The notes beneath the pieces are model-generated. The model had not been told where the DNA came from. It searched no databases and worked only from the letters and a program-made list of their open reading frames with translations. A DNA stretch of 64,000 bases from the NCBI RefSeq assembly GCF_028875915.1, contig NZ_JAPEHW010000001.1, positions 1 to 64,000 on the forward strand, written 5' to 3'. Source of the stretch: Pseudoalteromonas sp. G4. Its GTDB lineage: Bacteria > Pseudomonadota > Gammaproteobacteria > Enterobacterales > Alteromonadaceae. Each line of letters starts with the position of its first letter. The stretch's first letter is position 1. Positions 1 to 64,000 of this stretch are shown here, piece by piece. The translations under genes and the position numbers were made by a program.

Positions 1-527
1 AACGTTACCAATACAATACTGCCTTAGGACCGGTGAAACTTCTTAATGACGAAGAGCTTAATTGTCTGCAAATTCAGCGAGGTACGCTGACAGATGATGA
101 GCGTAAAATTGTTAATAAACATATTACCATCACTATTAAAATGCTTGAATCGCTGCCATTTCCTAAGCACTTAAGGCAAGTGCCTGAGTATGCTGGTGGT
201 CATCATGAAAGAATGGATGGACAAGGTTACCCTAGAGGGCTTGAAAAACAGCAAATGTCAGTACCAGCACGTATGATGGCGATAGCTGATATTTTTGAGG
301 CTTTAACGGCGTCAGATAGACCTTATAAAGAAGCTAAAAAGCTCAGTGAGTGTGTTGATATCATGCTAAAAATGGCAAAATTTGGCCATATTGACCCAGA
401 AATATTCGCTGTATTTATAGAGCAGAATGTTTACCAAGAATATGCCGATAAGTTCTTAGCTGATTTTCAAAAAGACAGTGTTAATAATATCGAAGTACTA
501 GCAATGTTAAATGAAAACTCTCATTAA
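1..527 (+). CDS. HD-GYP domain phosphodiesterase, C-terminal part (5' end outside window)
   Basis: The reading frame is open to the window edge, so the gene begins upstream. What remains is the C-terminal half of an HD-GYP domain. It shows the HHERMDGQGYPRGL block that defines the GYP signature, followed by the usual helix with ARMMAIADIFEALTASDRPY. HD-GYP proteins hydrolyse cyclic di-GMP (or related dinucleotides) in the cytoplasm. It lies 68 bases upstream of a nucleotide cyclase and the cellulose synthase genes on the same strand, so it probably tunes the c-di-GMP that BcsA senses. The sensory N-terminus and the HD dyad cannot be seen. Confidence 0.9.
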   Translation, partial: RYQYNTALGPVKLLNDEELNCLQIQRGTLTDDERKIVNKHITITIKMLESLPFPKHLRQVPEYAGGHHERMDGQGYPRGLEKQQMSVPARMMAIADIFEALTASDRPYKEAKKLSECVDIMLKMAKFGHIDPEIFAVFIEQNVYQEYADKFLADFQKDSVNNIEVLAMLNENSH

Positions 528-595
528 TATTTTTGCGTAAACACCAAGTAATGACTAACTTTATGTAAAGAGTTACCTACCATGTAAGCACTTTT

Positions 596-1393
596 ATGGC
601 GCCAGCAGAGCAATCAAAGCAAACCTCCGCTCAAGAATTACTAGCAGAGCGGAAACGCCTAGAAGAAGAATTTGAAGCGCGCTATACAAAACGTATCACA
701 GTGATGTTTACAGACTTGGTTGGTTCAACCTCAATCACTGAAACTCATGGCGATATTACTACCCGCGAAATGATCAAACATCACGATGATATTATTCGTG
801 AACGCATTGAAGCTAACCAAGGAAAGCTCGTGAAAACCCTTGGTGATGGCACAATGAGTTACTTCCCAGATACACTTTGTGCTATCGACGCTGCAGTGAC
901 TATTCAAAATGCATTAGCCGAATTAAATAATCAAAAGAAATTAGCAGTGCCAATAAAAGTGCGTGTGGGCATCAATTATGGCGATGGTATTGTTGAGGAA
1001 GATGATATTTATGGCGATGTGGTAAATGTTGCAGCACGCATTGAAGCGCAGGCAAATGAGGATGAAATTTATATTTCGGAATCGGCCTATCAAGAGCTAA
1101 GTGAAAAGGGGAAATATTACGCCCGCGTGATAAAAACAACTTACCTCAAAGGTAAAGAAAAGCCAGTACAAGTCATTAAAGTATTTTACAAAGAAGATGA
1201 AATTGAAAAAGACCGTAAACGCACAATTTTAAGCGATGTAAAAGATAGATTAACGCTTAAAGGTATGTTTCGCATTTTTGTCTTTTTTGCTGTGTTAATT
1301 GGCCTTGTTTTTGGCTATATGCAGTTTACAAGCTTGCTTGAAAAAGAGCCCAATGTATCTGAAACTCGCAGTAAAAAAACCAGTATGGATTGA
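596..1393 (+). CDS. class III adenylate/guanylate cyclase, single C-terminal membrane helix
   Basis: A 265-residue class III cyclase catalytic domain occupies about residues 30-200. It has the first metal-binding Asp in FTDLVGST (D40), the second in KTLGDG (D84), and the VVNVAARIEA segment carrying the transition-state Asn and Arg. After the domain comes a single hydrophobic helix (about 222-242) and a short charged tail. The catalytic domain therefore sits at the N-terminus and is tethered by its C-terminus, the reverse of many bacterial cyclases. An N-terminal charged helix (10-30) may be a coiled-coil dimerisation element. Whether it makes cAMP or cGMP cannot be settled by eye. It sits between HD-GYP and bcsA, probably in one operon. 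Confidence 0.9.
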   Translation: MAPAEQSKQTSAQELLAERKRLEEEFEARYTKRITVMFTDLVGSTSITETHGDITTREMIKHHDDIIRERIEANQGKLVKTLGDGTMSYFPDTLCAIDAAVTIQNALAELNNQKKLAVPIKVRVGINYGDGIVEEDDIYGDVVNVAARIEAQANEDEIYISESAYQELSEKGKYYARVIKTTYLKGKEKPVQVIKVFYKEDEIEKDRKRTILSDVKDRLTLKGMFRIFVFFAVLIGLVFGYMQFTSLLEKEPNVSETRSKKTSMD

Positions 1394-1454
1394 ACAATAA
1401 CAGGGAAAAGGAGCAGTACTTAGAGGACAGTTTTAATTAGTTTAGGTGAGTGCT

Positions 1455-3656
1455 ATGCAACCAAAAACTAAACCGTACTCAAGTTTATCTCTGAAATTAG
1501 CGCTGGCAACATTGTTAATCTTCATAGGCATGCTTGCAACATCGTATCAAGTAAATGATGTAACAATTTGGACTGGCTATGGCCTTGTCGTAGGAGCATG
1601 GTTGTTCTCAGGGCGGAAATTTATCAAAGGGGATAAATTTCGCATATTTATTATTATGTTGCTGAGTTTTGTTAGCTTCCGCTATTTTGCTTGGCGTGCA
1701 ACAAGCACCTTAGTGTTCACAGGGCCAATCGACTTTATTTTTGTGGCCTTGTTATTTCTAGCTGAGCTTGAGGTAACACTGGTGCATTTTGTCGGTGTTT
1801 TTTCAAATATTTTCCCTATGAAACACCGAAAGCCGCCACATCTGCCGTTAGACCTAAGTAAATACCCAACGGTAGATGTTTATATTCCAACTTACAACGA
1901 ACCAGAAGAAGTCGCTGAGATCACAGCACTTGCATGCTTAGATTTAGACTACCCCAAGGAAAAAATAAATGTATATATTTTGGATGATGGTGGCACGAAG
2001 GCTAAACGAGAAAATCCTCAAAGTTCTGCTGACGCGTGGTTTAGGCACCGCCGTTTAAAGCAATTTGCAAAAAAAAATGGATGCTTTTATATTACTCGCG
2101 ATGAAAATACCCATGCCAAATCAGGCAATATTAATCATGCGCTGACGCAAACGAACGGCGAATTAATTTTATGTCTTGATTGCGATCATGTACCTGCAAG
2201 GGAGTTTTTAAAACATACTGTGGGCTGGTTTTTAAAAGATCCAAAATTGTTTTTGGTACAAACTCCTCATTTTTTTGTCAACCCAGATCCACTTGAGCAG
2301 AGCATGCATACTTTTGCCAAAGTGCCCAGTGAAAACGAAATGTTTTTTCGCTCAACTTTACCAGGAATGGATTTATGGAATGCGGCATTCTTTTGTGGTT
2401 CAGCTGCGGTACTTAGGCGTTCAGCCCTTGAAGAAGTAGGCGGCATCGCAGGTGAAACCGTGACAGAAGATGCCGAAACAGCACTTAAATTACATGCCAA
2501 AGGTTACAACAGTATTTATTACAATAAACCTATGGTATGCGGTATGACACCAGAAACCATCAGTGATTTTATGCTGCAACGGACCCGTTGGTGCCAAGGC
2601 ATGATCCAAATGGGGATTTTGTTTAATCCTTTTAAACAAAGCGGCCTCACTTTGGCGCAAAAAGTGTGTTATTCCAGCTTTTACTTGTTTTGGTTTTTTG
2701 GTTTAGCACGCTTGATGTTTTTAATTGCACCAAGCTTATTCTTAATCTTTGGCATGCAAGTCTACCATGCCAGTGTTGAACAAATAATGATGTATGCAGT
2801 GCCCCACGTGATTGGAAGCTTGCTTGTTTCGAATATTATGTATGGGCGTTATCGCTGGCCACTCTTTTCTGAGTTATACGAAAGCATCCAATCGATTTTT
2901 TTGGCACCAGTCGTTCTTGGCGTTATTGCTGAGCCTAGAAAGCCTGTTTTTAAAGTTACTCCCAAAGGAAATAAACATGGTGATGATGTATTAAGCCCAC
3001 TGGCAAAACCGTTTTATTTTATCTGTTTTGTTCTTTTATTGTCTGTGCCTTTTAGTATTTATAAATGGTTTGAATACCCCTTAATGCGTGACACCACTTT
3101 GGTATGCTTTACTTGGTTATCGATAAATATCGTATTGGTTTTTGCCTCGTTTGGTGTGTTTTGGGAGCGTCATCAAGTACGTAACCATCATCGTGCACTG
3201 GTAAATTTAACAACAGGGGTTTCAATTGATGATAAATCAAAACCTATCCCTGGGGTTATCCATGATATTTCTATTTCTGGTACCGCAATTTCACTTAAAA
3301 CAGAAGCTTTATTTCTGCAAGACCAGAAAATTAAACTACATTTTAAAGATAAAGTAGGTCGTCGTTATCACCTTGATGCTGAAGTAAAACGGGTACAAGA
3401 AGGAGCTGGTGAAATCACGTTTGGTTGTCAATTCACGAATGTTTCGGAAAATATTGCTGAGTTGGTTCACTTGGTTTACGAGGACAGTGATAAGTGGCAA
3501 GAGTTTTGGTTTAGACCATTAAAACAGCCAAATATTGCGCGCATACTTTCGCTCTTTATCACTTGCGGTAAAACAGGCACAGTGGAGTCTCTAAGGGGAT
3601 TTAAGCGGTATATATTTTTTAAAATTAATGAGAGAAATAAGGAGCGTTCGGCATGA
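1455..3656 (+). CDS. bcsA: cellulose synthase catalytic subunit (UDP-forming) BcsA
   Basis: This is an inner-membrane family 2 glycosyltransferase that polymerises UDP-glucose into beta-1,4-glucan and extrudes it. Numbered from the longer GTG start at 1446, it shows N-terminal membrane helices, DDGG (180-183), DCDH (245-248), the TED catalytic base motif (340-342), QRTRWCQG (378-385), further membrane helices, then a PilZ domain from about residue 575. The PilZ domain has an RxxxR-type arginine cluster (VRNHHR) and DISISG, the c-di-GMP-binding pattern. I prefer the ATG at 1455 because an AGG box lies 8 bases upstream; GTG 1446 adds three residues. The ATGA overlap with bcsB indicates translational coupling. 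Confidence 0.93.
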   Translation: MQPKTKPYSSLSLKLALATLLIFIGMLATSYQVNDVTIWTGYGLVVGAWLFSGRKFIKGDKFRIFIIMLLSFVSFRYFAWRATSTLVFTGPIDFIFVALLFLAELEVTLVHFVGVFSNIFPMKHRKPPHLPLDLSKYPTVDVYIPTYNEPEEVAEITALACLDLDYPKEKINVYILDDGGTKAKRENPQSSADAWFRHRRLKQFAKKNGCFYITRDENTHAKSGNINHALTQTNGELILCLDCDHVPAREFLKHTVGWFLKDPKLFLVQTPHFFVNPDPLEQSMHTFAKVPSENEMFFRSTLPGMDLWNAAFFCGSAAVLRRSALEEVGGIAGETVTEDAETALKLHAKGYNSIYYNKPMVCGMTPETISDFMLQRTRWCQGMIQMGILFNPFKQSGLTLAQKVCYSSFYLFWFFGLARLMFLIAPSLFLIFGMQVYHASVEQIMMYAVPHVIGSLLVSNIMYGRYRWPLFSELYESIQSIFLAPVVLGVIAEPRKPVFKVTPKGNKHGDDVLSPLAKPFYFICFVLLLSVPFSIYKWFEYPLMRDTTLVCFTWLSINIVLVFASFGVFWERHQVRNHHRALVNLTTGVSIDDKSKPIPGVIHDISISGTAISLKTEALFLQDQKIKLHFKDKVGRRYHLDAEVKRVQEGAGEITFGCQFTNVSENIAELVHLVYEDSDKWQEFWFRPLKQPNIARILSLFITCGKTGTVESLRGFKRYIFFKINERNKERSA

Positions 3657-5836
3657 AATTAATTAAATTTCTGCTGTTATGTTGTTTTGTATTTTCTGGT
3701 TGTATAACGGCTAAAACTCTTAAAGTACCTTTAACCGAGGTGTACCCCGTTGAAAGTTTGGATTTGCGCTGTATTGATGCCAAATACGAAATGAAGTTAC
3801 CCATTCCTGCCCGTTGGCAAGTAAACAGTGCCAAGCTATTTTTCAGTTACGTTAATTCTGCATCATTGCTTAAAAAAAACTCTCAGCTGGTTGTTCGGCT
3901 AAATGGCACGCCGCTGGCTCAAATGAAATTAGACCCAAATGCACCAGAAGGGCAAGCTGAAATTGATTTACCCAGTTTGCTGCTTCAGCCCGGTTATAAT
4001 GACCTAGTATTTGAAGTTAACCAACATTATGCCACGCAGTGCGAGTTACCCTGTGTGCCTGAGCTTTGGACAAGACTAAAACTCGACCAAGCTTATATGG
4101 AGTTTGATTACACGCTTGCGCCATTACCAAAGCAACTTTCTTTAGTAGCTAATACCTTATTTGATGAGCGAAGCTTTCTTGATAACAACATTAATATTGT
4201 GACTGAAAACTACAGTGATGAAAGTTTGAGTGTGGCAGGTTCAATCGCATCAGGCATTGGCGTGCGCTTTAATTTTCAACCTACTAATTTCCATGCACGA
4301 AACTCACTGATTGAAAAAATGGATAACATTGTGATTGGTAGTGAGCAGTTTATCTCGGAGTTTTTAGCAAAGTATGGTTTAAATCCATCTATTGAAACGC
4401 CAACCGTCACAATATTGTCGATGGTAAAGTCAGAGTTTGATGAGCAAGGTAATCAAGAATTTATCGAGGATTCTAAATACGCTTTAATTCTAATTGCTGG
4501 CAATAGTCAAAAAGAAATTCAATTGGCGGCAGAGTCATTTGATGTGCTTTCACTGCCTTTTCCTGATACTAACACCATGAAGCTGCATGAGTTTGAATTG
4601 CCAGATATTCGTATGTATGCCGGTAAAAACACCCTAGCTACCGGTGCTGATTACGAATTTAAAAAGTTAGATTTTACTACCCATACCTTTCGCGGATTCT
4701 CTGGTTCACAAAAGACCATAAACTTTCGTTTGCCCTCAGATTTTATGATCAAACCAAACCAGTATGTCGACTTAAGTTTAAACTATGCGTACGGCGCGGG
4801 CTCGCGCACAGATTCTTCACTCAATGTATTACTCAATAAACAATATGTAGCATCTATTCATTTGGATGACCCACGTGGTGGATTAATTAGTAATTACCAA
4901 ATATCGATGCCAACGTATTTGTTTCAAGAAGGTAATAATTCGATTTCATTTCAACCGACTATGACACCGTTAGTAACTGAAAATTGTAGCTTTATTCAAA
5001 CTGAGAACTTATTTTTAACGCTTTTTGATAACTCCTCAATGCGTTTCCCTGCAATGCCTCATAAAATTGAAATGCCGAGGCTCGATTTAATGTTTGTGAA
5101 TGGCTTTCCATTTACTCGCTGGCCAGATGGTTTTGAGGCTCGAATTGCATTAACAGAGTTAAATGAAAATACGGTGGCATCCGCTTATAACATGATGGCA
5201 GTACTTGGGCAAAAAAATGGATACCCAATGATCAGCATGCAAATTACTTCGAATGTAGATGCAAACTATGATGGAGAACAAATCATCATAAGTACTATGA
5301 GCGCGTTACCTAAGTCCTTTGCAGAAAATGCACCGCTTAAAATGGGTGATAGATTGCGTGTACCATATCCTATTTACCAAGAACTTGAGGGCGAAACAAA
5401 CGTTGCGATTTCAACTCAGCAAAGCGATATTAGCTTTGATAAAGGGATGATCATGCAATATCAATCACCTGGTGTGCTTGGGCGAAGCGTGGTGCTTTTT
5501 ACAGCGAAAACAGACAAAGCATTAAGACGATTAACGCGCTTGACAACCCAAGGTGCACTGCAAAGCCAGATAAAAGGGGATTTAGTGATGGTGGATATGT
5601 TTGATACCTCACAAGAAAACTCTCTATCTCAGGCTAAGTTTGCAGCTGTGGCAGTCACTGTTGGCGATAAATACATTACCGGCAAAGCAGGTAAAGTAAA
5701 TGTGGTTGAATCTGTACTTGTATCAAACCCAAACCTCTATTGGATTGCGATAATTGTCTCAATTCTGTTGTTTTCACTATTGTATTACTTATTACTGAAG
5801 CGTCGCAGAGCAATGCGTCAAGAAAACGAGAGTTGA
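3653..5836 (+). CDS. bcsB: cellulose synthase periplasmic regulatory subunit BcsB
   Basis: A 727-residue protein with an N-terminal signal peptide, a long periplasmic beta-rich region and one C-terminal transmembrane helix (about 700-718) followed by a basic tail. This is the BcsB topology: periplasmic carbohydrate-binding/flavodoxin-like repeats and a tail anchor that packs against BcsA. The start overlaps the bcsA stop by four bases (ATGA). It is slightly shorter than the E. coli protein (about 780 residues). The signal peptide ends near a Cys (FSGC), so a lipid-modified form is conceivable but not expected for this family. Identity rests on position, size and topology together with family-like sequence. 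Confidence 0.88.
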   Translation: MKLIKFLLLCCFVFSGCITAKTLKVPLTEVYPVESLDLRCIDAKYEMKLPIPARWQVNSAKLFFSYVNSASLLKKNSQLVVRLNGTPLAQMKLDPNAPEGQAEIDLPSLLLQPGYNDLVFEVNQHYATQCELPCVPELWTRLKLDQAYMEFDYTLAPLPKQLSLVANTLFDERSFLDNNINIVTENYSDESLSVAGSIASGIGVRFNFQPTNFHARNSLIEKMDNIVIGSEQFISEFLAKYGLNPSIETPTVTILSMVKSEFDEQGNQEFIEDSKYALILIAGNSQKEIQLAAESFDVLSLPFPDTNTMKLHEFELPDIRMYAGKNTLATGADYEFKKLDFTTHTFRGFSGSQKTINFRLPSDFMIKPNQYVDLSLNYAYGAGSRTDSSLNVLLNKQYVASIHLDDPRGGLISNYQISMPTYLFQEGNNSISFQPTMTPLVTENCSFIQTENLFLTLFDNSSMRFPAMPHKIEMPRLDLMFVNGFPFTRWPDGFEARIALTELNENTVASAYNMMAVLGQKNGYPMISMQITSNVDANYDGEQIIISTMSALPKSFAENAPLKMGDRLRVPYPIYQELEGETNVAISTQQSDISFDKGMIMQYQSPGVLGRSVVLFTAKTDKALRRLTRLTTQGALQSQIKGDLVMVDMFDTSQENSLSQAKFAAVAVTVGDKYITGKAGKVNVVESVLVSNPNLYWIAIIVSILLFSLLYYLLLKRRRAMRQENES

Positions 5837-5842
5837 TCGCTA

Positions 5843-8800
5843 ATGAAATGGTTTAGCGTACTTGTTAGCCTAAGCCTGCTCGTTTGCAATACTGCAGCGT
5901 TAGCCAACTACACATTGGTGCTGAGCCAGTCTCAGCACCTTAATGAAAGTAGGGAGCGGGCGCTTTTAGCAAGTGGCATTGTGCCATTTAGCTGCGAATT
6001 GGTTAATCAACTAGGGACCTATGTGGTGCGATGTGGCAAGCATCCAGATAAAAACTATTTCGACCCGTTTGTACAGCAATTAAATAAGCTTGATATTTAT
6101 TCGAAAATTGAAGGGTATCAAGAGGTTCCTATCCTTTTTCGTTTTGAGCCCATTACGCTTGGGGAAGAAACACAAATGTTTCTGGAGAAGCTCGCTCAGC
6201 AAGCGCTCCAGATTAAAACCCGTAAAACAGCCCATAAACCAGTACAGTCAATCGATTCTCAATGGGATAAAGAGCAATTCAGGCAAGGTCTTTATTTTAT
6301 AGATAGGGGCTGGGCAGCATATCGCAATAATGAATACGCGCTTGCATCAAGTTTATTTGCTCTTGCAAAACAAATACCCAAACTTGCCCTTGCCGCTGAT
6401 CATGGTCAAGCGCTTACCCACGTTGCACTTAATGAAAAAAATGAAGCACTCAATTTGTTATGGCCGTTATATCAAGCAGGATTTAACCGAGAACAAGTGC
6501 TGCCAAGTGTTTTGTCGTTAGCCAATGAATTAGGCCGAACAGAGTTAATAGCAGAACTGTTGCCACAATTATCAGTTGAAGAGCAGGCTCGCTGGCAGTT
6601 AATTGCACTTGAAGCTGAGCTTAAACAGCGGGTAAAACAAAGAAAAATAAATTTTTCAATGCTGATGGAAGATTATGCCCCTTTGCTTGAGCGTTGTTAT
6701 GGGTTTGAAACAGTATTAAATGCAGTTAAGCAATTTTCGAAAATTGCCAACCAATTATCCGCTACTGAAAAGCTGGTTATGAGTTGTGCAAAAGATGAAG
6801 AGCAGCTTGCATTGGCATATCTAAACAGTAATTTTTTAAAAAAAGACGCAAATTACTTAACAGCCCATCATACGTTTGGAAAGCACAAAAAACTCATATC
6901 AGATAATAAAATTAAACAACAAATTAATCGTATTCAATTTGATACTTTAATGCATATCGTAAGTTTAGACTCGACAACGTCTGAGGGAAAACTCGAAATA
7001 TACCAATTTATGGCTAAACGTTGGCCTAGAAATACGGCACTTAAGTTTGCTACTGCATGGCACTATTACAATACCTCACATTTTAACAGTGCACTTTTTT
7101 TGTTTGATGAGATTTATCAGATCAAACCTAATTCTGAAGCCGCAAAAGGTATTGTGCTCTCGACATTAGCACTGGGGGATAATCAAAAAGCCCTGCTTTT
7201 GGCAAAAGAAATGGGGGATAAAACGCTGTATTTGTCTGCCCTAAAAAAAGAACTTTCTAATCACCCTATACCCTCATTAGCAGCATATGAGGCTGCAAAT
7301 GAAATTTTAACGCTCGACCCACACTATATTGCAGCTTATTCAGCTAAAGCTTGGTATTTATTTGAACAAGATAGAGTCAGTGAAGCGTTTGTTGTTTTTG
7401 AAACATGGTTTGAGCTTGCCCCTGAAACGGAAGATGCATTACTTGGGCAAGTACTCTGTTTGCAACGTTTAAAAGATGAAACTCAGCTATTGGCATTAAT
7501 TGAAAAATATCCCAAGTATCAGAACAAAATTTATGAAGGATTAGCACAACATTATTTTGAGCAAGGTGAGTTTGAAAAAGCAAATGTGTATTTTAAAAAA
7601 TTAGCACAAGACAAAACCTTGGATGAAGAGCAACAAGCGGTCTATGCATGGTCATTGAGTAACGCTAAGTATTATGATGAAAGTAATGTGATTTTTAAAA
7701 ACTTACTTAGCAAAAACGATGATCCAAGCGCCTTAACTGGTTTAATTATTAACTACCAAGCGGAAGGTAAAACGAGTGAAATCGAAAGGTTAAAACAAAA
7801 CTATGCTACTAACCCAACATATAAGGCTATTTTTGCTCAATTTGGTTTTGGTGAAACACAGTGGCTAAGCTTTGCAACAGACGTTGCTCTGGAAAATGAA
7901 AATGCCGCAACTAGTTTGCTGCATTTAAATAAACCGGCTGTTTGGTATCGAGTTGAAAGCATCAATAAAAAAGGCGACGAAGGAAGCAGTAAATTAGGGC
8001 TTTTATCTCAGCAATTAGGCGGTTCAATAAGCTTTAATAAACATCAAGTTAATATTGGGCTACAAAACTATCGGCTAGATAGTGGCAACATTACTTCGAC
8101 TGCAAATTTAGGCAGTAATTATATCAACAAGGCGATTAATGTTATTTCAAGTCGCGATTCAGATACTTTTTGGCTTGCTCAATATCACTATCAAGGTGAG
8201 CAAAGATGGACACTCACGCTGGCTGAGGCGCCAAAAATAGAACAAATCGATAAAAACTATCATTGGTTATTGCAATGGCAATACACTGATTACAAAGTAA
8301 AGCTGTTTGATAAACCAGTATATGAATCGAAGCTCGCCTTGGTGGGGGAAATTGATCTCTACACTGGGCAAGCGTTTGGTAAAGTGCATGATAAAGGATT
8401 GGAGGTGGCTTTAAGTAAAAATTTAACCGCTGCTTGGAATGCCAATTTGCTTGCCAGTTACAGCGAGCTTGAAGGCACGAATGTTATTGATAATTCGCGT
8501 ATTAATGTAAATATAAGTGCGGCTACAAATACCCAATTTAAACGTAATGAATTAGTGTATGGTGGTTTTGCTAATTGGCAGCAGTATAAACACAACAGTA
8601 ATGCATTTTATTTGGGTCATGGAGGATATTTTAGCCCGCAATCGTTAGCTGTTGTGGGAGCATTTGGCCGATACCATCAATACAATCAAGTTGATTGGTG
8701 GTTTATAGATGCGTCACTTTCTTATTTTGACTACTCAACAGATGATATAGCCCAATATCCACTGACTAATCGGCCAGATATCATTTTAGGTGAATCAAAC

Positions 8801-9028
8801 AATGGGGTGGGGGTGAATTTTTCACTCGAAAAACACTGGCTATTAGGTCAACATTTTGAGCTTGGTATAGGCGCTCAATATCAAGTAAGCCCAGGCTTTG
8901 ACTTTTATCGCTTTGGCATAAACTTGCGTTATTTATTTGCGAAACGTCAAAACGTATGGCCACGCCAACATGCTTTAAGCCAAGAATCACTATTTCAATC
9001 GTATAGCCCGTGGTTAGAAATGAAGTAA
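5843..9028 (+). CDS. TPR-rich outer-membrane export protein of the cellulose locus (BcsC-like)
   Basis: A 1061-residue secreted protein follows bcsB after 6 bases. A signal peptide ends near residue 21. Residues about 22-100 form a compact segment that looks SPOR-like (a YTLVLSQS opening and a later YVVRCG strand). About 140-660 is helical and repeat-rich, consistent with tetratricopeptide repeats. The last 370 residues are beta-strand rich with alternating aromatic residues, as in a 16-stranded barrel. This matches the BcsC/PgaA plan: periplasmic TPR scaffold plus outer-membrane pore that lets the polymer out. It diverges enough that I leave the symbol empty. No bcsZ endoglucanase or bcsD is seen downstream. 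Confidence 0.75.
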   Translation: MKWFSVLVSLSLLVCNTAALANYTLVLSQSQHLNESRERALLASGIVPFSCELVNQLGTYVVRCGKHPDKNYFDPFVQQLNKLDIYSKIEGYQEVPILFRFEPITLGEETQMFLEKLAQQALQIKTRKTAHKPVQSIDSQWDKEQFRQGLYFIDRGWAAYRNNEYALASSLFALAKQIPKLALAADHGQALTHVALNEKNEALNLLWPLYQAGFNREQVLPSVLSLANELGRTELIAELLPQLSVEEQARWQLIALEAELKQRVKQRKINFSMLMEDYAPLLERCYGFETVLNAVKQFSKIANQLSATEKLVMSCAKDEEQLALAYLNSNFLKKDANYLTAHHTFGKHKKLISDNKIKQQINRIQFDTLMHIVSLDSTTSEGKLEIYQFMAKRWPRNTALKFATAWHYYNTSHFNSALFLFDEIYQIKPNSEAAKGIVLSTLALGDNQKALLLAKEMGDKTLYLSALKKELSNHPIPSLAAYEAANEILTLDPHYIAAYSAKAWYLFEQDRVSEAFVVFETWFELAPETEDALLGQVLCLQRLKDETQLLALIEKYPKYQNKIYEGLAQHYFEQGEFEKANVYFKKLAQDKTLDEEQQAVYAWSLSNAKYYDESNVIFKNLLSKNDDPSALTGLIINYQAEGKTSEIERLKQNYATNPTYKAIFAQFGFGETQWLSFATDVALENENAATSLLHLNKPAVWYRVESINKKGDEGSSKLGLLSQQLGGSISFNKHQVNIGLQNYRLDSGNITSTANLGSNYINKAINVISSRDSDTFWLAQYHYQGEQRWTLTLAEAPKIEQIDKNYHWLLQWQYTDYKVKLFDKPVYESKLALVGEIDLYTGQAFGKVHDKGLEVALSKNLTAAWNANLLASYSELEGTNVIDNSRINVNISAATNTQFKRNELVYGGFANWQQYKHNSNAFYLGHGGYFSPQSLAVVGAFGRYHQYNQVDWWFIDASLSYFDYSTDDIAQYPLTNRPDIILGESNNGVGVNFSLEKHWLLGQHFELGIGAQYQVSPGFDFYRFGINLRYLFAKRQNVWPRQHALSQESLFQSYSPWLEMK

Positions 9029-9066
9029 CGTGCTTTAGATATTTTTGCAAGAAAGCTTAAACGATT

Positions 9067-9951
9067 TTATCGCCAATAACGTGAGTTCTCGCCAGAAAAG
9101 AAGTGTGAATATTGCGATAAATGCTCGAAGATAAAGTCTTTGGTAACAGTTACTTTAGCTGCGGTTTTTAAATCAGAATGATAAAGTAACCAAAGGCTCC
9201 AAATTGAAGGTGTGACTGGTAAGTCCAAACGATACAAATTACTGCTTTTGATACTATCTACCAAACCACAGGGTAATTTGGCGATTCCTAAACCGTTATT
9301 TACCGCAGTGACAAGTGGGCCAAGTTGGTCAAACTTAGCGACAATTCGATGGCTTGTAAAATGTGTTAAATACCAATCAGGTTCAAATTCGAGAGCCCAT
9401 AGCAAAACCTGCTGTTCACTTTGAGACTGCTTTAAATAACTGTCGCTGGCATAAATTCCCCACTCAGATCTAAAAAGTTTTTTGCCAATTAAATCCCCTT
9501 GTTTGGGCGAAGGTGTAAAACGAAGTGCAATATCTGCCTCTCTGGCATATAAATCTTTGTGATGAGAGCCAATCAACAGATTGATTTGAATATTTGGGTA
9601 GCGACAATTAAATTCATTTAGGGCAGGTACTACAAATTGATTTGCAAGTTCTGGTGTTAATGTAATATTTACTTCACCACTCAATAACTTATCTTGGCCA
9701 AACAACTTACGCTCTATATTGTTTTGCTGCTCTTTTAACAAGGCAATGTCAGGCAACACAGCTTTGCCGGTCTCGGTGAGTTGGTAACCCTTAGGGACGC
9801 GTTCAAATAGCCTGACATTAAAACGCTTTTCAAATGCTTGAATGCGCCTTGCCACCGTGGTGTGGTTTACGTTTAGTTGCCTTGCTGCCCCTGATAAGCT
9901 GCCAGTTAAATACAAAGCAAGTATGTATTGATAATCGTCATCCATGTTCAT
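9067..9951 (-). CDS. LysR-family transcriptional regulator
   Basis: An N-terminal winged helix-turn-helix of LysR type (LSGAARQLNVNHTTVARRI) is followed by the linker helix and a periplasmic-binding-protein-like effector domain starting near TGEVNITL-type sequence. The protein is about 295 residues, normal for the family. It is divergent from the glutathione S-transferase gene, the usual arrangement for a LysR protein and its target. In-frame starts exist at 9969 (TTG), 9951 (ATG) and 9945 (ATG). I chose 9951 because a perfect inverted repeat, a likely operator, abuts it at 9953-9968. No strong ribosome-binding site distinguishes the choices. Confidence 0.88.
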   Translation of the reverse strand: MNMDDDYQYILALYLTGSLSGAARQLNVNHTTVARRIQAFEKRFNVRLFERVPKGYQLTETGKAVLPDIALLKEQQNNIERKLFGQDKLLSGEVNITLTPELANQFVVPALNEFNCRYPNIQINLLIGSHHKDLYAREADIALRFTPSPKQGDLIGKKLFRSEWGIYASDSYLKQSQSEQQVLLWALEFEPDWYLTHFTSHRIVAKFDQLGPLVTAVNNGLGIAKLPCGLVDSIKSSNLYRLDLPVTPSIWSLWLLYHSDLKTAAKVTVTKDFIFEHLSQYSHFFSGENSRYWR

Positions 9952-9952
9952 C

Positions 9953-9968
9953 TGTGCATTATTGCACA
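9953..9968. promoter_or_regulatory. inverted repeat, candidate LysR operator
   Basis: TGTGCA-TTAT-TGCACA is a perfect 6+4+6 inverted repeat directly before the preferred LysR start codon, in the LysR/GST divergent intergenic region. LysR proteins bind interrupted dyads of this type and commonly autoregulate. Function is inferred from position. Confidence 0.4.
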
Positions 9969-10056
9969 ATTAATCTGCATGCATCACTAATTTTTTAATA
10001 GCGATTTTACCGTAAAGTGGGATGAGTTTTTATTAATTAGAGATAGGACGCTTATT

Positions 10057-10665
10057 ATGTACTCGCTTTATCATTTTCCAATTTCATGTTCATCGGCGGT
10101 AAAAATGGTGCTTGAAATTACTGGGGTAGCGCATCAAGAACGTAGTGTTAATTTATTTGAAGGCGAACAACATCAGGCTGAGTTTTTGGCGGTTAACCCA
10201 CTTGGTAAATTACCTGTATTGGTTGAAGGCGAAAACGTGTTTACGCAAGGGGAAGCGATTTTAATTTACTTATCGCAAAAGCATAAAAATGCACAGCTAA
10301 TGCCCGACTTAGCAACATATCAAGGCATGGAGGCACTGAAGTGGTTGAACTTTATCGCGAGCAGTTTACATGGTCATTTCACAAAGATATTTCATCCTGA
10401 AAAAATCTCGCATGATCATCAAGTAGTAAAACAAAATGCCGAAGAAGAAATCGTGAAACTATTAAATTTAATTGATGATACATTGGCAAATCGTCAATTT
10501 TTAGCCGGTAATCTACCTTCATTGGCTGATTTATACTTTGCGGTTGTTTTGGGTTGGGGGCAAGTTTTAAGTTTTGATTTATATGAGCGATATCCGCATT
10601 TTGCAAGTTATAAAAAACAACTACAAGCTGAGTTTCCTTTATCACATACGTTACAAAATATTTAA
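10057..10665 (+). CDS. glutathione S-transferase family protein
   Basis: A 202-residue two-domain GST. The N-terminal thioredoxin-like domain has the SCSSAVKMVLE opening, with Ser/Cys candidates for activating glutathione. It also has the NPLGKLPVLVEGE cis-proline strand and a QGEAILIYLSQ segment that binds the gamma-glutamyl group. The C-terminal all-helical domain has the ADLYFAVVLGW N-capping region. This most resembles the beta/theta-like bacterial GSTs. A good AGGA box precedes the ATG. It is divergent from a LysR gene that probably controls it. The substrate is unknown; conjugation of electrophiles or peroxide reduction are the usual options. Confidence 0.9.
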   Translation: MYSLYHFPISCSSAVKMVLEITGVAHQERSVNLFEGEQHQAEFLAVNPLGKLPVLVEGENVFTQGEAILIYLSQKHKNAQLMPDLATYQGMEALKWLNFIASSLHGHFTKIFHPEKISHDHQVVKQNAEEEIVKLLNLIDDTLANRQFLAGNLPSLADLYFAVVLGWGQVLSFDLYERYPHFASYKKQLQAEFPLSHTLQNI

Positions 10666-10698
10666 AAAAGTGTGCTAGCAGTTGATTGCTAGCACACT
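10661..10698 (-). terminator. strong hairpin terminator (minus-strand polarity)
   Basis: A perfect 12-bp stem (10669-10680 with 10687-10698) has a 6-base loop. Read on the minus strand it is followed by a run of six T. It therefore terminates the small minus-strand gene at 10757-10918, and it also lies just after the GST stop codon on the plus strand, where the U-run is missing. Confidence 0.75.
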
Positions 10699-10756
10699 AA
10701 CAAATTAACTGCAACGAGAACTGTTAGCGCCATATAACGTAAGCGGCGAACCATTA

Positions 10757-10918
10757 TTAAAACTCAGGTTTGACTTTTGTCTCAACGGACGAAGGAGGTG
10801 CTATTAAAAATTGCATAAATGCAAATAGACAAAATGTAATGCCAGTTGCAATTGCAAAAATAGCCGGCGCTTTTATAAATTGTGGTGTTGTATTAAATGA
10901 ATCAAGTTGAAGTAGCAT
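10757..10918 (-). CDS. 53-residue single-span membrane microprotein resembling a TonB N-terminal anchor
   Basis: This short open frame encodes 53 residues. A hydrophilic N-terminus precedes one hydrophobic helix (FAIATGITFCLFAFMQFLI) and a short Pro/Ser/charged tail ending KVKPEF. The helix resembles the membrane anchor of TonB-family proteins, but the proline-rich spacer and C-terminal TonB domain are absent. Evidence that it is real: an AAGGA box about 9 bases before the ATG, a strong downstream terminator in the right orientation, and no competing gene in the 425-base gap. It could be a decayed tonB 5' end or a genuine small membrane protein. No function is assigned. Confidence 0.5.
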   Translation of the reverse strand: MLLQLDSFNTTPQFIKAPAIFAIATGITFCLFAFMQFLIAPPSSVETKVKPEF

Positions 10919-11090
10919 AGGTCTTTTTCCTTTTAATGGTTCATCAATAAAACGCAGTAAAAAAGGAAAAGGGGTTAAAAACTAAAAATATTTTTTTGAG
11001 GCAATTTCTACATTCATTTACTTAACGTTTTGTTTATAAATTGGGTTTTTGTAATAATACGACGGTTTTTATAACAAGGATTAAGGAAAA

Positions 11091-13046
11091 ATGTTAAAAA
11101 AATCTCTGCTCTCGCTCGCTATTCTATCTACATTACCTTTAACTGGCTGCTTAAAAGTCGAAGACAGTGACTCAAAAGATACAATTATTGTTGAACAAGC
11201 TGAGTTAACAACTGCAAGTGTTCAAGCTGTATTAGATTTAATTGATCCTACAACCAATGAACCAATAAGTGGTACTCAAGTGCGCTACCAAGTTGGTGTT
11301 GATTGGTCTGATAGTTTTACAGTTTCAAACGGACAGGTTGTAATTGATAATTTACCTGGAAATAGCGACGTTTTGGTTGAAGTTACGTCGCCAGATAATA
11401 CTTACTTGAAACGCGTTTTTTATTTTAAAACCAGTATGGTTAGCCAAGGTCAAAACAGTGTTCAAAACTTAGGTACGCAATATTTGTATAGAGCAACCAC
11501 TGCTAGCTTCACTATCTTAGATAGTGCAAATAGTGTGATAGAAGATGTGAAAATTGGTTACCCTGTCATTTCATACCTCTCAAATGGCTATTGGACACAA
11601 GGTTTTAGTAACAGAGTTAATGCTACCTATGATGCACAAAATGGAAACTATACATTACTAGTGCCTCAAGGTTCTGGTTATGATGTTGAGTTTGATGGCG
11701 ATATCGATAATGACGGTATAGATGACTATTACTTTGGTTACGATGACTTTGGCAGCCGAATCCACTCGAGTAGATTGCTGAATGCGGATGTTGTATATGC
11801 AAAGAAAACTGTCGAGAGCCAAGAATTCCCCGTTAATATTACTCTTCTCAGTAAGCAAGGTGAGCTTATTGAAAATAATGAAGCTGTATTTATTTCTAGT
11901 GAATTCAAATTACCGCAAGCGCTGACCTTTGATCAGCAACAGCAAGCTTACAGCTTTGTTTACAAAGGATCCGCGGCGATTAAAGTGAATATAGCTGAAA
12001 TTGAATTTAATGGTGTGAGTTACAACGCTGGTTACGCGAAAATAAACCCGAATGATGAAAAAGCATATGTTTTTTTTGATAATGTACTAAATCAAAGTAG
12101 AGAATATGTGCTAAATGACCAAGGTGAATTAAATCTTGTCGTTATGCTTGAAGAAAACGATACAAACTCTGACTCTAATTATCACTTCAGGGCGTTGAGT
12201 AATTACATAAATAGCGAAAATAATTCATTAAATTTATTTTTATCACATCCTATTGAATTATCAGAAGACTCAGTTGCGTTTAGTCAAAAAAATGTCGTAG
12301 TAGTAACTCGAGGTAATGAAAGTGACAATGATATGGTGCCACCCGGAACAACGCTTATTGAAAGAAAAAGTGTTGATCTTAGCGTCAGCTCAAAACTGGA
12401 GTATAACAATAGTTTTTTAACTGTAACTCCGAATGCAGAGCTATCAACTGGTGAATATCGCTATGAAGTTAATAACCTTAGATCAGTAGACACAGGCAAT
12501 GTGTATTCAAAGCAGTTCACAAATGAGTTTGAATTCATAAATTCAAATTTAGTATTCAATATTGATGACATTAAAGTGGATAACAATAACGGCTTTACGT
12601 TGGGTCTACGTAGTATTGAAAAGAACACTGCTGGGGTGATTGATGATAGTAGCTATAACTCAAACACACCTGCTCTGTACCTCCCTCTGAGTATTTCATC
12701 ATTAGATTATCTTGATATTACAGTGATAAAATCTGTAAAAAATAGTAATCAGAGTGACGAATTTTCTCGATATTCTGTAGTAGAAAATGGGGAAATTAAA
12801 GTTGGAAAACGATTTATTGCTTCACTTGCAAAAAATGAAAATGTTGAGAGTAATTATTCAAGTTACTACCAGTTACATACATCATTAGAACAAGGTGAAT
12901 ATTACAGTTTTTCTCTAAATAATGTGGGTTATCATTTTTATGATGATACTTCAGAGAGTAAAAATACAATCACAATAAACTATGAATACAAAGTTAAAGG
13001 TTCTAATGACGTAGTGTCAGGGACAAAAGAGCTTTCTGTTCATTAA
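11091..13046 (+). CDS. large secreted lipoprotein of unknown function
   Basis: A 651-residue protein begins with a lipoprotein signal peptide ending in the lipobox LTGC (Cys near residue 20). It is then acidic, Asn/Ser-rich and predicted mostly beta. Around residue 205 is a compact Asp-rich stretch (FDGDIDNDGIDDYYFG) like a thrombospondin type 3 or EF-hand-like calcium loop. Residues about 45-115 resemble a carboxypeptidase-regulatory/Ig-type fold (ISGTQVRYQVG then NLPGNSDVLVEV). I do not recognise a named family. It has its own promoter gap and terminator, so it is probably monocistronic. An outer-membrane or surface location is likely. Confidence 0.8.
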   Translation: MLKKSLLSLAILSTLPLTGCLKVEDSDSKDTIIVEQAELTTASVQAVLDLIDPTTNEPISGTQVRYQVGVDWSDSFTVSNGQVVIDNLPGNSDVLVEVTSPDNTYLKRVFYFKTSMVSQGQNSVQNLGTQYLYRATTASFTILDSANSVIEDVKIGYPVISYLSNGYWTQGFSNRVNATYDAQNGNYTLLVPQGSGYDVEFDGDIDNDGIDDYYFGYDDFGSRIHSSRLLNADVVYAKKTVESQEFPVNITLLSKQGELIENNEAVFISSEFKLPQALTFDQQQQAYSFVYKGSAAIKVNIAEIEFNGVSYNAGYAKINPNDEKAYVFFDNVLNQSREYVLNDQGELNLVVMLEENDTNSDSNYHFRALSNYINSENNSLNLFLSHPIELSEDSVAFSQKNVVVVTRGNESDNDMVPPGTTLIERKSVDLSVSSKLEYNNSFLTVTPNAELSTGEYRYEVNNLRSVDTGNVYSKQFTNEFEFINSNLVFNIDDIKVDNNNGFTLGLRSIEKNTAGVIDDSSYNSNTPALYLPLSISSLDYLDITVIKSVKNSNQSDEFSRYSVVENGEIKVGKRFIASLAKNENVESNYSSYYQLHTSLEQGEYYSFSLNNVGYHFYDDTSESKNTITINYEYKVKGSNDVVSGTKELSVH

Positions 13047-13060
13047 ACAATTAACAGAGC

Positions 13061-13090
13061 AAAGGGCTTATCAATTGATAAGCCCTTTTT
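13061..13090. terminator. bidirectional terminator between lipoprotein gene and sodA
   Basis: A 28-base perfect palindrome (13061-13088) has A-rich left and T-rich right flanks. It lies between convergent genes, 14 bases after the lipoprotein stop and 6 bases after the sodA stop, and can terminate both. Confidence 0.85.
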
Positions 13091-13094
13091 AGAG

Positions 13095-13703
13095 TTACAT
13101 CATAGCCAAATAGCGGCGTTCAACTTCTTGCCAGTTTATAACATTGAAAAATGCCTTAATGTATTCTGGTCGGCGGTTTTGGTATCTCAAGTAATATGCA
13201 TGTTCCCATACATCTAAGGCGAGAATTGGTGTGAGATTTTCCATTAAAGGACTGTCTTGATTTGCTGAGCTTGTTACCTTTAACTCACCATTTTGATCTA
13301 CAACCAGCCATGCCCAGCCGCTGCCAAAACGCGTAAGTGCTGCTTGCACAAACTCTGCTTGAAATGCATCAAATGAACCAAAGGTTTTATTTATGGCGAT
13401 TTCCAATTGACCTGTATGTAAGGTGCCTCCAAATGGTGACATTATTTGCCAAAATAAGCTGTGATTATGATGCCCACCCACATGATCTCTGACAATATTT
13501 TGTAATGAATTGGGCAGGGTATGAATGTTCTTTAATAACCACTCATCAGGTTTATTTTCAAACTCGGTGTTTTCAAGAGCTTCATTTGCCTTATTAACAT
13601 AGGTTTGATGATGTAATGTGTGGTGGATTTCCATTGTTTTTGCATCAATGTGTGGTTCAAGTGCATCGTACTGATACGTTAAAGAGGGGAGTGTAAATGC
13701 CAT
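13095..13703 (-). CDS. sodA: superoxide dismutase, Mn-type (SodA)
   Basis: This cytoplasmic enzyme dismutates superoxide to O2 and H2O2. Metal ligands are H27, H81 (in [10 protein letters not shown]), D164 and H168 (in DVWEHAYYL). The NQDSPLM segment carries the Gln typical of Mn-type enzymes, and QNRRPEYI matches E. coli SodA. The length of 202 residues is normal. It follows a small helical protein gene on the minus strand after a 36-base gap and lies downstream of a Fur-box-like sequence. Iron-starvation induction of an iron-independent SOD is therefore likely. The annotation as Fe/Mn SOD is certain; the Mn preference is inferred from motifs. Confidence 0.95.
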
Positions 13704-13739
13704 AACGTTTCCTTTTAGTTGAAGTGCATGAATATGTAA

Positions 13740-14201
13740 TTAATGAATTGTGTTGTTCAAAATTGTTTGTGTATTGGTAATGGTTTTAAGCTTTGCAAGA
13801 AGCACAGGCTGTTGGGATACCTGCTTTGCTAACATAAAGGCGTATTGTTTAAGTTGAGATAAATGACGCAGTGCGACATTTCGCAGTTGCATGTCAGATT
13901 TTTTCAGGCATGTATCAGTACAGATGCGTGCTTTTTCATAGCCTTTTTCGAGTAAATTACAAGCCTTTTCAATGTGCTTATCGGCAAGATGTGAGTCGAT
14001 TATATTTAAGTATGAAACAATGAGAGCTGGTAAATATTGGTCAATAATCCAAGCGCTTGGAGGAGCAGAGTTTGAATAGATTTCTTTTTCAATAAGCGCT
14101 AGTTGTTGTAAACATTGCTCATAAAATTTAATTGCTTTTGAATAGTGATTTAACTCAAATGCTAAGTTGCCCTCACAAATATTTACTTGCCAATGATACA
14201 T
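13740..14201 (-). CDS. small helical (TPR-like) protein upstream of sodA
   Basis: About 153 residues, predicted all-helical, with a tetratricopeptide-like first pair (GNLAFELNHYSKAIKFYEQC) and several Cys. It is cytoplasmic with no signal peptide. The frame extends to a TTG at 14219; I prefer the ATG at 14201 as the more ordinary start, though neither has a clear ribosome-binding site. It lies immediately upstream of sodA and downstream of the Fur-box-like site, so the two are probably one transcript. The position recalls the orfX-sodA arrangement of Pseudomonas, but homology to OrfX is not established here. Function unknown. Confidence 0.7.
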   Translation of the reverse strand: MYHWQVNICEGNLAFELNHYSKAIKFYEQCLQQLALIEKEIYSNSAPPSAWIIDQYLPALIVSYLNIIDSHLADKHIEKACNLLEKGYEKARICTDTCLKKSDMQLRNVALRHLSQLKQYAFMLAKQVSQQPVLLAKLKTITNTQTILNNTIH

Positions 14202-14242
14202 AGAAAGATGAATACACAAATCGCAAACTCAAAAATACAAAT

Positions 14243-14261
14243 AAAAACAATTATCATTATA
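14243..14261 (-). promoter_or_regulatory. Fur-box-like operator upstream of the sodA operon
   Basis: Read on the minus strand, this 19-mer (TATAATGATAATTGTTTTT) matches the classical Fur consensus GATAATGATAATCATTATC at 14 of 19 positions, including the intact AATGATAAT core. It lies about 42 bases upstream of the preferred start of the first gene of the sodA operon, a normal operator position. Iron-bound Fur would repress the operon. Confidence 0.6.
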
Positions 14262-14484
14262 ATTTGATTGTGTTTCAAGTTTTATATGGATTTAGTTTAA
14301 AAGTTCAGGGTGATTTATATGAGGTTAACGTGAAAAAAGGTGTCAACTCACTTCAGATTGAAAGTAAAAAACAACTCACAAAGAAAATGTGATTTTTAAT
14401 TGGCTGTCTAACATAAATGAGAAGGTTGACCCTAAAGAATAAAGACTTTACCTTAAATGTGTTTTAGGGAGATAGGTTATTAAA

Positions 14485-15339
14485 ATGAAATGGATTTTTG
14501 GCGTTTTGTTAGTGTTATTTAGTAATGCAACTTATGCAGACTCGACTTCAAATAAACAGTTATGTATCGATCTTGCGAAAAAAAGAGATGCTATTCGAAA
14601 ACTGCTTAACCAAAACTCAAATGACTATTTGAATCACCAATATAAAGCAACATTTGAAGAATATAGTCGTTTATGTAAGGACAACGAACAAAATCAAAAT
14701 CCGTATTCGGTAGTTACAGGTAATAAACGCGCATTTCATAATCCGTTTAACCATGTTGCCATTTCTGACATGTCCTCTTTTGCTGCAATGTATAACGGCG
14801 AAAAGCAAAGTGCTTGGTAGGCATACTATAAAATACCTAAAGCGTGTCGAGTTAAAAATCCATCAACAACTGATTTTGTTACCTGTTCAGAGAATAAAAC
14901 GAAACAAAAACAAGCCTTTGAAGTTTATTGGTCATCAAAAATGGCATCGGCCAATAAAGCTGTTAATTATGATTTAAAACCTTTTGCTAAAAGAGCAGTT
15001 GAACCGGCATTAATTACCCCCGTTACCGAAGTAAAAAATGGAGAAACACCGACACCACAAAAGGGTTTTGTAAAGGTGCTGCAAGATAATTCAAGCTATT
15101 TAATAGCCTTTGGTTTGCTATCATGTTTTCTATTTTTTGTGTGTCTTTCAGTTTGGCTAATGAAGCGCCACCGAGCAAAAAATAAAGTAATCCCGTTAAA
15201 GATAACGCCAAAAATTAAAACAATAGACAAGCATTGTCCTTATTGTTTAAGTCCAGTGTTATTCAATCAAACAACACAAGAATATCGCTGTTCAGATGCG
15301 CCTAAATGTCAATTTAGCTCGGATTCAATTATAATCTAA
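14485..15339 (+). pseudogene. membrane zinc-ribbon protein gene interrupted by one in-frame TAG
   Basis: Two open frames in the same phase (14485-14820 and 14821-15339) are separated only by a TAG at 14818-14820. Without it the product is about 284 residues: an N-terminal signal peptide (ends near TYADS), a Cys-containing extracytoplasmic region, one transmembrane helix (encoded near 15095-15165), a basic stop-transfer and a C-terminal four-Cys zinc ribbon (CPYC...CSDAPKC) of the topoisomerase C-terminal type. No frameshift or other stop is present. The downstream part lacks a ribosome-binding site at its first ATG (14941). It is most simply a recent nonsense mutation; readthrough or a base-call error are alternatives. 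The 3' end overlaps the convergent LysR gene by 11 bases. Confidence 0.7.
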
Positions 15340-16261
15340 TGGCTTTTGTCATCACGTCTTTACCCTCGTTGGCTACATAATCAAGAAACACTTGGGCGAT
15401 GGGGGAAAGTTGTTGCGATTTTGCCCAGCAGAATGACCATTTAGATTGAATTGGCAGTGACTCCACATTAATTACTTTAACATTGTAACTATCCCCAAAA
15501 GCGAGGGTGTGAGTAGATAATATGGATACGCCCATACCAGATAAAACCGAGTGAATAATTGCTTCATTACTGGCAATTGTCATTCTTATATTGGGTGATA
15601 TATTTTGCGATTTAAAGAATTGTTCGGTTGCATATCGTGTACCTGAACCTTCTTCTCGAATTATAAAGTTTTCTTTGCAAAACGCTGCTAGTGATACTTT
15701 TTTTTGTTTTGTAAAAGGGTGTTCAGCATTTGCGATTGCCACCAAGTCATTTGACATAAACTCTCTAACTTCAAGATCTAACCCTTCTGGCACATAACTG
15801 AATACAAAAAAATCATCGAGGCCTTGCTCGAATCGTTCAATTACTTGCTGGCGATTGGCAACTGTAAATTGAATATCAATACCAGGGTACTGCTTGCAAA
15901 ACGGGCCGAGCAAATGCGGGATAAAGTATTTTGCTGTGGTTGCGCATGAAATACGTAAGGTTCCTGATTTTAATCCGCGCAAGCTTGATAAATGCATATC
16001 AAGCGCTTCGCATTGCTGCAAAATCTGACGACTAGTTGCAACAGTCGCAAGCCCCGCGTCAGTAAATTTAATCTTGCGCCCGACTTGTTGGTAAAGTGGT
16101 AGCCCAATGGCTTCACTTAATTTTTTAAGCTGCATGGAGACTGTTGGCTGGGTTAAAAATAATGACTCCGCAGCGGCTTTGATACTGCCACCATCGTAAA
16201 CCGCTAACAGGATTTCTAGCTGGCGAAATGTGCCAATATGAGCATGTAATCGAGACGCCAT
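15329..16261 (-). CDS. LysR-family regulator, CbbR-like, divergent from bicarbonate permease
   Basis: 310 residues. The N-terminal helix-turn-helix (GSIKAAAESLFLTQPTVSMQLKKL) is followed by a linker and an effector domain beginning SGTLRISCATTAKYFIP. The effector region has REEGSGTRYATEQFF and MTIASNEAIIHSVLSGMGVSILS, hallmarks of the CbbR/CysB-like branch that responds to metabolites of carbon assimilation. It is a close paralogue of the LysR gene at 61932, which faces ppc. It is divergent from the SbtA-like permease operon, its probable target, across a gap rich in AGAT/ATCT repeats. Effector unknown. Confidence 0.9.
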   Translation of the reverse strand: MASRLHAHIGTFRQLEILLAVYDGGSIKAAAESLFLTQPTVSMQLKKLSEAIGLPLYQQVGRKIKFTDAGLATVATSRQILQQCEALDMHLSSLRGLKSGTLRISCATTAKYFIPHLLGPFCKQYPGIDIQFTVANRQQVIERFEQGLDDFFVFSYVPEGLDLEVREFMSNDLVAIANAEHPFTKQKKVSLAAFCKENFIIREEGSGTRYATEQFFKSQNISPNIRMTIASNEAIIHSVLSGMGVSILSTHTLAFGDSYNVKVINVESLPIQSKWSFCWAKSQQLSPIAQVFLDYVANEGKDVMTKAIRL

Positions 16262-16282
16262 TGTTTACCTTAAATTTAAAAA

Positions 16283-16329
16283 ATAGATAAAAATCTAATC
16301 AATAGATAGTTAATATCTATTTTTATCTA
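16283..16329. promoter_or_regulatory. clustered inverted repeats, candidate LysR operator of the sbtA-like operon
   Basis: The divergent gap contains TAGATAAAAATCTA (16284-16297), then a perfect inverted repeat AATAGATA-N5-TATCTATT (about 16301-16321), then TATTTTTATCTAA. AGATA/TATCT half-sites thus recur. The 11-base word ATAAAAATCTA (16287-16297) occurs identically at 61914-61924 before the paralogous LysR gene. AT-richness raises the chance background, so function is inferred. Confidence 0.5.
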
Positions 16330-16384
16330 ACCAAAGTGCTGTGTAAACTTTTTCTGTCGCTTAATTTTAAAGATGGGAATGGTT

Positions 16385-16603
16385 ATGACAAATCGAAGTT
16401 TTGTTTTATCTGTGATTACAAGTTCAATTCTATTGGCTTTTTTTGCTCTCAGTAACTTGATTGGACAGCCACAAATTGCATTTGTGATTGTGTCAGCTTT
16501 GCTGTTTGGCTTTTCGCTTTACTCGAAACTAGCTGGGCGTAACAAGCATTTAATCCATCCTCCGAGCGTAACTCATTCATTTCAAAGTGCGGGGCAGAAG
16601 TAA
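16385..16603 (+). CDS. small two-span membrane protein preceding the SbtA-like permease
   Basis: About 72 residues with two hydrophobic helices (VLSVITSSILLAFFALSNLI and FVIVSALLFGFSLYSKLA) and a short basic cytoplasmic tail. Three in-frame ATGs occur at 16373, 16379 and 16385. The third is preferred because GGGA lies about 7 bases before it and it gives a clean N-terminus. The stop is 3 bases before the permease start, so the two are co-translated. It may be an accessory subunit of the transporter; I do not recognise a family. It is not a P-II-type SbtB, which would be soluble and about 100 residues. Confidence 0.7.
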   Translation: MTNRSFVLSVITSSILLAFFALSNLIGQPQIAFVIVSALLFGFSLYSKLAGRNKHLIHPPSVTHSFQSAGQK

Positions 16604-16606
16604 ATT

Positions 16607-17539
16607 ATGGTGATTGATTCAGTTGTCGCGTTTTTTATTCTGGGCATTGTTTGTCAGTTATTGGGTGCCAAAATGGCATTTCCAGATGGGCTTTACAAAA
16701 CTTTAAGCATGTTTTTAATGATAGCCATCGGTTTAAAAGGGGGCATAGCGCTTCAAAAACATGTGGATCCTGCACTGATTTCCATGTCGATAGCAGTCGT
16801 TGCTTTTGGTTTATTATTACCCTTGGTTGCCTACCCAATTTTACGTTACTTTGGTCAACTAGATAAAATAAATGCTGGCGCTATTGCGGCGCATTATGGC
16901 TCTGTAAGTGTGGCAACCTATGCGGTTGCTGTGGCACTGCTTGAAGCAAATAATATTGCCTACGAGGCTTACTTTCCGTTATTTGTAGTGCTGTTGGAAA
17001 TGCCAGCGATTATTGTTGGTTTAATACTGGCAAAAGGAAGCTTTAAGGTCGTAAATGCGCATTTTGTGAAGAAAGAGTTGATTGCCAATCAAAGCATTTT
17101 GTTAATGCTGGGTAGCCTTATCATTGGTTATGTTGGCGGGCAGAGTGTAACAAAATTAGCGCCATTCTTTATTGAACTTTTCTCGGGAATACTGGCACTG
17201 TTTTTACTTAAAATGGGCCTTATTGCAGGTGAGCAACTATCGTCGCTTAAAAAGAACAGTGTGTTTTTAATAAGCTTTGCTGTGCTTATGCCAATGCTCG
17301 GCGGTGTGGCAGGCACAGGTTTAGGCGTAATGCTTGGCTTAAGTGCGGGTGGTATCGCCTTAATGGCTGTACTTGGTGCAAGTGCGTCTTATATCGCAGT
17401 GCCTGCTGCTATGAAGCAAAGTTTACCAGAGGCAAATGCAGGTATGTCGATAACCGCTTCGCTTGGTATTACTTTTCCATTTAATGTGTTGATTGGTGTG
17501 CCCTTTTTCATCGCCTTAGCAGGTTATTTAGCGAACTAA
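16607..17539 (+). CDS. SbtA-like sodium-dependent bicarbonate permease
   Basis: 310 residues and about ten hydrophobic segments arranged as two related halves. It opens VIDSVVAFFILGIVCQLLGA and has AGAIAAHYGSVSVATYAVAVALLE and AVLGASASYIAVPAAMKQSLPEANAG. The paired Gly/Ala/Ser-rich stretches are typical of the SbtA (DUF897) family of Na+/HCO3- symporters. In cyanobacteria SbtA concentrates bicarbonate; in heterotrophs relatives are presumed to import bicarbonate for carboxylases. The divergent CbbR-like regulator and the ppc/LysR pair at 59-63 kb support that role. A terminator follows immediately. Confidence 0.85.
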   Translation: MVIDSVVAFFILGIVCQLLGAKMAFPDGLYKTLSMFLMIAIGLKGGIALQKHVDPALISMSIAVVAFGLLLPLVAYPILRYFGQLDKINAGAIAAHYGSVSVATYAVAVALLEANNIAYEAYFPLFVVLLEMPAIIVGLILAKGSFKVVNAHFVKKELIANQSILLMLGSLIIGYVGGQSVTKLAPFFIELFSGILALFLLKMGLIAGEQLSSLKKNSVFLISFAVLMPMLGGVAGTGLGVMLGLSAGGIALMAVLGASASYIAVPAAMKQSLPEANAGMSITASLGITFPFNVLIGVPFFIALAGYLAN

Positions 17540-17562
17540 AAAAGCCCTGAAAGGGGCTTTTT
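17539..17562 (+). terminator. intrinsic terminator after the SbtA-like gene
   Basis: A 9-bp stem (17539-17547 with 17554-17562) with a short purine loop sits directly at the stop codon. The right arm ends in five T. Confidence 0.8.
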
Positions 17563-17988
17563 ATTGATGTAACATCACATGTATTGCTTTTTATTTTTAC
17601 GATTTAGTTATCGCAAGCTTGGTTGCAATTTGTCTCTTTGGTACAGGTGCTTATTCAAAAACTTGGTGAAAGCCATTTAATCATATGGGGTTATTAGGGC
17701 TGCACCTAATATATCCTCTTTTTAACGAGTAACTATTTCAAACGTAACAAATTATTGTCTCTTAAATATCACACAAATATGGCAAAGTGTTGTGGGTCTT
17801 GAAATTTGCTATCACTTATCTTGCTACTTAAATGCATTAATTACTGCTAATTTTTGCAATGTACAAGCGGGATATTTGGTAAACAACAATAGCTCACATA
17901 CCTTTACACGTTATTACTACTCTTCTATTTTTAAAACAAGCCAAGGTTATTCTTTGAGTAATCTCAATATGTTAATTGATGACAATTA
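17563..17988. other. intergenic stretch without a supported gene
   Basis: About 425 AT-rich bases between the permease terminator and the hybrid kinase. A 65-codon frame (17792-17989) from a GTG lacks a ribosome-binding site and any recognisable sequence, so it is not called. The region probably carries the kinase promoter; I see no convincing -35/-10 pair. Confidence 0.5.
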
Positions 17989-20223
17989 ATGCAGCTATCA
18001 ACGTTATCTTTATTGTTAATGAGTGGTGTCGGGGTTTTAATCTCGGCGATATCGCTTATCTTTTTATGGTTCGCAAATAGGGATATTCGCGCTGCGCGTT
18101 ATTGGGCGCTTTCGCCCTGCTTTTTTACCATCAGTATGCTGTTATTTGCGTTGCAGGATTTATTGCCCATTCCATTACGGTTTATTTTGCCTAATTTTTT
18201 CGCACAAGGTGCATTTTTACTGATTATTATTGGCTTGTATTTGGCATGTGATAAAGCTATTCCTAAACGGTTTATGATGGCGTATTTCACTGCTTATGCG
18301 GTTTTACATAGTTTGTTTTCTTCTGTGCTGCCAAGTTATCAGAGCCGATTTATTCTCGGTGTAATTATGGTAACGCTATCGTCAACGTGGATTATCTGTA
18401 TTTTGTATCGCTTTGGCCGCAGTAAGTACCGAGTTTCAAGTTTACTTATTTGTATTAGCCTTTTGCTGATGTTTAGCACATCAGCAAATAAGTTGTTGAT
18501 GTTTAATGGACAAAGCACAGTTACTTTGCAGCAAGATACAACTTTTGAAACTCAACTTTTTGTTATCGCGCTTTTTGCAAGCCAGCTACTGTTTAACTTT
18601 GCTTTTGCAATTATGATTGGTGAATACCGCAATCAAAAAAACAAACGTTACCAGACAGAGCTAATTGAAATAAATCACCAGTTAGAGCAAGCCAAACAAG
18701 ATGCAGAACATCACTCGCAATTAAAATCAGAATTTTTGGCTAATATGAGCCATGAAATAAGAACACCCATAAATGGGGTTATAGGTAGTTTAGAATTAAT
18801 AAAAGAGCATGAACTAACCTCTCAGCAGGCACGCTATAAAGTGCTGGCTAGTAGCAGTGCTTATACTTTGTTAGGTGTTATTAATGATATTTTAGATTTC
18901 TCAAAAATTGAGTCTGGAAAGCTCACATTACATTTAGAAGAGTTTGATATTTATCAGCTGATTGATAGCGTGGTTAAATCGTTCTCGATCGATATTGCGA
19001 AGAAAGGCTTAACCTTCCAACTCGATACCCATTTACTAAACGCACAATTTATTTATGGTGATCCCATTAGAATTCGTCAGGTGATCACTAATTTACTCAG
19101 TAATGCGATTAAATTTACACAAAAAGGGCATGTAAAACTGAGTGTTAAGTTAGTACAAAGCAATGATCAAAATTGGATTTTAGAAGGGGATGTTTTAGAT
19201 ACCGGCATAGGCATTGAAGCGCATGCTACTGACAAACTATTCCAATCATTTAGCCAGTGTGATGCATCTACGACACGGGTGTTTGGTGGTACTGGGCTCG
19301 GGCTCACTATTGTTAAAAGTTTATGCCAAATGATGCAAGGAGATGCGTTATTAATTTCATCAGAAAAAGGAAAAGGCACGCATTTTAGATTTTCCGCAAG
19401 CGTTGAGGTTAATGATAAGTCCAGTCGCGAATTGCCTAAGTTTATGTTTACAAAAGTAGCGCTTTATTCAAAAGACCAAACACTTAAAACCAATTTGGAA
19501 AACGAATATAACAAATATGCAATAACGTTAAATTTAATTACGCAGTTACCGCAATCACAGCAAAAGGACGACTTAGTCATTGTTGATTTGTGTAACAGTG
19601 AAATAGCACCAAAAGACTTAAATAACTTACTCACTACTTACCACGAAAAAAATATAAAAGTTGGGTTTATTGTCACCCCTCGCAGCGAATTAGAACAACA
19701 GTTTTCAAGTCATTCAGGGTTACAATTTATATGGCATAAGCCTGTTACTGCGTTTGACGTTATTAAATTAAGTACGTGCCATAAACTACAGCAGCAAGCG
19801 CCATCGCTTGTCGATTTATCTGGGCTAAAACTACTGATTGCTGAAGACAATCCAGTTAATTTAATTATTACCGAGCAAATACTGGCAAACTGGAATGTTA
19901 ATTTCACCAGTGCTAAAACGGGTAAAGAAGTGTTAGCAATATTAAAAGGCCAAAAGGCGGCATTATTCGATATGATTTTGATGGATTGCCAAATGCCAGA
20001 ATTAGATGGTTATGAAACCACTAAAGTCATTCGCAATGACCCCTCGTTTAGCCATTACAAAACGATTCCAATCATTGCATTAACAGCCAATGCGATGAAA
20101 GGTGATGATGAACACTGTTTTCTGGTGGGTATGAACGGCTATGTCAGTAAGCCAATTAACCCTGAAAACCTGTTGGCTGAAATAAAAAAAGTGATTTCAA
20201 AAACGAACTTAGCCCAGAATTAA
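17989..20223 (+). CDS. membrane-bound hybrid sensor histidine kinase with receiver domain
   Basis: 744 residues. Seven hydrophobic helices span about residues 5-215, a 7TM-type sensor, followed by a coiled-coil linker. A HisKA domain carries the phospho-acceptor H255 in NMSHEIRTPINGV. The HATPase domain has the N-box (NLLSNAIKFT), DTGIG and GGTGLGL boxes. A degenerate middle receiver-like segment is seen around 470-600. A C-terminal receiver domain has AEDN acid residues and the phospho-acceptor Asp in MDCQMPELDG (about D666). No HPt domain or partner regulator is adjacent, so signal output is unknown. It may pass phosphate to a separate HPt protein. Confidence 0.92.
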   Translation: MQLSTLSLLLMSGVGVLISAISLIFLWFANRDIRAARYWALSPCFFTISMLLFALQDLLPIPLRFILPNFFAQGAFLLIIIGLYLACDKAIPKRFMMAYFTAYAVLHSLFSSVLPSYQSRFILGVIMVTLSSTWIICILYRFGRSKYRVSSLLICISLLLMFSTSANKLLMFNGQSTVTLQQDTTFETQLFVIALFASQLLFNFAFAIMIGEYRNQKNKRYQTELIEINHQLEQAKQDAEHHSQLKSEFLANMSHEIRTPINGVIGSLELIKEHELTSQQARYKVLASSSAYTLLGVINDILDFSKIESGKLTLHLEEFDIYQLIDSVVKSFSIDIAKKGLTFQLDTHLLNAQFIYGDPIRIRQVITNLLSNAIKFTQKGHVKLSVKLVQSNDQNWILEGDVLDTGIGIEAHATDKLFQSFSQCDASTTRVFGGTGLGLTIVKSLCQMMQGDALLISSEKGKGTHFRFSASVEVNDKSSRELPKFMFTKVALYSKDQTLKTNLENEYNKYAITLNLITQLPQSQQKDDLVIVDLCNSEIAPKDLNNLLTTYHEKNIKVGFIVTPRSELEQQFSSHSGLQFIWHKPVTAFDVIKLSTCHKLQQQAPSLVDLSGLKLLIAEDNPVNLIITEQILANWNVNFTSAKTGKEVLAILKGQKAALFDMILMDCQMPELDGYETTKVIRNDPSFSHYKTIPIIALTANAMKGDDEHCFLVGMNGYVSKPINPENLLAEIKKVISKTNLAQN

Positions 20224-20358
20224 CGTATTAAACTTTGTTTAAGGTACCTTTTGTACCAAAAAACATCCTGTTAAGCCGTTGGGCACAAAAATTCGTTAGT
20301 CGTCTCAAAAGTCATTATTCTTTACAGCAGTAAAGAAAACAATAAAGAGAACAACAAG

Positions 20359-20652
20359 ATGAATCCAAAATGCCCAGAGTGTAATCACAGTATTAATTTT
20401 TTAAATAGCTTTCGTAATATAAATCCTTGGAAGTACTCTTGCCCCCATTGCAAAAAGCGTATTGAAGTAAGTAAAAACTGGAAAAATGCGACGATAGCGG
20501 GGTTTTTTGTTGGTATATTTGTCGGCATCGGTATCAACGTTATGAATTTTGCTTTTTTACCTTCGTTTTTGGTGGTTATATTAATTGCTGTAGTGTTAAC
20601 TTGGATATTATGGCAAAAAGTCACATTCACTCTCTTTGAGCCAAAAAGTTAA
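20359..20652 (+). CDS. small zinc-ribbon membrane protein
   Basis: 97 residues. An N-terminal zinc ribbon with CPEC and CPHC knuckles 24 residues apart is followed by two hydrophobic helices (about 48-66 and 69-86) and a short charged tail. The layout suggests a cytoplasmic metal-binding domain held at the inner membrane. Similar small proteins are common and uncharacterised in gammaproteobacteria. It is monocistronic, with an AGAGAAC-type ribosome-binding site before the ATG and a terminator after it. Confidence 0.75.
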   Translation: MNPKCPECNHSINFLNSFRNINPWKYSCPHCKKRIEVSKNWKNATIAGFFVGIFVGIGINVMNFAFLPSFLVVILIAVVLTWILWQKVTFTLFEPKS

Positions 20653-20672
20653 CAAAATCATAATCAGAATTC

Positions 20673-20702
20673 AGCGCTTTGTTTTATGCAAAGCGCTTTT
20701 TA
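20673..20702. terminator. bidirectional terminator between zinc-ribbon gene and dsbC-like gene
   Basis: A 9-bp perfect stem (20673-20681 with 20689-20697) has a 7-base loop and a T-run on the plus strand. It lies between convergent genes. Confidence 0.75.
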
Positions 20703-20711
20703 ATTTAAATC

Positions 20712-21479
20712 TTAGCCTTTTTGAACTGTTTTCAAACGTGCCACTAAATCAGATGGTGAAATTAGCCCTGAAATTGCCTCACCGTTTTCAAGTAAGATTG
20801 TGGGTGTTGCGGTAAAGCCAAACTGTGCTGCGATTTTTTGCTGCGCTTGCAGTTGCTGATTACAGTTCTCTGTTATCTCACCTTCATATTTACCCGAATA
20901 CATAGCAGAGTTCATGGCAAATTGAGGGCGTTTAGCACATAACGCCGCTGCTGTTTTATTAAATGCAGCACTGCCTTTTACGCCTCTTGGGATCATTACA
21001 TAATCAATGGTAACCCCTTGTTGATTTAGGATATCAATGCTTTGATGAAGCTTGCGACAGAAGGGACAATCGATATCGGTAAAAACGGTGATCAGATGTT
21101 TTTGTTGTTTGGCTTTATAGCTTAACAATACGTCTCTTGGCAGTTCGTTTAGTAGTGATAAACGTTGTAATTTTTGCGCAGCCTCTGTGATATTGATCTT
21201 GCTTTGGGTATCGATGACTTGACCCAAATACAAATACTTACCATCAGAGCTTGAAAAGAATTGCTGGTTATTGGCAATAACAAGGTAAAAATCGTTGTTA
21301 TAAGGCTCGATAGTTACTTTGGTTTCCTTGCCGAGAAGTTCAAATAGAGCCTGTTTTATTTTGGCGATTTGCTGGTTTTGGTTAGTAAATGGTTTCAACG
21401 TTTCAGAATGGACAAATGCAGCGCTTAAGAAAAGCGACAATGTAAATAACAGCGTTATAAATTTATTTAGTAATGACAT
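20712..21479 (-). CDS. DsbC/DsbG-family periplasmic disulfide isomerase-like protein
   Basis: 255 residues. A signal peptide ends near VHS. A small N-terminal dimerisation-type domain (about 30-110) precedes a thioredoxin fold with the active-site pair C138/C141 in DIDCPFCRKLH and the cis-proline loop TATPTI. Size and two-domain plan match DsbC, which shuffles wrong disulfides in the periplasm and is kept reduced by DsbD. The dipeptide between the cysteines is Pro-Phe, not the Gly-Tyr of E. coli DsbC, which should shift the redox potential. Two further Cys (ALCAKR and ENCNQQ) could form the structural disulfide. No dsbD is nearby. Confidence 0.85.
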   Translation of the reverse strand: MSLLNKFITLLFTLSLFLSAAFVHSETLKPFTNQNQQIAKIKQALFELLGKETKVTIEPYNNDFYLVIANNQQFFSSSDGKYLYLGQVIDTQSKINITEAAQKLQRLSLLNELPRDVLLSYKAKQQKHLITVFTDIDCPFCRKLHQSIDILNQQGVTIDYVMIPRGVKGSAAFNKTAAALCAKRPQFAMNSAMYSGKYEGEITENCNQQLQAQQKIAAQFGFTATPTILLENGEAISGLISPSDLVARLKTVQKG

Positions 21480-21609
21480 ATGTAACTCGGTTTTAAATTA
21501 GAAAAACCAAACGTACATTATCTTTTGTTTAAACCCATTTAAAACTATCTAAAATTAACTATAAAAAGATATAATACATTAATTATCAACGTCTTATTTT
21601 TTGTTTTCG

Positions 21610-22626
21610 TTACGAATAAAGCTGTTTTTCGCGAAATAATAAGAGTTGTTCAGGTGTGGTTATACACTCAATTGTGGATGTTACTGGTTGCGTAAGCTGT
21701 TGACATAATTGCGACACTGGCACTTGTTTTTGACTGGAGTTTACTTGATTGCTAGACACTAACATTTTGCCTGAAGTGGTATTAATTGGATTTTCTAAAG
21801 CATTATTTTGTTCAGTGTATTTAGTGTTTTCAATAATAAATGCAATACGTTTATCAACAACATGCGCGCTGCAAGTTGCCAGTTCACGATTCATTACCTG
21901 TTTGCCTTTAACGGCAAAATTTAATGCTTTATCTATCTGATTTGTTTCTAAGGCAATGCGACTTAATAGATCTAAAGCTTGGGCACGATAATAGCTAGTT
22001 TCTGATGCGTTGTTTAAAGCTGTAAAAGCAAGGGAATTTGCACTGTTATGCTCATTTTGCTGATATTTTACTTCGGCTAAAAGTAATTGCGCGTCGATGG
22101 AATCGGGGTTTTCTTTTAAAGTAAATGTCAGCCATTTTTCGGCGTCATCATAATTTGCTTCTTGAAATGCAACAACGGCATTGGAATAACTGCTAAGTGC
22201 TGGCAGCATAACCTGTTTTTGCTGAGTTTGTTCAAAGTTAAACAAAGTAAGGCCAATTGTACTTACCACACAGATCATGCTTGCTGCCAAAGCAAAGGTG
22301 TTAAATGGTTTTTTGCTAGTAACTGGCTTTATTGCGACTTCTGTTTGCCAAATATAACCAGCGTTAGGTTGCGTTCGAATAAGCTGTTGCTCTGGTGCAA
22401 GTTTACGTAATTCACTGATCACTTGGAAAAGGCGATAGTCTTGCACGTCTTCACTTCGCCAAAGCGCGTTGAAAAGTTGTTGTTTAGTGATAAGTGTCTT
22501 TGGGTGTTGTAAAAAGTAGAGCAGTGCCTGAGCCGTTTTAGGACGAATGGGCTTTTCTTTACCTGATTGCGTTAAGGCAAATGTGGTTGCGCAAAACGTG
22601 AAATCTAAAAATTGATAAATAGCCAT
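21610..22626 (-). CDS. ToxR/CadC-like transmembrane transcriptional regulator with periplasmic TPRs
   Basis: 338 residues. The N-terminal OmpR-type winged helix (about 1-95) has the PIRPKTAQALLYFLQHP and GYIWQ wing elements. One transmembrane helix spans about 107-126. The periplasmic part is helical, with TPR-like repeats (VVAFQEANYDDAEKWLTFTL and LLLAEVKYQQNEHNSANSLA), then a Cys-containing tail. One-component regulators of this type bind DNA from the membrane and read a periplasmic signal. It shares the strand with the solute-binding protein gene upstream and the DsbC-like gene downstream, but gaps of 130-150 bases suggest separate transcripts. Targets unknown. Confidence 0.88.
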   Translation of the reverse strand: MAIYQFLDFTFCATTFALTQSGKEKPIRPKTAQALLYFLQHPKTLITKQQLFNALWRSEDVQDYRLFQVISELRKLAPEQQLIRTQPNAGYIWQTEVAIKPVTSKKPFNTFALAASMICVVSTIGLTLFNFEQTQQKQVMLPALSSYSNAVVAFQEANYDDAEKWLTFTLKENPDSIDAQLLLAEVKYQQNEHNSANSLAFTALNNASETSYYRAQALDLLSRIALETNQIDKALNFAVKGKQVMNRELATCSAHVVDKRIAFIIENTKYTEQNNALENPINTTSGKMLVSSNQVNSSQKQVPVSQLCQQLTQPVTSTIECITTPEQLLLFREKQLYS

Positions 22627-22774
22627 AAATAGTCCTTAACAGCATCTGTTTGTTTTTTCTTTAGTGTTATAAAGATAAAACAGCAACATGGCAATTTTTT
22701 AGGGACTTTTAGTAAATTTTAGTTTTAGGTATGACTATAAAATGTTGGGTACTAAGAAAAGAGTTTATGCTTAA

Positions 22775-23521
22775 TTATGGTTGTTGATAGTCAGAGAGTA
22801 TTGTATTTATCTCTTCAGAACGAATAAGAGTTTTAAGCGCTGAATTAAGCTTATCGAGCAGTGCTTTGTTGCCTTTCTTAACTGCAATGGCTACAGGAGT
22901 TCCGCGATAATTTGAATGCACAATTTTCACTTTTACATTGTATTTTTTAGCAAGATATAAACCTACTGCACGTGGCATGATGGCTGCGTCGGTTTGTTTA
23001 GTTGCGAGCATTTGCATAGCTTGATCTTTGCTTTGTGTTTGTATCAATCGAAAGTGATCTTTAATGTGTTTTTCTTGCCAAATTGTTTCAGTAATTGAAT
23101 GTTTATCGCCACTTATTTTTTTACCATACAGATCTTGAACGATTTCGATGCTCGGCAGCTCATCTCTTACAAAAACGGAGGTATAACGGAAATAATAGGG
23201 CACAGTGAAGTCGAAATACTTTTCGCGTTCAGGGCTAATTTCCATACCCGTGATGCAATCAAGCTTATCAAAACGCAGGCGATTTACTGTGTCATCCCAT
23301 AAATCTGCCTTTAACATCAACTCTTGTTGGCTATTGGATAATACTTGTTTTAATACATCGTAATCGAAACCGGTTGGCATATTGTTTTCAATAAATTGGA
23401 AAGGGGGATAACCCTTAGCCATACCGCATTTAACCGTCGATTGCGCTTTAGCAAAGGCGTTATTACTAAACACACTGCTTAATAAAATAATGCTAAAAAG
23501 AGAAAATAAAATGTTGGCCAT
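22775..23521 (-). CDS. periplasmic amino-acid-type solute-binding protein (family 3)
   Basis: 248 residues with a signal peptide ending at NAFA, then a family 3 solute-binding fold. It shows the KCGMAKGYPPFQF first strand, TGFDYDVLKQ, the DCITGMEISPEREKYFDFTVPYY hinge signature and the TDAAIMPRAVGLYLA second-lobe motif. These proteins bind amino acids or opines. No ABC permease or ATPase genes are adjacent, so it may be a stand-alone sensor component or serve a remote transporter. Its proximity to the membrane regulator at 21610 is suggestive only. Confidence 0.88.
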   Translation of the reverse strand: MANILFSLFSIILLSSVFSNNAFAKAQSTVKCGMAKGYPPFQFIENNMPTGFDYDVLKQVLSNSQQELMLKADLWDDTVNRLRFDKLDCITGMEISPEREKYFDFTVPYYFRYTSVFVRDELPSIEIVQDLYGKKISGDKHSITETIWQEKHIKDHFRLIQTQSKDQAMQMLATKQTDAAIMPRAVGLYLAKKYNVKVKIVHSNYRGTPVAIAVKKGNKALLDKLNSALKTLIRSEEINTILSDYQQP

Positions 23522-23878
23522 TATTACCTTTTTTAAAGCAAGTTGTTAAATACGAAAGACATAGCACGCTTAAGATAAAAATGTGTCAGCTATGTGATAT
23601 GTGAGTGGTTACATACATAAAATTATATAAAAATTAAGCTTTAACAATAAAGCTGAATTCGCCCTAAACTAGCGCTATATCAAAGAAATGCCAGATTTGA
23701 CCCGATTAAAACTAAATATAGCGGATAAAAAAGCCGTTTGAGGGAAGCGTTTAAATATTATTGATAAACGAATATTTTCGTAACGATAAATTTTTTTTAC
23801 AACGCTCAAGGCCGAAATTCGGTATGCTCCGCACCCTTAAATTGGTTTTTGCAGATAATTTAGACTCGGAAAATATTA
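23522..23878. other. divergent intergenic region upstream of the GshB-like gene
   Basis: About 357 AT-rich bases between divergent genes hold both promoters. The inverted repeat GCCGAAATTCGGT (about 23812-23824) lies about 55 bases before the plus-strand start. No small gene or RNA is evident. Confidence 0.4.
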
Positions 23879-24925
23879 ATGAAAATTTGTTTTATCATGT
23901 ACCCATGGGAGCGTGTGGAGCCTGAAACGGATTCAACTCTACGTTTAATTCACGAATGTGTTAAACGTGGGCACACTGTGGCGCTTTCAACGGTTAACAA
24001 CTTAACTATTCGCGACAGTATTGCAAGTGCATTTTGTGATGTATTCGTTAAGAAGAGCAAACTTTCAGATAATATCCCAAGTTTTTACCGCAACGCGGTG
24101 TTTAAACGAGCTCAATTACCGCTTGCAGGTTTTGACGCAATTATTATGCGTGCTAACCCGCCACTTGATACGCTCGCGTTGAATTTCTTGGATTCAGTAC
24201 GAGGTGATGCATTTATTATGAACGACCTTGATGGTCTGCGTATTGCCAACAACAAAGTCTATACCGCTTCGTTCCAAGATACTGAAAGTGAATTTATTCC
24301 AGCGACTCATGTATCTAAAAATCGTGATTATTTAGAGCGCATTTTTGAAGAATCAGAAAGCAATAAAATGATCCTTAAGCCACTTGATGGCTATGGTGGG
24401 CGTGGTGTTATCGTACTCGAAAAAGGGGCTCGTCACAGCTTCCGTTCACTGCTTGATTTTTACATTGGTGGTGATGAACATGGCAAAGGCAGCAATTATG
24501 TAATTCTACAAGATTATGTGGAAGGTGCTGAAGAAGGGGATGTACGAATTTTAATGCTGAATGGGGAACCAATTGGTGCTATGAAACGTATTCCTGCGTC
24601 TAACGATGTACGCTCGAATGTTCATGCCGGTGGTAAAGTGGTTAAGCACAAGCTAAGCGCTCAAGAGAAAAAGTTATGCCGTTATATTGGTCCTAAATTA
24701 GTGCGAGATGGCTTGTACTTTACTGGGATTGATGTAATTGGCGGTAAATTAATAGAAGTAAACGTGTTAAGCCCGGGTGGTATCACCCGTATCAATAAAT
24801 TAAATCGCGTTAAATTACAGTCTCAAGTTATTGATTTTGTTGAAAGTGTGGTGCATGCAAAAGAATGTGTAATCAATCGCAAAACCGAATTTAGAAAGGT
24901 GATTGAAGAAGCGAATGCCGTTTAA
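23879..24925 (+). CDS. glutathione synthetase-like ATP-grasp ligase
   Basis: 348 residues aligning end to end with GshB. There is a preATP-grasp domain with IIMRANPPLDTLALN, then an ATP-grasp core with MILKPLDGYGGRGV, EEGDVRILMLNGEPIG, RSNVHAGG and the metal-binding LIEVNVLSPGGI. GshB joins gamma-glutamylcysteine to glycine with ATP. Two points depart from E. coli GshB: the C-terminal motif is NVLSPGG rather than NVTSPTC, and the protein is about 30 residues longer. It could therefore be a second glutathione synthase or a ligase for a related thiol. No gshA is next to it. Confidence 0.75.
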   Translation: MKICFIMYPWERVEPETDSTLRLIHECVKRGHTVALSTVNNLTIRDSIASAFCDVFVKKSKLSDNIPSFYRNAVFKRAQLPLAGFDAIIMRANPPLDTLALNFLDSVRGDAFIMNDLDGLRIANNKVYTASFQDTESEFIPATHVSKNRDYLERIFEESESNKMILKPLDGYGGRGVIVLEKGARHSFRSLLDFYIGGDEHGKGSNYVILQDYVEGAEEGDVRILMLNGEPIGAMKRIPASNDVRSNVHAGGKVVKHKLSAQEKKLCRYIGPKLVRDGLYFTGIDVIGGKLIEVNVLSPGGITRINKLNRVKLQSQVIDFVESVVHAKECVINRKTEFRKVIEEANAV

Positions 24926-25103
24926 CCTAGAGTAAACAAGAGTGAGGTGTGTAAGAAATTTCATGCCTCACAATATTTAGAAACAACACGAAAAACCAGT
25001 ATCTTCCCTTTGGTAAGCGTGTATGTTGTAACCATATTGTTTTAGCCTTAAGGTTCACTTAAGGAAAATTGAATACGCTCTTAAAAAAGCATCAATTTTC
25101 CCT

Positions 25104-27071
25104 ATGTTAAAACCATTTAAACTCTATTTCGCTCCCTACTTACTATTTTCCCTCGTAGTACTTATTCTTTTGTCGATTTCACGGCTTTGTTTAAGTTTAT
25201 GGCAGTTTCAGCACTTCACTGATTTTAAAGCGTTACTGACAGTTGCCATCGGTGGGTTTCGCATCGATTTAAGTACTGTTGGCTATGTGTTGATTATTCC
25301 TTCGGTGTTTACACCCATTTTAAGCGCGTTTAGACCGCTTAAAAGCAGCTGGTTTTGGCTGCTTAAGATTTATTTAGTTAGTGCATTAGCGTTACTAACC
25401 TTGCTGGAAATTGCGACACCAACTTTTATTGAAGAATATGGTCTTAGGCCAAATCGCCTGTTTATTGAATACCTTATTTACCCCAAAGAAGTATTTTCGA
25501 TGTTGGTAAGTGGTCATTTAAACACACTAATTATTTCAACCTGTTGTTTAGTTGTTTTTATACTCTTTGTTTTTGTACCTTTGAGCAACGCATTTGTAAA
25601 ACAGTTACAGCTGCAAAAAACACACACTAAAAGCAGCCTTTTTGCTGCTGTGCTTTTGCCAGTATTGTTAATACTAATGGCAAGAGGAACTTTAGGGCAT
25701 CGTCCCATTAATCCGGCATATGTGTATTTTTCAAATGATGCCTTGGTTAATTCATTAACCCTTAATTCAACTTACAGTGTTGTGCATGCTATTAAAGCAC
25801 TTAAAAATGAAAAGAATGCGGCAAAAATGTACGGAAACATGTCTGATGAAGAAGTCATCAGTTTGGTACAAACCAAAACAGGCTTAAGCAAAGACGCTTT
25901 TGTACATCAGAACCAACCTACTCGGGCAATCCGCGCTCCCAGCTATACTGGCAAAAAGAAAAACTTAGTGATCATTTTAGAAGAAAGTTTAGGGGCGCAA
26001 TATGTACAAACCCTTGGGGGCTTACCTTTAACTCCCAACATTGATGGGTTTTATCGCGAGGGCTGGGGCTTTGAACAATTATACGCTACAGGCACACGTT
26101 CAGTGCGTGGTATTGAGGCAGTTATCACTGGTTTTACGCCAACCCCGGCCAGAGCAGTCGTTAAACTTGATAAATCTCAAAAAGGCTTTTTCACTATCGC
26201 CAGTTTATTGCAATCACAAGGTTACACAACGCAATTTATTTACGGTGGAGAAAGCCATTTTGATAATATGAAAAGCTTTTTCCTTGGCAATGGCTTTAGC
26301 AATATTGTTGATTTTAAAGACATTGAATCACCAAATTTTATTGGCTCGTGGGGGGCTAGTGACGGTGATTTATTTACCCAAGCCGATAAAGAATTAGCAA
26401 AGCTAAATCAATCAGAGAAACCATTTTTTAGTTTGATTTTTAGTTCCAGTAATCATGATCCCTTTGAGATCCCACAAGGGGTTGTCTCACCAATTAACTA
26501 CTCAGAAGAGCAACGAATGGAATTGGATGAAAATGAGCTGAAACGTCATCTGGCGATTCAATATGCCGATTATGCGTTAGGCCAATTTATTGCAACAGCT
26601 AAAGCCCGTGACTATTGGCAAGATACGGTGTTTTTAATTGTAGCTGACCATGATGCACGGGCATTAGGCAAAGACTTAGTGCCAATAAATAACTTTCATA
26701 TTCCCGCAGTGATTTTGAATACTGAACATAATCAAACTCGCTTCAGTGATATTGCAAGCCAAATAGATTTAGCGCCAACCTTGTTATCGCTTGTGGGTGC
26801 TGTAAATGATTCACCTATGCTTGGCAGGGATTTAACAGTAAACACCTTCGAGGGCAGAGCGCTAATGCAATACGCCAATAACTTTGCCTATTTGACGCAG
26901 CATGGAGTGACTGTTTTACAGCCAAGTAAAGCGCCAAGTAAGTTTTTATATGATGTGACAAGTAAAAAAATGCAGCCAGTTGCCCTTGATGAAGAGGAAG
27001 CTAAAACGGCTTTAGCGCATGCTCTTTGGGGCAGTTTAGCCTACCAAAATGGATGGTATACAAGTCAATAA
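25104..27071 (+). CDS. LTA synthase-family (sulfatase-fold) membrane phosphotransferase
   Basis: 655 residues. Five transmembrane helices (about 1-200) precede a large periplasmic alkaline-phosphatase-superfamily domain. Visible active-site elements are the metal-binding Glu in IILEESLGA, the nucleophile Thr in ATGTRSVRGIEA (about T331), SSNHDPFE, and the ADHDAR Asp-His pair. Gram-positive LtaS polymerises glycerol phosphate from phosphatidylglycerol. Gram-negative relatives include OpgB, which decorates periplasmic glucans, and phosphoethanolamine transferases. The substrate here is unknown; phosphoglycerol transfer to glucans or surface polysaccharide is the likeliest role. Confidence 0.88.
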   Translation: MLKPFKLYFAPYLLFSLVVLILLSISRLCLSLWQFQHFTDFKALLTVAIGGFRIDLSTVGYVLIIPSVFTPILSAFRPLKSSWFWLLKIYLVSALALLTLLEIATPTFIEEYGLRPNRLFIEYLIYPKEVFSMLVSGHLNTLIISTCCLVVFILFVFVPLSNAFVKQLQLQKTHTKSSLFAAVLLPVLLILMARGTLGHRPINPAYVYFSNDALVNSLTLNSTYSVVHAIKALKNEKNAAKMYGNMSDEEVISLVQTKTGLSKDAFVHQNQPTRAIRAPSYTGKKKNLVIILEESLGAQYVQTLGGLPLTPNIDGFYREGWGFEQLYATGTRSVRGIEAVITGFTPTPARAVVKLDKSQKGFFTIASLLQSQGYTTQFIYGGESHFDNMKSFFLGNGFSNIVDFKDIESPNFIGSWGASDGDLFTQADKELAKLNQSEKPFFSLIFSSSNHDPFEIPQGVVSPINYSEEQRMELDENELKRHLAIQYADYALGQFIATAKARDYWQDTVFLIVADHDARALGKDLVPINNFHIPAVILNTEHNQTRFSDIASQIDLAPTLLSLVGAVNDSPMLGRDLTVNTFEGRALMQYANNFAYLTQHGVTVLQPSKAPSKFLYDVTSKKMQPVALDEEEAKTALAHALWGSLAYQNGWYTSQ

Positions 27072-27073
27072 AG

Positions 27074-27105
27074 CAAAAAATGTAAGGGCAGCACGCGCCC
27101 TTGCA
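27074..27105 (-). terminator. terminator of the minus-strand gene at 27121
   Basis: A 9-bp stem (27081-27089 with 27097-27105, one G-T pair) is followed, on the minus strand, by ATTTTTTGC. It lies 16 bases after the stop of the minus-strand gene. Confidence 0.65.
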
Positions 27106-27120
27106 TTACAAAACGTAAAC

Positions 27121-28020
27121 TTAAAATTCGATGCCTGCTTTTTCTTTAAACAGAGGCACGAGTGCCTTTGAAATCGCTAAAACTTCAGGTTTGTCTTTAC
27201 GAAGGTAAACTTCACCTTGTTTAAACGCCTGCCATGTTTCATTGTCAAAAACCGCACCTCCATAGTGCGCCGCAAGCTGTTTTGAAATGCGTGTTTGCTC
27301 CGGTTTAGCTGTTAAAATCCATGCTAATTCAAGGCGATTATCCCCAAAGACAGCTTCAATTTTGCGAGGAAATCCAAATGCCGGAAAGTTAAAGCAGTTT
27401 ACTTGCACTTGCTCCTTTGGATTATTAAATAACCAAGGGTCGGATGTTTCAATTTTAAGCGGATCACAATGCGCTTCAAAAAGGGGTTTAAGAGTGTCTA
27501 ACGATTCGCCAAACTGCAGCAAATTTGAAAGAGCAAGTGCCGGTTTGCTGCGCTCTAAAGCTTTTATCTCTGGATGTGACCAAACAAATAAATTTGGATG
27601 TAAAGCGTCTTTACCAATTAACGTGGTTTGATTTTTAGCGCTATTTTGCCAAAGTGTATGCTGGTGATGTGCTTTAAAATCCAAGTATTTTTTAGGATCC
27701 TTTTGCAAACCAATCACGGCATCAGGTGCGATATTACTTGCTGATATATGAGCCACTTTGTTATCTGCAATCACCACGGCAATTTTGCCCTTGTTTTTTA
27801 ATTGATTGCAGCTTAAATGCTGTTCACGTTTACTTGCTAATGGAAAGCTAGGTGTATTTAAAGTGATATCTGAAACGGTGTTTTGACATAGCGATTGTAG
27901 TTTTGTTTTAGCGGTACTTATTGATTCACCAATTTCAATGCCATAAAGCGACGCGTTAGGTGTATTTGCAAACAGGGTGCTTGAGCAAAGAGTGAGTAAT
28001 GCGGTTAAATAGTATTTCAT
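27121..28020 (-). CDS. secreted protein with two tandem related domains, function unknown
   Basis: 299 residues with a signal peptide (cleavage near LFANT). The mature part looks like an internal duplication. YGIEIGESISTAKTKLQSLC starts the first half (about residue 26), and LLQFGESLDTLKPLFEAHC starts the second (about 168). Each is followed by a second Cys and a KIAVVIADNKVAHI- or KIEAVFGDNRLELAWI-type strand. Each half thus has a Cys pair likely to form a disulfide in the periplasm. I do not recognise the family. It is monocistronic with its own terminator. Confidence 0.75.
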   Translation of the reverse strand: MKYYLTALLTLCSSTLFANTPNASLYGIEIGESISTAKTKLQSLCQNTVSDITLNTPSFPLASKREQHLSCNQLKNKGKIAVVIADNKVAHISASNIAPDAVIGLQKDPKKYLDFKAHHQHTLWQNSAKNQTTLIGKDALHPNLFVWSHPEIKALERSKPALALSNLLQFGESLDTLKPLFEAHCDPLKIETSDPWLFNNPKEQVQVNCFNFPAFGFPRKIEAVFGDNRLELAWILTAKPEQTRISKQLAAHYGGAVFDNETWQAFKQGEVYLRKDKPEVLAISKALVPLFKEKAGIEF

Positions 28021-28084
28021 AGCGATGCGTTTTTCATGTTTTTAACATTAGACGCAATAACAAACTAAAAGGTTTAAAAACAAA

Positions 28085-28110
28085 AAAGGTTAGCACTTTG
28101 GCTAACCTTT
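28085..28110 (-). terminator. terminator of the small secreted protein gene at 28142
   Basis: A 10-bp stem (28085-28094 with 28101-28110) has a 6-base loop. The minus strand continues into a T-run, and the hairpin lies 32 bases after that gene's stop. Confidence 0.75.
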
Positions 28111-28141
28111 TAGGTCTGTATCAATTTAATTAAAGCGTTTA

Positions 28142-28375
28142 TTAGTCAGCTTTAATGTAGCTTTTGATTGCTTGTAATGAATCAAAAGGTTTGTAACCGA
28201 GTGACTTTAATTCGTCATTAACACAAAACAAAACGGCGCTATCTTTGTTTTCTTCATCTGCTGCCATATCAAGACAGAATTCGTAAGAATCTTTTACAGT
28301 TTCAACGCTTGCTTGCTCTTCGCTAGCAATAACAAGTGTGCTTGCGAGTGCTAATACCATTAAAAAAATCTTCAT
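28142..28375 (-). CDS. small secreted acidic protein
   Basis: About 77 residues. The signal peptide KIFLMVLALASTLVIAS leads to a mature acidic domain with two Cys (YEFCLDMAADEE and VLFCVNDEL) and GYKPFDSLQAIKSYI. The frame extends to 28420, but the ATG at 28375 has a GGGT box 4-5 bases upstream and starts a clean signal peptide. The two cysteines could make a disulfide. No family recognised; small periplasmic proteins of this kind are common in Alteromonadales. A good terminator follows. Confidence 0.75.
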   Translation of the reverse strand: MKIFLMVLALASTLVIASEEQASVETVKDSYEFCLDMAADEENKDSAVLFCVNDELKSLGYKPFDSLQAIKSYIKAD

Positions 28376-28587
28376 ATTTACCCTTTTACAATTATCTGGA
28401 GTGATATTTTTAACGCTCACAAATTAGGTTGATTTGATAAGCAAGTAAAACGATAAATTATTGTCGTAAAGGTAAATTTTATTTTGCTTTTATTTTTAAG
28501 TATTGCAGTACAAGCATCATCTCATTTTTGAATAAGTGATTGGTTTTACATACTGAGGTTTACTGAATTAATAAAAAAAGGCATTAA

Positions 28588-28616
28588 AAAAGGTTAACAA
28601 CAATAGTTAACCTTTT
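28588..28616 (-). terminator. terminator of the Fe-alcohol dehydrogenase gene
   Basis: An 11-bp perfect stem (28588-28598 with 28606-28616) is followed on the minus strand by a T-run. It lies 27 bases after the stop at 28643. Confidence 0.8.
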
Positions 28617-28642
28617 ATTGTTCAGAATAAATCCAGTTAGGA

Positions 28643-29791
28643 TTACATTGCGGCGCGGAAAATCTCTGCAATTTCCTCTGCTGTAGCTTGAATTGGATTA
28701 GTAAAGCCACAAGCATCTTTTAAAGCATTTTCCGTTAGTGTTGGAATATCATCTGCTTTGGCACCAAGTTGTTCAATACCTGATGGAATACCAACGTCAC
28801 TGGCGAGGCTAACAATGGCATCAATTGCGGCATCAGCACCTTGTTCTTCTGAAAGGTTACTTACATCGACTCCCATTGCTTTTGCAACATCACGTAAGCG
28901 CCCAGGTACTGCTTTTGCGTTAAAGCGTTGCACATGCGGAAGTAAAATAGCGTTACATACCCCATGTGGTAAATCGTAAAAACCACCAAGTTGATGTGCC
29001 ATTGCATGCACATAACCAAGTGAAGCATTATTAAACGCCATACCCGCCATAAACTGGGCGTATGCCATTTGCTCACGAGCTTCAATATTGTCACCGTGAT
29101 TAACTGCATTTCGAAGGTTTGCTTGAATTAATTCAATTGCTTTGATGGCTACAGCATCAGTGATTGGTGTTGCTGCAATTGATACATAAGCTTCAATTGC
29201 ATGGGTTAATGCGTCCATACCGGTTGCTGCGGTGAGCGAAGCTGGTTTTGCGAGCATTAATTCCGGGTCATTTACTGAAACAAGTGGTGTTGTATGCTTA
29301 TCTACAATGGCCATTTTAATGTGGCGTTCTTCATCCGTGATAATACAAAAACGCGTCATTTCTGAAGCTGTGCCTGCCGTAGTATTAATGGCGATAAGTG
29401 GTAACATAGGTTTTGCAGATTGATCTACACCTTCGTAATCGCCAATTTTGCCGCCATTTGCAGCTACAAGTGCAATGCCTTTCGCACAATCATGTGGCGA
29501 GCCCCCACCAAGTGAAATAACAAAGTCACAATCTTCGTTTTTTAAAATAGCCAAACCATCGTTTACGTTACTTACAGTTGGGTTGGGTTGAGTACCATCA
29601 AACACAGCAGTCGCAACATCTCGCTTTGTTAATAGTGATTGTACTTTTTCAACAACCCCAATTTGGTTAAGAATTTTATCGGTAACAATTAGGCCTTTTT
29701 TAAATCCTTGTGCCTGAATATTATCTGCTGCGTCAGTTAAACAACCTGCGCCCATCAAATTTACTGTTGGAATATAAAATGCGGTAGTCAT
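28643..29791 (-). CDS. iron-containing alcohol dehydrogenase (YiaY/AdhB type)
   Basis: 382 residues, the exact size of the YiaY/Zymomonas AdhB group. It shows the NAD-binding [15 protein letters not shown], the [12 protein letters not shown] segment, and the metal-binding pair of signatures: D and H in [15 protein letters not shown], and H residues in [19 protein letters not shown]. The enzyme oxidises ethanol or other short alcohols (YiaY: L-threonine) with NAD in the cytoplasm. It is monocistronic, with a run of ribosome-binding purines (AAGGACAG) before the ATG and a clean terminator. Confidence 0.92.
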
Positions 29792-29934
29792 AGCTTATCT
29801 GTCCTTGTGTAAGTGAGAGTTACTTTCTTGCGACAAAGATTGTCACATGCTAAACCGTTAGCCATTTTGATTTAAAACAAAGGTTGGTTGTACATCAACT
29901 TAGACTTTAATCTAATAGTGTAAATAGATGAGTT

Positions 29935-29954
29935 AAAGCGCTGTTTAGCGCTTT
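29935..29954. terminator. hairpin between Fe-ADH promoter region and serine hydrolase gene end
   Basis: An 8-bp perfect stem AAAGCGCT (29935-29942 with 29947-29954) has a 4-base loop. Minus-strand transcripts of the upstream operon could end here, though the T-run is weak. The 230 bases between it and the serine hydrolase stop hold no gene I can support. Confidence 0.45.
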
Positions 29955-30181
29955 ATATCTGCTCTGAATGTTCGTTATGCGTGCTTGTGAATTGCTGGAA
30001 AACGCCACTTTCGCTTAACAATGCTTTTGATTTTAAAATGGCGCTATGTTTAACTTTGCCAACAAAATAATTGCCAAATAAAACCCCGACATAACAACTA
30101 ATAAAGTGAAGTACGGGGTGTTTTGATAAGTGAAATTGTAGACTCAGTTGGTATCTAACTTTATGAGTTCTATAAGCGTTT

Positions 30182-31456
30182 TTAATATTGCAAAACACTA
30201 TTAGTTGAGGATTTTGAGATTAACTGTGGAAATTTTCGGTAAAACAGCACAAGACTTACGAAAATCACCAAAATACCAGACCCAATAGGTAAAAACGCAC
30301 TGGCAATTGCGCTATCAAAGTTTAAAAAGTCGGGGACTCCGGTTTGCCATAATGTCCACTCTGATGCAATGCTGCTTGCAAGGTGATCACCACCCGAGCT
30401 TAATACGATTATTGCATCATTGGTATTTGGGTTAATGCGAAGTGCGCTATTAATCGCAGGCTCGTTTGCGCCATCATGGCCAAAAATAAAATTTCCCTTA
30501 GGTGTTGGTGCATACAACATGGCTCCCATGCCCCAAATCGGCGCGCCAAGTTTATACCCGAGCGGTTGGCTTAAATCTTTGATTGCCTGCTCTGAATTTG
30601 TATTACCTTGCTGTAGAGCAATGACAAATTGAGTTAGGTCATTTGCACTTGCCAACAAACCGGTTGCTGCGGGGCTAACATATTGATAAGAAGCTGATTT
30701 ATTTCCTTCGCTATCATATGCATTTGCAATGTTTGTTTGTGCGCCAATAAATTGATAATTCGCACGGTTCATTTTTAGCGGCGTAAAAACCGTATCCGCC
30801 ATAAACGCCTCAAATGTGATGCCCGTTATGTTTTCGATAATGTGCTCGGCGATAAGGTAACCACCGCCCGAGTATTGCCACTCTGTTGCTGGTGCGTAGC
30901 CTATTTCAAACTTTGCATTTCCGCGAGAGCTTTTTGGTTGTTGTAGAGATTCAAGCAGGCTTGGCAATGCTTGCTCTTCAGATATATCAGCAAAGCCTAA
31001 TCCATCCACTAACCCTGAAGTATGTGACAGTAAAAGCCTCATTGTGATTTTATTATGATCAAATGATGAAGAAGGTAACTGCCAAGCTGGTGTTAAATAG
31101 TTAGCAATTGGCGCATCTAAATCAATTTGACCTTGTTGCGCTAATTGAGAAATACCATAGGCAGTAAATAACTTGCTCATCGATGCAACCGGAAACAAAG
31201 TTTCGTCATTTATTTTATCGATTGATGGCGAAAACTGTTTTGATACCACAAGGCCATTTTCAAGAACGATGAAAGCCAAATTGCCTTTGGTTTCATTTAA
31301 AAAGCGGTGATTAACTGCCTTGATAAAGTGATTAGTATCACCTTGCTTTGCAAGCGGTGTTAACCACCAACCGTTAAGTGCGCCATAAAGGCAAATACTG
31401 CTCCAACAAAGTGTGAGTAGGGTAAAGCTCAATATATATTTAAATAAACGCATCAC
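30182..31456 (-). CDS. beta-lactamase-family serine hydrolase, membrane anchored
   Basis: 424 residues. An N-terminal signal/anchor helix is followed by a class C beta-lactamase/PBP4-like fold with SMSK (92-95, nucleophile Ser and Lys), the Tyr motif YSGGGY and HDGAN in place of KTG. A C-terminal transmembrane helix (about 388-408) and basic tail tether it. The domain is more like esterases and D-aminopeptidases of this family than true AmpC, so it is probably not a resistance enzyme. It is the last gene of an XRE regulator / membrane protein / hydrolase operon with gaps of 17 and 33 bases. Confidence 0.88.
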   Translation of the reverse strand: MMRLFKYILSFTLLTLCWSSICLYGALNGWWLTPLAKQGDTNHFIKAVNHRFLNETKGNLAFIVLENGLVVSKQFSPSIDKINDETLFPVASMSKLFTAYGISQLAQQGQIDLDAPIANYLTPAWQLPSSSFDHNKITMRLLLSHTSGLVDGLGFADISEEQALPSLLESLQQPKSSRGNAKFEIGYAPATEWQYSGGGYLIAEHIIENITGITFEAFMADTVFTPLKMNRANYQFIGAQTNIANAYDSEGNKSASYQYVSPAATGLLASANDLTQFVIALQQGNTNSEQAIKDLSQPLGYKLGAPIWGMGAMLYAPTPKGNFIFGHDGANEPAINSALRINPNTNDAIIVLSSGGDHLASSIASEWTLWQTGVPDFLNFDSAIASAFLPIGSGILVIFVSLVLFYRKFPQLISKSSTNSVLQY

Positions 31457-31489
31457 ATTTCCTTGTTCGGTTAAACTGATTAACGCGGG

Positions 31490-32092
31490 CTAAATTACTT
31501 CGAGTTCTTCTTTTTCTCTTACAAAATATATTGAAAGCAATAGTAGGGCTGCAGGGAATAAAAATACGTTGGTAAATGATAAAACAAGGGTCATCTGTAA
31601 AAGACACATCAGTAACATTAAAACTGAAAACACTTTTAGCAGGGGCGGTAAATGCTGATTTACTAAACATACAATTGAAAAAACAGCGGCAACTAACGAA
31701 AATAGCCCAAGTGATCCTAGTGCAATAACCATAACTACCACGCCAGTTGTTTCTGATAAGGTAGTTTGATTTGATAAGGCAAAGTAAATATCAAACAAGA
31801 CGGTTAAATGAAAGATAGACACAAGCCCTGCCATTATAAACAACAACATACGAGCAGCCGTTGCATTAAAGTGATTTTTCAAGTGGTTGCTAAGAGCTAA
31901 GTAAATACTCACCTCTAAAACACCGATTATTACAAACAATAAATCAAGCCAATTAAATGTGAGTAGATCTTGCTTTAGTGCTTCTTCAAATCCAGCCATG
32001 GATTGTCCTAAAAAAGTAATCCAATAAAATGGAAACAGCACTGCGAGCAGCGCACAAGCACCTGCAGATAGTAAATTTTCACGAGAGTTCAT
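31490..32092 (-). CDS. multi-spanning membrane protein, possibly DUF2975-like
   Basis: 200 residues with about five or six hydrophobic helices, very Leu/Val/Phe-rich, and a short charged C-terminus (REKEELEVI). There are no catalytic motifs. It sits 17 bases after a small Cro/C1-type regulator. That pairing is the usual setting of DUF2975 membrane proteins, with which overall size and topology are compatible, but I cannot confirm the family by eye. Its role may be to signal to, or be controlled by, the regulator. Confidence 0.7.
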   Translation of the reverse strand: MNSRENLLSAGACALLAVLFPFYWITFLGQSMAGFEEALKQDLLTFNWLDLLFVIIGVLEVSIYLALSNHLKNHFNATAARMLLFIMAGLVSIFHLTVLFDIYFALSNQTTLSETTGVVVMVIALGSLGLFSLVAAVFSIVCLVNQHLPPLLKVFSVLMLLMCLLQMTLVLSFTNVFLFPAALLLLSIYFVREKEELEVI

Positions 32093-32109
32093 ATAGCGTC
32101 CCTTCTTGC

Positions 32110-32337
32110 TTAATCCAAATGGGTGTTTGGATTAGTTGATTCGTACTGCAAAATGTCACCAGGCTGACAATTAAGCGCCTGACAGATTGCTTCTAATGTT
32201 GAGAACCGAATAGCTTTTACTTTGCCATTCTTAAGCAAAGACAAATTAGTCATTGAAATACCAATATCACCAGATAACTGTTTCAAAGACATTTTGCTTT
32301 TCGCAAGTTCTACATCTAAGTTAATTCGTATAGTCAT
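32110..32337 (-). CDS. small XRE/Cro-type transcriptional regulator
   Basis: 75 residues, essentially one helix-turn-helix domain: MSLKQLSGDIGISMTNLSLLKNGKVKAIRFSTL then EAICQALNCQPGDILQYE. This is the YozG-like compact Cro/C1 type that often precedes a DUF2975-type membrane protein. It is the first gene of the three-gene minus-strand operon ending at 30182 and probably autoregulates. Its promoter lies in the 414-base gap upstream. Confidence 0.88.
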   Translation of the reverse strand: MTIRINLDVELAKSKMSLKQLSGDIGISMTNLSLLKNGKVKAIRFSTLEAICQALNCQPGDILQYESTNPNTHLD

Positions 32338-32751
32338 GGCTTATAAATTAACCAGTGAATTTATGATTGTCAAATAAAGTTTTATGATAAACGTAAAATA
32401 TTTTTCGAATAACATATTTCAATAGTGATGTTTAGAATTATGTTTTTGTAGCTGTTTAATGAAATTTAAATGAAATAATTGCAATAATTTGATCAAATAA
32501 CGAACACAAGTTAGTCTGTTAAATGCATTAGGTAGTAAGGATGCGATGAAATTTAAGTGCTTATTGAAAACTTAAATATCTCAGGTTAGGAAAACAGTGT
32601 GGCTGACATATTTACTGTCTAATGTGTATTGTATTGGTCAAAGCAATTCAGTTAATTCAATGTCAAACTCTTTGTAATTTATGATTTTTACTGAGTTTTA
32701 ATCCCACCGCGTTTCCCTGCCTAAGGTTTTAAAAGGTCTTAGGAAAATAAA
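32338..32751. other. divergent intergenic region, no gene seen
   Basis: About 414 very AT-rich bases between the divergent XRE operon and the large secreted protein. They contain many short T/A runs and promoter-like text but no open frame or RNA structure I can support. Promoters for both directions are expected here. Confidence 0.4.
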
Positions 32752-35004
32752 ATGATTAAATACTTAATGGCGCTGAGTGTGCTTTGCATTAGCTTTTTTA
32801 GTGTGGATGTTTTAGCCCAGAATAAAAATGTAGAGATAGATAAAATCTCAGTGGACAATAAACGGACCACGCTGAAAGTAAAAGGCGAATTAACTGGGTA
32901 TGACAAAGGTGCCACATTGACACTACGTGATGCCGATAACTTAAATGTAGTTTTGCACAGTCAGGTGGTAAATCATAAGCGTTTTAATGCCAAAGTAAGC
33001 ATTAATAGCTTGGTTTATTTACCATGTAATATTGCAGCCGTAATAAACAATGATTTATCGCAAATTGATATCGCACAGGTTGAGGATACGGCAAGTTGTG
33101 GTGGTTATAGCGCGACAATATCAGGTTTGGTGACTGATGAGCCGATCCCTTATGCTACGGTCAGTGTCACAATAAATGGTAATACATTTACAACAGTTGC
33201 AGATGAAAATGGCGCATATTCATTAACTATCTTATCAACCACAATTGATAACCTTATAAAAGTTGAATCTTCAGCAGTTGATGCTCAAACGGGTGATGAA
33301 ATAAACTTTGTGAATTTAGTTGGCTCTTTTGAAAAGGTAATTGATGATGATGTTCAGAATGTTACAAATGTCACAACAGCCAGTTATGTTTTAACAGTGC
33401 AAGCCAACGGCGGTGAAGAGCCTACTACTGTAAATGAATTGAAAGAGGCTGAAACAGCAGTTGATGCGAGTCAGCTGATAGAACTTGCCGCAGTGATTAA
33501 ATTGATAGTGGATGACCCTAATTATCAACTTCCAGAAGGTTTTGATAGTGTGATTGATTTTGTTTCTGCGCCATCTGCGGTAGATTCATTTATTGAAAAC
33601 ACACCAGAAGAAGATTTAGTTGCAGCGCAAAATGCAATTTTACAAGATAGCAATCTTGTTGCCGGCTTTAAACAAAATGATATCCCCAATTTTTATTATG
33701 CAATCGATACTGCTGAGCCAGGTTATTTATCACGAAGTGGTTCTGCGCTTAAATTTAACCCTGCAGGTGCAGGAAACAAATTAAGTTTTCTCTCATGGAA
33801 TGGCCAAGCAATTAACGCACCTTACACATGGCAGATTGTAAATGGCAGAATTGAAGTTACGTACAATAATCCATTAGAACAAGAATTACTGACAAATGCG
33901 ATAGAAGATTTAACGGATGATCAGGCTGAAATTGACGCATTTTATGCTGGTGGAGGAGTTGATGACCAAATCGTTTTTTATCGGTCAACTATCGCTGAAA
34001 ATTTCACACGCGTTGTAGATGGCAATTTGGTGGATGTGATTAACGTTGAAACCCGAAGCGAAGTAAGAACACCTACCTTTCAATTAAATGATGGTTCGAG
34101 CTTAACATTACAAGATACAAAAATTGAAATTGCCAGTGGCCAACAAACTTTTCGATCAGACCTAGATATAGAGCCTGTTGCATTTAATGCTACATGCACT
34201 ACTGGCGTAGCCTGTGTTTTAGGGCAGTGGGGAGGCCAATATAATTACTCGGAAGGTAAGCGTGCTTACGACGATTATATTTTCCCAACAACTTCTTATG
34301 CTGATGTAATCACATTTGATGCAAATGGTATAGCGAATGGCAAAATTTCGGGTATTAACGCTAATTGGCAAGTGGATAATGCAGGAAAGTTAATAATTGA
34401 ATACCCAAATGGTACAGTTCAAACCAGTGAAATTATTGATCAGCTAGGTCTTGAATATGGCGTTTTCACTTCTTATACCACCCCTGAAGGAGAGTTTGCT
34501 ACTTACGATATTTGGGTAAAAGGGCAGCAGAATTTTGTGCTTGATAGTGCTTATTTGCAGCCAACAAGCAGCAACCATTACTGGAATGGTGAAATTAATT
34601 CGTGGATCCCGGGTTCGTTTGATAGCAATGGCTTGCTTATTCCTGAACGCTTATGGGGCTGGTTGTTTACCAGTCACACAGTGCAAAATATCGATGGCGT
34701 TGCTTGGCAGGGACCTGACCAAAACGGATTAAGCAGCATTAATTTTGTGCTAAGTGATGCAGTGAGTTATCAAGTGGGGACACAGAATATTGAAATTAAC
34801 CGTCTACCTTTTGCCAAACGTTTTTGGTATCCCATTGCAAGTACCATTATTAACGGAGATAGAGTGTTTTACATTGTTGAACGTGAAGAGCGTGATGCGC
34901 AATTGTGGTTTGGCGGGCAGCTGGGTTACAACACCTTTATCCCGTCGCGCATTAATATTGAGCGAGAAGTAGACAGAGCAAATTACACCAATGTAGCGCG
35001 CTAA
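32752..35004 (+). CDS. large secreted protein with a carboxypeptidase-regulatory-like domain
   Basis: 750 residues with a signal peptide ending at VLAQ. About residues 120-165 form an Ig-like/carboxypeptidase-regulatory domain (VTDEPIPYATVSVTINGNTF then ADENGAYSLT). The middle is helical and acidic. The C-terminal 400 residues are beta-rich, with repeated Trp/Tyr/Gly strands and motifs such as ITFDANGIANGKISGI and GSFDSNGLL. It is likely exported and surface exposed or periplasmic. No enzymatic motif recognised and no named family assigned. Directly downstream lies a decayed TonB-dependent receptor on the other strand. Confidence 0.75.
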   Translation: MIKYLMALSVLCISFFSVDVLAQNKNVEIDKISVDNKRTTLKVKGELTGYDKGATLTLRDADNLNVVLHSQVVNHKRFNAKVSINSLVYLPCNIAAVINNDLSQIDIAQVEDTASCGGYSATISGLVTDEPIPYATVSVTINGNTFTTVADENGAYSLTILSTTIDNLIKVESSAVDAQTGDEINFVNLVGSFEKVIDDDVQNVTNVTTASYVLTVQANGGEEPTTVNELKEAETAVDASQLIELAAVIKLIVDDPNYQLPEGFDSVIDFVSAPSAVDSFIENTPEEDLVAAQNAILQDSNLVAGFKQNDIPNFYYAIDTAEPGYLSRSGSALKFNPAGAGNKLSFLSWNGQAINAPYTWQIVNGRIEVTYNNPLEQELLTNAIEDLTDDQAEIDAFYAGGGVDDQIVFYRSTIAENFTRVVDGNLVDVINVETRSEVRTPTFQLNDGSSLTLQDTKIEIASGQQTFRSDLDIEPVAFNATCTTGVACVLGQWGGQYNYSEGKRAYDDYIFPTTSYADVITFDANGIANGKISGINANWQVDNAGKLIIEYPNGTVQTSEIIDQLGLEYGVFTSYTTPEGEFATYDIWVKGQQNFVLDSAYLQPTSSNHYWNGEINSWIPGSFDSNGLLIPERLWGWLFTSHTVQNIDGVAWQGPDQNGLSSINFVLSDAVSYQVGTQNIEINRLPFAKRFWYPIASTIINGDRVFYIVEREERDAQLWFGGQLGYNTFIPSRINIEREVDRANYTNVAR

Positions 35005-35052
35005 AACGTTAAGGGCGTATGCCCTTAACGCTTAATAAATTGACGTGTTAAT

Positions 35053-35376
35053 TTACCAGTTATAGCGATAAGTGAGTTTCACCATCGCACCTTTCGCAGG
35101 AATATGGCTGGTATTAGCGTTTGAGCGCAATAATTGACTATAAAGCGGGTAATACTCGCGGTTTGTGGCGTTTTCTATACCAATATTTACAACGCTTTGG
35201 TCTAGCTCAATGCTGGCGAATAAGTCGAGTGTGGTGTACGAATCTGTTTGATGGCGGCCAAAGCCGGTGTTGCCATTTAAACGGTAATCGTGACCGTCAA
35301 CATAGTTTAGTTGCGCTTGCAGATTGATGTTATCGAACTGATATTGGCTTGCAAATGTTGCTTTTAACGGCGCGAT
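35053..35376 (-). pseudogene. C-terminal remnant of a TonB-dependent receptor
   Basis: Minus-strand translation gives about 108 residues of typical receptor barrel end. IAPLKATFASQYQFDNINLQ leads into LNYVDGHDYRLNG, LDLFASIELDQSVVNIGIEN, NREYYPLYSQLL and the terminal strand KLTYRYNW with final aromatic residue. A TAA at 35377-35379 and further stops upstream in the same frame break it, and no receptor plug or N-terminus is nearby. Upstream (35380-35520) the same frame carries another decayed piece (LKIGTFPEQCAG and LAIEKIQQLLDKQTREM) with two stops, which I cannot assign. This is a gene graveyard left by deletion. Confidence 0.7.
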
Positions 35377-35520
35377 TTAAAAACCATTCATTTCACGCGT
35401 TTGTTTATCGAGTAATTGCTGAATTTTTTCAATGGCGAGTTGTTAGCCGGCGCATTGTTCAGGAAAGGTACCGATTTTAAGTGAATCCAGAATGACCTAA
35501 CCAACTAAGTCTTTACAACT

Positions 35521-36042
35521 ATTGTGATAAAAGCCAATGGTTAAGTTGCTCAACATGATTGTGATATTGTTATTTATATTGTCTATACAGAGTTATTTTC
35601 AGCATACATAAACTTTGAGGTGAAGACCCTAAGAAAGATATTTTCTGGTTTCGCTACATACTACTTTTTTTGCTGAGGAGTTGCTGCAATAACGGTATGC
35701 GATGTAGAAGAATTCGCCCCGCAGTATAGAAAGGCTGGGTTAAAATCATAAAAACAGTGAGCTTTTCGCCAGCAATCATGATAGCTATTATTAAAACCAA
35801 GTTATGTGTGCTCTTTACACCGTGCTTATTAAATCCATTCTTTTTAAATGCAGACTCATAACTAAAAACAAACAATATTACTTTCTACATTGAATAGGTT
35901 CTCATTAACTACAAATTTTTATCTTAACGACAATAATTTTTTGATTTTCTTCTTGGCAAAATTTAACTATTTTTCACTTGCGAGCGCACTGTTTATTTGG
36001 TGCGAACAAAGTTTAATTTTCTAACATGTTGAGATTAAAAAT
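35521..36042. other. non-coding stretch upstream of maoP
   Basis: About 520 bases with no gene I can support. A 73-codon minus-strand frame (35654-35875) lacks family resemblance and is probably chance or debris from the adjacent decayed region. The last 150 bases are AT-rich and should hold the maoP promoter. Confidence 0.4.
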
Positions 36043-36381
36043 ATGGCAGCTGAAATTAGATTAGGTGGTCGAAAATTTTATGACGATGAACACTTTCCAG
36101 GTGGCATCGATAGGGCTGGCTTTTTTACTATTCCTGAGGCAAATTTTTTAATTAATTATGGCTATACATTAAACGGATTGTATTGTGGCGAATTACAACC
36201 TGAAAATGAAGTAGAACAGCGTTTCGTTGATAATGTTAATTCAGAGGAAGAATCGGCAGTTTACGAAGTGCGTATTTGGCGAAAGTATCTAAAGGCGCTT
36301 TATAAAGTAAGCCATAGAGCAAGCGCTAACAGTTCTCGCAATGAAATAACTAGGTCGTTTGAGAGTTTCGATGAAGCATGA
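36043..36381 (+). CDS. maoP: MaoP (DUF413) macrodomain Ori organisation protein
   Basis: 112 residues matching DUF413: KFYDDEHFPGGIDRAGFFTI, then EANFLINYGYTLNGL, a G(E)LQPENEVEQRFV stretch and VRIWRKYLKALYK. In E. coli MaoP (formerly YifE) organises the Ori macrodomain together with the maoS DNA site near its gene. Here the conserved core is intact and the tail is Ser/Asn-rich. Its last 11 bases overlap the start of a Lys-rich microprotein gene, suggesting coupled translation. Confidence 0.88.
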   Translation: MAAEIRLGGRKFYDDEHFPGGIDRAGFFTIPEANFLINYGYTLNGLYCGELQPENEVEQRFVDNVNSEEESAVYEVRIWRKYLKALYKVSHRASANSSRNEITRSFESFDEA

Positions 36382-36511
36382 GCAAAGTCAAGGTAGTTAT
36401 CTTGAGAAAAACAAAGCACATAAAAAAGCAAAAAAGGACAAACCAAAAGATAAATTAAGTCACAAATCAAAACGTAAAAAGTTTGATGACGATGACTGGA
36501 GTGATGAATAG
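36371..36511 (+). CDS. 46-residue Lys-rich microprotein overlapping maoP
   Basis: A short frame from ATG 36371 to TAG 36511 gives 46 residues. The first 37 are strongly basic (many Lys, with KKAKKDKPKDK), and the end is a block of acidic residues with one Trp (DDDDWSDE). It overlaps the maoP 3' end by 11 bases with a GAGAG box before the ATG. A hairpin covers the stop codon (36494-36521). The charged, disordered, histone-tail-like composition beside a nucleoid organiser suggests nucleic-acid contact, but this is inference. Composition is far from random for an AT-rich spacer. Confidence 0.5.
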   Translation: MKHEQSQGSYLEKNKAHKKAKKDKPKDKLSHKSKRKKFDDDDWSDE

Positions 36512-36525
36512 CACTCCAGTCATTT
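36494..36525 (+). terminator. hairpin at the end of the maoP/microprotein unit
   Basis: A perfect 10-bp stem (36494-36503 with 36512-36521) has an 8-base loop and is followed by ATTTATT. It overlaps the microprotein stop codon and lies 10 bases before the convergent amidotransferase stop, so it may serve both strands. Confidence 0.6.
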
Positions 36526-36530
36526 ATTCG

Positions 36531-37397
36531 TTAAGTTTGATAGTCGACAGGAACAGGCTCACTGTAAACAGAGTTTTGCTTGTCGACTACCACTGAGTGA
36601 TTACGCTCTACCTTTACCCAGTCTGTATCTTCTTCCGTTAGCGGTTCTGAGCTGATAATCACACTTTTATTAGTATTAGCACCATGTAAACTAAAATCTT
36701 TTTCAGATGTTAGTTCTAAAGCGCCTACACCATAAAATAAAGAGGCTGGCTGACTATTTCGGTCAGTGGCATAGCGAGTAGCAACTAATGATGTGCCATC
36801 TGATACTGCAAGATTAATAAATGCATTGGTGTTTGCCTCAGCGGCAACGCGAATATCAATGATTTTTTTGATAACCAAATAAAGCGCATTTTTAATATCA
36901 TCAGTTGATAAGTTATCAGCAAATTCGATAGTGTCGAGAAAAAGTGCAAAGATGCATTCAGAATCCGTATTACCTTTAACTAAATCAAATGCTTGGTTTG
37001 AGAGTTGATTGAGTATGCTGCGTCTAAATTTAGCAAACTGATCTAATCGACCATTGTGCATAAACGTATATTTTTGAAAATTAAACGGATGGCAATTAGC
37101 TTGAGACACTGGCATGCCAACTGACGCATCACGTACATGGGCAAAAAAGCACTGACTTCTTACTTTGCTCGCAATTTGTTGTAAGTTTTGATTGCTCCAA
37201 GCAGGTTCAATACTAACAAACCGTGCAGGGAAAGGATCATCATGGGTAGGATACCAGCTCAAACCAAAGCCATCACCATTGAGTGGCTTTTTACGCTTTT
37301 TAGCATCTTTGCTCTGTTCAACGAGTGAATTGGTTGGTGAAATTACAATGTCGTTTAAGGTGACTTCCGCACCTTTATAAGCAATAAAGCGACACAT
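36531..37397 (-). CDS. class II glutamine amidotransferase (YafJ/EgtC-like)
   Basis: 288 residues. The catalytic Cys is residue 2 (MCRFIAYKG), exposed after Met removal as in Ntn hydrolases. Further elements are GDGFGLSWYPTH, CFFAHVRDASVG with the conserved Arg, NCHPFNFQKYTFMHNGRL for glutamine and oxyanion contacts, and KGNTDSECIFALFL. This is the stand-alone GATase II type, like YafJ and EgtC, which releases ammonia from glutamine or cleaves gamma-glutamyl amides. The physiological substrate is unknown. It is monocistronic and convergent with maoP. Confidence 0.88.
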   Translation of the reverse strand: MCRFIAYKGAEVTLNDIVISPTNSLVEQSKDAKKRKKPLNGDGFGLSWYPTHDDPFPARFVSIEPAWSNQNLQQIASKVRSQCFFAHVRDASVGMPVSQANCHPFNFQKYTFMHNGRLDQFAKFRRSILNQLSNQAFDLVKGNTDSECIFALFLDTIEFADNLSTDDIKNALYLVIKKIIDIRVAAEANTNAFINLAVSDGTSLVATRYATDRNSQPASLFYGVGALELTSEKDFSLHGANTNKSVIISSEPLTEEDTDWVKVERNHSVVVDKQNSVYSEPVPVDYQT

Positions 37398-37674
37398 AGA
37401 TAAATCCTTAAAAAATTTTTTACACTATAGGTGAATTTTAAAAAAATCATACAAAAAATAATGGCTTGTCGTTTTTTTGATGAGTTTGTTTAACTTTAAA
37501 CTATTGCACGGATTTGTTTTAAAATTTTACCGTTAAAAATTATCAAGGCGAAAAATTTTTAGGCATAAAATTAAACAATATTATTTTTTTTCAAGTGAAT
37601 AAAAACTATTTCACTTGTTAAGAATAGCTTGGCAAGTTAGTTTGAATTATCACCAAATTATAAACAAACATACT

Positions 37675-38466
37675 ATGTCAAGAACCAGCTTACTTGTTTC
37701 ACTGTTTTGCTTTGCGACTTTTGCAGCAACAGCCAACAACTTTTATCCAGATAATGCACGATATGCAATTAGCTTAAGTTTTGATGATGCAAGAAAATCT
37801 CAGGTCGATATTGGTTTACCTTTACTTGATAGATACAAAGTAAAGGGCACATTTTATGTGATGTCAGATCAAATGCAGGAAAAAGCACTCCAGTGGAAAG
37901 CCGCTGCTGTTAACGGACACGAAATTGCCAACCATACCAAAAATCACTTATGCACAGGTAATTTCCGTTGGCTTAGAGAAAAAGGAACGGGTTTAGAGCA
38001 AGTTAATCTCGATTTCGTTGAAAAAGATATTCAACTTTCACAACAAGAAATATCCGCTTTAACTGGCAAAACATCAGAAGGTTTTGCCTATCCATGTGGG
38101 CAAACCTTTGTCGGGCGTGGCGAAGCTGTTCAGAGTTACGTACCATTGATTGCAAAAACCTTTAATTATGGCCGTACTTGGAATGATGAAACAGCCAATG
38201 ATCCGCTTTATTACGATCCCGCACAAATCAGAGCTTTTAATATGGATGGCAAAACATTTGCCCAATTAAAAGCATTATTAGAACGTGCAAAATTTGAAAA
38301 TGCATGGATTGTATTAGCGGGTCATGAAGTTGGCAAAAAAGCGCTTTATACGATAGATGAAAAGGCGCTTGAGCAACTTATAGTTTATTTGCAAGACCCA
38401 AAAAATGGTTACTGGCTTGCAACCGTAACTGAGGTAAACACATTTATTCAAAAAACAAAGCATTAA
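37675..38466 (+). CDS. secreted polysaccharide deacetylase (NodB domain)
   Basis: About 263 residues from the ATG at 37675 (the frame extends to 37615 from a weaker start, which would bury the signal peptide). The signal peptide ends near ATANN. The NodB fold shows LSFDDAR, KGTFYVMS, the metal-binding GHEIANHTKNH, then the FAYPCG strand and a late WIVLAGHEVG catalytic His. It should remove N- or O-acetyl groups from a polysaccharide in the periplasm. The second Asp of the usual FDD motif is present. It is a lone gene with no glycan cluster next to it. Confidence 0.85.
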   Translation: MSRTSLLVSLFCFATFAATANNFYPDNARYAISLSFDDARKSQVDIGLPLLDRYKVKGTFYVMSDQMQEKALQWKAAAVNGHEIANHTKNHLCTGNFRWLREKGTGLEQVNLDFVEKDIQLSQQEISALTGKTSEGFAYPCGQTFVGRGEAVQSYVPLIAKTFNYGRTWNDETANDPLYYDPAQIRAFNMDGKTFAQLKALLERAKFENAWIVLAGHEVGKKALYTIDEKALEQLIVYLQDPKNGYWLATVTEVNTFIQKTKH

Positions 38467-38683
38467 ATTTTACGACTACTTTTATTGGAGTGATTTAATT
38501 CTTTTATCTGTGCATTACATTTCACACTATTTGCTGCGTTGTATCGGAAGATAGAGTGCTAATTTATCCATTTTTCTTAAAATTTGGCTGTTTCATCTCA
38601 CAAAGTTATAAGAAATAGGCTCAATGAGGTATTATTTATTCAATACCTCGGTTGCTGCCTTTTTAATATCTGTTTGGAATACT

Positions 38684-39688
38684 ATGTTACGTTTGGTCTG
38701 TTTTTTGTTCGTCATTGTCTCTCCATTTTTGTGGGGGGCAATCGTTGATGAACGATTAAAAGAGGCTAAAGATTATTTAACTGTAAAACCTTCCGAAAGC
38801 TACCGTATTTTAGAAGAAATTAATTTAACTAAAAATTTAACTGAAGAGCAGCTAATAGAATGGCATATTCTTAATATGCGCGCTTCTTTACCTCTTGGTA
38901 AGTTAGATAATTTAATCGCGTCGGTTGAATCGGTTTTTAAATACCATCAATCAGCCTATTTCGCTGAGAATATAACGCCCGTCACAAGCGCTTTAGGAAT
39001 TTGGTTAAGGCGCAACAATTACCTTACAGATGCGGAGCTTAGCTTTAAATGCTCTTATCGACATGCCAGTAACGATCGCTTACGCGTTATTCTGAACAAC
39101 AGTTTGGCATTGTTAGCGCGAGAATCAGGCGATTTGGAAAGAGCTAAGTCTTTGTTTGAATATTCTGCCAAACTTGCCAAGGCTGAAAAAAATATCAATA
39201 TGATGGGCATGATAAACTTCAATCAAGGCGTCATTGCTTTTCAAGAAGGTAAGTTTGCAGATGCCGAACAGCATTTTCGTAATGCGCTTGAATATTATCA
39301 GTCAATTAATAAACGTGCAGGCAAAATTTCCGCGGGTACTTATTTGTTGTTTTCGTTTGTGGTGCAAAAAGAACTAACCAACTATCAGCGTCTTTACCTA
39401 CCTACTTTTCAGCAAACCGAAGCATTCCCTAATACCGCCTCAAAAGCGCTTCTTGATTGGGTAAATGCAGGGTATTTACAGCAAACAGGCATAGAAATTT
39501 CTGAAGAGACCCGTGATTCACTTAAACAGCAGTTTAGTAATATCAAAGATCATTTTGAACAAGCTTTAATTGATAAATATTTAGCAAAACCGCTTGGTAT
39601 ATTTCTTACTCTGCCATTATTTGAGAGTCATACGGAGCGCTTTGATGCAGAGTGGTTTTCGCTTGTTAAAAATTGCAACTTTAATTAA
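38684..39688 (+). CDS. secreted/membrane-anchored TPR protein
   Basis: About 334 residues. I prefer ATG 38684 (GGAATACT upstream), which begins a clean signal sequence, LRLVCFLFVIVSPFLWGA; an upstream ATG at 38624 would add 20 residues. The remainder is helical, with at least two convincing TPR units (NNSLALLARESGDLERAKSLF and NFNQGVIAFQEGKFADAEQHF). The tail is Phe/Leu-rich with one Cys near the end. It is probably a periplasmic protein-interaction scaffold. There is no downstream partner other than the chemoreceptor 220 bases away, so the function is open. Confidence 0.75.
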   Translation: MLRLVCFLFVIVSPFLWGAIVDERLKEAKDYLTVKPSESYRILEEINLTKNLTEEQLIEWHILNMRASLPLGKLDNLIASVESVFKYHQSAYFAENITPVTSALGIWLRRNNYLTDAELSFKCSYRHASNDRLRVILNNSLALLARESGDLERAKSLFEYSAKLAKAEKNINMMGMINFNQGVIAFQEGKFADAEQHFRNALEYYQSINKRAGKISAGTYLLFSFVVQKELTNYQRLYLPTFQQTEAFPNTASKALLDWVNAGYLQQTGIEISEETRDSLKQQFSNIKDHFEQALIDKYLAKPLGIFLTLPLFESHTERFDAEWFSLVKNCNFN

Positions 39689-39908
39689 TCCATTTCCATA
39701 ATTGAGTTTTTACAATGTGATGTATTGCAAGTGATTAATAAAATATAATTTAAATAGTTTTAATGCGCTTTGCTAAAACACTATTTTGTTAAGTCAAAAT
39801 TACTTTTTAAATTCTGCATAAAAAAATCGTTAATTTAGCAATAATTCCGTTATTTCTCTGTAGTTTGACTATATTGAAAGGAGCACAAATTAACGAGACG
39901 CAGGATTT

Positions 39909-42029
39909 ATGCATCACCTTTCAATAAAAACAAAGTTAATCGCATTTATTTCAACTACTTTAGCGCTGTTAGTTATCACGTTAGTAGCAATTAGTTGGGT
40001 ACAATTAAATAATAATAATCAAACACAAAGTAGCCGCGTTCAGTCTGTTTTATTAGATGAAATTAACGATAAGTTAATGAGTAAAACACAATATTATGCG
40101 ACTGAAATTGCAGGGTACATCAACACTGAATATAAAATTCCGCTGACACTTTCTGGTGGGTTAGCCAATACAGCCAAAACAACCCCATTATCGCGTGAGG
40201 GGGTATATCAAATGACCTTAGGTGCACTTGCACAAAATCCTGATATATCGTCGATTTATGCCCAATTTGAAGCAAATGGTTACGACCAAAAAGACAGTGA
40301 ATTTGGTAATGGCTTTACGCATTCAGTACCAGGAGTTGGCACGCTTGAAATATACATCACCCGTGAAAATGATGGCCGCTTAGTGCAGCACCAGGTTGAA
40401 GATGCTGCTGAAAAGTATTTGAGTGATAAAAATGAATTTGGCTTTCGCGAAAGTGAATGGTATTTGTGCGCTAAGGATACTCAAAAGCCGTGCATTATGG
40501 AGCCATATTTATACGAAATTGAGCCGGGGCAGTCCGAATTAATGACTTCATTAACAGTACCTATAATCAGTAATAATAAATTTATAGGGATCGTAGGAAC
40601 TGATATAAATTTGCCTAAATTCCAATCGCTTACAGAGAGTATTTCGAATAGCCTTTACAATGGGCAAGCCAAAGTAACTATCTTAAGTAATATTGGCCTA
40701 GTAGTGGGTTCTAGCCATTACAAAAAAATTGCACGCCCTTTAAGTGAATCGCTTACAAATGGTGATGCAAATAGCATTATGAACATTCGCAAGCGCCAAG
40801 AAAATATTGAGGTAGGTAATAACCTTGTGTTTGCGATGCCCATCAAAATTAATGTTGCAAATACAACATGGAGTTTAATAATTGAACTGCCAAAAAGTGT
40901 TGCGCTAGCGAGTGCTGTTGAACTAGCTGAAAGTCAAGCAAGTGCCACAGCAAGTGTTGGTAAAACGATGGTAATGATTGGCGTATTGGTATCTGTTATT
41001 GCTATTGCTGTCTCAATTGTGATTTTACGTACCATAGTCAAACCAATAACTGATATTAAACAGCGTATTGAAAATTTAGCCAGTAGCGAAGGCGATCTGA
41101 CTGTTAGCTTGACTGTGACACAGCATGAAGAACTTATTCTACTTGCATCAGGCTTTAATCAATTTACGCAGAAATTGCGCACCATGATTGACGGTTTGAA
41201 AGCGCTTGCAAATGATTCGTTTAATCAATCAGCCAATACTTCTCAGGCGGCACAAGAAATTAAAGCCAAAGTTAATATGCAGCACATGGAAATTGATAGT
41301 GTTGTTACAGCCATTAATGAACTCAGTGCAACGGCAAGTGAAGTTGCTCGCTCATCAGAAAATGCAGCTACCACAACCAATAATACCAACCTGAAAGTAA
41401 AAGAGAGTGAGCGTGGCATTGTGGCGGCATCGCATTCAGTAGAAACCATGACAAGTCATGTAAATAGTGCCAAAGATTCAATCAGTGCAGTTGCCCAGCG
41501 CAGTAATGATATTACACATATTTTAGATGTTATCCGCTCTATTGCTGAACAAACTAACTTATTAGCACTTAATGCCGCCATTGAAGCTGCACGTGCAGGT
41601 GAGCAGGGGCGGGGGTTTGCAGTTGTCGCTGATGAAGTGCGCTCGCTTGCCTCAAAAACGCAAGATTCTACCAATGAAATAAGCCAATTGATTGATAACT
41701 TACAAAGTGAAGTAGGCACATCTGAGACGATAATTGAAAAGTCTGTGGCTCAGGCTAGTGATGCGATGGCACATTGTGCTAAAGCGGCATCACAAATGGG
41801 TGAAATGGTGAATGAGCTAGCGCTTATTTCAAATGAAGTGACTCAAATAGCAACAGCTGCTGAAGAGCAAAGTGCTGTAACCGAAGACTTAAGTGCCAAT
41901 ATGACAGGTATTTCAGACGCTGCTGCAGAGCTTTCAGAACTGGCAGATACCGTGGAGCAAGCAGCTGCACAATTAACCTATTTAGTTGAGCAAAAACACA
42001 AGCAGCTTAGCCAACTTAAAACGGAGTAA
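39909..42029 (+). CDS. methyl-accepting chemotaxis protein with dCache-type sensor
   Basis: 706 residues. A first transmembrane helix (10-31) leads to a large periplasmic double-Cache-type domain (about 35-345) with [20 protein letters not shown] and GIVGTDINL, which are Cache signatures. A second helix (about 352-376), HAMP domain ([12 protein letters not shown]) and cytoplasmic signalling hairpin follow. The hairpin tip is [37 protein letters not shown], split here only by naming its start and end. It would report a small-molecule ligand to CheA/CheW. The Cys pair near residues 189-197 ([11 protein letters not shown]) may form a disulfide loop. The ligand is unknown. Confidence 0.93.
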
Positions 42030-42036
42030 AATATTC

Positions 42037-42084
42037 ATGGCTTCAATGTTTAGTTTGCTTTATACGACACATTGAAGCCATTTT
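42037..42084 (+). terminator. terminator after the chemoreceptor gene
   Basis: A 13-bp perfect stem (42037-42049 with 42069-42081) has a 19-base loop and ends in TTTT. It lies 8 bases after the stop codon. Confidence 0.65.
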
Positions 42085-42226
42085 CATTTCGCCGCCAATG
42101 CTTGAAATGTTCAATTTAACCGCCTATTCAACCAAATATCACCGAATTTAACCGTTAAACACAAAGCAAATTTAATCTCATCAGTCCTGCCTATACTACA
42201 CCCATCAACACGACAGGGTTTTCACC

Positions 42227-42403
42227 ATGACAACTACAGACAACAACACATTAGATTTTGATATTTCTCATCTTATTGAAGGTGGCGTAGCCGTTTTCGC
42301 GCTTGGTTTAACGCTTGGTACATTGATTGGTGCTGGCATGACAAGTGCTGTTGTTATTGGTGCAGTTGCTGCGATAGCAACCTACCTAGTGCGTCACAAA
42401 TAG
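42227..42403 (+). CDS. 58-residue Gly/Ala-rich hydrophobic peptide
   Basis: Short frame of 58 residues. An acidic, Thr/Asn-rich N-terminal 15 residues precedes a continuous Gly/Ala/Val/Leu stretch (IEGGVAVFALGLTLGTLIGA and onward) ending YLVRHK. It holds one or two membrane helices with small-residue packing motifs (GxxxG). AGGG lies 8 bases before the ATG, and a strong terminator follows, so it looks like a real monocistronic transcript. It could be a small membrane protein, a pore-forming toxin-like peptide or a double-glycine-free bacteriocin; none is demonstrated. Confidence 0.6.
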   Translation: MTTTDNNTLDFDISHLIEGGVAVFALGLTLGTLIGAGMTSAVVIGAVAAIATYLVRHK

Positions 42404-42435
42404 ATTTCTAAGTAACCAATTATATCCCAACCAGT

Positions 42436-42470
42436 AAAAACACTTGCCTTCAACCAGCAAGTGTTTTTTT
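42436..42470 (+). terminator. terminator of the 58-residue peptide gene
   Basis: A 12-bp stem (42436-42447 with 42457-42468) has a 9-base loop and a run of seven T, 32 bases after the stop. It is one of the strongest terminators in the window. Confidence 0.85.
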
Positions 42471-42600
42471 ATTCATCTAGGCCATAAATCAAAGATTGTA
42501 ACGGTGTAGGTTCCAGTGTCGCTGGGCAAAATAGTACATGCTGGTTCTCATAACCTAAGGCGGCATAAAGTGGTAATGTTGCATTATAAACCAAACACAC
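42469..42600 (-). pseudogene. possible C-terminal fragment of a GNAT acetyltransferase
   Basis: A minus-strand frame ending at 42469 reads NATLPLYAALGYENQHVLF then CPATLEPTPLQSLIYGLDE. The first piece resembles the last helix and strand of GNAT enzymes, where NxxxLPxYxxLGY is common. It is only about 45 codons, has no start and overlaps the end of the barrel-protein gene in another frame. It may be a remnant truncated by a past rearrangement, or coincidence. Confidence 0.3.
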
Positions 42601-43204
42601 TAATATGAATGCCTAAGCCATTATCAAAGCCGTTGTCGGCAAAAAAAGTAGAATAATTTAATTGAATATGTACATCTTGAGTTACCTGGTATTCAATAAA
42701 CCCTTTAGCATACATCGAACTTTCAAAATCACTGAGTTCTTGGCTTTCACAGCTATCGCAACGAAACACTGAACGTTCTATATTGTTATAGCGATAGCCA
42801 CCTAGTACGCCAATACTCAATCTATCAATACTGTCTGGGGTGAATTTAAAGCCTGCTTCAGCATACATTGCAAACCCGGTAATTGATGACTCTTTATTAC
42901 TCACTTGCCCAGTTAATTCATTTTTAACTGTTTGCGTAAATGGCGATGTATCATCCATGTACATATAGTCTAAACCAGTCGCAAACTGCAAGTATGGGTG
43001 GGGTTCACCTTTATAATAAAGTCCTATGGCATGTGCGTTACCAGCATTTATTAGCGGCCCATCAGAAGTGGCGCGATAGTCACTGGCAGTGAGGTTTTGG
43101 TAACTCACACCGATTGAATAATCATAAAAATTGATTTCACTTTTTGCATTAACATTTGCTGCGAATAAACACAGCGACATGCCAATTGTGCTGACTAGTT
43201 TCAT
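42584..43204 (-). CDS. small outer-membrane beta-barrel-like protein
   Basis: 206 residues with a signal peptide ending at NVNAK. The mature part alternates polar and aromatic residues in short strands (YSIGVSYQNL, HAIGLYYKG, LQFATGLDYMYM, MYAEAGFKFT, LSIGVLGGYRYNN, VHIQLNYSTFF) and ends IHISVFGL. It is compatible with an 8-stranded OmpA/OmpW-like barrel, although it lacks a terminal Phe. A Cys pair (RCDSCES) sits in a predicted loop. It starts 10 bases after the DUF1566 lipoprotein stop, so the two are one operon. Function unknown. Confidence 0.78.
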   Translation of the reverse strand: MKLVSTIGMSLCLFAANVNAKSEINFYDYSIGVSYQNLTASDYRATSDGPLINAGNAHAIGLYYKGEPHPYLQFATGLDYMYMDDTSPFTQTVKNELTGQVSNKESSITGFAMYAEAGFKFTPDSIDRLSIGVLGGYRYNNIERSVFRCDSCESQELSDFESSMYAKGFIEYQVTQDVHIQLNYSTFFADNGFDNGLGIHISVFGL

Positions 43205-43214
43205 AATCTATCTC

Positions 43215-44594
43215 CTAAAATGTGCTACAGTTGCGCACTAAATGCACGTAATGTTTGCTCTGCCGAGCACTGTAGAAAATAATGCTGTTTTGATACTGGT
43301 ATTGGTAACTTGCGTTATCGTTACGCGGCGCAGGTGTACTGCTCCACACTTCACCAAACGGAATATTTTTAAAGGCAAAGGGGTTAAGCGGTGGCTCTTC
43401 ACAGGCCAGTTCAATATTTTGTTGCAGCTCTTTTATACTGGGTAATCGCCAGGGGTTAGCGTTCGGGGTTTCGTCATTTAAATTAGCTGCGGCCTCAAAG
43501 GCTTGTTGCCAATCGAGCTTTTCGGCTTGGCCTTGCTCACAGTTTTCACCACTGAGCCCTATCACACATTTTTGCCAAATTAAGCCTGTTAATGTATCAA
43601 GTACATTGCCATTATTATCTTGCTTATAACGGTTACTTGGTGCGGTGTTTGCTTCGATGGTATTACAACGTTGTTGCGGGGCAAATAAACGACGGTTATT
43701 TACCAATTGCTCTTCTGCAGTTGGGCTTTCAAATTGATTAAGCAATCTGTTTTGACCACGCACCGCACGAATGTGACGGGTGGTTGAACTAACACCACCA
43801 GCGACTCGGCCAACATTAAAATCGACTGCCCAAATACTGCCTTCATCATCTACATCCAATGTGTTTGACCAGTAAAAACTGGATTTGGTGTTTGGGAAAT
43901 AATTTGTGTCTATCGCAGGGGTGAATGTGTTGTAGTTAACCAGTTCTTGTAACTCAATTTTACTTGGCAGACGCCAATCGCTAAAACCACAAACTGCTTT
44001 TTGATTTAGCCGATTTAAGTAACTTTGGCTATCGCATTCAATGTCACATTCACCACCATTTAATGTAGAAAATGCGGGGTAATTATCATCACGAAAACTA
44101 TAGGTGTGTGCGGCATCTTGTAAATCACCTGAGCCGGCAAAGGTTTTAACTTCCCAAATTAAACCAGTAACATTATCAAGCACACAAACAGGCGTAAACT
44201 CACTGTCAAACGAAGCATTACCATTGTTGTCTAATTTTGTGAAACTAAAACCTGCATGTCCGTCGTCATTATTAGTTTGCTCAATATCTGCACCCACATC
44301 ACAATCCTGTAAAAAGCCAGACTGACTATTGCAGTTTGGAAAATTACCTTCAGGATAATCACCTGCCAACAAAGAGCCGGTATCATTAAAGTCAATTTGC
44401 GCTTCATCACAAGTGCATTCACCATCACACATAGGTAAGGCAAAATCGATAGCGCTAACTTGATTTGAATTAGCACTAGAAGATGTTGCGGGTACCTCAT
44501 TGACCGCTTCATATTTACAAGAAGCAACAAAAACCAGTGCCGTCACTAACAGCGCATTTTTGATATTTGCGGCTTTATACACTTTTAACGCCAT
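43215..44594 (-). CDS. DUF1566 (Lcl-type) lipoprotein
   Basis: About 459 residues from ATG 44594, chosen because GGAG lies 8 bases upstream and the following signal peptide ends in a lipobox-like FVASC; the frame extends to 44702. After a Cys/Asp-rich linker come two copies of the DUF1566 module. They are marked by VTGLIWEVKT / CGFSDWRLPSKIELQELV / YWSNT and, later, LTGLIWQKCV / NPWRLPSIKELQQNIE / EVWSSTP. These modules occur in Legionella collagen-like adhesins and many surface proteins. Many cysteines suggest disulfide stabilisation. It is probably surface-exposed and co-transcribed with the barrel protein downstream. Confidence 0.85.
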   Translation of the reverse strand: MALKVYKAANIKNALLVTALVFVASCKYEAVNEVPATSSSANSNQVSAIDFALPMCDGECTCDEAQIDFNDTGSLLAGDYPEGNFPNCNSQSGFLQDCDVGADIEQTNNDDGHAGFSFTKLDNNGNASFDSEFTPVCVLDNVTGLIWEVKTFAGSGDLQDAAHTYSFRDDNYPAFSTLNGGECDIECDSQSYLNRLNQKAVCGFSDWRLPSKIELQELVNYNTFTPAIDTNYFPNTKSSFYWSNTLDVDDEGSIWAVDFNVGRVAGGVSSTTRHIRAVRGQNRLLNQFESPTAEEQLVNNRRLFAPQQRCNTIEANTAPSNRYKQDNNGNVLDTLTGLIWQKCVIGLSGENCEQGQAEKLDWQQAFEAAANLNDETPNANPWRLPSIKELQQNIELACEEPPLNPFAFKNIPFGEVWSSTPAPRNDNASYQYQYQNSIIFYSARQSKHYVHLVRNCSTF

Positions 44595-45078
44595 GACTTT
44601 GCTCCATTCAATTTGGCTTGATAAATAAAGTGCAAATTTAAAACCAGTGGTATGTAAAGTATGGACGATACACCTGATTAATAGAAAAGTATCTTTGTTC
44701 AAGTTATTGATAAATAATGGCTTGTTAATTATGTGTGGATGTTTTATTGGTGTTAGGCAGGGTAGTTCTTTAAGTAAATTTGCTATTGATAAGTTAAATA
44801 AATTGCAAATCGAGTTCTGAGTATTTGCAAAATGCGAAGCATTATCTGCGAGTTAATATCGATTGGTTATTGTAAAAGTATTACCGAAAAGCATTGGTTA
44901 AAAGTTCAAGTTATTGATTTTTATGTTTTTTATTTAAAGTTTCAGATGTTGCATGTAGCGGTATGGACTGATTTGGATTGGTAATTGCCTAGATGTTGTT
45001 AAGCGTGTTGCGTTGTTGAACATTAAACACAATAGCTTCACCGCCCTTAATTACGTTAGCAATCTATTAGGAGCCATT
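44595..45078. other. divergent intergenic region, no gene seen
   Basis: About 480 AT-rich bases between the lipoprotein operon and the DUF4956 operon. Apart from an AGGAG ribosome-binding site at its right end it contains no frame or RNA structure I can support. Both promoters should lie here. Confidence 0.4.
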
Positions 45079-45807
45079 ATGGAATCAGTCGACCCAATGT
45101 TAATTGCGTTTCTGCCTAAAGACATTCGCAATATGTTTTTTCCTTACGCAAGTGTGCAGCTTGCGTCACTGGTACTCAACCTTGTTATTGGTTTTGTGAT
45201 GGCGAGCATTATAGGCGCGCACTTTCGCAAATACGCCAGTGCCTTTTGTAATCGCCAAGACTTTTCGCGTTTATTTCCACTGTTAATGCTTAGTGTCATT
45301 TTAATTATCACTGTGGTTAAGGCTTCACTGGCGCTCGCGCTTGGTTTAGTTGGCGCGCTGTCTATTGTCCGTTTTAGAACACCGATTAAAGAGCCTGAAG
45401 AGTTGCTGTATCTGTTTTTAAATATCGGTATCGCGGTCGCGCTTGGGGCGGGTCAAACGTTAGCGGCCGTGGTGTCGTGCTTTGTCACCCTATTACTTAT
45501 TGCCTGGGTAAAAAAACGTGACAGCCAAACAAAGCAAGAAAATGGCCTATTTCTATCACTTAATCATGTATCAGATACAGGTTATCAAGACACTCAATTG
45601 GTATCAGAGCTCAAAGCGTTACTTGCAAGCCATGCTGACCGTATTGAACTGCGCCGCATTGACATTGCAGATACCCGTTTTGATGCCAGTTTCTTTATCT
45701 CAGTGAGCGATGAAAAGCAAATCGATGCTTGCATGAATGCCCTTTCAAATGCGTTTAATGGCATCAATATTTCGCTTCTCGAGCAACACAATATTGCAGG
45801 AGTCTAG
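45079..45807 (+). CDS. DUF4956 membrane protein
   Basis: About 242 residues from ATG 45079, which has AGGAG 8 bases upstream; an earlier in-frame start (45013) lacks one. Four or so transmembrane helices (about 20-150) include ALALGLVGALSIVRFRTPIKEPEELLYLF, whose GLVGALSIVRFRT core is the DUF4956 signature. The C-terminal 80 residues form a soluble alpha/beta domain (ELRRIDIADTRFDASFFISV) resembling a small ACT-like fold. It is the first gene of a three-gene operon with CotH-like and VTC-domain genes (2-base gap, then a 4-base overlap). It may be the membrane partner of the VTC enzyme. Confidence 0.85.
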   Translation: MESVDPMLIAFLPKDIRNMFFPYASVQLASLVLNLVIGFVMASIIGAHFRKYASAFCNRQDFSRLFPLLMLSVILIITVVKASLALALGLVGALSIVRFRTPIKEPEELLYLFLNIGIAVALGAGQTLAAVVSCFVTLLLIAWVKKRDSQTKQENGLFLSLNHVSDTGYQDTQLVSELKALLASHADRIELRRIDIADTRFDASFFISVSDEKQIDACMNALSNAFNGINISLLEQHNIAGV

Positions 45808-45809
45808 TT

Positions 45810-48446
45810 ATGCGTTTAGACACAGCAAAACAGCAATCAAACCGTGGTGAGCAACTTAAATTGGTATTCAGCCTGTTACTGTTAGCCATTTTGTTGTTGC
45901 CATCAACTGGTGCAGTAAAACGTTTTTTAGTTGATAAAGGGTTTGTCGCAACACACCTTTCAAGCAAAGAAAAAGCAGTGCAGTTGGCATCGAGTTTAAT
46001 CTCCTTGCCATACAGCTACCTTACAGCAAAAACCGATTTGCCACTTATTAAAGTTGATATTAAATACCAAGACTGGCTCAAGCTAGAAGAGGACAGACGT
46101 AGTGCTTTTGAGCGTGGCATCATTCCTGAAAATCGCAGTCAAGTGAGCGGTGTAATTTACTTTGGTAAAGAAAAGTACGAAGCAAAAGTAAGGTTACAAG
46201 GTGATATGCTTGATCATGTAAATAAAGCGGATCGCTGGTCACTTAAAGTTGAGTTAAAGAAAAAACAAGCAATGTTTGGTTCGCGCAAATTTGCCCTTGT
46301 TGCACCAAGTGTTCGGGTAAATCAGGGGCCAAACCTGTTTGCCAACAGTTTAGACGTGAGTGGCTTTGATATTATCTCGCCGCAAAATATCCCGGTTAAG
46401 TTAGTGGTAAATGGCGCTGATTGGGGCGTAATGTTGTTTGAACAAGCCTTTAGCCAAGACCTACTAGCCGTGAATAATCGCACGGAAGGTCTAATCACTC
46501 GCCTTGATTTGTTATCAGAGACAACCAATAGCCAAGGGCAAGTCACTCGCACTTTAAAACCGCGAGTGTTGCAACAAAAAACCATTTTAGCTAATCAGGC
46601 TCTTGCTAATCAGCGTCAAATTGCACTTGCATTACTTGATGACTTTTTAACAGGCAAACGTCCCGCGAGCGATGTATTTGATGCTGCGCGATTAGGTCAA
46701 TACCTTGCTATGGTTGATTTGTGGGGCGCTTGGCATGCATTAACCTGGAACAATTGGCGTTGGTATTACAACCCGCATATTGCCAAGCTCGAACCTATTC
46801 AAAGTGATGTGGCAGTAACCCCAGCTAAGCACATTTGGTTAATGAAACCACCAAGCCACCGTTTTGCATTAAGTAAAGCAATGCTTGCCGATGATGTGGT
46901 TAATGCGCACTATTTAGCGGCAAAAGAGCAGCTTTTAAGTTCGCTAGACTCTAAATTAATCCCAGCGCTTGAAAGCTATGACAAAACATTTATCAAATCT
47001 TTGCATCTTGATAGCCCGCTTATAACGCCTTTTAATTATCATGTGATGAAGCAACAAGCGGCTTGTTGGCAAAATGATTATCAAAGCGCTGAGTGTAGCC
47101 AAATAGCTGATGTCAGTAGTGAGCTTCATAAACAAATGGATAACTATAAAGCCAAAGCAAATTGGGATTTATACAGCCGTTTAAATGAGCAAGATGGCAA
47201 GCTTGTTTGGCAGGTAACCAATACTGAAGAGCAGCCGCTTATTATTAACAGTATCGAAGGCATCACTAAGCGCCAAGAAATCTCACCACTTGAGCAAATT
47301 AACGATGAATTACCGGTTAGAATTGCCCCGGGAGAGACACTCGCATTAACGCTACCATCTCGTTTAAATGCTATTTCAGCAAGGGTGGCTCTAAAAGGTA
47401 AAGGTAATGAAACCTTCTTTTTCCAAAAAGACACAGCACCGCTTGCTTTTATTCCTCGTGGCGGAATGAATCCGTTTGATAGTACTAAGTATGCTCACTT
47501 TATTACGCAATCTCAGAATAAATGGGAGTTTAAAGCGGGTGAGTGGGAAATAAATGATTATTTAGTCACTCCAACCAATACCGAGGTGGTTATTCCACAA
47601 GGCACCACACTTAAATTTGCGCGAAATGCGGGACTGATGGTGTTTGGTTCTTTATTTAGTCAAGGTACGCCAAATGCGCCTGTGATTATGACAAGACAAG
47701 AAAATACCTCTAAATGGTCAGGCCTGAGTGTGTTTGCGAAAGACCAAAATACGGCCCATCAAGTAGATCACCTTTACATTAGTTATGCTAGCAGCCCAAA
47801 ACTAGGTTTATGGCAACCGCGTGGGGCGATTTATTTTGTGAAAGGCAATGTCAATATGCGCACTGTGCAAATTACAGATAATCAATCAGAAGATGGCCTG
47901 AACATCATAAACGCAGATGTAAATATTTATGATTTAACCATTAAAAATGCACTTTCGGATGCGTTTGATTGTGATTTTTGTACAGGGGTTCTCGATACCA
48001 GTCAATTTACCAATATTGGATTTCGTTCAGGTGGTGATGGTATTGATGTAAGTGGGTCAACCCTCACAGTAAAACATGCCAAGTTCAATAATGTTCGCGA
48101 TAAAGCAATTTCAGCTGGTGAGCATAGCCAGTTGATGGTCAGTGATACTCATTTTAATGATGTGAATTTCGGCCTTGTAGCGAAAGATAATTCATTAATA
48201 GAAGCGCATCATGTGCGCGCATCAAATATCCAACATAAAGCGTTAATGAGTTATTCGAAAAAACGCATTTTTGGCCCAGCAGTAATGCGCGTTACTGATT
48301 ATCTCTGCACTGATAGCGAATGCAATATTAAACAAACCGCTGAACTAGGCAGTCAGCTATTGGTCAATGGCCTAGCTATTCAAAGCGAAGCGCTAGATGT
48401 GAAAGATCTCTACAACACAGTAATGAAATCGGACAAACCAAAATGA
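45810..48446 (+). CDS. membrane-anchored CotH-kinase-like protein fused to a beta-helix domain
   Basis: 878 residues. An N-terminal signal-anchor helix (about 17-33) precedes a CotH-like region (about 75-470) with VSGVIYFGKEKYEAKVRLQGD, SLKVELKKK, VKLVVNGADWGVMLFEQ and LEPIQSDVAVT, all positions conserved in the CotH atypical kinase fold. A linker domain follows. The last 280 residues form a right-handed parallel beta-helix with repeated short strands (IYFVKGNVNMRTVQITDN, GIDVSGSTLTVKHAKF, MVSDTHFNDVNFGLVAKDNS), like periplasmic copper-binding or pectate-lyase-like folds. It is probably periplasmic and tethered. CotH in Bacillus phosphorylates spore-coat proteins; the substrate here is unknown. 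Confidence 0.83.
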   Translation: MRLDTAKQQSNRGEQLKLVFSLLLLAILLLPSTGAVKRFLVDKGFVATHLSSKEKAVQLASSLISLPYSYLTAKTDLPLIKVDIKYQDWLKLEEDRRSAFERGIIPENRSQVSGVIYFGKEKYEAKVRLQGDMLDHVNKADRWSLKVELKKKQAMFGSRKFALVAPSVRVNQGPNLFANSLDVSGFDIISPQNIPVKLVVNGADWGVMLFEQAFSQDLLAVNNRTEGLITRLDLLSETTNSQGQVTRTLKPRVLQQKTILANQALANQRQIALALLDDFLTGKRPASDVFDAARLGQYLAMVDLWGAWHALTWNNWRWYYNPHIAKLEPIQSDVAVTPAKHIWLMKPPSHRFALSKAMLADDVVNAHYLAAKEQLLSSLDSKLIPALESYDKTFIKSLHLDSPLITPFNYHVMKQQAACWQNDYQSAECSQIADVSSELHKQMDNYKAKANWDLYSRLNEQDGKLVWQVTNTEEQPLIINSIEGITKRQEISPLEQINDELPVRIAPGETLALTLPSRLNAISARVALKGKGNETFFFQKDTAPLAFIPRGGMNPFDSTKYAHFITQSQNKWEFKAGEWEINDYLVTPTNTEVVIPQGTTLKFARNAGLMVFGSLFSQGTPNAPVIMTRQENTSKWSGLSVFAKDQNTAHQVDHLYISYASSPKLGLWQPRGAIYFVKGNVNMRTVQITDNQSEDGLNIINADVNIYDLTIKNALSDAFDCDFCTGVLDTSQFTNIGFRSGGDGIDVSGSTLTVKHAKFNNVRDKAISAGEHSQLMVSDTHFNDVNFGLVAKDNSLIEAHHVRASNIQHKALMSYSKKRIFGPAVMRVTDYLCTDSECNIKQTAELGSQLLVNGLAIQSEALDVKDLYNTVMKSDKPK

Positions 48447-49132
48447 ATACACAACCAAGAGAATATCGGTTTGAAGTAAAAGTGCCTGTGCCACTTAACC
48501 GATTACAAGAAGTTCAAATTTGGCTACAGACACACAACATGCTATTTAGACAGCACTATGCGCCAAGAGATATAAATAGCTTGTACTTAGATACGCCAAT
48601 GCTAGCTCGTTACGAAGAAAATTTAAGCGGCATTAGTACACGTAAAAAAGTACGCATTCGCTGGTATGGAGATTTAACCAATGGCGAAAAAGCAAAGCTA
48701 GAATTTAAACATCGTCAAGCGGGTAAAGGTTTTAAAGTGATCTATGACACAAAACTTGATTTTACTGAGCCGCAATTTGCTTGGCAGCATGCGCTTAAAT
48801 CAGCCTATAATAATCTACCCGTTGATGCTCAGTGTTTGTGGGCAACAGAGCATAGCCCGATTATTATTTGTCGCTATCATCGCGAATATTATATTTCCAG
48901 TGATGAAAAAATTCGCGCTACCTTTGATACAAAAATAGAATCCTTTGATCAGCGTTATCGTCAAAAAGCTAATTTAAGCAAAGGCATTCCACTTGGTGAT
49001 TATGTGTTATTAGAGCTTAAAACCAATGCTGAAAACGAGCATGAACTTAGTAACTTATTAGCAAGTTGCCCACTTAGACCTTCACGGCATTCTAAATACG
49101 TAAACTGTATTCGCAGTTTGATGTGGCAATAA
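48443..49132 (+). CDS. VTC-domain protein (polyphosphate polymerase type)
   Basis: 229 residues forming a single VTC domain of the triphosphate-tunnel type. It opens EYRFEVKVPVP (the first basic/acidic strand), then SLYLDTPMLARYEENL, the basic strand RKKVRIRWYG, KAKLEFKHRQAGKGFKVIYD, RYHREYYIS, IRATFD and the terminal VLLELKTNAENE Glu/Lys strand. In yeast Vtc4 this tunnel makes polyphosphate from ATP and feeds it through membrane helices. The bacterial protein is soluble, so the DUF4956 protein may provide the membrane part. Its start overlaps the CotH gene stop by four bases (ATGA). Confidence 0.88.
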   Translation: MNTQPREYRFEVKVPVPLNRLQEVQIWLQTHNMLFRQHYAPRDINSLYLDTPMLARYEENLSGISTRKKVRIRWYGDLTNGEKAKLEFKHRQAGKGFKVIYDTKLDFTEPQFAWQHALKSAYNNLPVDAQCLWATEHSPIIICRYHREYYISSDEKIRATFDTKIESFDQRYRQKANLSKGIPLGDYVLLELKTNAENEHELSNLLASCPLRPSRHSKYVNCIRSLMWQ

Positions 49133-49259
49133 AGTAAAGACTGCTAACACATGTCAGAAGGAAGGGAAATAGGTCATTAAAATTTCATTGTTTATATTTT
49201 GTTTTGGGTAATAATGCAAAATTACATTTAATAATGAATTTATACAGGGCACTTTTTGC

Positions 49260-49649
49260 GTGGAAAATTTAGTAAAATATCAAGGTAGCTGTCACTGTGG
49301 TGTTATAAAGTTTGAAGTAGATGCGCCTCAGACTATTGAGGTGGAAAGGTGTAACTGCTCTATTTGCAAAAAGGCAGGCTTTCTTCACCTAATCGTGCCG
49401 CTTCGTAATTTTCAGCTAAAGCAAGGTAAAGAATTTCTCAGTGAATATACCTTTAATACGGGCATAGCAAAGCACACGTTTTGTAAAGTGTGTGGCATTA
49501 AGCCTTTTTATACGCCACGTTCAAACCCCGATGGCATTGATATCAATGTTAACTGTTTAGATACGGTGCCAAAGAGTATCAAGATTGTCGAATTTGATGG
49601 TCAAAATTGGGAAAATAACGCACATACACTGGCACATAAAAGCACATAG
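49260..49649 (+). CDS. GFA/CENP-V-family zinc protein
   Basis: 129 residues. The GFA fold's zinc ligands are in GSCHCGVIKFEV, ERCNCSICKKAG and HTFCKVCGIKPFYTPRS. Family members include glutathione-dependent formaldehyde-activating enzyme (Gfa), but most are uncharacterised Mss4-fold proteins, and the name should not be read as activity. The start is GTG 49260 with an AGGG box about 11 bases upstream; no better start is in frame. It lies 127 bases after the VTC gene on the same strand and is probably separate from that operon. Confidence 0.85.
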   Translation: MENLVKYQGSCHCGVIKFEVDAPQTIEVERCNCSICKKAGFLHLIVPLRNFQLKQGKEFLSEYTFNTGIAKHTFCKVCGIKPFYTPRSNPDGIDINVNCLDTVPKSIKIVEFDGQNWENNAHTLAHKST

Positions 49650-49728
49650 CGTAAAATACGATACTCTACTGTGTGCTTTTAAAATGCTAAATGTATCGGC
49701 AGTTTAATGTGACTTAATTCTTGGTTAT

Positions 49729-50172
49729 TTAGCGCATTAGATCCGTAATAATACTCATGTCTTCAATACCTGCCTCTTTCATAGCTTCTTGCAGTGATTG
49801 AATAGCATCAAAACGTGCGATTTCTAGCGAGTTTAAAAAGCTCTGCTGGCTATCAATCGCAACTTGTTTGGCTTTCTCGTCGGAATAATCCGCATTCTTC
49901 GCGTGTGCTAACATTTCTTCTGCTATTTCAACCTGTTCGATAATGCGCTCAATCGCTTTAATCAAGTCTTGGATGTGCTTTGGCAATGCACTACGCTTTT
50001 GTTCTTTGGCGTCTTCACCTTCTTTGAGCTTTTGCCAGCTTTCAGCTGAAATAGTAATGGAGTCATTACTATTGTTAGCTTGTGCATCTTCACTTTGTGA
50101 CGATGGTGTTTGCTGCAGTTTTGGGGGTGTTTGAATAGCAAAGGGAATTTTACCAATGTTTGCAATGCTCAT
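49729..50172 (-). CDS. small coiled-coil protein, function unknown
   Basis: 147 residues with no signal peptide. Residues 15-45 are Gln/Ser/Asn-rich and probably disordered. About 55-147 is helical and heptad-like (DLIKAIERIIEQVEIAEEMLAHAKNA and SLEIARFDAIQSLQEAMKEAG), rich in Glu/Lys/Ala. The open SIANIGKIPFAIQTPP start resembles small Alteromonadales proteins of unknown role. It is a lone gene on this strand, convergent with the GFA-type gene and divergent from the GNAT gene. Confidence 0.7.
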   Translation of the reverse strand: MSIANIGKIPFAIQTPPKLQQTPSSQSEDAQANNSNDSITISAESWQKLKEGEDAKEQKRSALPKHIQDLIKAIERIIEQVEIAEEMLAHAKNADYSDEKAKQVAIDSQQSFLNSLEIARFDAIQSLQEAMKEAGIEDMSIITDLMR

Positions 50173-50355
50173 GTTCGTCCTTGGAAATAATTAAGCACTT
50201 CTGTTATCGGTAAAATTGTTTTTCTCTAAAGGGGATTTCAACAAATTTGGTTTTTTGGAGTCATTTGACGCTGTTTTTAAAAACTAAATTTACACCTTAG
50301 TGCTTGCAGGTTAGGCTAACTAACTCAGATAAATACTATTTTTAAAGAACCCAAT

Positions 50356-51195
50356 ATGTCACAACTTAAAATTCGAACCATGTTGCCAGAAGAATTGAGC
50401 ATAGCTACTAATTGGGCAGCGCAAGAAGGATGGAATCCAGGCATAAATGATGCTGCGCTATTTTATCTTGCGGATCCAACCGGTTTTTTTGTTGGTGAAG
50501 TAGATGGTGAAGTTGTCGCGGTAGGAAGTGCTGTTAGGTACGATGAACATTATGCATTTTGTGGATTATATATCGTTGCTCCAGCACATCGTGGTAAAGG
50601 GTATGGGCTTGAGCTCACTAAGCACAGACTTAACTATTGCGGTGAGCGGAACGTAGGGATTGATGGTGTATTGGAAAATGTTGAGATCTATAAACGCATT
50701 GGCTATGTGCCGTATTATCAAAATAAACGCTTTCAAAAAATAGCCAGCTCAAAGCAAATAAATTCAGCTATCTCGGAAGTAACGGATTCACATATTTCCG
50801 CTATTCTAAACTATGATCTGCAATGTTTCAGTGCACCGCGCAAGACGTTTTTATCTGTATGGCTGATGCAGCAACATGGCAGGGCGGTGTGTGTATTAGA
50901 AGATGGAGTAGTTAAAGGTTACGCAGTGAGGCGAAAATGCCAAGAGGGTTATAAAGTAGGGCCATTATTTGCAGACTCACCAGCAATCGCGGCTGATATC
51001 TTTCATGCTTTGCAACAGGATATTCAAGGTGAAATCATCATCTTAGATGTGCCTGAGAATAACCCAGATGCAGTGCGTTTGGCAGAGACTGAAAAAATGG
51101 AAGTGGTGTTTGCAACTTCACGCATGTATCAAAAAGGGTTACCGAAAACGAATAGCAATAAAATTTTTGGCATTACGACCTTTGAACTGGGTTAG
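50356..51195 (+). CDS. GNAT-family N-acetyltransferase, two-domain (YitH-like)
   Basis: 279 residues. The N-terminal GNAT domain (1-135) has GFFVGEVDGEVVAVGSAVRY and the acetyl-CoA pyrophosphate loop LYIVAPAHRGKGYG (RxxGxG). The C-terminal half is a second GNAT-like domain (VKGYAVRRKCQEGYKVGPLFAD and IILDVPENNPDAVRLAE) of the kind often annotated DUF1248 or YitH-like. An acceptor substrate cannot be predicted. It is monocistronic, followed by a weak hairpin. Confidence 0.88.
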   Translation: MSQLKIRTMLPEELSIATNWAAQEGWNPGINDAALFYLADPTGFFVGEVDGEVVAVGSAVRYDEHYAFCGLYIVAPAHRGKGYGLELTKHRLNYCGERNVGIDGVLENVEIYKRIGYVPYYQNKRFQKIASSKQINSAISEVTDSHISAILNYDLQCFSAPRKTFLSVWLMQQHGRAVCVLEDGVVKGYAVRRKCQEGYKVGPLFADSPAIAADIFHALQQDIQGEIIILDVPENNPDAVRLAETEKMEVVFATSRMYQKGLPKTNSNKIFGITTFELG

Positions 51196-51228
51196 TTAAT
51201 CACAAACGCATAAGTATTATTCTAACTG

Positions 51229-51250
51229 ATCCCTTCGCTATGAAGGGGTT
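51229..51250 (+). terminator. weak hairpin after the GNAT gene
   Basis: A 6-bp stem CCCTTC/GAAGGG (51231-51236 with 51242-51247) has a 5-base loop, 35 bases after the stop. There is no good T-run, so it is a tentative terminator. Confidence 0.35.
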
Positions 51251-51711
51251 AATAAAAGGCAGAATCAAAACTAATACATTCACCTCTTTGTACTAGAAGG
51301 TTATCCCCAGAAAAGGTGTGTAACTCTGTTTAAAAGTGCTATTTTCTGTTTATTTTCAATGTGCTAGTAAACGTCATACTTTTGTTATAAATAACTAAAA
51401 ATTATTGTTTTTGATTAATTTGCTATAAGCAATCCTAGTCCCTTTTTAGCTTGAGCAGATCGCATTTAAGCATGACGTATGTCATAAAAAGCGACTTGAT
51501 TATGGGATATAGTCTGCTTGAAACGCATTTGCTAACCAGCGAGTTATGACACTAAGTTGCCAAGCTAACGTTTTTAAGAAAATATTTCTTAAATTTCCGC
51601 TGGTTGGTGTTGTCGAATGCGATTTTTTATGGAACTATGGTTAATAGTTGAGCGATGCTTGTTGGAAGAAGTATTAGTCGCTTTGCATCGTAGATTTAGT
51701 AAGGAAATGAC
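51251..51711. other. long leader region upstream of the DcaP porin gene
   Basis: About 460 bases with no open frame I can support. The length and the porin downstream suggest regulated expression, but I see no recognisable riboswitch or clear operator. AAGGAA precedes the porin ATG. Confidence 0.4.
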
Positions 51712-53127
51712 ATGTCTACAACACAAATAAAACGATCCCCAATTTCACCCTTGTTGCGTTTAAGCGCATTAAGTCTATTAATTTCATCCAGCTTTACTTA
51801 TGCCAATGATAGTGATTTAGAAAAACGCCTTTTAGAATTAGAAGCACGTTTATCTAAATTAGAAAATGCATTACAGCAAAAAGATAAGCACATTGAAAAG
51901 TTAGAAACGCAGCTACACACTGGCAAAAAAACAGAAGCGAATACTCTTTCATATCAGCAAGATATTGAAAAAAATAACGAGTTGGCTGTGTTTAAGCAAA
52001 GGCCAAGCCACCAATACAAAGCACCTGAGCGCAGTATTCGTTTAAGCGGTACCGATACGCGCTTACAAATTGGCGGTCATATTTGGTTAGATGCTATCTA
52101 TAATAGTGGCGAAATGACCAATCGCGCAGGTTTCCAAACCTCGTCTATTGCTTTTGAAAAAGACACTGTCGACGACAACACTTTGTTAAGTGCTGGACAG
52201 TCGAAACTCTATTTAAAAAGTTTTACACCAACTAAATATGGCGAAATGAAAACGCGCTTTGAATTTGATATGTTTCAAAGCGATGGCAACGCAGGATTCC
52301 ATTTAACCCATCTATGGGGTGAACTCGGTAACTTTGGTGCGGGTCAGACCTTCACCGGATTTATGGATATTGATTCCTTCCCCAATATTCTCGATTACTG
52401 GGGACCAAACTCAATGGTCTTCACACGTCAACCTCAAGTCCGTTACACCTTTAATCTAGATAAGCAAAGCAAATTTGCAGTGTCACTAGAGCGCTCAGAT
52501 TCTGATTTTGCGTACCCTAGTAGCACAGGCGAGCAAGTGTATCTTTATGACGAAGTAAACGAACTACCAGACATCACAGCTTATTATCTAAAACAAGGTG
52601 AGTTTGGTCATTTTAAAAGTTCGTTTATTTTACGCAAGCTAGGCTATGAAACGCCTTGGCAAAGTGATGAAACGTTAGGCTGGGGTGTTAATTTATCGGG
52701 TACTTTTAATGTGAGTACGCAGAGCAGCATTAAATATCAAGTGGTGCATGGTGATGGTATTAGCCGTTATATCAATGACCCTTGCTGTAGTTTGTATTCG
52801 GAACAAACAGGTGGTTCTGATGCAGGTATAAATGCCAAAGGCAACCTTGAGGCAATAACAGCAACAGGCGGTTTTGTTTACCTTGACCATCAATGGCAAG
52901 ATGATATGAGCAGTAGTGTGGGTTTAAGCGTGATGACACTTGATAACCTATCTACTCAGTTTAATCGCTCGTTTAAACAAAGTATTTATTCCACCGCAAA
53001 TTTAATTTGGTCACCAACCGAAATGTCGAAGTTAGGCATAGAGCTTCAGTATGGTGAGGTAGAAGATAAATTCGGTACAAAAGCAGATAACTTCAGACTA
53101 CAAACGTCGTTTGGATTCAAATATTAA
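51712..53127 (+). CDS. DcaP-like trimeric outer-membrane porin
   Basis: 471 residues. A signal peptide ends near FTYAN. A heptad coiled coil follows (about 33-70, LEKRLLELEARLSKLENALQ), then a linker and a 16-strand-type barrel. The barrel has DTRLQIGGHIWLDAIYN, AGQSKLYLKSFTP, the FGAGQTFTGFMDID constriction segment and VFTRQPQVRY, ending LQTSFGFKY. This is the DcaP layout, in which an N-terminal coiled coil trimerises the pore; DcaP proteins pass dicarboxylates and other anionic solutes. The gene ends 6 bases before an exported glutaminase, so the pair are one operon and may serve glutamine or glutamate uptake. Confidence 0.88.
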   Translation: MSTTQIKRSPISPLLRLSALSLLISSSFTYANDSDLEKRLLELEARLSKLENALQQKDKHIEKLETQLHTGKKTEANTLSYQQDIEKNNELAVFKQRPSHQYKAPERSIRLSGTDTRLQIGGHIWLDAIYNSGEMTNRAGFQTSSIAFEKDTVDDNTLLSAGQSKLYLKSFTPTKYGEMKTRFEFDMFQSDGNAGFHLTHLWGELGNFGAGQTFTGFMDIDSFPNILDYWGPNSMVFTRQPQVRYTFNLDKQSKFAVSLERSDSDFAYPSSTGEQVYLYDEVNELPDITAYYLKQGEFGHFKSSFILRKLGYETPWQSDETLGWGVNLSGTFNVSTQSSIKYQVVHGDGISRYINDPCCSLYSEQTGGSDAGINAKGNLEAITATGGFVYLDHQWQDDMSSSVGLSVMTLDNLSTQFNRSFKQSIYSTANLIWSPTEMSKLGIELQYGEVEDKFGTKADNFRLQTSFGFKY

Positions 53128-53133
53128 GGAACA

Positions 53134-54120
53134 ATGATGATGAAAAAATGGTTACTTACACTCATCCTTTTAGTGCCATTAAGTGGTGTTGCAAAGGTTG
53201 CAAAAGTTAGTGAAATCGAGGCGCTTTTAGCAAAAGCGCATAGTATGTATAAAAACGAAAAAGCAGGTGCTAACGCCGATTATATCCCGGCATTGGCTAA
53301 AGTGGATTCAGAGCTATTTGGTATCGCACTGGTCACAAATGATGGTAAAATGTACACCTATGGCGATGTGGATTCACGTTTTTCAATTCAATCAATTTCA
53401 AAGGTGTTTACGTTAGCACTTGCCCTTGAAGCTAAAGGTGCTGATCAGGTAGCTTCAAAAATTGGTGTGAATGCAACGGGTTTACCCTTTAACTCAGTTG
53501 CTGCAATCGAGCTAAATAAAGCGCGCAGTGTTAATCCATTAGTAAATGCAGGCGCAATGGCGACGGTAAGTTTACTTGAGGGTGATAAAGAGAATAAATG
53601 GCAAAACCTATCTCACTGGTATAACGAATTTGCAAATACAGAGCTACCTGTACTAAAAAACATTTATCAATCTGAGTCGGAAACAAACGGACATAACTTA
53701 GCTATCGCCGAATTATTAAAGTCATATGATCGTTTTTACGGTGATGTGAAAGATAACCTCGATATTTACACTCGGCAATGCTCTATTGGTGTGACAGTGT
53801 CAGATTTAGCTGTTATGGCATCGCCATTTGCAAATCGTGGTGTGCACCCAATTACCAATAAAAAACTCATGAGTGAAGAAAACGTAGAGCGCTTGCTTGC
53901 GGTAATGACCACTGCCGGTTTATATGAAACCAGTGGTGATTGGGCATTTAAAGTTGGCTTACCTGCGAAAAGCGGTGTAGGTGGCGGCATTATTGCGGTT
54001 GCGCCAGAGCGCTTCTCCATTGCAGTATTTTCACCGCGTTTAGATCAAGCGGGCAATAGTGTTCGTGCTCAAAAAGCCATTGATTATATTGCTGATGCAA
54101 TGGATGCGAATATTTTTTAA
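53134..54120 (+). CDS. glsA: exported glutaminase (GlsA type)
   Basis: 328 residues. A signal peptide (KKWLLTLILLVPLSGVAK) precedes a complete serine-dependent glutaminase domain: DSRFSIQSISKVF with the catalytic Ser-Lys (SISK), NPLVNAGAMATVSLL, YTRQCSIGVTVSDLAVMASPFANRG split across its two conserved blocks, and KSGVGGGIIAVAPERFSIAVFSPRLD. It hydrolyses glutamine to glutamate and ammonia. E. coli GlsA is cytoplasmic and about 310 residues, so a periplasmic form is notable. Three ATGs in a row (53134-53142) lie after AGGAACA, and any may start. It is coupled with the DcaP-type porin. Confidence 0.92.
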   Translation: MMMKKWLLTLILLVPLSGVAKVAKVSEIEALLAKAHSMYKNEKAGANADYIPALAKVDSELFGIALVTNDGKMYTYGDVDSRFSIQSISKVFTLALALEAKGADQVASKIGVNATGLPFNSVAAIELNKARSVNPLVNAGAMATVSLLEGDKENKWQNLSHWYNEFANTELPVLKNIYQSESETNGHNLAIAELLKSYDRFYGDVKDNLDIYTRQCSIGVTVSDLAVMASPFANRGVHPITNKKLMSEENVERLLAVMTTAGLYETSGDWAFKVGLPAKSGVGGGIIAVAPERFSIAVFSPRLDQAGNSVRAQKAIDYIADAMDANIF

Positions 54121-54134
54121 CATTCATTAAAACA

Positions 54135-54166
54135 AAAAAAGCGCAGTAAAGTCTGCGCTTTTTTTT
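54135..54166 (+). terminator. strong terminator after the porin/glutaminase operon
   Basis: A 12-bp stem (54135-54146 with 54153-54164) has a 6-base loop and eight T. It lies 14 bases after the glutaminase stop and between convergent genes; A-rich on the left, it may also serve the minus strand. Confidence 0.88.
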
Positions 54167-54180
54167 ATGGATATTGATTT

Positions 54181-55728
54181 TTACATATTGCCAAGTTTTA
54201 CCATCATGGCGGTATACATTTTTAGGTTAAGCGCCATTTGCTCAGGCGTTAAATACTCGTGCTCGGAGTGACCTGTGTATTTTTTTCCAGGCATCGAAGG
54301 ACCAAATAAATACTCGTGCTCGGAGTGACCTGTGTATTTTTTTCCAGGCATCGAAGGACCAAACGACACAGCGTTATCAAATAACTTGGCATTGGTACCA
54401 CCACCAATTGAAACAAAGCTGGCATCATTATCACCAGTGAAATGTTTAAAGATATCTAAAAGCGCTTCAGCGTGCGGTGCATCATCAAGCAGCATCGGCG
54501 TACCAATATGAATTTCCACGTTATTTAATGTCACATTGTTATTAGCTTGCCAATTGTTTAGGGCAGTATCAATTTGAGATTTTAATAGCGCCTCTGTTTT
54601 GCCAACTGGTCGGCGCAAATTAACGGATAATTTAAGGCCATTTTCGCTGCGTTTCAGTAATGTTGGCGCCACAGTCATTGGCCCCATAAAATCGTGACGG
54701 TAGGCAATCTCACCAAATTGCGCGCCGTATAAATCAAGGCCAATGAGTTGATTAATAAACTCAATTGCTTGGCCATCGCTGTTATTCTCTAAATCAATGC
54801 CTTTAAATATTTCAGCTAAATGAGCAATGGCATTGTGACCTGCTTCTGGTTCTGAAGAGTGTGCCGATTCGCCTTTTACATTTATTAAAAATGTATCGCC
54901 TTGTGGTGTAAGTGTAACGTGAACATCTTTAAGTGAATCGATGTTTTGTTTAACCTTTGTAAGTGTAGTTTCATCAGCATTATGAAGCACTATACTAGCA
55001 TCTTCTGGGATTTGACTAACAAATGCACCGCCATTTAACTCGCTAACATACACCCCGGTTTTTGGCGATGAGCCTGTAAATGTTGGCGCAATTAAACTCC
55101 AGCCTTTTTCGGCTACAACCACAGGGTAAGACGCATCAATAGTGACGGCATATTTTGGCTGATGATAGCTTTTCATAAAGCGCTTTAGTGGCTCCCAATC
55201 TGATTCTTCAGCAAGGTACACCATAAGCTCGATGCGATTGTTAAGCTTAACATTGTTATCTTTAAGCGTTTTCATAGCATAAAGCGCAGTCGCAATTGCG
55301 CCTTTATCATCTTCTGTGCCTCGACCAATCAATTTGCCAGGCTCTGAGGTTTTATCAAGTAAAAATGGGCTTTGCTGCCATTTTGTTGGGTCTGCTGGTT
55401 GCACATCGCCATGGGTTACTATGGTTACTTTCTCTTGTTGTTCACCCATACCGATTAATACGGTGTGCCCAAAATCTTGGTAATCAAAACCAAGCTCTGA
55501 CGCTTTCATTTTTAATAGCGATTTAAAACCAATAAAGTCTGGGTTTTGCGGTGTATCAATGTCTTTTTTATTAACGGTTGGGAATGACACCATATTGCCC
55601 AATGTATGAATTTGCGCGTTTTGATAGTGTGTTACAGCATAGTCGGCCAACTTATCAGTTGCTGGGCTAACAGATGCAAATACATGGCTTGCAAATAATG
55701 CAGCACATGGAAGAAGAGCGAATTTCAA
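54181..55728 (-). CDS. secreted M20 dipeptidase with a tandem 19-residue duplication
   Basis: About 515 residues. The start is TTG 55728, with GGAG 7 bases upstream and a signal peptide (KFALLPCAALFASHVFAS); the frame runs on to 55788. M20 metal-binding elements are VTIVTHGDVQPAD (His, Asp), GRGTEDDKGAIA (Asp) and YLAEESDWEP (Glu pair). The dimerisation lid has KGESAHSSEPEAGHNA. Near the C-terminus the segment FGPSMPGKKYTGHSEHEYL, containing the last metal-ligand His, occurs twice back to back. It should hydrolyse dipeptides in the periplasm. Whether the duplication disturbs the active site is open. Confidence 0.88.
   Translation of the reverse strand: MKFALLPCAALFASHVFASVSPATDKLADYAVTHYQNAQIHTLGNMVSFPTVNKKDIDTPQNPDFIGFKSLLKMKASELGFDYQDFGHTVLIGMGEQQEKVTIVTHGDVQPADPTKWQQSPFLLDKTSEPGKLIGRGTEDDKGAIATALYAMKTLKDNNVKLNNRIELMVYLAEESDWEPLKRFMKSYHQPKYAVTIDASYPVVVAEKGWSLIAPTFTGSSPKTGVYVSELNGGAFVSQIPEDASIVLHNADETTLTKVKQNIDSLKDVHVTLTPQGDTFLINVKGESAHSSEPEAGHNAIAHLAEIFKGIDLENNSDGQAIEFINQLIGLDLYGAQFGEIAYRHDFMGPMTVAPTLLKRSENGLKLSVNLRRPVGKTEALLKSQIDTALNNWQANNNVTLNNVEIHIGTPMLLDDAPHAEALLDIFKHFTGDNDASFVSIGGGTNAKLFDNAVSFGPSMPGKKYTGHSEHEYLFGPSMPGKKYTGHSEHEYLTPEQMALNLKMYTAMMVKLGNM
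54250..54363. repeat. perfect 57-bp tandem duplication inside the dipeptidase gene
   Basis: Bases 54250-54306 are repeated without a mismatch at 54307-54363. The unit is 57 bp (19 codons) and keeps the reading frame. It covers the C-terminal metal-ligand region of the M20 peptidase. Perfect identity implies a very recent event or an assembly artefact. Confidence 0.95.
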
Positions 55729-55817
55729 GGGAGCACTCCAAAGGTAATTTACGACTAAAGAAGTGCCAAGTGTATCACCGCTGAACACTAAAAAAAGGGT
55801 TTTACGATCAATCCGAT

Positions 55818-56528
55818 CTATGTTTTTTGAGGATTTATAAAACTGGTAAATAGGCGTTGGTAAAGCGCCTCAGTATCTGGCTTCTCGGTAGTATGTTCAA
55901 ACAAACAGGTGTGCACATCAGCAATGACATGCTCTAGCTGTTGATGATGTTCATAACAAAGGTTAACAGGTGCAACTAATGTTGGCATATTTGCATTTAC
56001 TAAAATGCAGGCTTGCGCCAGTACAATTTTGCCTCCGCCTTTTTTAAGCAGTACACGCTGTGCGGTGCCAACGACTTTTTTACCTTCAATATTAAGATTG
56101 TAATCGCCATCGCAATAACTGCCGGGGGTGGCGTGAGTTTCAACATTGATATTAAACTGCGAAAAAAACGAAGACAAAATAGCACAAAAGTCTTTGTAGG
56201 CATTTGGAATAGAGTAGGGAATGTGCTCTGGCAATACATACATGTAAGACACATTAATTACCCCTTCACATTGTGGTACAGGCGCACCGCCAGTTTTACG
56301 GGCATAAAGCTGCCAACCGGTTTTCTTTAGCTTAGTTTCAAGCGCTTCGCTTTGTTGCCATTTATTACCCGAGGGTAAAACCAACGTCGGCTTATCGCTT
56401 TGCCAAAGTAACAGGGCTTGGTCTAAATTGCCGTTTTGCAGTTGGCTAATTAACTCACTTTCTTTTTCAAAAACAGCTTCAACAGAGATCTGATTGAAAC
56501 GAAGTACTTTGGCTTTTACTTTTGACAT
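55818..56528 (-). CDS. lipoate-protein ligase A-family protein
   Basis: 236 residues of the BPL/LplA/LipB fold. It has RKTGGAPVPQCEGVINVSY (the RRxxGGGxVxHxxG-type loop, here with Pro-Gln-Cys instead of the usual His), GDYNLNIEGKKVVGTAQRV with the catalytic Lys, and ILVNANMPTLVAPVNLCYEH. Members transfer lipoyl or octanoyl groups, with or without ATP activation, to lipoyl domains. The altered RKTGGAP loop suggests an atypical substrate or an amidotransferase role like LipL. It lies downstream of no related gene. Confidence 0.8.
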   Translation of the reverse strand: MSKVKAKVLRFNQISVEAVFEKESELISQLQNGNLDQALLLWQSDKPTLVLPSGNKWQQSEALETKLKKTGWQLYARKTGGAPVPQCEGVINVSYMYVLPEHIPYSIPNAYKDFCAILSSFFSQFNINVETHATPGSYCDGDYNLNIEGKKVVGTAQRVLLKKGGGKIVLAQACILVNANMPTLVAPVNLCYEHHQQLEHVIADVHTCLFEHTTEKPDTEALYQRLFTSFINPQKT

Positions 56529-56682
56529 CGCTAATTAAAGGTTAACTTTTTGTGTAGCATACCTTAGTTTTAAATTTTTAGCAGTGCATGCAATTTGGTT
56601 ATATCTTCAAACTAAAAGTATTAATAAGAATAATGTCTTAGCTTGATTTGAAAGTATTAGCTGACATATATTTGCGTTGTAA

Positions 56683-56843
56683 TTAGGTGACTAATGTTTT
56701 TTTCAAAACAATGTTTAAACGGGAATCCAGTTTAAATCTGGAACTGCCCCCGCAACGGTAACTGTGAGCGACAACCACCACTGTCAATTTTGATGGGAAG
56801 GTGCTGTCAGTGCGATGAACAGGAGTCCGGAGACCGGCCTAGT
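56683..56843 (+). ncRNA. cobalamin (B12) riboswitch
   Basis: The region shows the adenosylcobalamin-aptamer core in order: AGGTGACTAATG near the 5' end, ACGGGAATCCAG, CTGGAACTGCCCCCGCAACGG (56739-56757), AACTGTGAGCG, CCACCACTGTC, and the 3' block AGGAGTCCGGAGACCGGCCTA (56821-56841). The B12-box text GCCCCCGCAAC and GGAGACCGGCC are near-perfect. It precedes the plus-strand membrane protein gene, so that gene should be repressed by cobalamin. A GC-rich segment after it (56850-56880) may be the expression platform. Confidence 0.93.
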
Positions 56844-57040
56844 TCACTCGAGTACTGCGGTGGGCGGTGAGCAACGAGAACACAATCGCTTTATACCAAT
56901 TACATAAATCTGTGGTCACCGTAATTGATCATCTAATTATCTGAACATGGTATTGCCATTCCTTGCTATTAAAGCCAAGGATTGTGATTTGTATCTTGTC
57001 ATTTCCTATCGCATTGGTTTTAGCATGCGGAAACACAACA

Positions 57041-57676
57041 ATGACAGATCGTTCAAATTTATTTACCCCAATTAACGTAAGGCAGTTCTCATCGCTGATT
57101 TTTACAATACTAGCGATTTTGATGATTGCTACTCGCCCTTATCATTTTGCTTCTGCGCTCCATTTGCCAAGTGCTAGCACGGCGATTTTCTTTATCTTAG
57201 GTTTGCTGGCGTCTAAGCACCGCACTTTTGCTGTATTTGTGGTGTTAAGTGTGTCGATTGATTTAACTAGCAGCTATTATCGCGGCGATTTTGGTGATTG
57301 CATTACACCTTCATACCCATTTTTGTTTGTTGGATATTATGTACTTTGGTGGGCGGGTCATAAGAGCTTGCAGCTAAAACTTGATGAAACGAAACTTGCT
57401 GTTGCAGTAAAAACAATCGTGGCACTTTTTAACTTATGGCTTGCAAGTTCCATTGCATTTTTAACCTCAAATGCAAGCTATTATTGGCTATCGGGTAAAT
57501 TTAGCGATATGCCGTTAAGTACCTACGCAGAGCGTGTCGCACAGTATTATATTCCATATGTGACGAACCCGTTTGGTTATGTTGCCATTGCCTTGGTGCT
57601 TTACCTTTCGTGTTATTTCTTAAAACCCCAACTGGGTATTTTAAAAACGTTAAATACTGTTAATCAAGATAACTAA
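57041..57676 (+). CDS. B12-riboswitch-controlled polytopic membrane protein, candidate corrinoid transporter
   Basis: About 211 residues from ATG 57041 (GCGGAAA box upstream); a TTG at 56963 would add 26 residues. It has roughly six hydrophobic helices, with conserved-looking RPYHFASALHLPSASTAIFF, SSYYRGDFGDCITPSYPFLFVGYYV and a C-terminal YIPYVTNPFGYVAIALVLYL. There are no ATPase or substrate-binding partners. Gene order and riboswitch argue for cobalamin or cobalt uptake. The single Cys (DCITPSYPF) recalls the cobalt-coordinating Cys of the solo ECF protein BtuM, but I cannot show homology. Confidence 0.7.
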   Translation: MTDRSNLFTPINVRQFSSLIFTILAILMIATRPYHFASALHLPSASTAIFFILGLLASKHRTFAVFVVLSVSIDLTSSYYRGDFGDCITPSYPFLFVGYYVLWWAGHKSLQLKLDETKLAVAVKTIVALFNLWLASSIAFLTSNASYYWLSGKFSDMPLSTYAERVAQYYIPYVTNPFGYVAIALVLYLSCYFLKPQLGILKTLNTVNQDN

Positions 57677-57774
57677 CACAGTGAAAATTAAATTTCATTA
57701 CCTGGCATGCATTTAGCAATTTAACTTTGTATTCACGCTTTTTCGGTTTTAAACACGAAAAACGCCTAATAAAA

Positions 57775-57788
57775 GTGCAACGTTGCAC
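57775..57788. promoter_or_regulatory. palindrome upstream of astB, candidate LacI-type operator
   Basis: GTGCAACGTTGCAC is a perfect 14-base palindrome 15 bases before the astB start. The central AACGTT with TGCAACG arms resembles LacI/PurR/CytR-family operators more than the ArgR box. Position suggests repression or autonomous control of astB. The binding protein is not identified. Confidence 0.45.
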
Positions 57789-57803
57789 TAAAAGGATGCA
57801 AAG

Positions 57804-59141
57804 ATGACAGTGTACGAAGTGAATTTTGATGGGTTGGTTGGCCCAACCCATAACTATAGCGGCTTATCGTTTGGTAACGTCGCATCTAAAAATAACGCAA
57901 AGCAAATCGCCAATCCGAAAAAAGCTGCGCTACAAGGCCTTGAAAAAATGCTGGCGATGACAAAGCTCGGCTTAAAGCAGGGCATTTTACCGCCGCAGGT
58001 TCGCCCAGATACTTACACATTAAGGAAGTTGGGTTTTTCAGGTAGCGATAAAGACGTAATTACAAAAGCAGCTAAACATGCGCCGCAGTTTTTAAAAGCC
58101 TGTTATTCGGCATCATCCATGTGGTCAGCAAATGCGGCAACAGTATCGAACAGTTTGGATTGTGACGATGGTAAAGTGCACTTTACGCCGGCCAATTTAA
58201 GTAACAAACTACACCGTGCCATAGAAGCAGAGCAAACAAGCCGTACCCTTAAAGCTATTTTTAATAATACGCAGTATTTTACCCATCATGCGCCACTACC
58301 ACATCATCCATTATTGGGCGATGAAGGTGCTGCAAATCACACCCGTTTAGCCAACTCGCACAACGAAAAAGGGTTGTCGCTCTTTGTTTATGGTGAAGAT
58401 GCGTTATCAGATATCAAACCAAAAATTTACCCTGCAAGACAAACCTTAGCTGCCAGCGAAGCTGTTGCTCGCGCACATGGATTAAGCGAAGTGGATTGCT
58501 TGTTTGTGCAACAAAACCCAAATGTTATCGATCAAGGGGTATTTCATAATGATGTAATCGCAATTGGTAACGAAAATGTGCTGCTTTATCATGAAATGGC
58601 ATTTTATCAATCCGCACGCGCGGTTGAGGCTATTCACACAAAATACCAAGGTGATAAACCACTGCATTTAATTGAAGTCAGCAGCGATTATGTGAGTGTT
58701 GAAGATGCAGTTTCAAGCTACATTTTTAACAGCCAGTTAATTACATTACCAAACGGCACTATGGCCATTGTGGCCCCCACCGAATGCCAAACTAACGATA
58801 AAGTGGCGACTTATCTTGAGACCCTTTGCGAGGCGAGTAACCCTATATCTCAGGTGATTTATTTTGACTTGCAACAAAGCATGAAAAACGGTGGTGGACC
58901 TGCGTGTTTGCGCCTTCGGGTACCACTAAATGAATTAGAGTTAAGTGCGGTTGCCCCTGAATGTTTAATGAATGAAGCGAAATACCATACCCTAACAGCA
59001 TGGGTTGAAAAGCATTATCGAGATGCGATTGCAGAAGACGATTTAGCTGACCCAAGTTTACTTGTAGAAAGCCAAACAGCCCTTGATGAATTAAGCCAAA
59101 TTTTAAAGCTTGGTTCAATTTACCCATTTCAAATGGACTGA
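57804..59141 (+). CDS. astB: N-succinylarginine dihydrolase
   Basis: 445 residues, the size of AstB, matching it throughout. It opens [22 protein letters not shown], then [60 protein letters not shown]-type [19 protein letters not shown], and [13 protein letters not shown] with the catalytic Cys. The enzyme converts N2-succinylarginine to succinylornithine, two ammonia and CO2 in the arginine succinyltransferase pathway of arginine catabolism. The other ast genes are absent here, so astB stands apart from its pathway partners. A perfect palindrome and a GGA box precede the start. Confidence 0.95.
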
Positions 59142-59155
59142 ACGTGAGAAGAAAC

Positions 59156-59184
59156 AAAAAGGCGAGGGTAACCTCGCCTTTTTT
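59156..59184 (+). terminator. bidirectional terminator between astB and ppc
   Basis: A 12-bp stem (59156-59167 with 59172-59183) has a GTAA tetraloop with A-run before and T-run after, 14 bases after the astB stop. It faces the convergent ppc gene, which ends at 59207. Confidence 0.88.
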
Positions 59185-59206
59185 ATTTAAATTGTAAGAG
59201 TTTAAA

Positions 59207-61768
59207 TCACCCTGTATTTCGCATTCCCGTAGCAATACCTGCCATGGTGACCATAAGCACTTGCTCGCTTTCAGGGTGTTCTGGCTTTTTGCGTAAGCGT
59301 TTTAACGCCTCAATTTGTAACAAGTGCAGCGGTACTAAATAAGGCTGACGTAATCTAAATGAGCTTAAGTTCCAAGGATCGCTCTCAAGTGTGTGAGCTT
59401 GGTTAAGCAAAGTCAGTACAGCTTGCTCATCTTGTTGTAATTGGCTGCGCAGTTGTTCACCTAAACCTTGAAGTTCAGGTTCAACAAGGGCTGCGTCATA
59501 CAGTGCTGATAATTGTGGATCGGACTTCAAATACACCATTTCAGTCAATGAAATACGGGCTTTAAAATACGGCCAGTTTTCTAGCATTTCGTTCATCAGC
59601 GCGGCATTTTCTTGATAAAATGCTTTAATTGCCTGACCAAGGCCCAACCAACTAGGCAAGACTAAACGGTTTTGGCTCCACGCAAATATCCATGGAATAG
59701 CGCGCAGTGATTCAATGCCACCATCTGAGCGGCGCTTGCTTGGGCGTGAGCCAAGTGGCAATGATGATAACTCTTGCTCTGGCGTTGCTTGACGGAAATA
59801 GCGCACAAAATTTGGTTCTTCGCGGATATAACTGCGGTAAATTTCACAACTAAGCGATGCCATGTTGTTCATAAGCTCTCGCCATGATGCGGGTGGCACA
59901 GGTTGTGGGTGAATTAAGCTTTCTAAAATCGCACTGGCATACAAGTGTAAACTGCGTACAGCAAGGTTTGGCAAACCAAACTTATAGCGAATGGTTTCAC
60001 CTTGTTCGGTGACACGTAAGCCACCATCGAGTGTGCCCGGCGGTTGCGATGCAATTGCATCGTGTGCAGGACCGCCCCCGCGACCAATGGTACCGCCACG
60101 GCCATGGAATAATTTTAGCTCGACCTCAAATTGTTTAAATACTTGCACCAGTGCTTCTTGCGCTTGGTATTGCGCCCATGTGGCCGCTAACACGCCTGCA
60201 TCTTTTGCCGAATCACTGTAGCCTATCATCACGTACTGCTGCTTTTTACAGCGCGTTAAATATTGCTCTATGTTTAGCAAGTCGCCCATCACTTTTGGCG
60301 CGTTATTTAAATCATCCAATGTTTCAAATAGCGGTGCAATTGGCATATCCCAATTAAAACTTGTGGCTTTCATTAACAGGTTTACCGCCAGCACATCGCT
60401 CACTTTGCTCGCCATTGAGATAATATAAATACCCAGCACTTCGCGCGGTTGCTTAGCCACCATAGCAAAGGTATCGAGCACTTCTTGGGTATTTTCACTC
60501 CAAGTGACACACGGTAATAATGGGCGCGGATTATTTATTTCGCCGAGTAAAAATTCAACACGGCGTGCTTCATCCCAAGTTGCGTAATCGCCTAAATCGA
60601 GTGCGCTTACAATCTCGCCAATGGCTTCATCGTGGCGTTCACTGTGTTGACGAATGTCCAGTTTTACCAGTGAAATACCGAAACATTGCACCTTGCGAAT
60701 TAAGTCAAGCACTTGTGAATTAGCAACGCGAGTAAGACCGACTGCCAATAAACTGTTGCGGCATGCTTTTAATGGCGTAAGTAAGTCTTCTGAAGATGAA
60801 ATGGCACCTTTTGTTTTGCCATCACGTAGCAGTGTAATTGATTCTTTAAGTTCGCTAATTAACTGTGTGATCACCGCGCGATACGGGCCAATATTATTAA
60901 TATCCGCTTCAATTAAATCATCAGTTGCTTTGTGCATCGATAATTCTAAATAAAGAGATTCAAAGTCCGTTAAGTAGAGCTCTGCGGCAATTAATCGCGC
61001 TTGTAAAATAGCTTGTTTACTGAGCTTGGCGGTAACAAAAGGGTTGCCGTCTCTGTCGCCTGCCATCCAGCTGGCCATGGTAATAGGCACAATATCTTCA
61101 GCCAGCGACTCGCCAATCAGGGTTTGAGAAAGCTCATCTAATTCGCGTACAAATTGCGGTACCGCATGCCATAAACTGTCGGTAATGGCGTGTAAGCCCC
61201 AACGTGATTCATCAAGTGGTGTTGGGCGCTGCTGCCTAATTTCATTGGTATGCCACGCTTGTTCAATGATTTCTTGCACGCGTTCGCTCAGGGGTGCTTC
61301 CCCTTTACTGAGTTCATCAGCCACTTCGTTGTATTTATGAATAAAAGTGCGGCGGTTAACTTCGGTTGGGTGCGCAGTTAACACCAGTTCGATATGCAGC
61401 TTTTTAAGCGCTTGTTTAAACGCGTTTGCGTCAATACCGGTTAATTTTTCTGACAGTGAATCAAGCGGATGCGGCAAATCAAGCTCTGCTAAGCCTTGCT
61501 CACTGGTGGTGTGTTGTTGCTCCGCCACATTCGCAAGGTTTAAAAACTGGCTAAATGCGCGGGCATGAATTAATAAATCTTGCTCGCTACTATTTGCAAA
61601 AATTGTTTGTAGGTCTTCAACTGCATGGTTTTCACCTGCCACAATACGCTTACCTAGTAGGCGTACTTCTTCAATTTTATCAACCCAACCATCGCCTTTG
61701 TCTTCGGCAATTGTTTGACCGAGTACTTCACCTAACGCGCGTACATTATTCGATATGGTTTCTAACAT
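59207..61768 (-). CDS. ppc: phosphoenolpyruvate carboxylase
   Basis: About 853 residues from ATG 61768, chosen for its GAGGAAG box; the frame extends to 61786. It shows the catalytic VLTAHPTEVNRRT (His), MASWMAGDRDGNPFVT, MIGYSDSAKDAGVLAATW, the glycine loop FHGRGGTIGRGGGPAHDAI, and the QGETIRYKFGLP Lys/Arg region; the C-terminus ends MRNTG, the mobile loop residue set of PEPC. It adds bicarbonate to PEP to make oxaloacetate for the citric acid cycle. It is divergent from a CbbR-like LysR gene, unlike E. coli, implying dedicated control. Confidence 0.96.
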   Translation of the reverse strand: MLETISNNVRALGEVLGQTIAEDKGDGWVDKIEEVRLLGKRIVAGENHAVEDLQTIFANSSEQDLLIHARAFSQFLNLANVAEQQHTTSEQGLAELDLPHPLDSLSEKLTGIDANAFKQALKKLHIELVLTAHPTEVNRRTFIHKYNEVADELSKGEAPLSERVQEIIEQAWHTNEIRQQRPTPLDESRWGLHAITDSLWHAVPQFVRELDELSQTLIGESLAEDIVPITMASWMAGDRDGNPFVTAKLSKQAILQARLIAAELYLTDFESLYLELSMHKATDDLIEADINNIGPYRAVITQLISELKESITLLRDGKTKGAISSSEDLLTPLKACRNSLLAVGLTRVANSQVLDLIRKVQCFGISLVKLDIRQHSERHDEAIGEIVSALDLGDYATWDEARRVEFLLGEINNPRPLLPCVTWSENTQEVLDTFAMVAKQPREVLGIYIISMASKVSDVLAVNLLMKATSFNWDMPIAPLFETLDDLNNAPKVMGDLLNIEQYLTRCKKQQYVMIGYSDSAKDAGVLAATWAQYQAQEALVQVFKQFEVELKLFHGRGGTIGRGGGPAHDAIASQPPGTLDGGLRVTEQGETIRYKFGLPNLAVRSLHLYASAILESLIHPQPVPPASWRELMNNMASLSCEIYRSYIREEPNFVRYFRQATPEQELSSLPLGSRPSKRRSDGGIESLRAIPWIFAWSQNRLVLPSWLGLGQAIKAFYQENAALMNEMLENWPYFKARISLTEMVYLKSDPQLSALYDAALVEPELQGLGEQLRSQLQQDEQAVLTLLNQAHTLESDPWNLSSFRLRQPYLVPLHLLQIEALKRLRKKPEHPESEQVLMVTMAGIATGMRNTG

Positions 61769-61913
61769 AACTTCCTCATTCCCCAATACAAAGCATCACC
61801 ACCTGCGTTGTTGTTCTGAGATGCAGGTTGTATTTTATGCATTTATAAGACAAAAATTAGTCTATGCGCGCAATTAAATAAACGCTAATATATATTTATG
61901 TTAAGTTATATAA

Positions 61914-61924
61914 ATAAAAATCTA
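61914..61924. promoter_or_regulatory. 11-base word shared with the SbtA-like promoter, candidate LysR operator
   Basis: ATAAAAATCTA here is identical to 16287-16297, before the paralogous LysR gene. It sits in TATATAAATAAAAATCTATATAGC, an imperfect dyad adjoining the LysR start in the ppc/LysR divergent gap. Whether it is the common operator is inference; AT-richness of the region weakens it. Confidence 0.45.
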
Positions 61925-61931
61925 TATAGCT

Positions 61932-62867
61932 ATGCGATTACCTACAGTAAGACAGTTGCAGCTCTTAAAAGCGCTTGATCAATACAAAAGTATTTCCTTG
62001 GTGGCGCAGCAGTTACATGTGTCCCAACCCTCAGTGTCGATTCAGTTAAAGCAATTAAGCGAAACGGTGGATATGCCGGTCTATCACCAGCATGGCAAAA
62101 CCATTGTGCTTACCGATGCAGGAAAAGCCTTGTTAAAGTGCGCCAATGAGGTATTTACTAGTTTTCATAATTTGTCTGTATCGATTGATGAGCTTAAAAG
62201 TGTGACATCGGGTTCGCTTAATTTATGTGTGGTCTCAACTGCTAAGTATTTCTTGCCACTGATTCTAGGGGCGTTTTGTAAAAAGCACCCAAAGGTAGAT
62301 ATCAACCTAAAAATTGGTAACCGTCAGGAAGTAAAAGAGCGTATAGAAGCCAACGAAGATGATTTTTACTTTTTTAGCCAGTGCCCTGAGCGCCCCGAAA
62401 TTATTAAAACACCGTTGCTCGATAACGAACTGGTGGTAATCGCACCAGCAAGGCACGAATTGCATTTACAACAAGAAGTCAGCCTAAACCGTTTATCGCA
62501 TTACCCATTTATAATGCGTGAAAAAGGCTCGGGTACACGCAATTTAATTGAGCAATTTTGCACTGAGCAACAATTAACCTTAAATGAAAAAATGACGATC
62601 GAAAGTAACGAAGCAATAAAGTACGCCGTTGCGTCTGGTTTAGGGCTCTCCATTTTAAGCCGTCATGCCCTTGATTATGGCGAAGTACCCGGCTTGGTGA
62701 AGCTAGATGTAAAAGGGTTTCCTATTCGCAGTACGTGGTTTTTAGCGAAACGACAAGATAGAAAACAAAGCTTGCTTGCCAGTGCATTTGAAGCCTTTAT
62801 GAAAGAACAAGGTGTAGCGATTTTAGAGCGCTCACAAGTGGGCTCTAAAACTATGCCGCCAAACTAG
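61932..62867 (+). CDS. LysR-family regulator, CbbR-like, divergent from ppc
   Basis: 311 residues. The helix-turn-helix is SISLVAQQLHVSQPSVSIQL. The effector domain starts SGSLNLCVVSTAKYFLPLIL, and has REKGSGTRNLIEQFC and MTIESNEAIKYAVASGLGLSILSRHALDYG. These blocks match the LysR protein encoded at 15329-16261 nearly position for position, so the two are paralogues. It is divergent from ppc and should activate or tune it in response to a carbon metabolite. It starts at ATG 61932 with no clear ribosome-binding site, unusual for this window. Confidence 0.9.
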   Translation: MRLPTVRQLQLLKALDQYKSISLVAQQLHVSQPSVSIQLKQLSETVDMPVYHQHGKTIVLTDAGKALLKCANEVFTSFHNLSVSIDELKSVTSGSLNLCVVSTAKYFLPLILGAFCKKHPKVDINLKIGNRQEVKERIEANEDDFYFFSQCPERPEIIKTPLLDNELVVIAPARHELHLQQEVSLNRLSHYPFIMREKGSGTRNLIEQFCTEQQLTLNEKMTIESNEAIKYAVASGLGLSILSRHALDYGEVPGLVKLDVKGFPIRSTWFLAKRQDRKQSLLASAFEAFMKEQGVAILERSQVGSKTMPPN

Positions 62868-62939
62868 AGTTTTAGTACTTTTTTCTGCTACTATTAGGCC
62901 CGAAATTTATAATTAGAAAGAATGGATTTGAGGCATTAG

Positions 62940-63866
62940 GTGTCTGAACTTGAAAAGGAAAATGCAAACCCATTTAGTGGGTTAACCGCGGCGCAAAGTA
63001 AGCAGTTGCATACTTGGTATTTAAACGAAATAAATAGCCATTTAACCACGTTACTAAAAGGCAGTCAGTCAGGGAAAATTTTAGAGAAAAAGCTTAACCA
63101 AGCGCTTACCAAAGCCGCTAAACCTTTGGTAACTCAAACTAGTGCAAACAGTACGCACAATTTAAACTTCAAAATTAAAAATGGCAGTGTGCTGCAAGAG
63201 CTAAAAGACACCCGTGATGTATTACAAAGCGCTCAACTGCGAATTGCCCAATTACAAAAGCAACAGCTTGAAAAAGGTGAAAGCGAACTTGCATTAGAAG
63301 CTGAAGTAAGCCGTTTAAAAGCAGAAAACCGTAATTATCGCAAACGTTTAAGCAACCTATTACAAAGCGCTGATAAACAAGGTGGCAGCTATTTAAAAGT
63401 GCATTTTGTTGGGCGTATTTTTGTGCACGCGCTCAAGTCGAGTTTTGCGGATTGGCAGCAAACTGAAAAAGGCAAAGCGTTTCAAAACAAAGATTTCTAC
63501 AGCTTGTTTCCACGCGTACTTTACCGTGGCTTATTGAAAGAGTTAGAGCTGTTAATTGGTCAAAGTGATTATTCAAAAATCAACCAAACTCTTTCTAGTT
63601 ATGTTTATCAAACTAAGGGTGTGCCCGTTGAAAACTGGCCTGATGAAGACCCTATTTATAACACGAGACTCATAAACCAAAAGCAAAATGAACTGCTGTT
63701 TACGCTGCGTACTCATCACGATAAGCGTAAAAACTTTGCTAACTACCTTGAGAAAAAACTCGAGAAAACGGGTTTTACGCCAATGCATGGTAAGTTACTG
63801 GTTAATCTAATTCAGCATGCCACAGATAAAGAATCTACGTTAAAAGATAGTACCCTTTCCCAGTAA
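62940..63866 (+). CDS. coiled-coil protein of unknown function
   Basis: 308 residues with a GTG start after GAGGCATTAG. The N-terminal domain (1-60, FSGLTAAQSKQLHTWYLNEI) is helical. A heptad-rich coiled coil spans about 85-150 (VLQSAQLRIAQLQKQQLEKGE and EVSRLKAENRNYRKRL), and a folded C-terminal domain has FVGRIFVHALKSSFADWQ, FPRVLYRGLLKELELLIG and GFTPMHGKLLVNLIQ. There is no signal peptide or membrane helix. I do not recognise a named family. It lies 72 bases after the LysR gene on the same strand but likely has its own promoter. Confidence 0.75.
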   Translation: MSELEKENANPFSGLTAAQSKQLHTWYLNEINSHLTTLLKGSQSGKILEKKLNQALTKAAKPLVTQTSANSTHNLNFKIKNGSVLQELKDTRDVLQSAQLRIAQLQKQQLEKGESELALEAEVSRLKAENRNYRKRLSNLLQSADKQGGSYLKVHFVGRIFVHALKSSFADWQQTEKGKAFQNKDFYSLFPRVLYRGLLKELELLIGQSDYSKINQTLSSYVYQTKGVPVENWPDEDPIYNTRLINQKQNELLFTLRTHHDKRKNFANYLEKKLEKTGFTPMHGKLLVNLIQHATDKESTLKDSTLSQ

Positions 63867-63896
63867 AAAATAACTTATCAAAGCGTTTAGGTAAGG

Positions 63897-63922
63897 ACGG
63901 TAACTAATATTTTCAGTTACCG
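63897..63922. terminator. hairpin between convergent genes at the window end
   Basis: CGGTAACT (63897-63904 region) pairs with AGTTACCG (63915-63922) around an AT-rich loop. It lies between the coiled-coil gene and a minus-strand gene end and partly overlaps the latter's stop codon. The T-run is weak. Confidence 0.4.
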
Positions 63923-64000
63923 CCATGGTGTTGCGGGGGCTTTTAGGTAATGTGTAACTAAATAGCCCCATGGCAGTACAAGCGGTGTAAGAATAACCCC
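63917..64000 (-). CDS. C-terminal end of a minus-strand gene (5' part outside window)
   Basis: The minus strand from the window edge is open for 27 codons to a TAA at 63917-63919. It reads GVILTPLVLPWGYLVTHYLK then APATPWR: a hydrophobic stretch followed by a short basic tail, as at the end of an inner-membrane protein. It is convergent with the coiled-coil gene, and a hairpin sits at its stop. Too little is visible to identify the family. Confidence 0.5.
   Translation of the reverse strand, partial: GVILTPLVLPWGYLVTHYLKAPATPWR

Follow-up and report, generated by a model that had tools for sequence, protein, structure and literature searches.

A DUF4956, CotH-fold/beta-helix and VTC-domain gene trio in Pseudoalteromonas as a possible polyphosphate-to-surface module

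Organization of the gene trio and its divergent neighbors

The window, a stretch of 64,000 nucleotides from Pseudoalteromonas sp. G4, carries three adjacent genes on the forward strand coding for a DUF4956 membrane protein, a protein uniting a CotH fold with a beta-helix, and a VTC-domain protein. The first (45079..45807, +; 242 aa) comprises about five membrane helices followed by a ferredoxin/ACT-like C-terminal domain (residues ~154-239); the second (45810..48446, +; 878 aa) bears an N-terminal membrane anchor, and the third (48443..49132, +; 229 aa) has no membrane segment. At the first junction the DNA reads TAG-TT-ATG, which leaves 2 bases between the genes; at the second it reads AATGA, which makes the genes overlap by 4 bases. 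AGGAG-type ribosome sites precede the first and second genes. This arrangement, initially proposed from a sequence-only reading, is borne out by the ORFs, their joins, the Pfam matches, profile comparisons and the predicted model, and the topology suggested there (a membrane-embedded DUF4956 protein, an anchored CotH-like protein and a soluble VTC protein) agrees with hydropathy, which detects several hydrophobic segments in the first protein, a single N-terminal one in the second and none in the third. Scans for promoters and terminators returned no more sites than in shuffled sequence.

Two divergently oriented neighbors encode a probable lipoprotein with two Lcl_C stretches (43215..44702, -; Pfam E 1.4e-53) and an outer-membrane beta-barrel-like protein of 206 aa (42584..43204, -; OMP_b-brl E 2.9e-6, just under the cut-off). 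Some, though not all, of the genomes with the window's gene order keep this pair beside it; the Lcl_C gene is likely to be accessory rather than part of the core, and its true start probably lies within the called ORF. A lipobox in its product was read by eye.

The VTC domain and its linkage to DUF4956

The VTC assignment is firm (106.5 bits against a curated Pfam cut-off of 23, E 2e-30), and the corresponding profile matches yeast VTC4 (3g3q, E 4.8e-15). Across all 63 VTC ORFs, the window's included and five Pseudoalteromonas loci counted twice (L019/L102, L022/L098, L024/L106, L026/L101, L028/L105), which slightly inflates these residue counts and also the conservation and distance counts below, VTC4 residues R264, R266, E279, E426 and K428 are kept in every sequence and R196, K200, K281, K294, R361, R373 and K458 in 62. 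We take these residues to line the polymerase tunnel and the glutamates among them to bind metal. Changed positions are R253 (N, H or K), H283 (R or K in 62/63) and K455 (mostly R). The claim that the tunnel residues of polyphosphate polymerases are present is thus largely upheld and not refuted by the alignment, twelve charged positions being unchanged in 62 or all 63 of the sequences and R253, H283 and K455 differing. The hydrolases of this superfamily are marked by an ExExK motif, to whose first Glu R9 of the VTC-type sequences (VTC4 R196) maps.

The most consistent contextual feature of the VTC genes is their association with DUF4956. All nine over-cut-off VTC matches in 299 Pseudomonadota genomes, the window's included, lie at most 3.4 kb from a DUF4956 match; the two genes adjoin in 17/17 loci from 295 genomes of the order, and among 14 control genomes both domains match in the same three. 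Furthermore, distances among the DUF4956 proteins track those among the VTC proteins (r 0.97 over 59 pairs, a value reached in 0/2000 permutations), the pairs being drawn from 62 VTC ORFs with 3 left out as short or unpaired, and related and repeated rows being included. No VTC match was found in the plasmid records searched. The co-occurrence of these families therefore extends widely beyond close relatives, and DUF4956, previously suggested as the membrane partner of VTC, is supported by these counts as its near-constant partner in the sampled Pseudomonadota.

The DUF4956 protein itself (Pfam E 1.1e-17) has a start codon common to its relatives, and a search by sequence found no solved relative. 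R98, R100 and K104 are invariant in it. Its predicted model (pLDDT 74) was compared with known folds, and the matches listed, which cover the C-terminal domain, point to a resemblance to ferredoxin-like and ACT folds; Foldseek gave no match at E 0.001 or better.

To place VTC relative to the conventional polyphosphate kinase we surveyed PPK1, as judged by the domain PF02503, with PPK2 lying outside the search. PPK1 is lacking in the window's genome and in all 8 genomes of the order sample with the window's type of operon (7 of them from one genus), and is present in 5/9 of the other VTC-bearing genomes of that sample. Within the window's genus it is lacking in 5/19 VTC-bearing genomes as against 14/89 others. 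We dropped the idea that VTC is a simple replacement for PPK1, since 14 of the 19 VTC-bearing genomes of the genus possess PPK1.

Alternative gene orders and a linked porin

A second gene order, in which VTC precedes DUF4956, has an OprO/OprP-type porin (PF07396) directly after DUF4956 in 17/17 loci. A profile of these porins matches OprP (2o4v) with E 9.3e-34, and all 12 sequences aligned retain R133, the central arginine of OprP. PF07396 also includes porins without phosphate selectivity; nevertheless, this further partner in one gene order suggests a link of the system to phosphate. Other arrangements are VTC - DUF4956 - CotH at two deep loci (L055 and L059), CotH - VTC - DUF4956 with the porin upstream (L060), and DUF4956 directly before VTC (G478 and G493). 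No OprO/P porin was found in the neighborhood of the window's trio or at L055 and L059. Of the seven VTC-bearing genomes of the phylum sample, the CotH and porin counts cover one.

The CotH-fold/beta-helix protein

Pfam detected no CotH match in the middle protein, and its Beta_helix match (E 1.4e-4) falls below the cut-off of that family. A profile of 31 aligned sequences (the window protein and 30 relatives) recovers Bacillus cereus CotH (5jd9) with E 3.9e-18 over profile positions 109-434, and the predicted model (pLDDT 90) superimposes on 5jda with Z 26.7 and rmsd 3.1 over 320 aligned positions (residues 74-425), delimiting a CotH-fold part at 46029..47087 (+; residues ~74-426). At the position of the second, metal-binding Asp of CotH the window protein has Asp333 (46806-46808), which is kept in 44/57 beta-helix-bearing members and missing in the remaining 13. 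The catalytic Asp position is occupied by His309 (codon 46734-46736): none of the 57 beta-helix members has Asp there and 52 have His, whereas all 13 members of the other type have Asp. The catalytic residue of B. subtilis CotH is D228, and the D228Q variant is termed catalytically inactive in PMC7821199; from numbering and spacing we infer that residue 224 of the 5jd9 chain is the same residue. The protein was earlier called a CotH-like kinase. The fold stands; the reading as a standard CotH kinase is not supported, and kinase activity may be lost because His replaces the catalytic Asp.

The C-terminal part is a right-handed beta-helix (47478..48398, +), as beta-helix enzymes match the model over residues ~557-863, with AlgG (4nk6) aligning at Z 26.8 over 282 residues at 3.0 A. 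The helix that had been anticipated is thus present, but because the fold matches span these residues it is about 305 residues long in the model rather than 280. The nearest folds are AlgG, AlgE4/6 and the Vibrio lyase RbmB, the many beta-helices listed scoring Z about 22-27. The best-kept residues of the whole protein sit in this region and include an Asp/Lys cluster (D695, D717, D720, D722, D743, D746, D764, K765, K792, D793, K817, K818). The 41 loci found with peptide patterns were recovered with patterns partly drawn from the beta-helix, and the 57-member set was picked by a DKxxSxGE-like string, so that conservation of D764, K765, S768 and G770 in that set is circular. D695, D717, D720 and D746 lie outside this string and are kept in 57/57; they are also kept in 16/16 members found through VTC, 5 of which repeat loci found by the peptide patterns. 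Since the best-conserved residues lie here and the nearest folds are glycan-processing enzymes, the view that the beta-helix does no more than add a binding module is not supported. The catalytic motif of the alginate C5 epimerases AlgG and AlgE, DPHD, was sought in residues 545-878 and is absent.

Occurrence beyond Pel loci

Published accounts list cotH, a poly-phosphate polymerase and DUF4956 as accessory genes of Gram-positive pel loci (PMC7112168) and describe relatives of the trio, SIR_1592-1594, in the pel locus of Streptococcus intermedius (PMC12345266). According to the latter source, deletion of SIR_1592, the membrane/ACT protein, gives more Pel, deletion of SIR_1594, the CotH protein, gives less, and both reduce aggregation. 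Hence the earlier statement that the trio has no established function must be qualified, as two of its three members have deletion phenotypes in print. In the open-licence literature searched we came across no prokaryotic VTC-domain protein whose function had been demonstrated by experiment. A 2025 paper did not find the arrangement outside Pel. Judging the presence of pel by PelG only, we found PelG missing from 15/17 genomes of the order, the window's included, and in the other two encoded on contigs other than that of VTC; it is likewise missing from 20/21 named genomes and present in one. Contrary to the 2025 statement, the trio occurs in genomes without PelG. A Zetaproteobacteria stalk cluster was considered as a relative and set aside: the available part of its description (PMC8250860) has a CotH domain but no VTC, DUF or porin.

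Functional interpretation

We tentatively propose that the trio constitutes a polyphosphate-to-surface module. As suggested by its fold and residues, the soluble VTC protein would make polyphosphate from ATP in the cytosol, and DUF4956, judging from its linkage, would carry the chain across the inner membrane, perhaps under the control of its ACT-like domain. The membrane-anchored middle protein would act on the outer side of that membrane, its CotH-fold part handling phosphate or polyphosphate for a surface polymer and its beta-helix holding or processing what is probably a surface glycan. In the second gene order the OprO/P-type porin could provide a route for the phosphate polymer through the outer membrane. 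Counting against the proposal are His309, the three changed VTC4 positions, the absence of a Pho-box excess upstream, the lack of an OprO/P porin near the window's trio and at L055 and L059, the presence of PPK1 in most VTC-bearing genomes of the genus, and the inclusion in PF07396 of porins without phosphate selectivity.

The ACT/ferredoxin-like domain also fits a module for phosphate homeostasis or signalling, which we consider unlikely, though the best of the alternatives: here DUF4956 would be a regulator of the MgtC kind that carries an ACT sensor, VTC would sense or trim cytosolic (poly)phosphate, CotH would be a scaffold, nothing would be exported and the effects on surface polysaccharide would be regulatory. 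An MgtC-type domain has been reported for SIR_1592, whose deletion raises rather than lowers Pel (PMC12345266). However, our comparison of DUF4956 with the MgtC profile is weak (hhalign E 0.085; E 0.0043 at 8% probability in a second comparison), and the porins that accompany the second gene order point to transport.

Slightly less probable again is that the beta-helix is the business end, as an exopolysaccharide lyase, hydrolase or epimerase, with the CotH part acting as a pseudokinase or as a platform for binding, and with phosphate supply or regulation as the main task of VTC/DUF4956. His309, the loss of the metal Asp in 13/57 members, the Asp/Lys cluster and the fold likeness to AlgG, AlgE4/6 and RbmB are all consistent with this; yet the window protein still has Asn315, Glu328 and Asp333 and so might carry out some chemistry on nucleotides or phosphate, and likeness among beta-helix folds is a weak guide to function.

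The VTC/CYTH superfamily also includes triphosphatases, in favor of a scavenging role. Upstream of 26 operons with the window's gene order and 16/17 of the second type, the best Pho-box scores (7-11 of 14) equal those of 2000 random stretches, and phosphate-starvation control of the trio is accordingly not supported. Import of polyphosphate by porin and DUF4956 for a VTC phosphatase or phosphorylase would suit the description of OprO/OprP as channels that take up phosphate or pyrophosphate (PMC9769906), but it is doubtful still further, given R9 in place of the first Glu of ExExK and no Pho-box excess, and it leaves the CotH/beta-helix protein unexplained.

The polyphosphate-to-surface proposal can be extended to a form that we regard as quite improbable, in which VTC and DUF4956 are a minimal prokaryotic polyphosphate synthase-translocase and the middle protein is an extracytoplasmic transferase using polyphosphate instead of ATP, with His309 carrying a phospho-histidine and the beta-helix presenting the glycan for phosphorylation. 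The active-site His of PPK1 carries such a phospho-histidine. The occurrence of the trio beyond pel-bearing genomes makes the job of three uncharacterized proteins testable, and raises the questions of whether two proteins, VTC and DUF4956, could both make polyphosphate and transfer it across a bacterial membrane, and whether a periplasmic enzyme could use polyphosphate where ATP is not expected.

Comparison with known systems

The yeast VTC complex shares with the window's VTC protein the VTC fold and the twelve charged residues of VTC4, but the window's protein has neither a membrane segment nor any other Pfam domain, its usual partner being DUF4956. The Bacillus CotH spore-coat kinase (5jd9/5jda) shares the fold and is recovered by the profile; the window protein differs in having His for the catalytic Asp, a fused beta-helix and a hydrophobic N-terminal segment. 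The C-terminal part resembles AlgG, an alginate epimerase of the periplasm, and other beta-helices active on glycans in fold and in acidic residues at one-turn spacing, although identity is 8% and the DPHD string is lacking. The OprP/OprO phosphate and pyrophosphate porins, to which the second-order partner is tied by PF07396, the match to 2o4v and R133, are partners in that gene order and absent beside the window's trio. Closest are the Gram-positive pel accessory genes, with the same three kinds of protein encoded adjacently, which in S. intermedius are a secreted CotH protein, a polyphosphate-polymerase domain and an ACT-domain membrane protein. The window's trio, on the other hand, is not contiguous with pel genes as judged by PelG, which its genome lacks, and belongs to a Gram-negative envelope with outer-membrane neighbors, and its middle protein has a beta-helix instead of the FN3 domain of SIR_1594 and His for the catalytic Asp.

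Composition and linkage of the trio

The sequence-only reading had placed three closely joined ORFs in this region, and the DNA of the window bears out their positions and joins: a DUF4956 gene (45079-45807, + strand), a CotH-fold/beta-helix gene (45810-48446, +) and a VTC gene (48443-49132, +). Pfam recognizes the first (E 1.1e-17) and the last (E 2e-30). The DUF4956 protein combines roughly five membrane helices with a domain that resembles ferredoxin/ACT folds; a link to MgtC is reported for SIR_1592, its Streptococcus intermedius relative (PMC12345266), and in our comparison the MgtC signal is weak. The VTC domain had been credited with the basic tunnel residues of polyphosphate polymerases, and no general loss of these is seen among 63 sequences, the window's own plus 62 further VTC ORFs (a first table covered 29). 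Yeast VTC4 R264, R266, E279, E426 and K428 are retained in 63/63 and R196, K200, K281, K294, R361, R373 and K458 in 62/63; three positions differ, with R253 replaced by N, H or K, H283 by R or K in 62 sequences, and K455 mostly by R.

VTC matches above the cut-off occur in 17 of 295 genomes of the order, with one further match below it. DUF4956 adjoins VTC in all 17 loci and a CotH relative is present in 14, one of the remaining three (L070) ending at a contig edge. Among 299 genomes of the phylum, including that of the window, the nine VTC matches over the cut-off, spread over seven genomes, all have a DUF4956 match at most 3.4 kb away, a count that concerns VTC and DUF4956, CotH having been examined in the window's genome alone of the seven. 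DUF4956 itself gives 10 matches in eight genomes of this sample, one of which (G628) is without VTC. The VTC and DUF4956 distances correlate with r 0.97 (59 pairs out of 62 VTC ORFs). Further trios, from Colwellia, Vibrio, Photobacterium, Shewanella, Endozoicomonas, SAR86, Myxococcales and Saprospiraceae, came from a contig scan of 41 loci, some partial and some with CotH copies lacking VTC or DUF4956. One SAR86 contig (L041, 9169-17330) has a pair of complete trios, arranged back to back with one on each strand, and Saprospiraceae-type contigs (L040, L045, L049, L050, L053) carry tandem CotH-type genes, after DUF4956 or alone. A decayed copy of the window's type (L115, genome G304) has a fragmented CotH and a short VTC with a stop inside the match; a search for DUF4956 at this locus found none.

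Gene orders and neighbors

Two main gene orders, both found in the window's genus, can be recognized: DUF4956 - CotH/beta-helix - VTC, as in the window, and VTC - DUF4956 - phosphate-selective porin O/P. In the second, Pfam places the porin directly 3' of DUF4956 in 8/8 loci of the order and 9/9 of the genus (E 5.2e-50 to 4e-46 in the latter), and CotH lies ahead of VTC in 5/8 and 8/9 loci, respectively. Locus L060 is mixed, with beta-helix CotH, VTC and DUF4956 in that order and a porin of the same family two genes upstream, while L055 and L059 have VTC - DUF4956 - CotH; no such porin was found at these last two, at first-type loci or in the window. OprP R133 is retained in 12/12 aligned porins, and the residues aligned with R59, R60 and K121, all four of which we take to have a role in the porin, are invariant or nearly so.

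Some first-type loci are accompanied by a divergent pair encoding a probable Lcl_C lipoprotein, with two Lcl_C stretches in the window, and a small outer-membrane beta-barrel-like protein (window 42584-44702). The pair is present in eight loci of the neighborhood clustering and in 7/8 intact first-type loci of the genus set, five of those seven repeating earlier loci. Its range comprises Pseudoalteromonas, one Colwellia and one Shewanella, and it did not cluster with the Vibrio, Photobacterium, Endozoicomonas or other Shewanella-like loci. Directly after VTC, locus L064 (7461-9641, - strand) encodes a probably secreted protein of 726 aa without a Pfam match; it has six relatives, and the family lies near the trio in seven loci of one genus, likely Shewanella. 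Downstream of the window's trio is a GFA-type gene (49260-49649), and a Cys-rich protein that looks similar by eye lies near L061 (5268-5609), a recurrence that is probably due to chance.

The middle protein

Pfam CotH matches neither the middle protein nor anything else in its genome. A profile of 31 aligned proteins of its type nevertheless retrieves Bacillus cereus CotH (E 3.9e-18), and five of six scanned beta-helix-type relatives (L037, L039, L046, L055, L060) match Pfam CotH directly (E 9.5e-23 to 8.6e-7), L044 being the sole exception. In an AlphaFold2 model (pLDDT 90), residues 74-425 match CotH with a Z of 26.7 and residues ~557-863 form a right-handed beta-helix. The closest relative in the contig scan is from Pseudoalteromonas sp. 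P1-9 (78% identity), on which basis we assign the window to this genus.

The D228Q form of B. subtilis CotH is described as inactive (PMC7821199). We take position 224 of the 5jd9 chain to be this catalytic Asp, and the corresponding residue of the window protein is His309. The earlier proposal of a CotH-like kinase fused to a beta-helix holds for both folds and is not supported at the catalytic Asp. Across 79 CotH-type ORFs of at least 500 aa, this position is Asp in 13/13 second-type proteins. Among the 57 ORFs that carry the beta-helix string, 52 have His, none has Asp, and the remaining five have A, A, N, Q and Y; of nine others, eight have His and one is unaligned. The second Asp, D333, is retained in 44/57, and D695, D717, D720 and D746 of the beta-helix in 57/57, in a set chosen by a beta-helix string that lies outside these four positions; 22 divergent members keep all four in 22/22 and D333 in nine. 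The closest folds to the helix are AlgG (Z 26.8), AlgE6 and AlgE4 (25.3-25.6), tailspikes, the Vibrio lyase RbmB (23.1) and polygalacturonases, the scores to AlgG, AlgE and RbmB being near those of many other beta-helices. The better conservation of the four aspartates than of D333, together with these matches, makes an active role for the beta-helix more likely than that of an inert tag.

Proposed function

The simplest account is that VTC would make polyphosphate in the cytosol, that this would pass through DUF4956, and that the CotH/beta-helix protein would use it at the surface. Homology and linkage point to the first two steps, and the folds and streptococcal deletion phenotypes to the third. 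All three trio genes have been deleted in S. intermedius: loss of SIR_1592 increases and loss of SIR_1594 (CotH) decreases Pel, both lower aggregation by >50% in one medium, no change is reported for SIR_1593, and Pel is still produced in each mutant (PMC12345266). Against this account count the His in place of the catalytic Asp, the silent SIR_1593 deletion, the lack of a Pho-box signal upstream of the trio operons and the lack of a clear trade-off between VTC and PPK1 across the genus. The PPK1 domain (PF02503) was searched for without a match in genome G000, rated 100% complete, and is also missing in 18 others of 108 genus genomes.

Relationship to pel loci

The trio is real, conserved and partly known already. 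In earlier work, cotH, a poly-phosphate polymerase and DUF4956 adjoin pel genes in streptococci, clostridia and bifidobacteria (PMC7112168), and at a Clostridium perfringens locus VTC and CotH are listed along with small membrane proteins that bear a tubulin/FtsZ annotation (PMC2879425). The presence of pel was judged by PelG alone, and PelG is absent from 15/17 VTC-DUF4956 genomes of the order, including that of the window, and on a different contig from VTC-DUF4956 in the other two; it is likewise absent from 20/21 named trio genomes, several of which are MAGs of unstated completeness. The search behind a 2025 statement that the arrangement was not found outside Pel may have covered a subset of groups or a single gene order. 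The window's trio belongs to a variant of the known one that occurs in Gram-negative bacteria, mostly without pel, and bears a beta-helix; the present analysis adds OprO/P-type porins as a further partner family in the sister gene order and an altered view of the middle protein.
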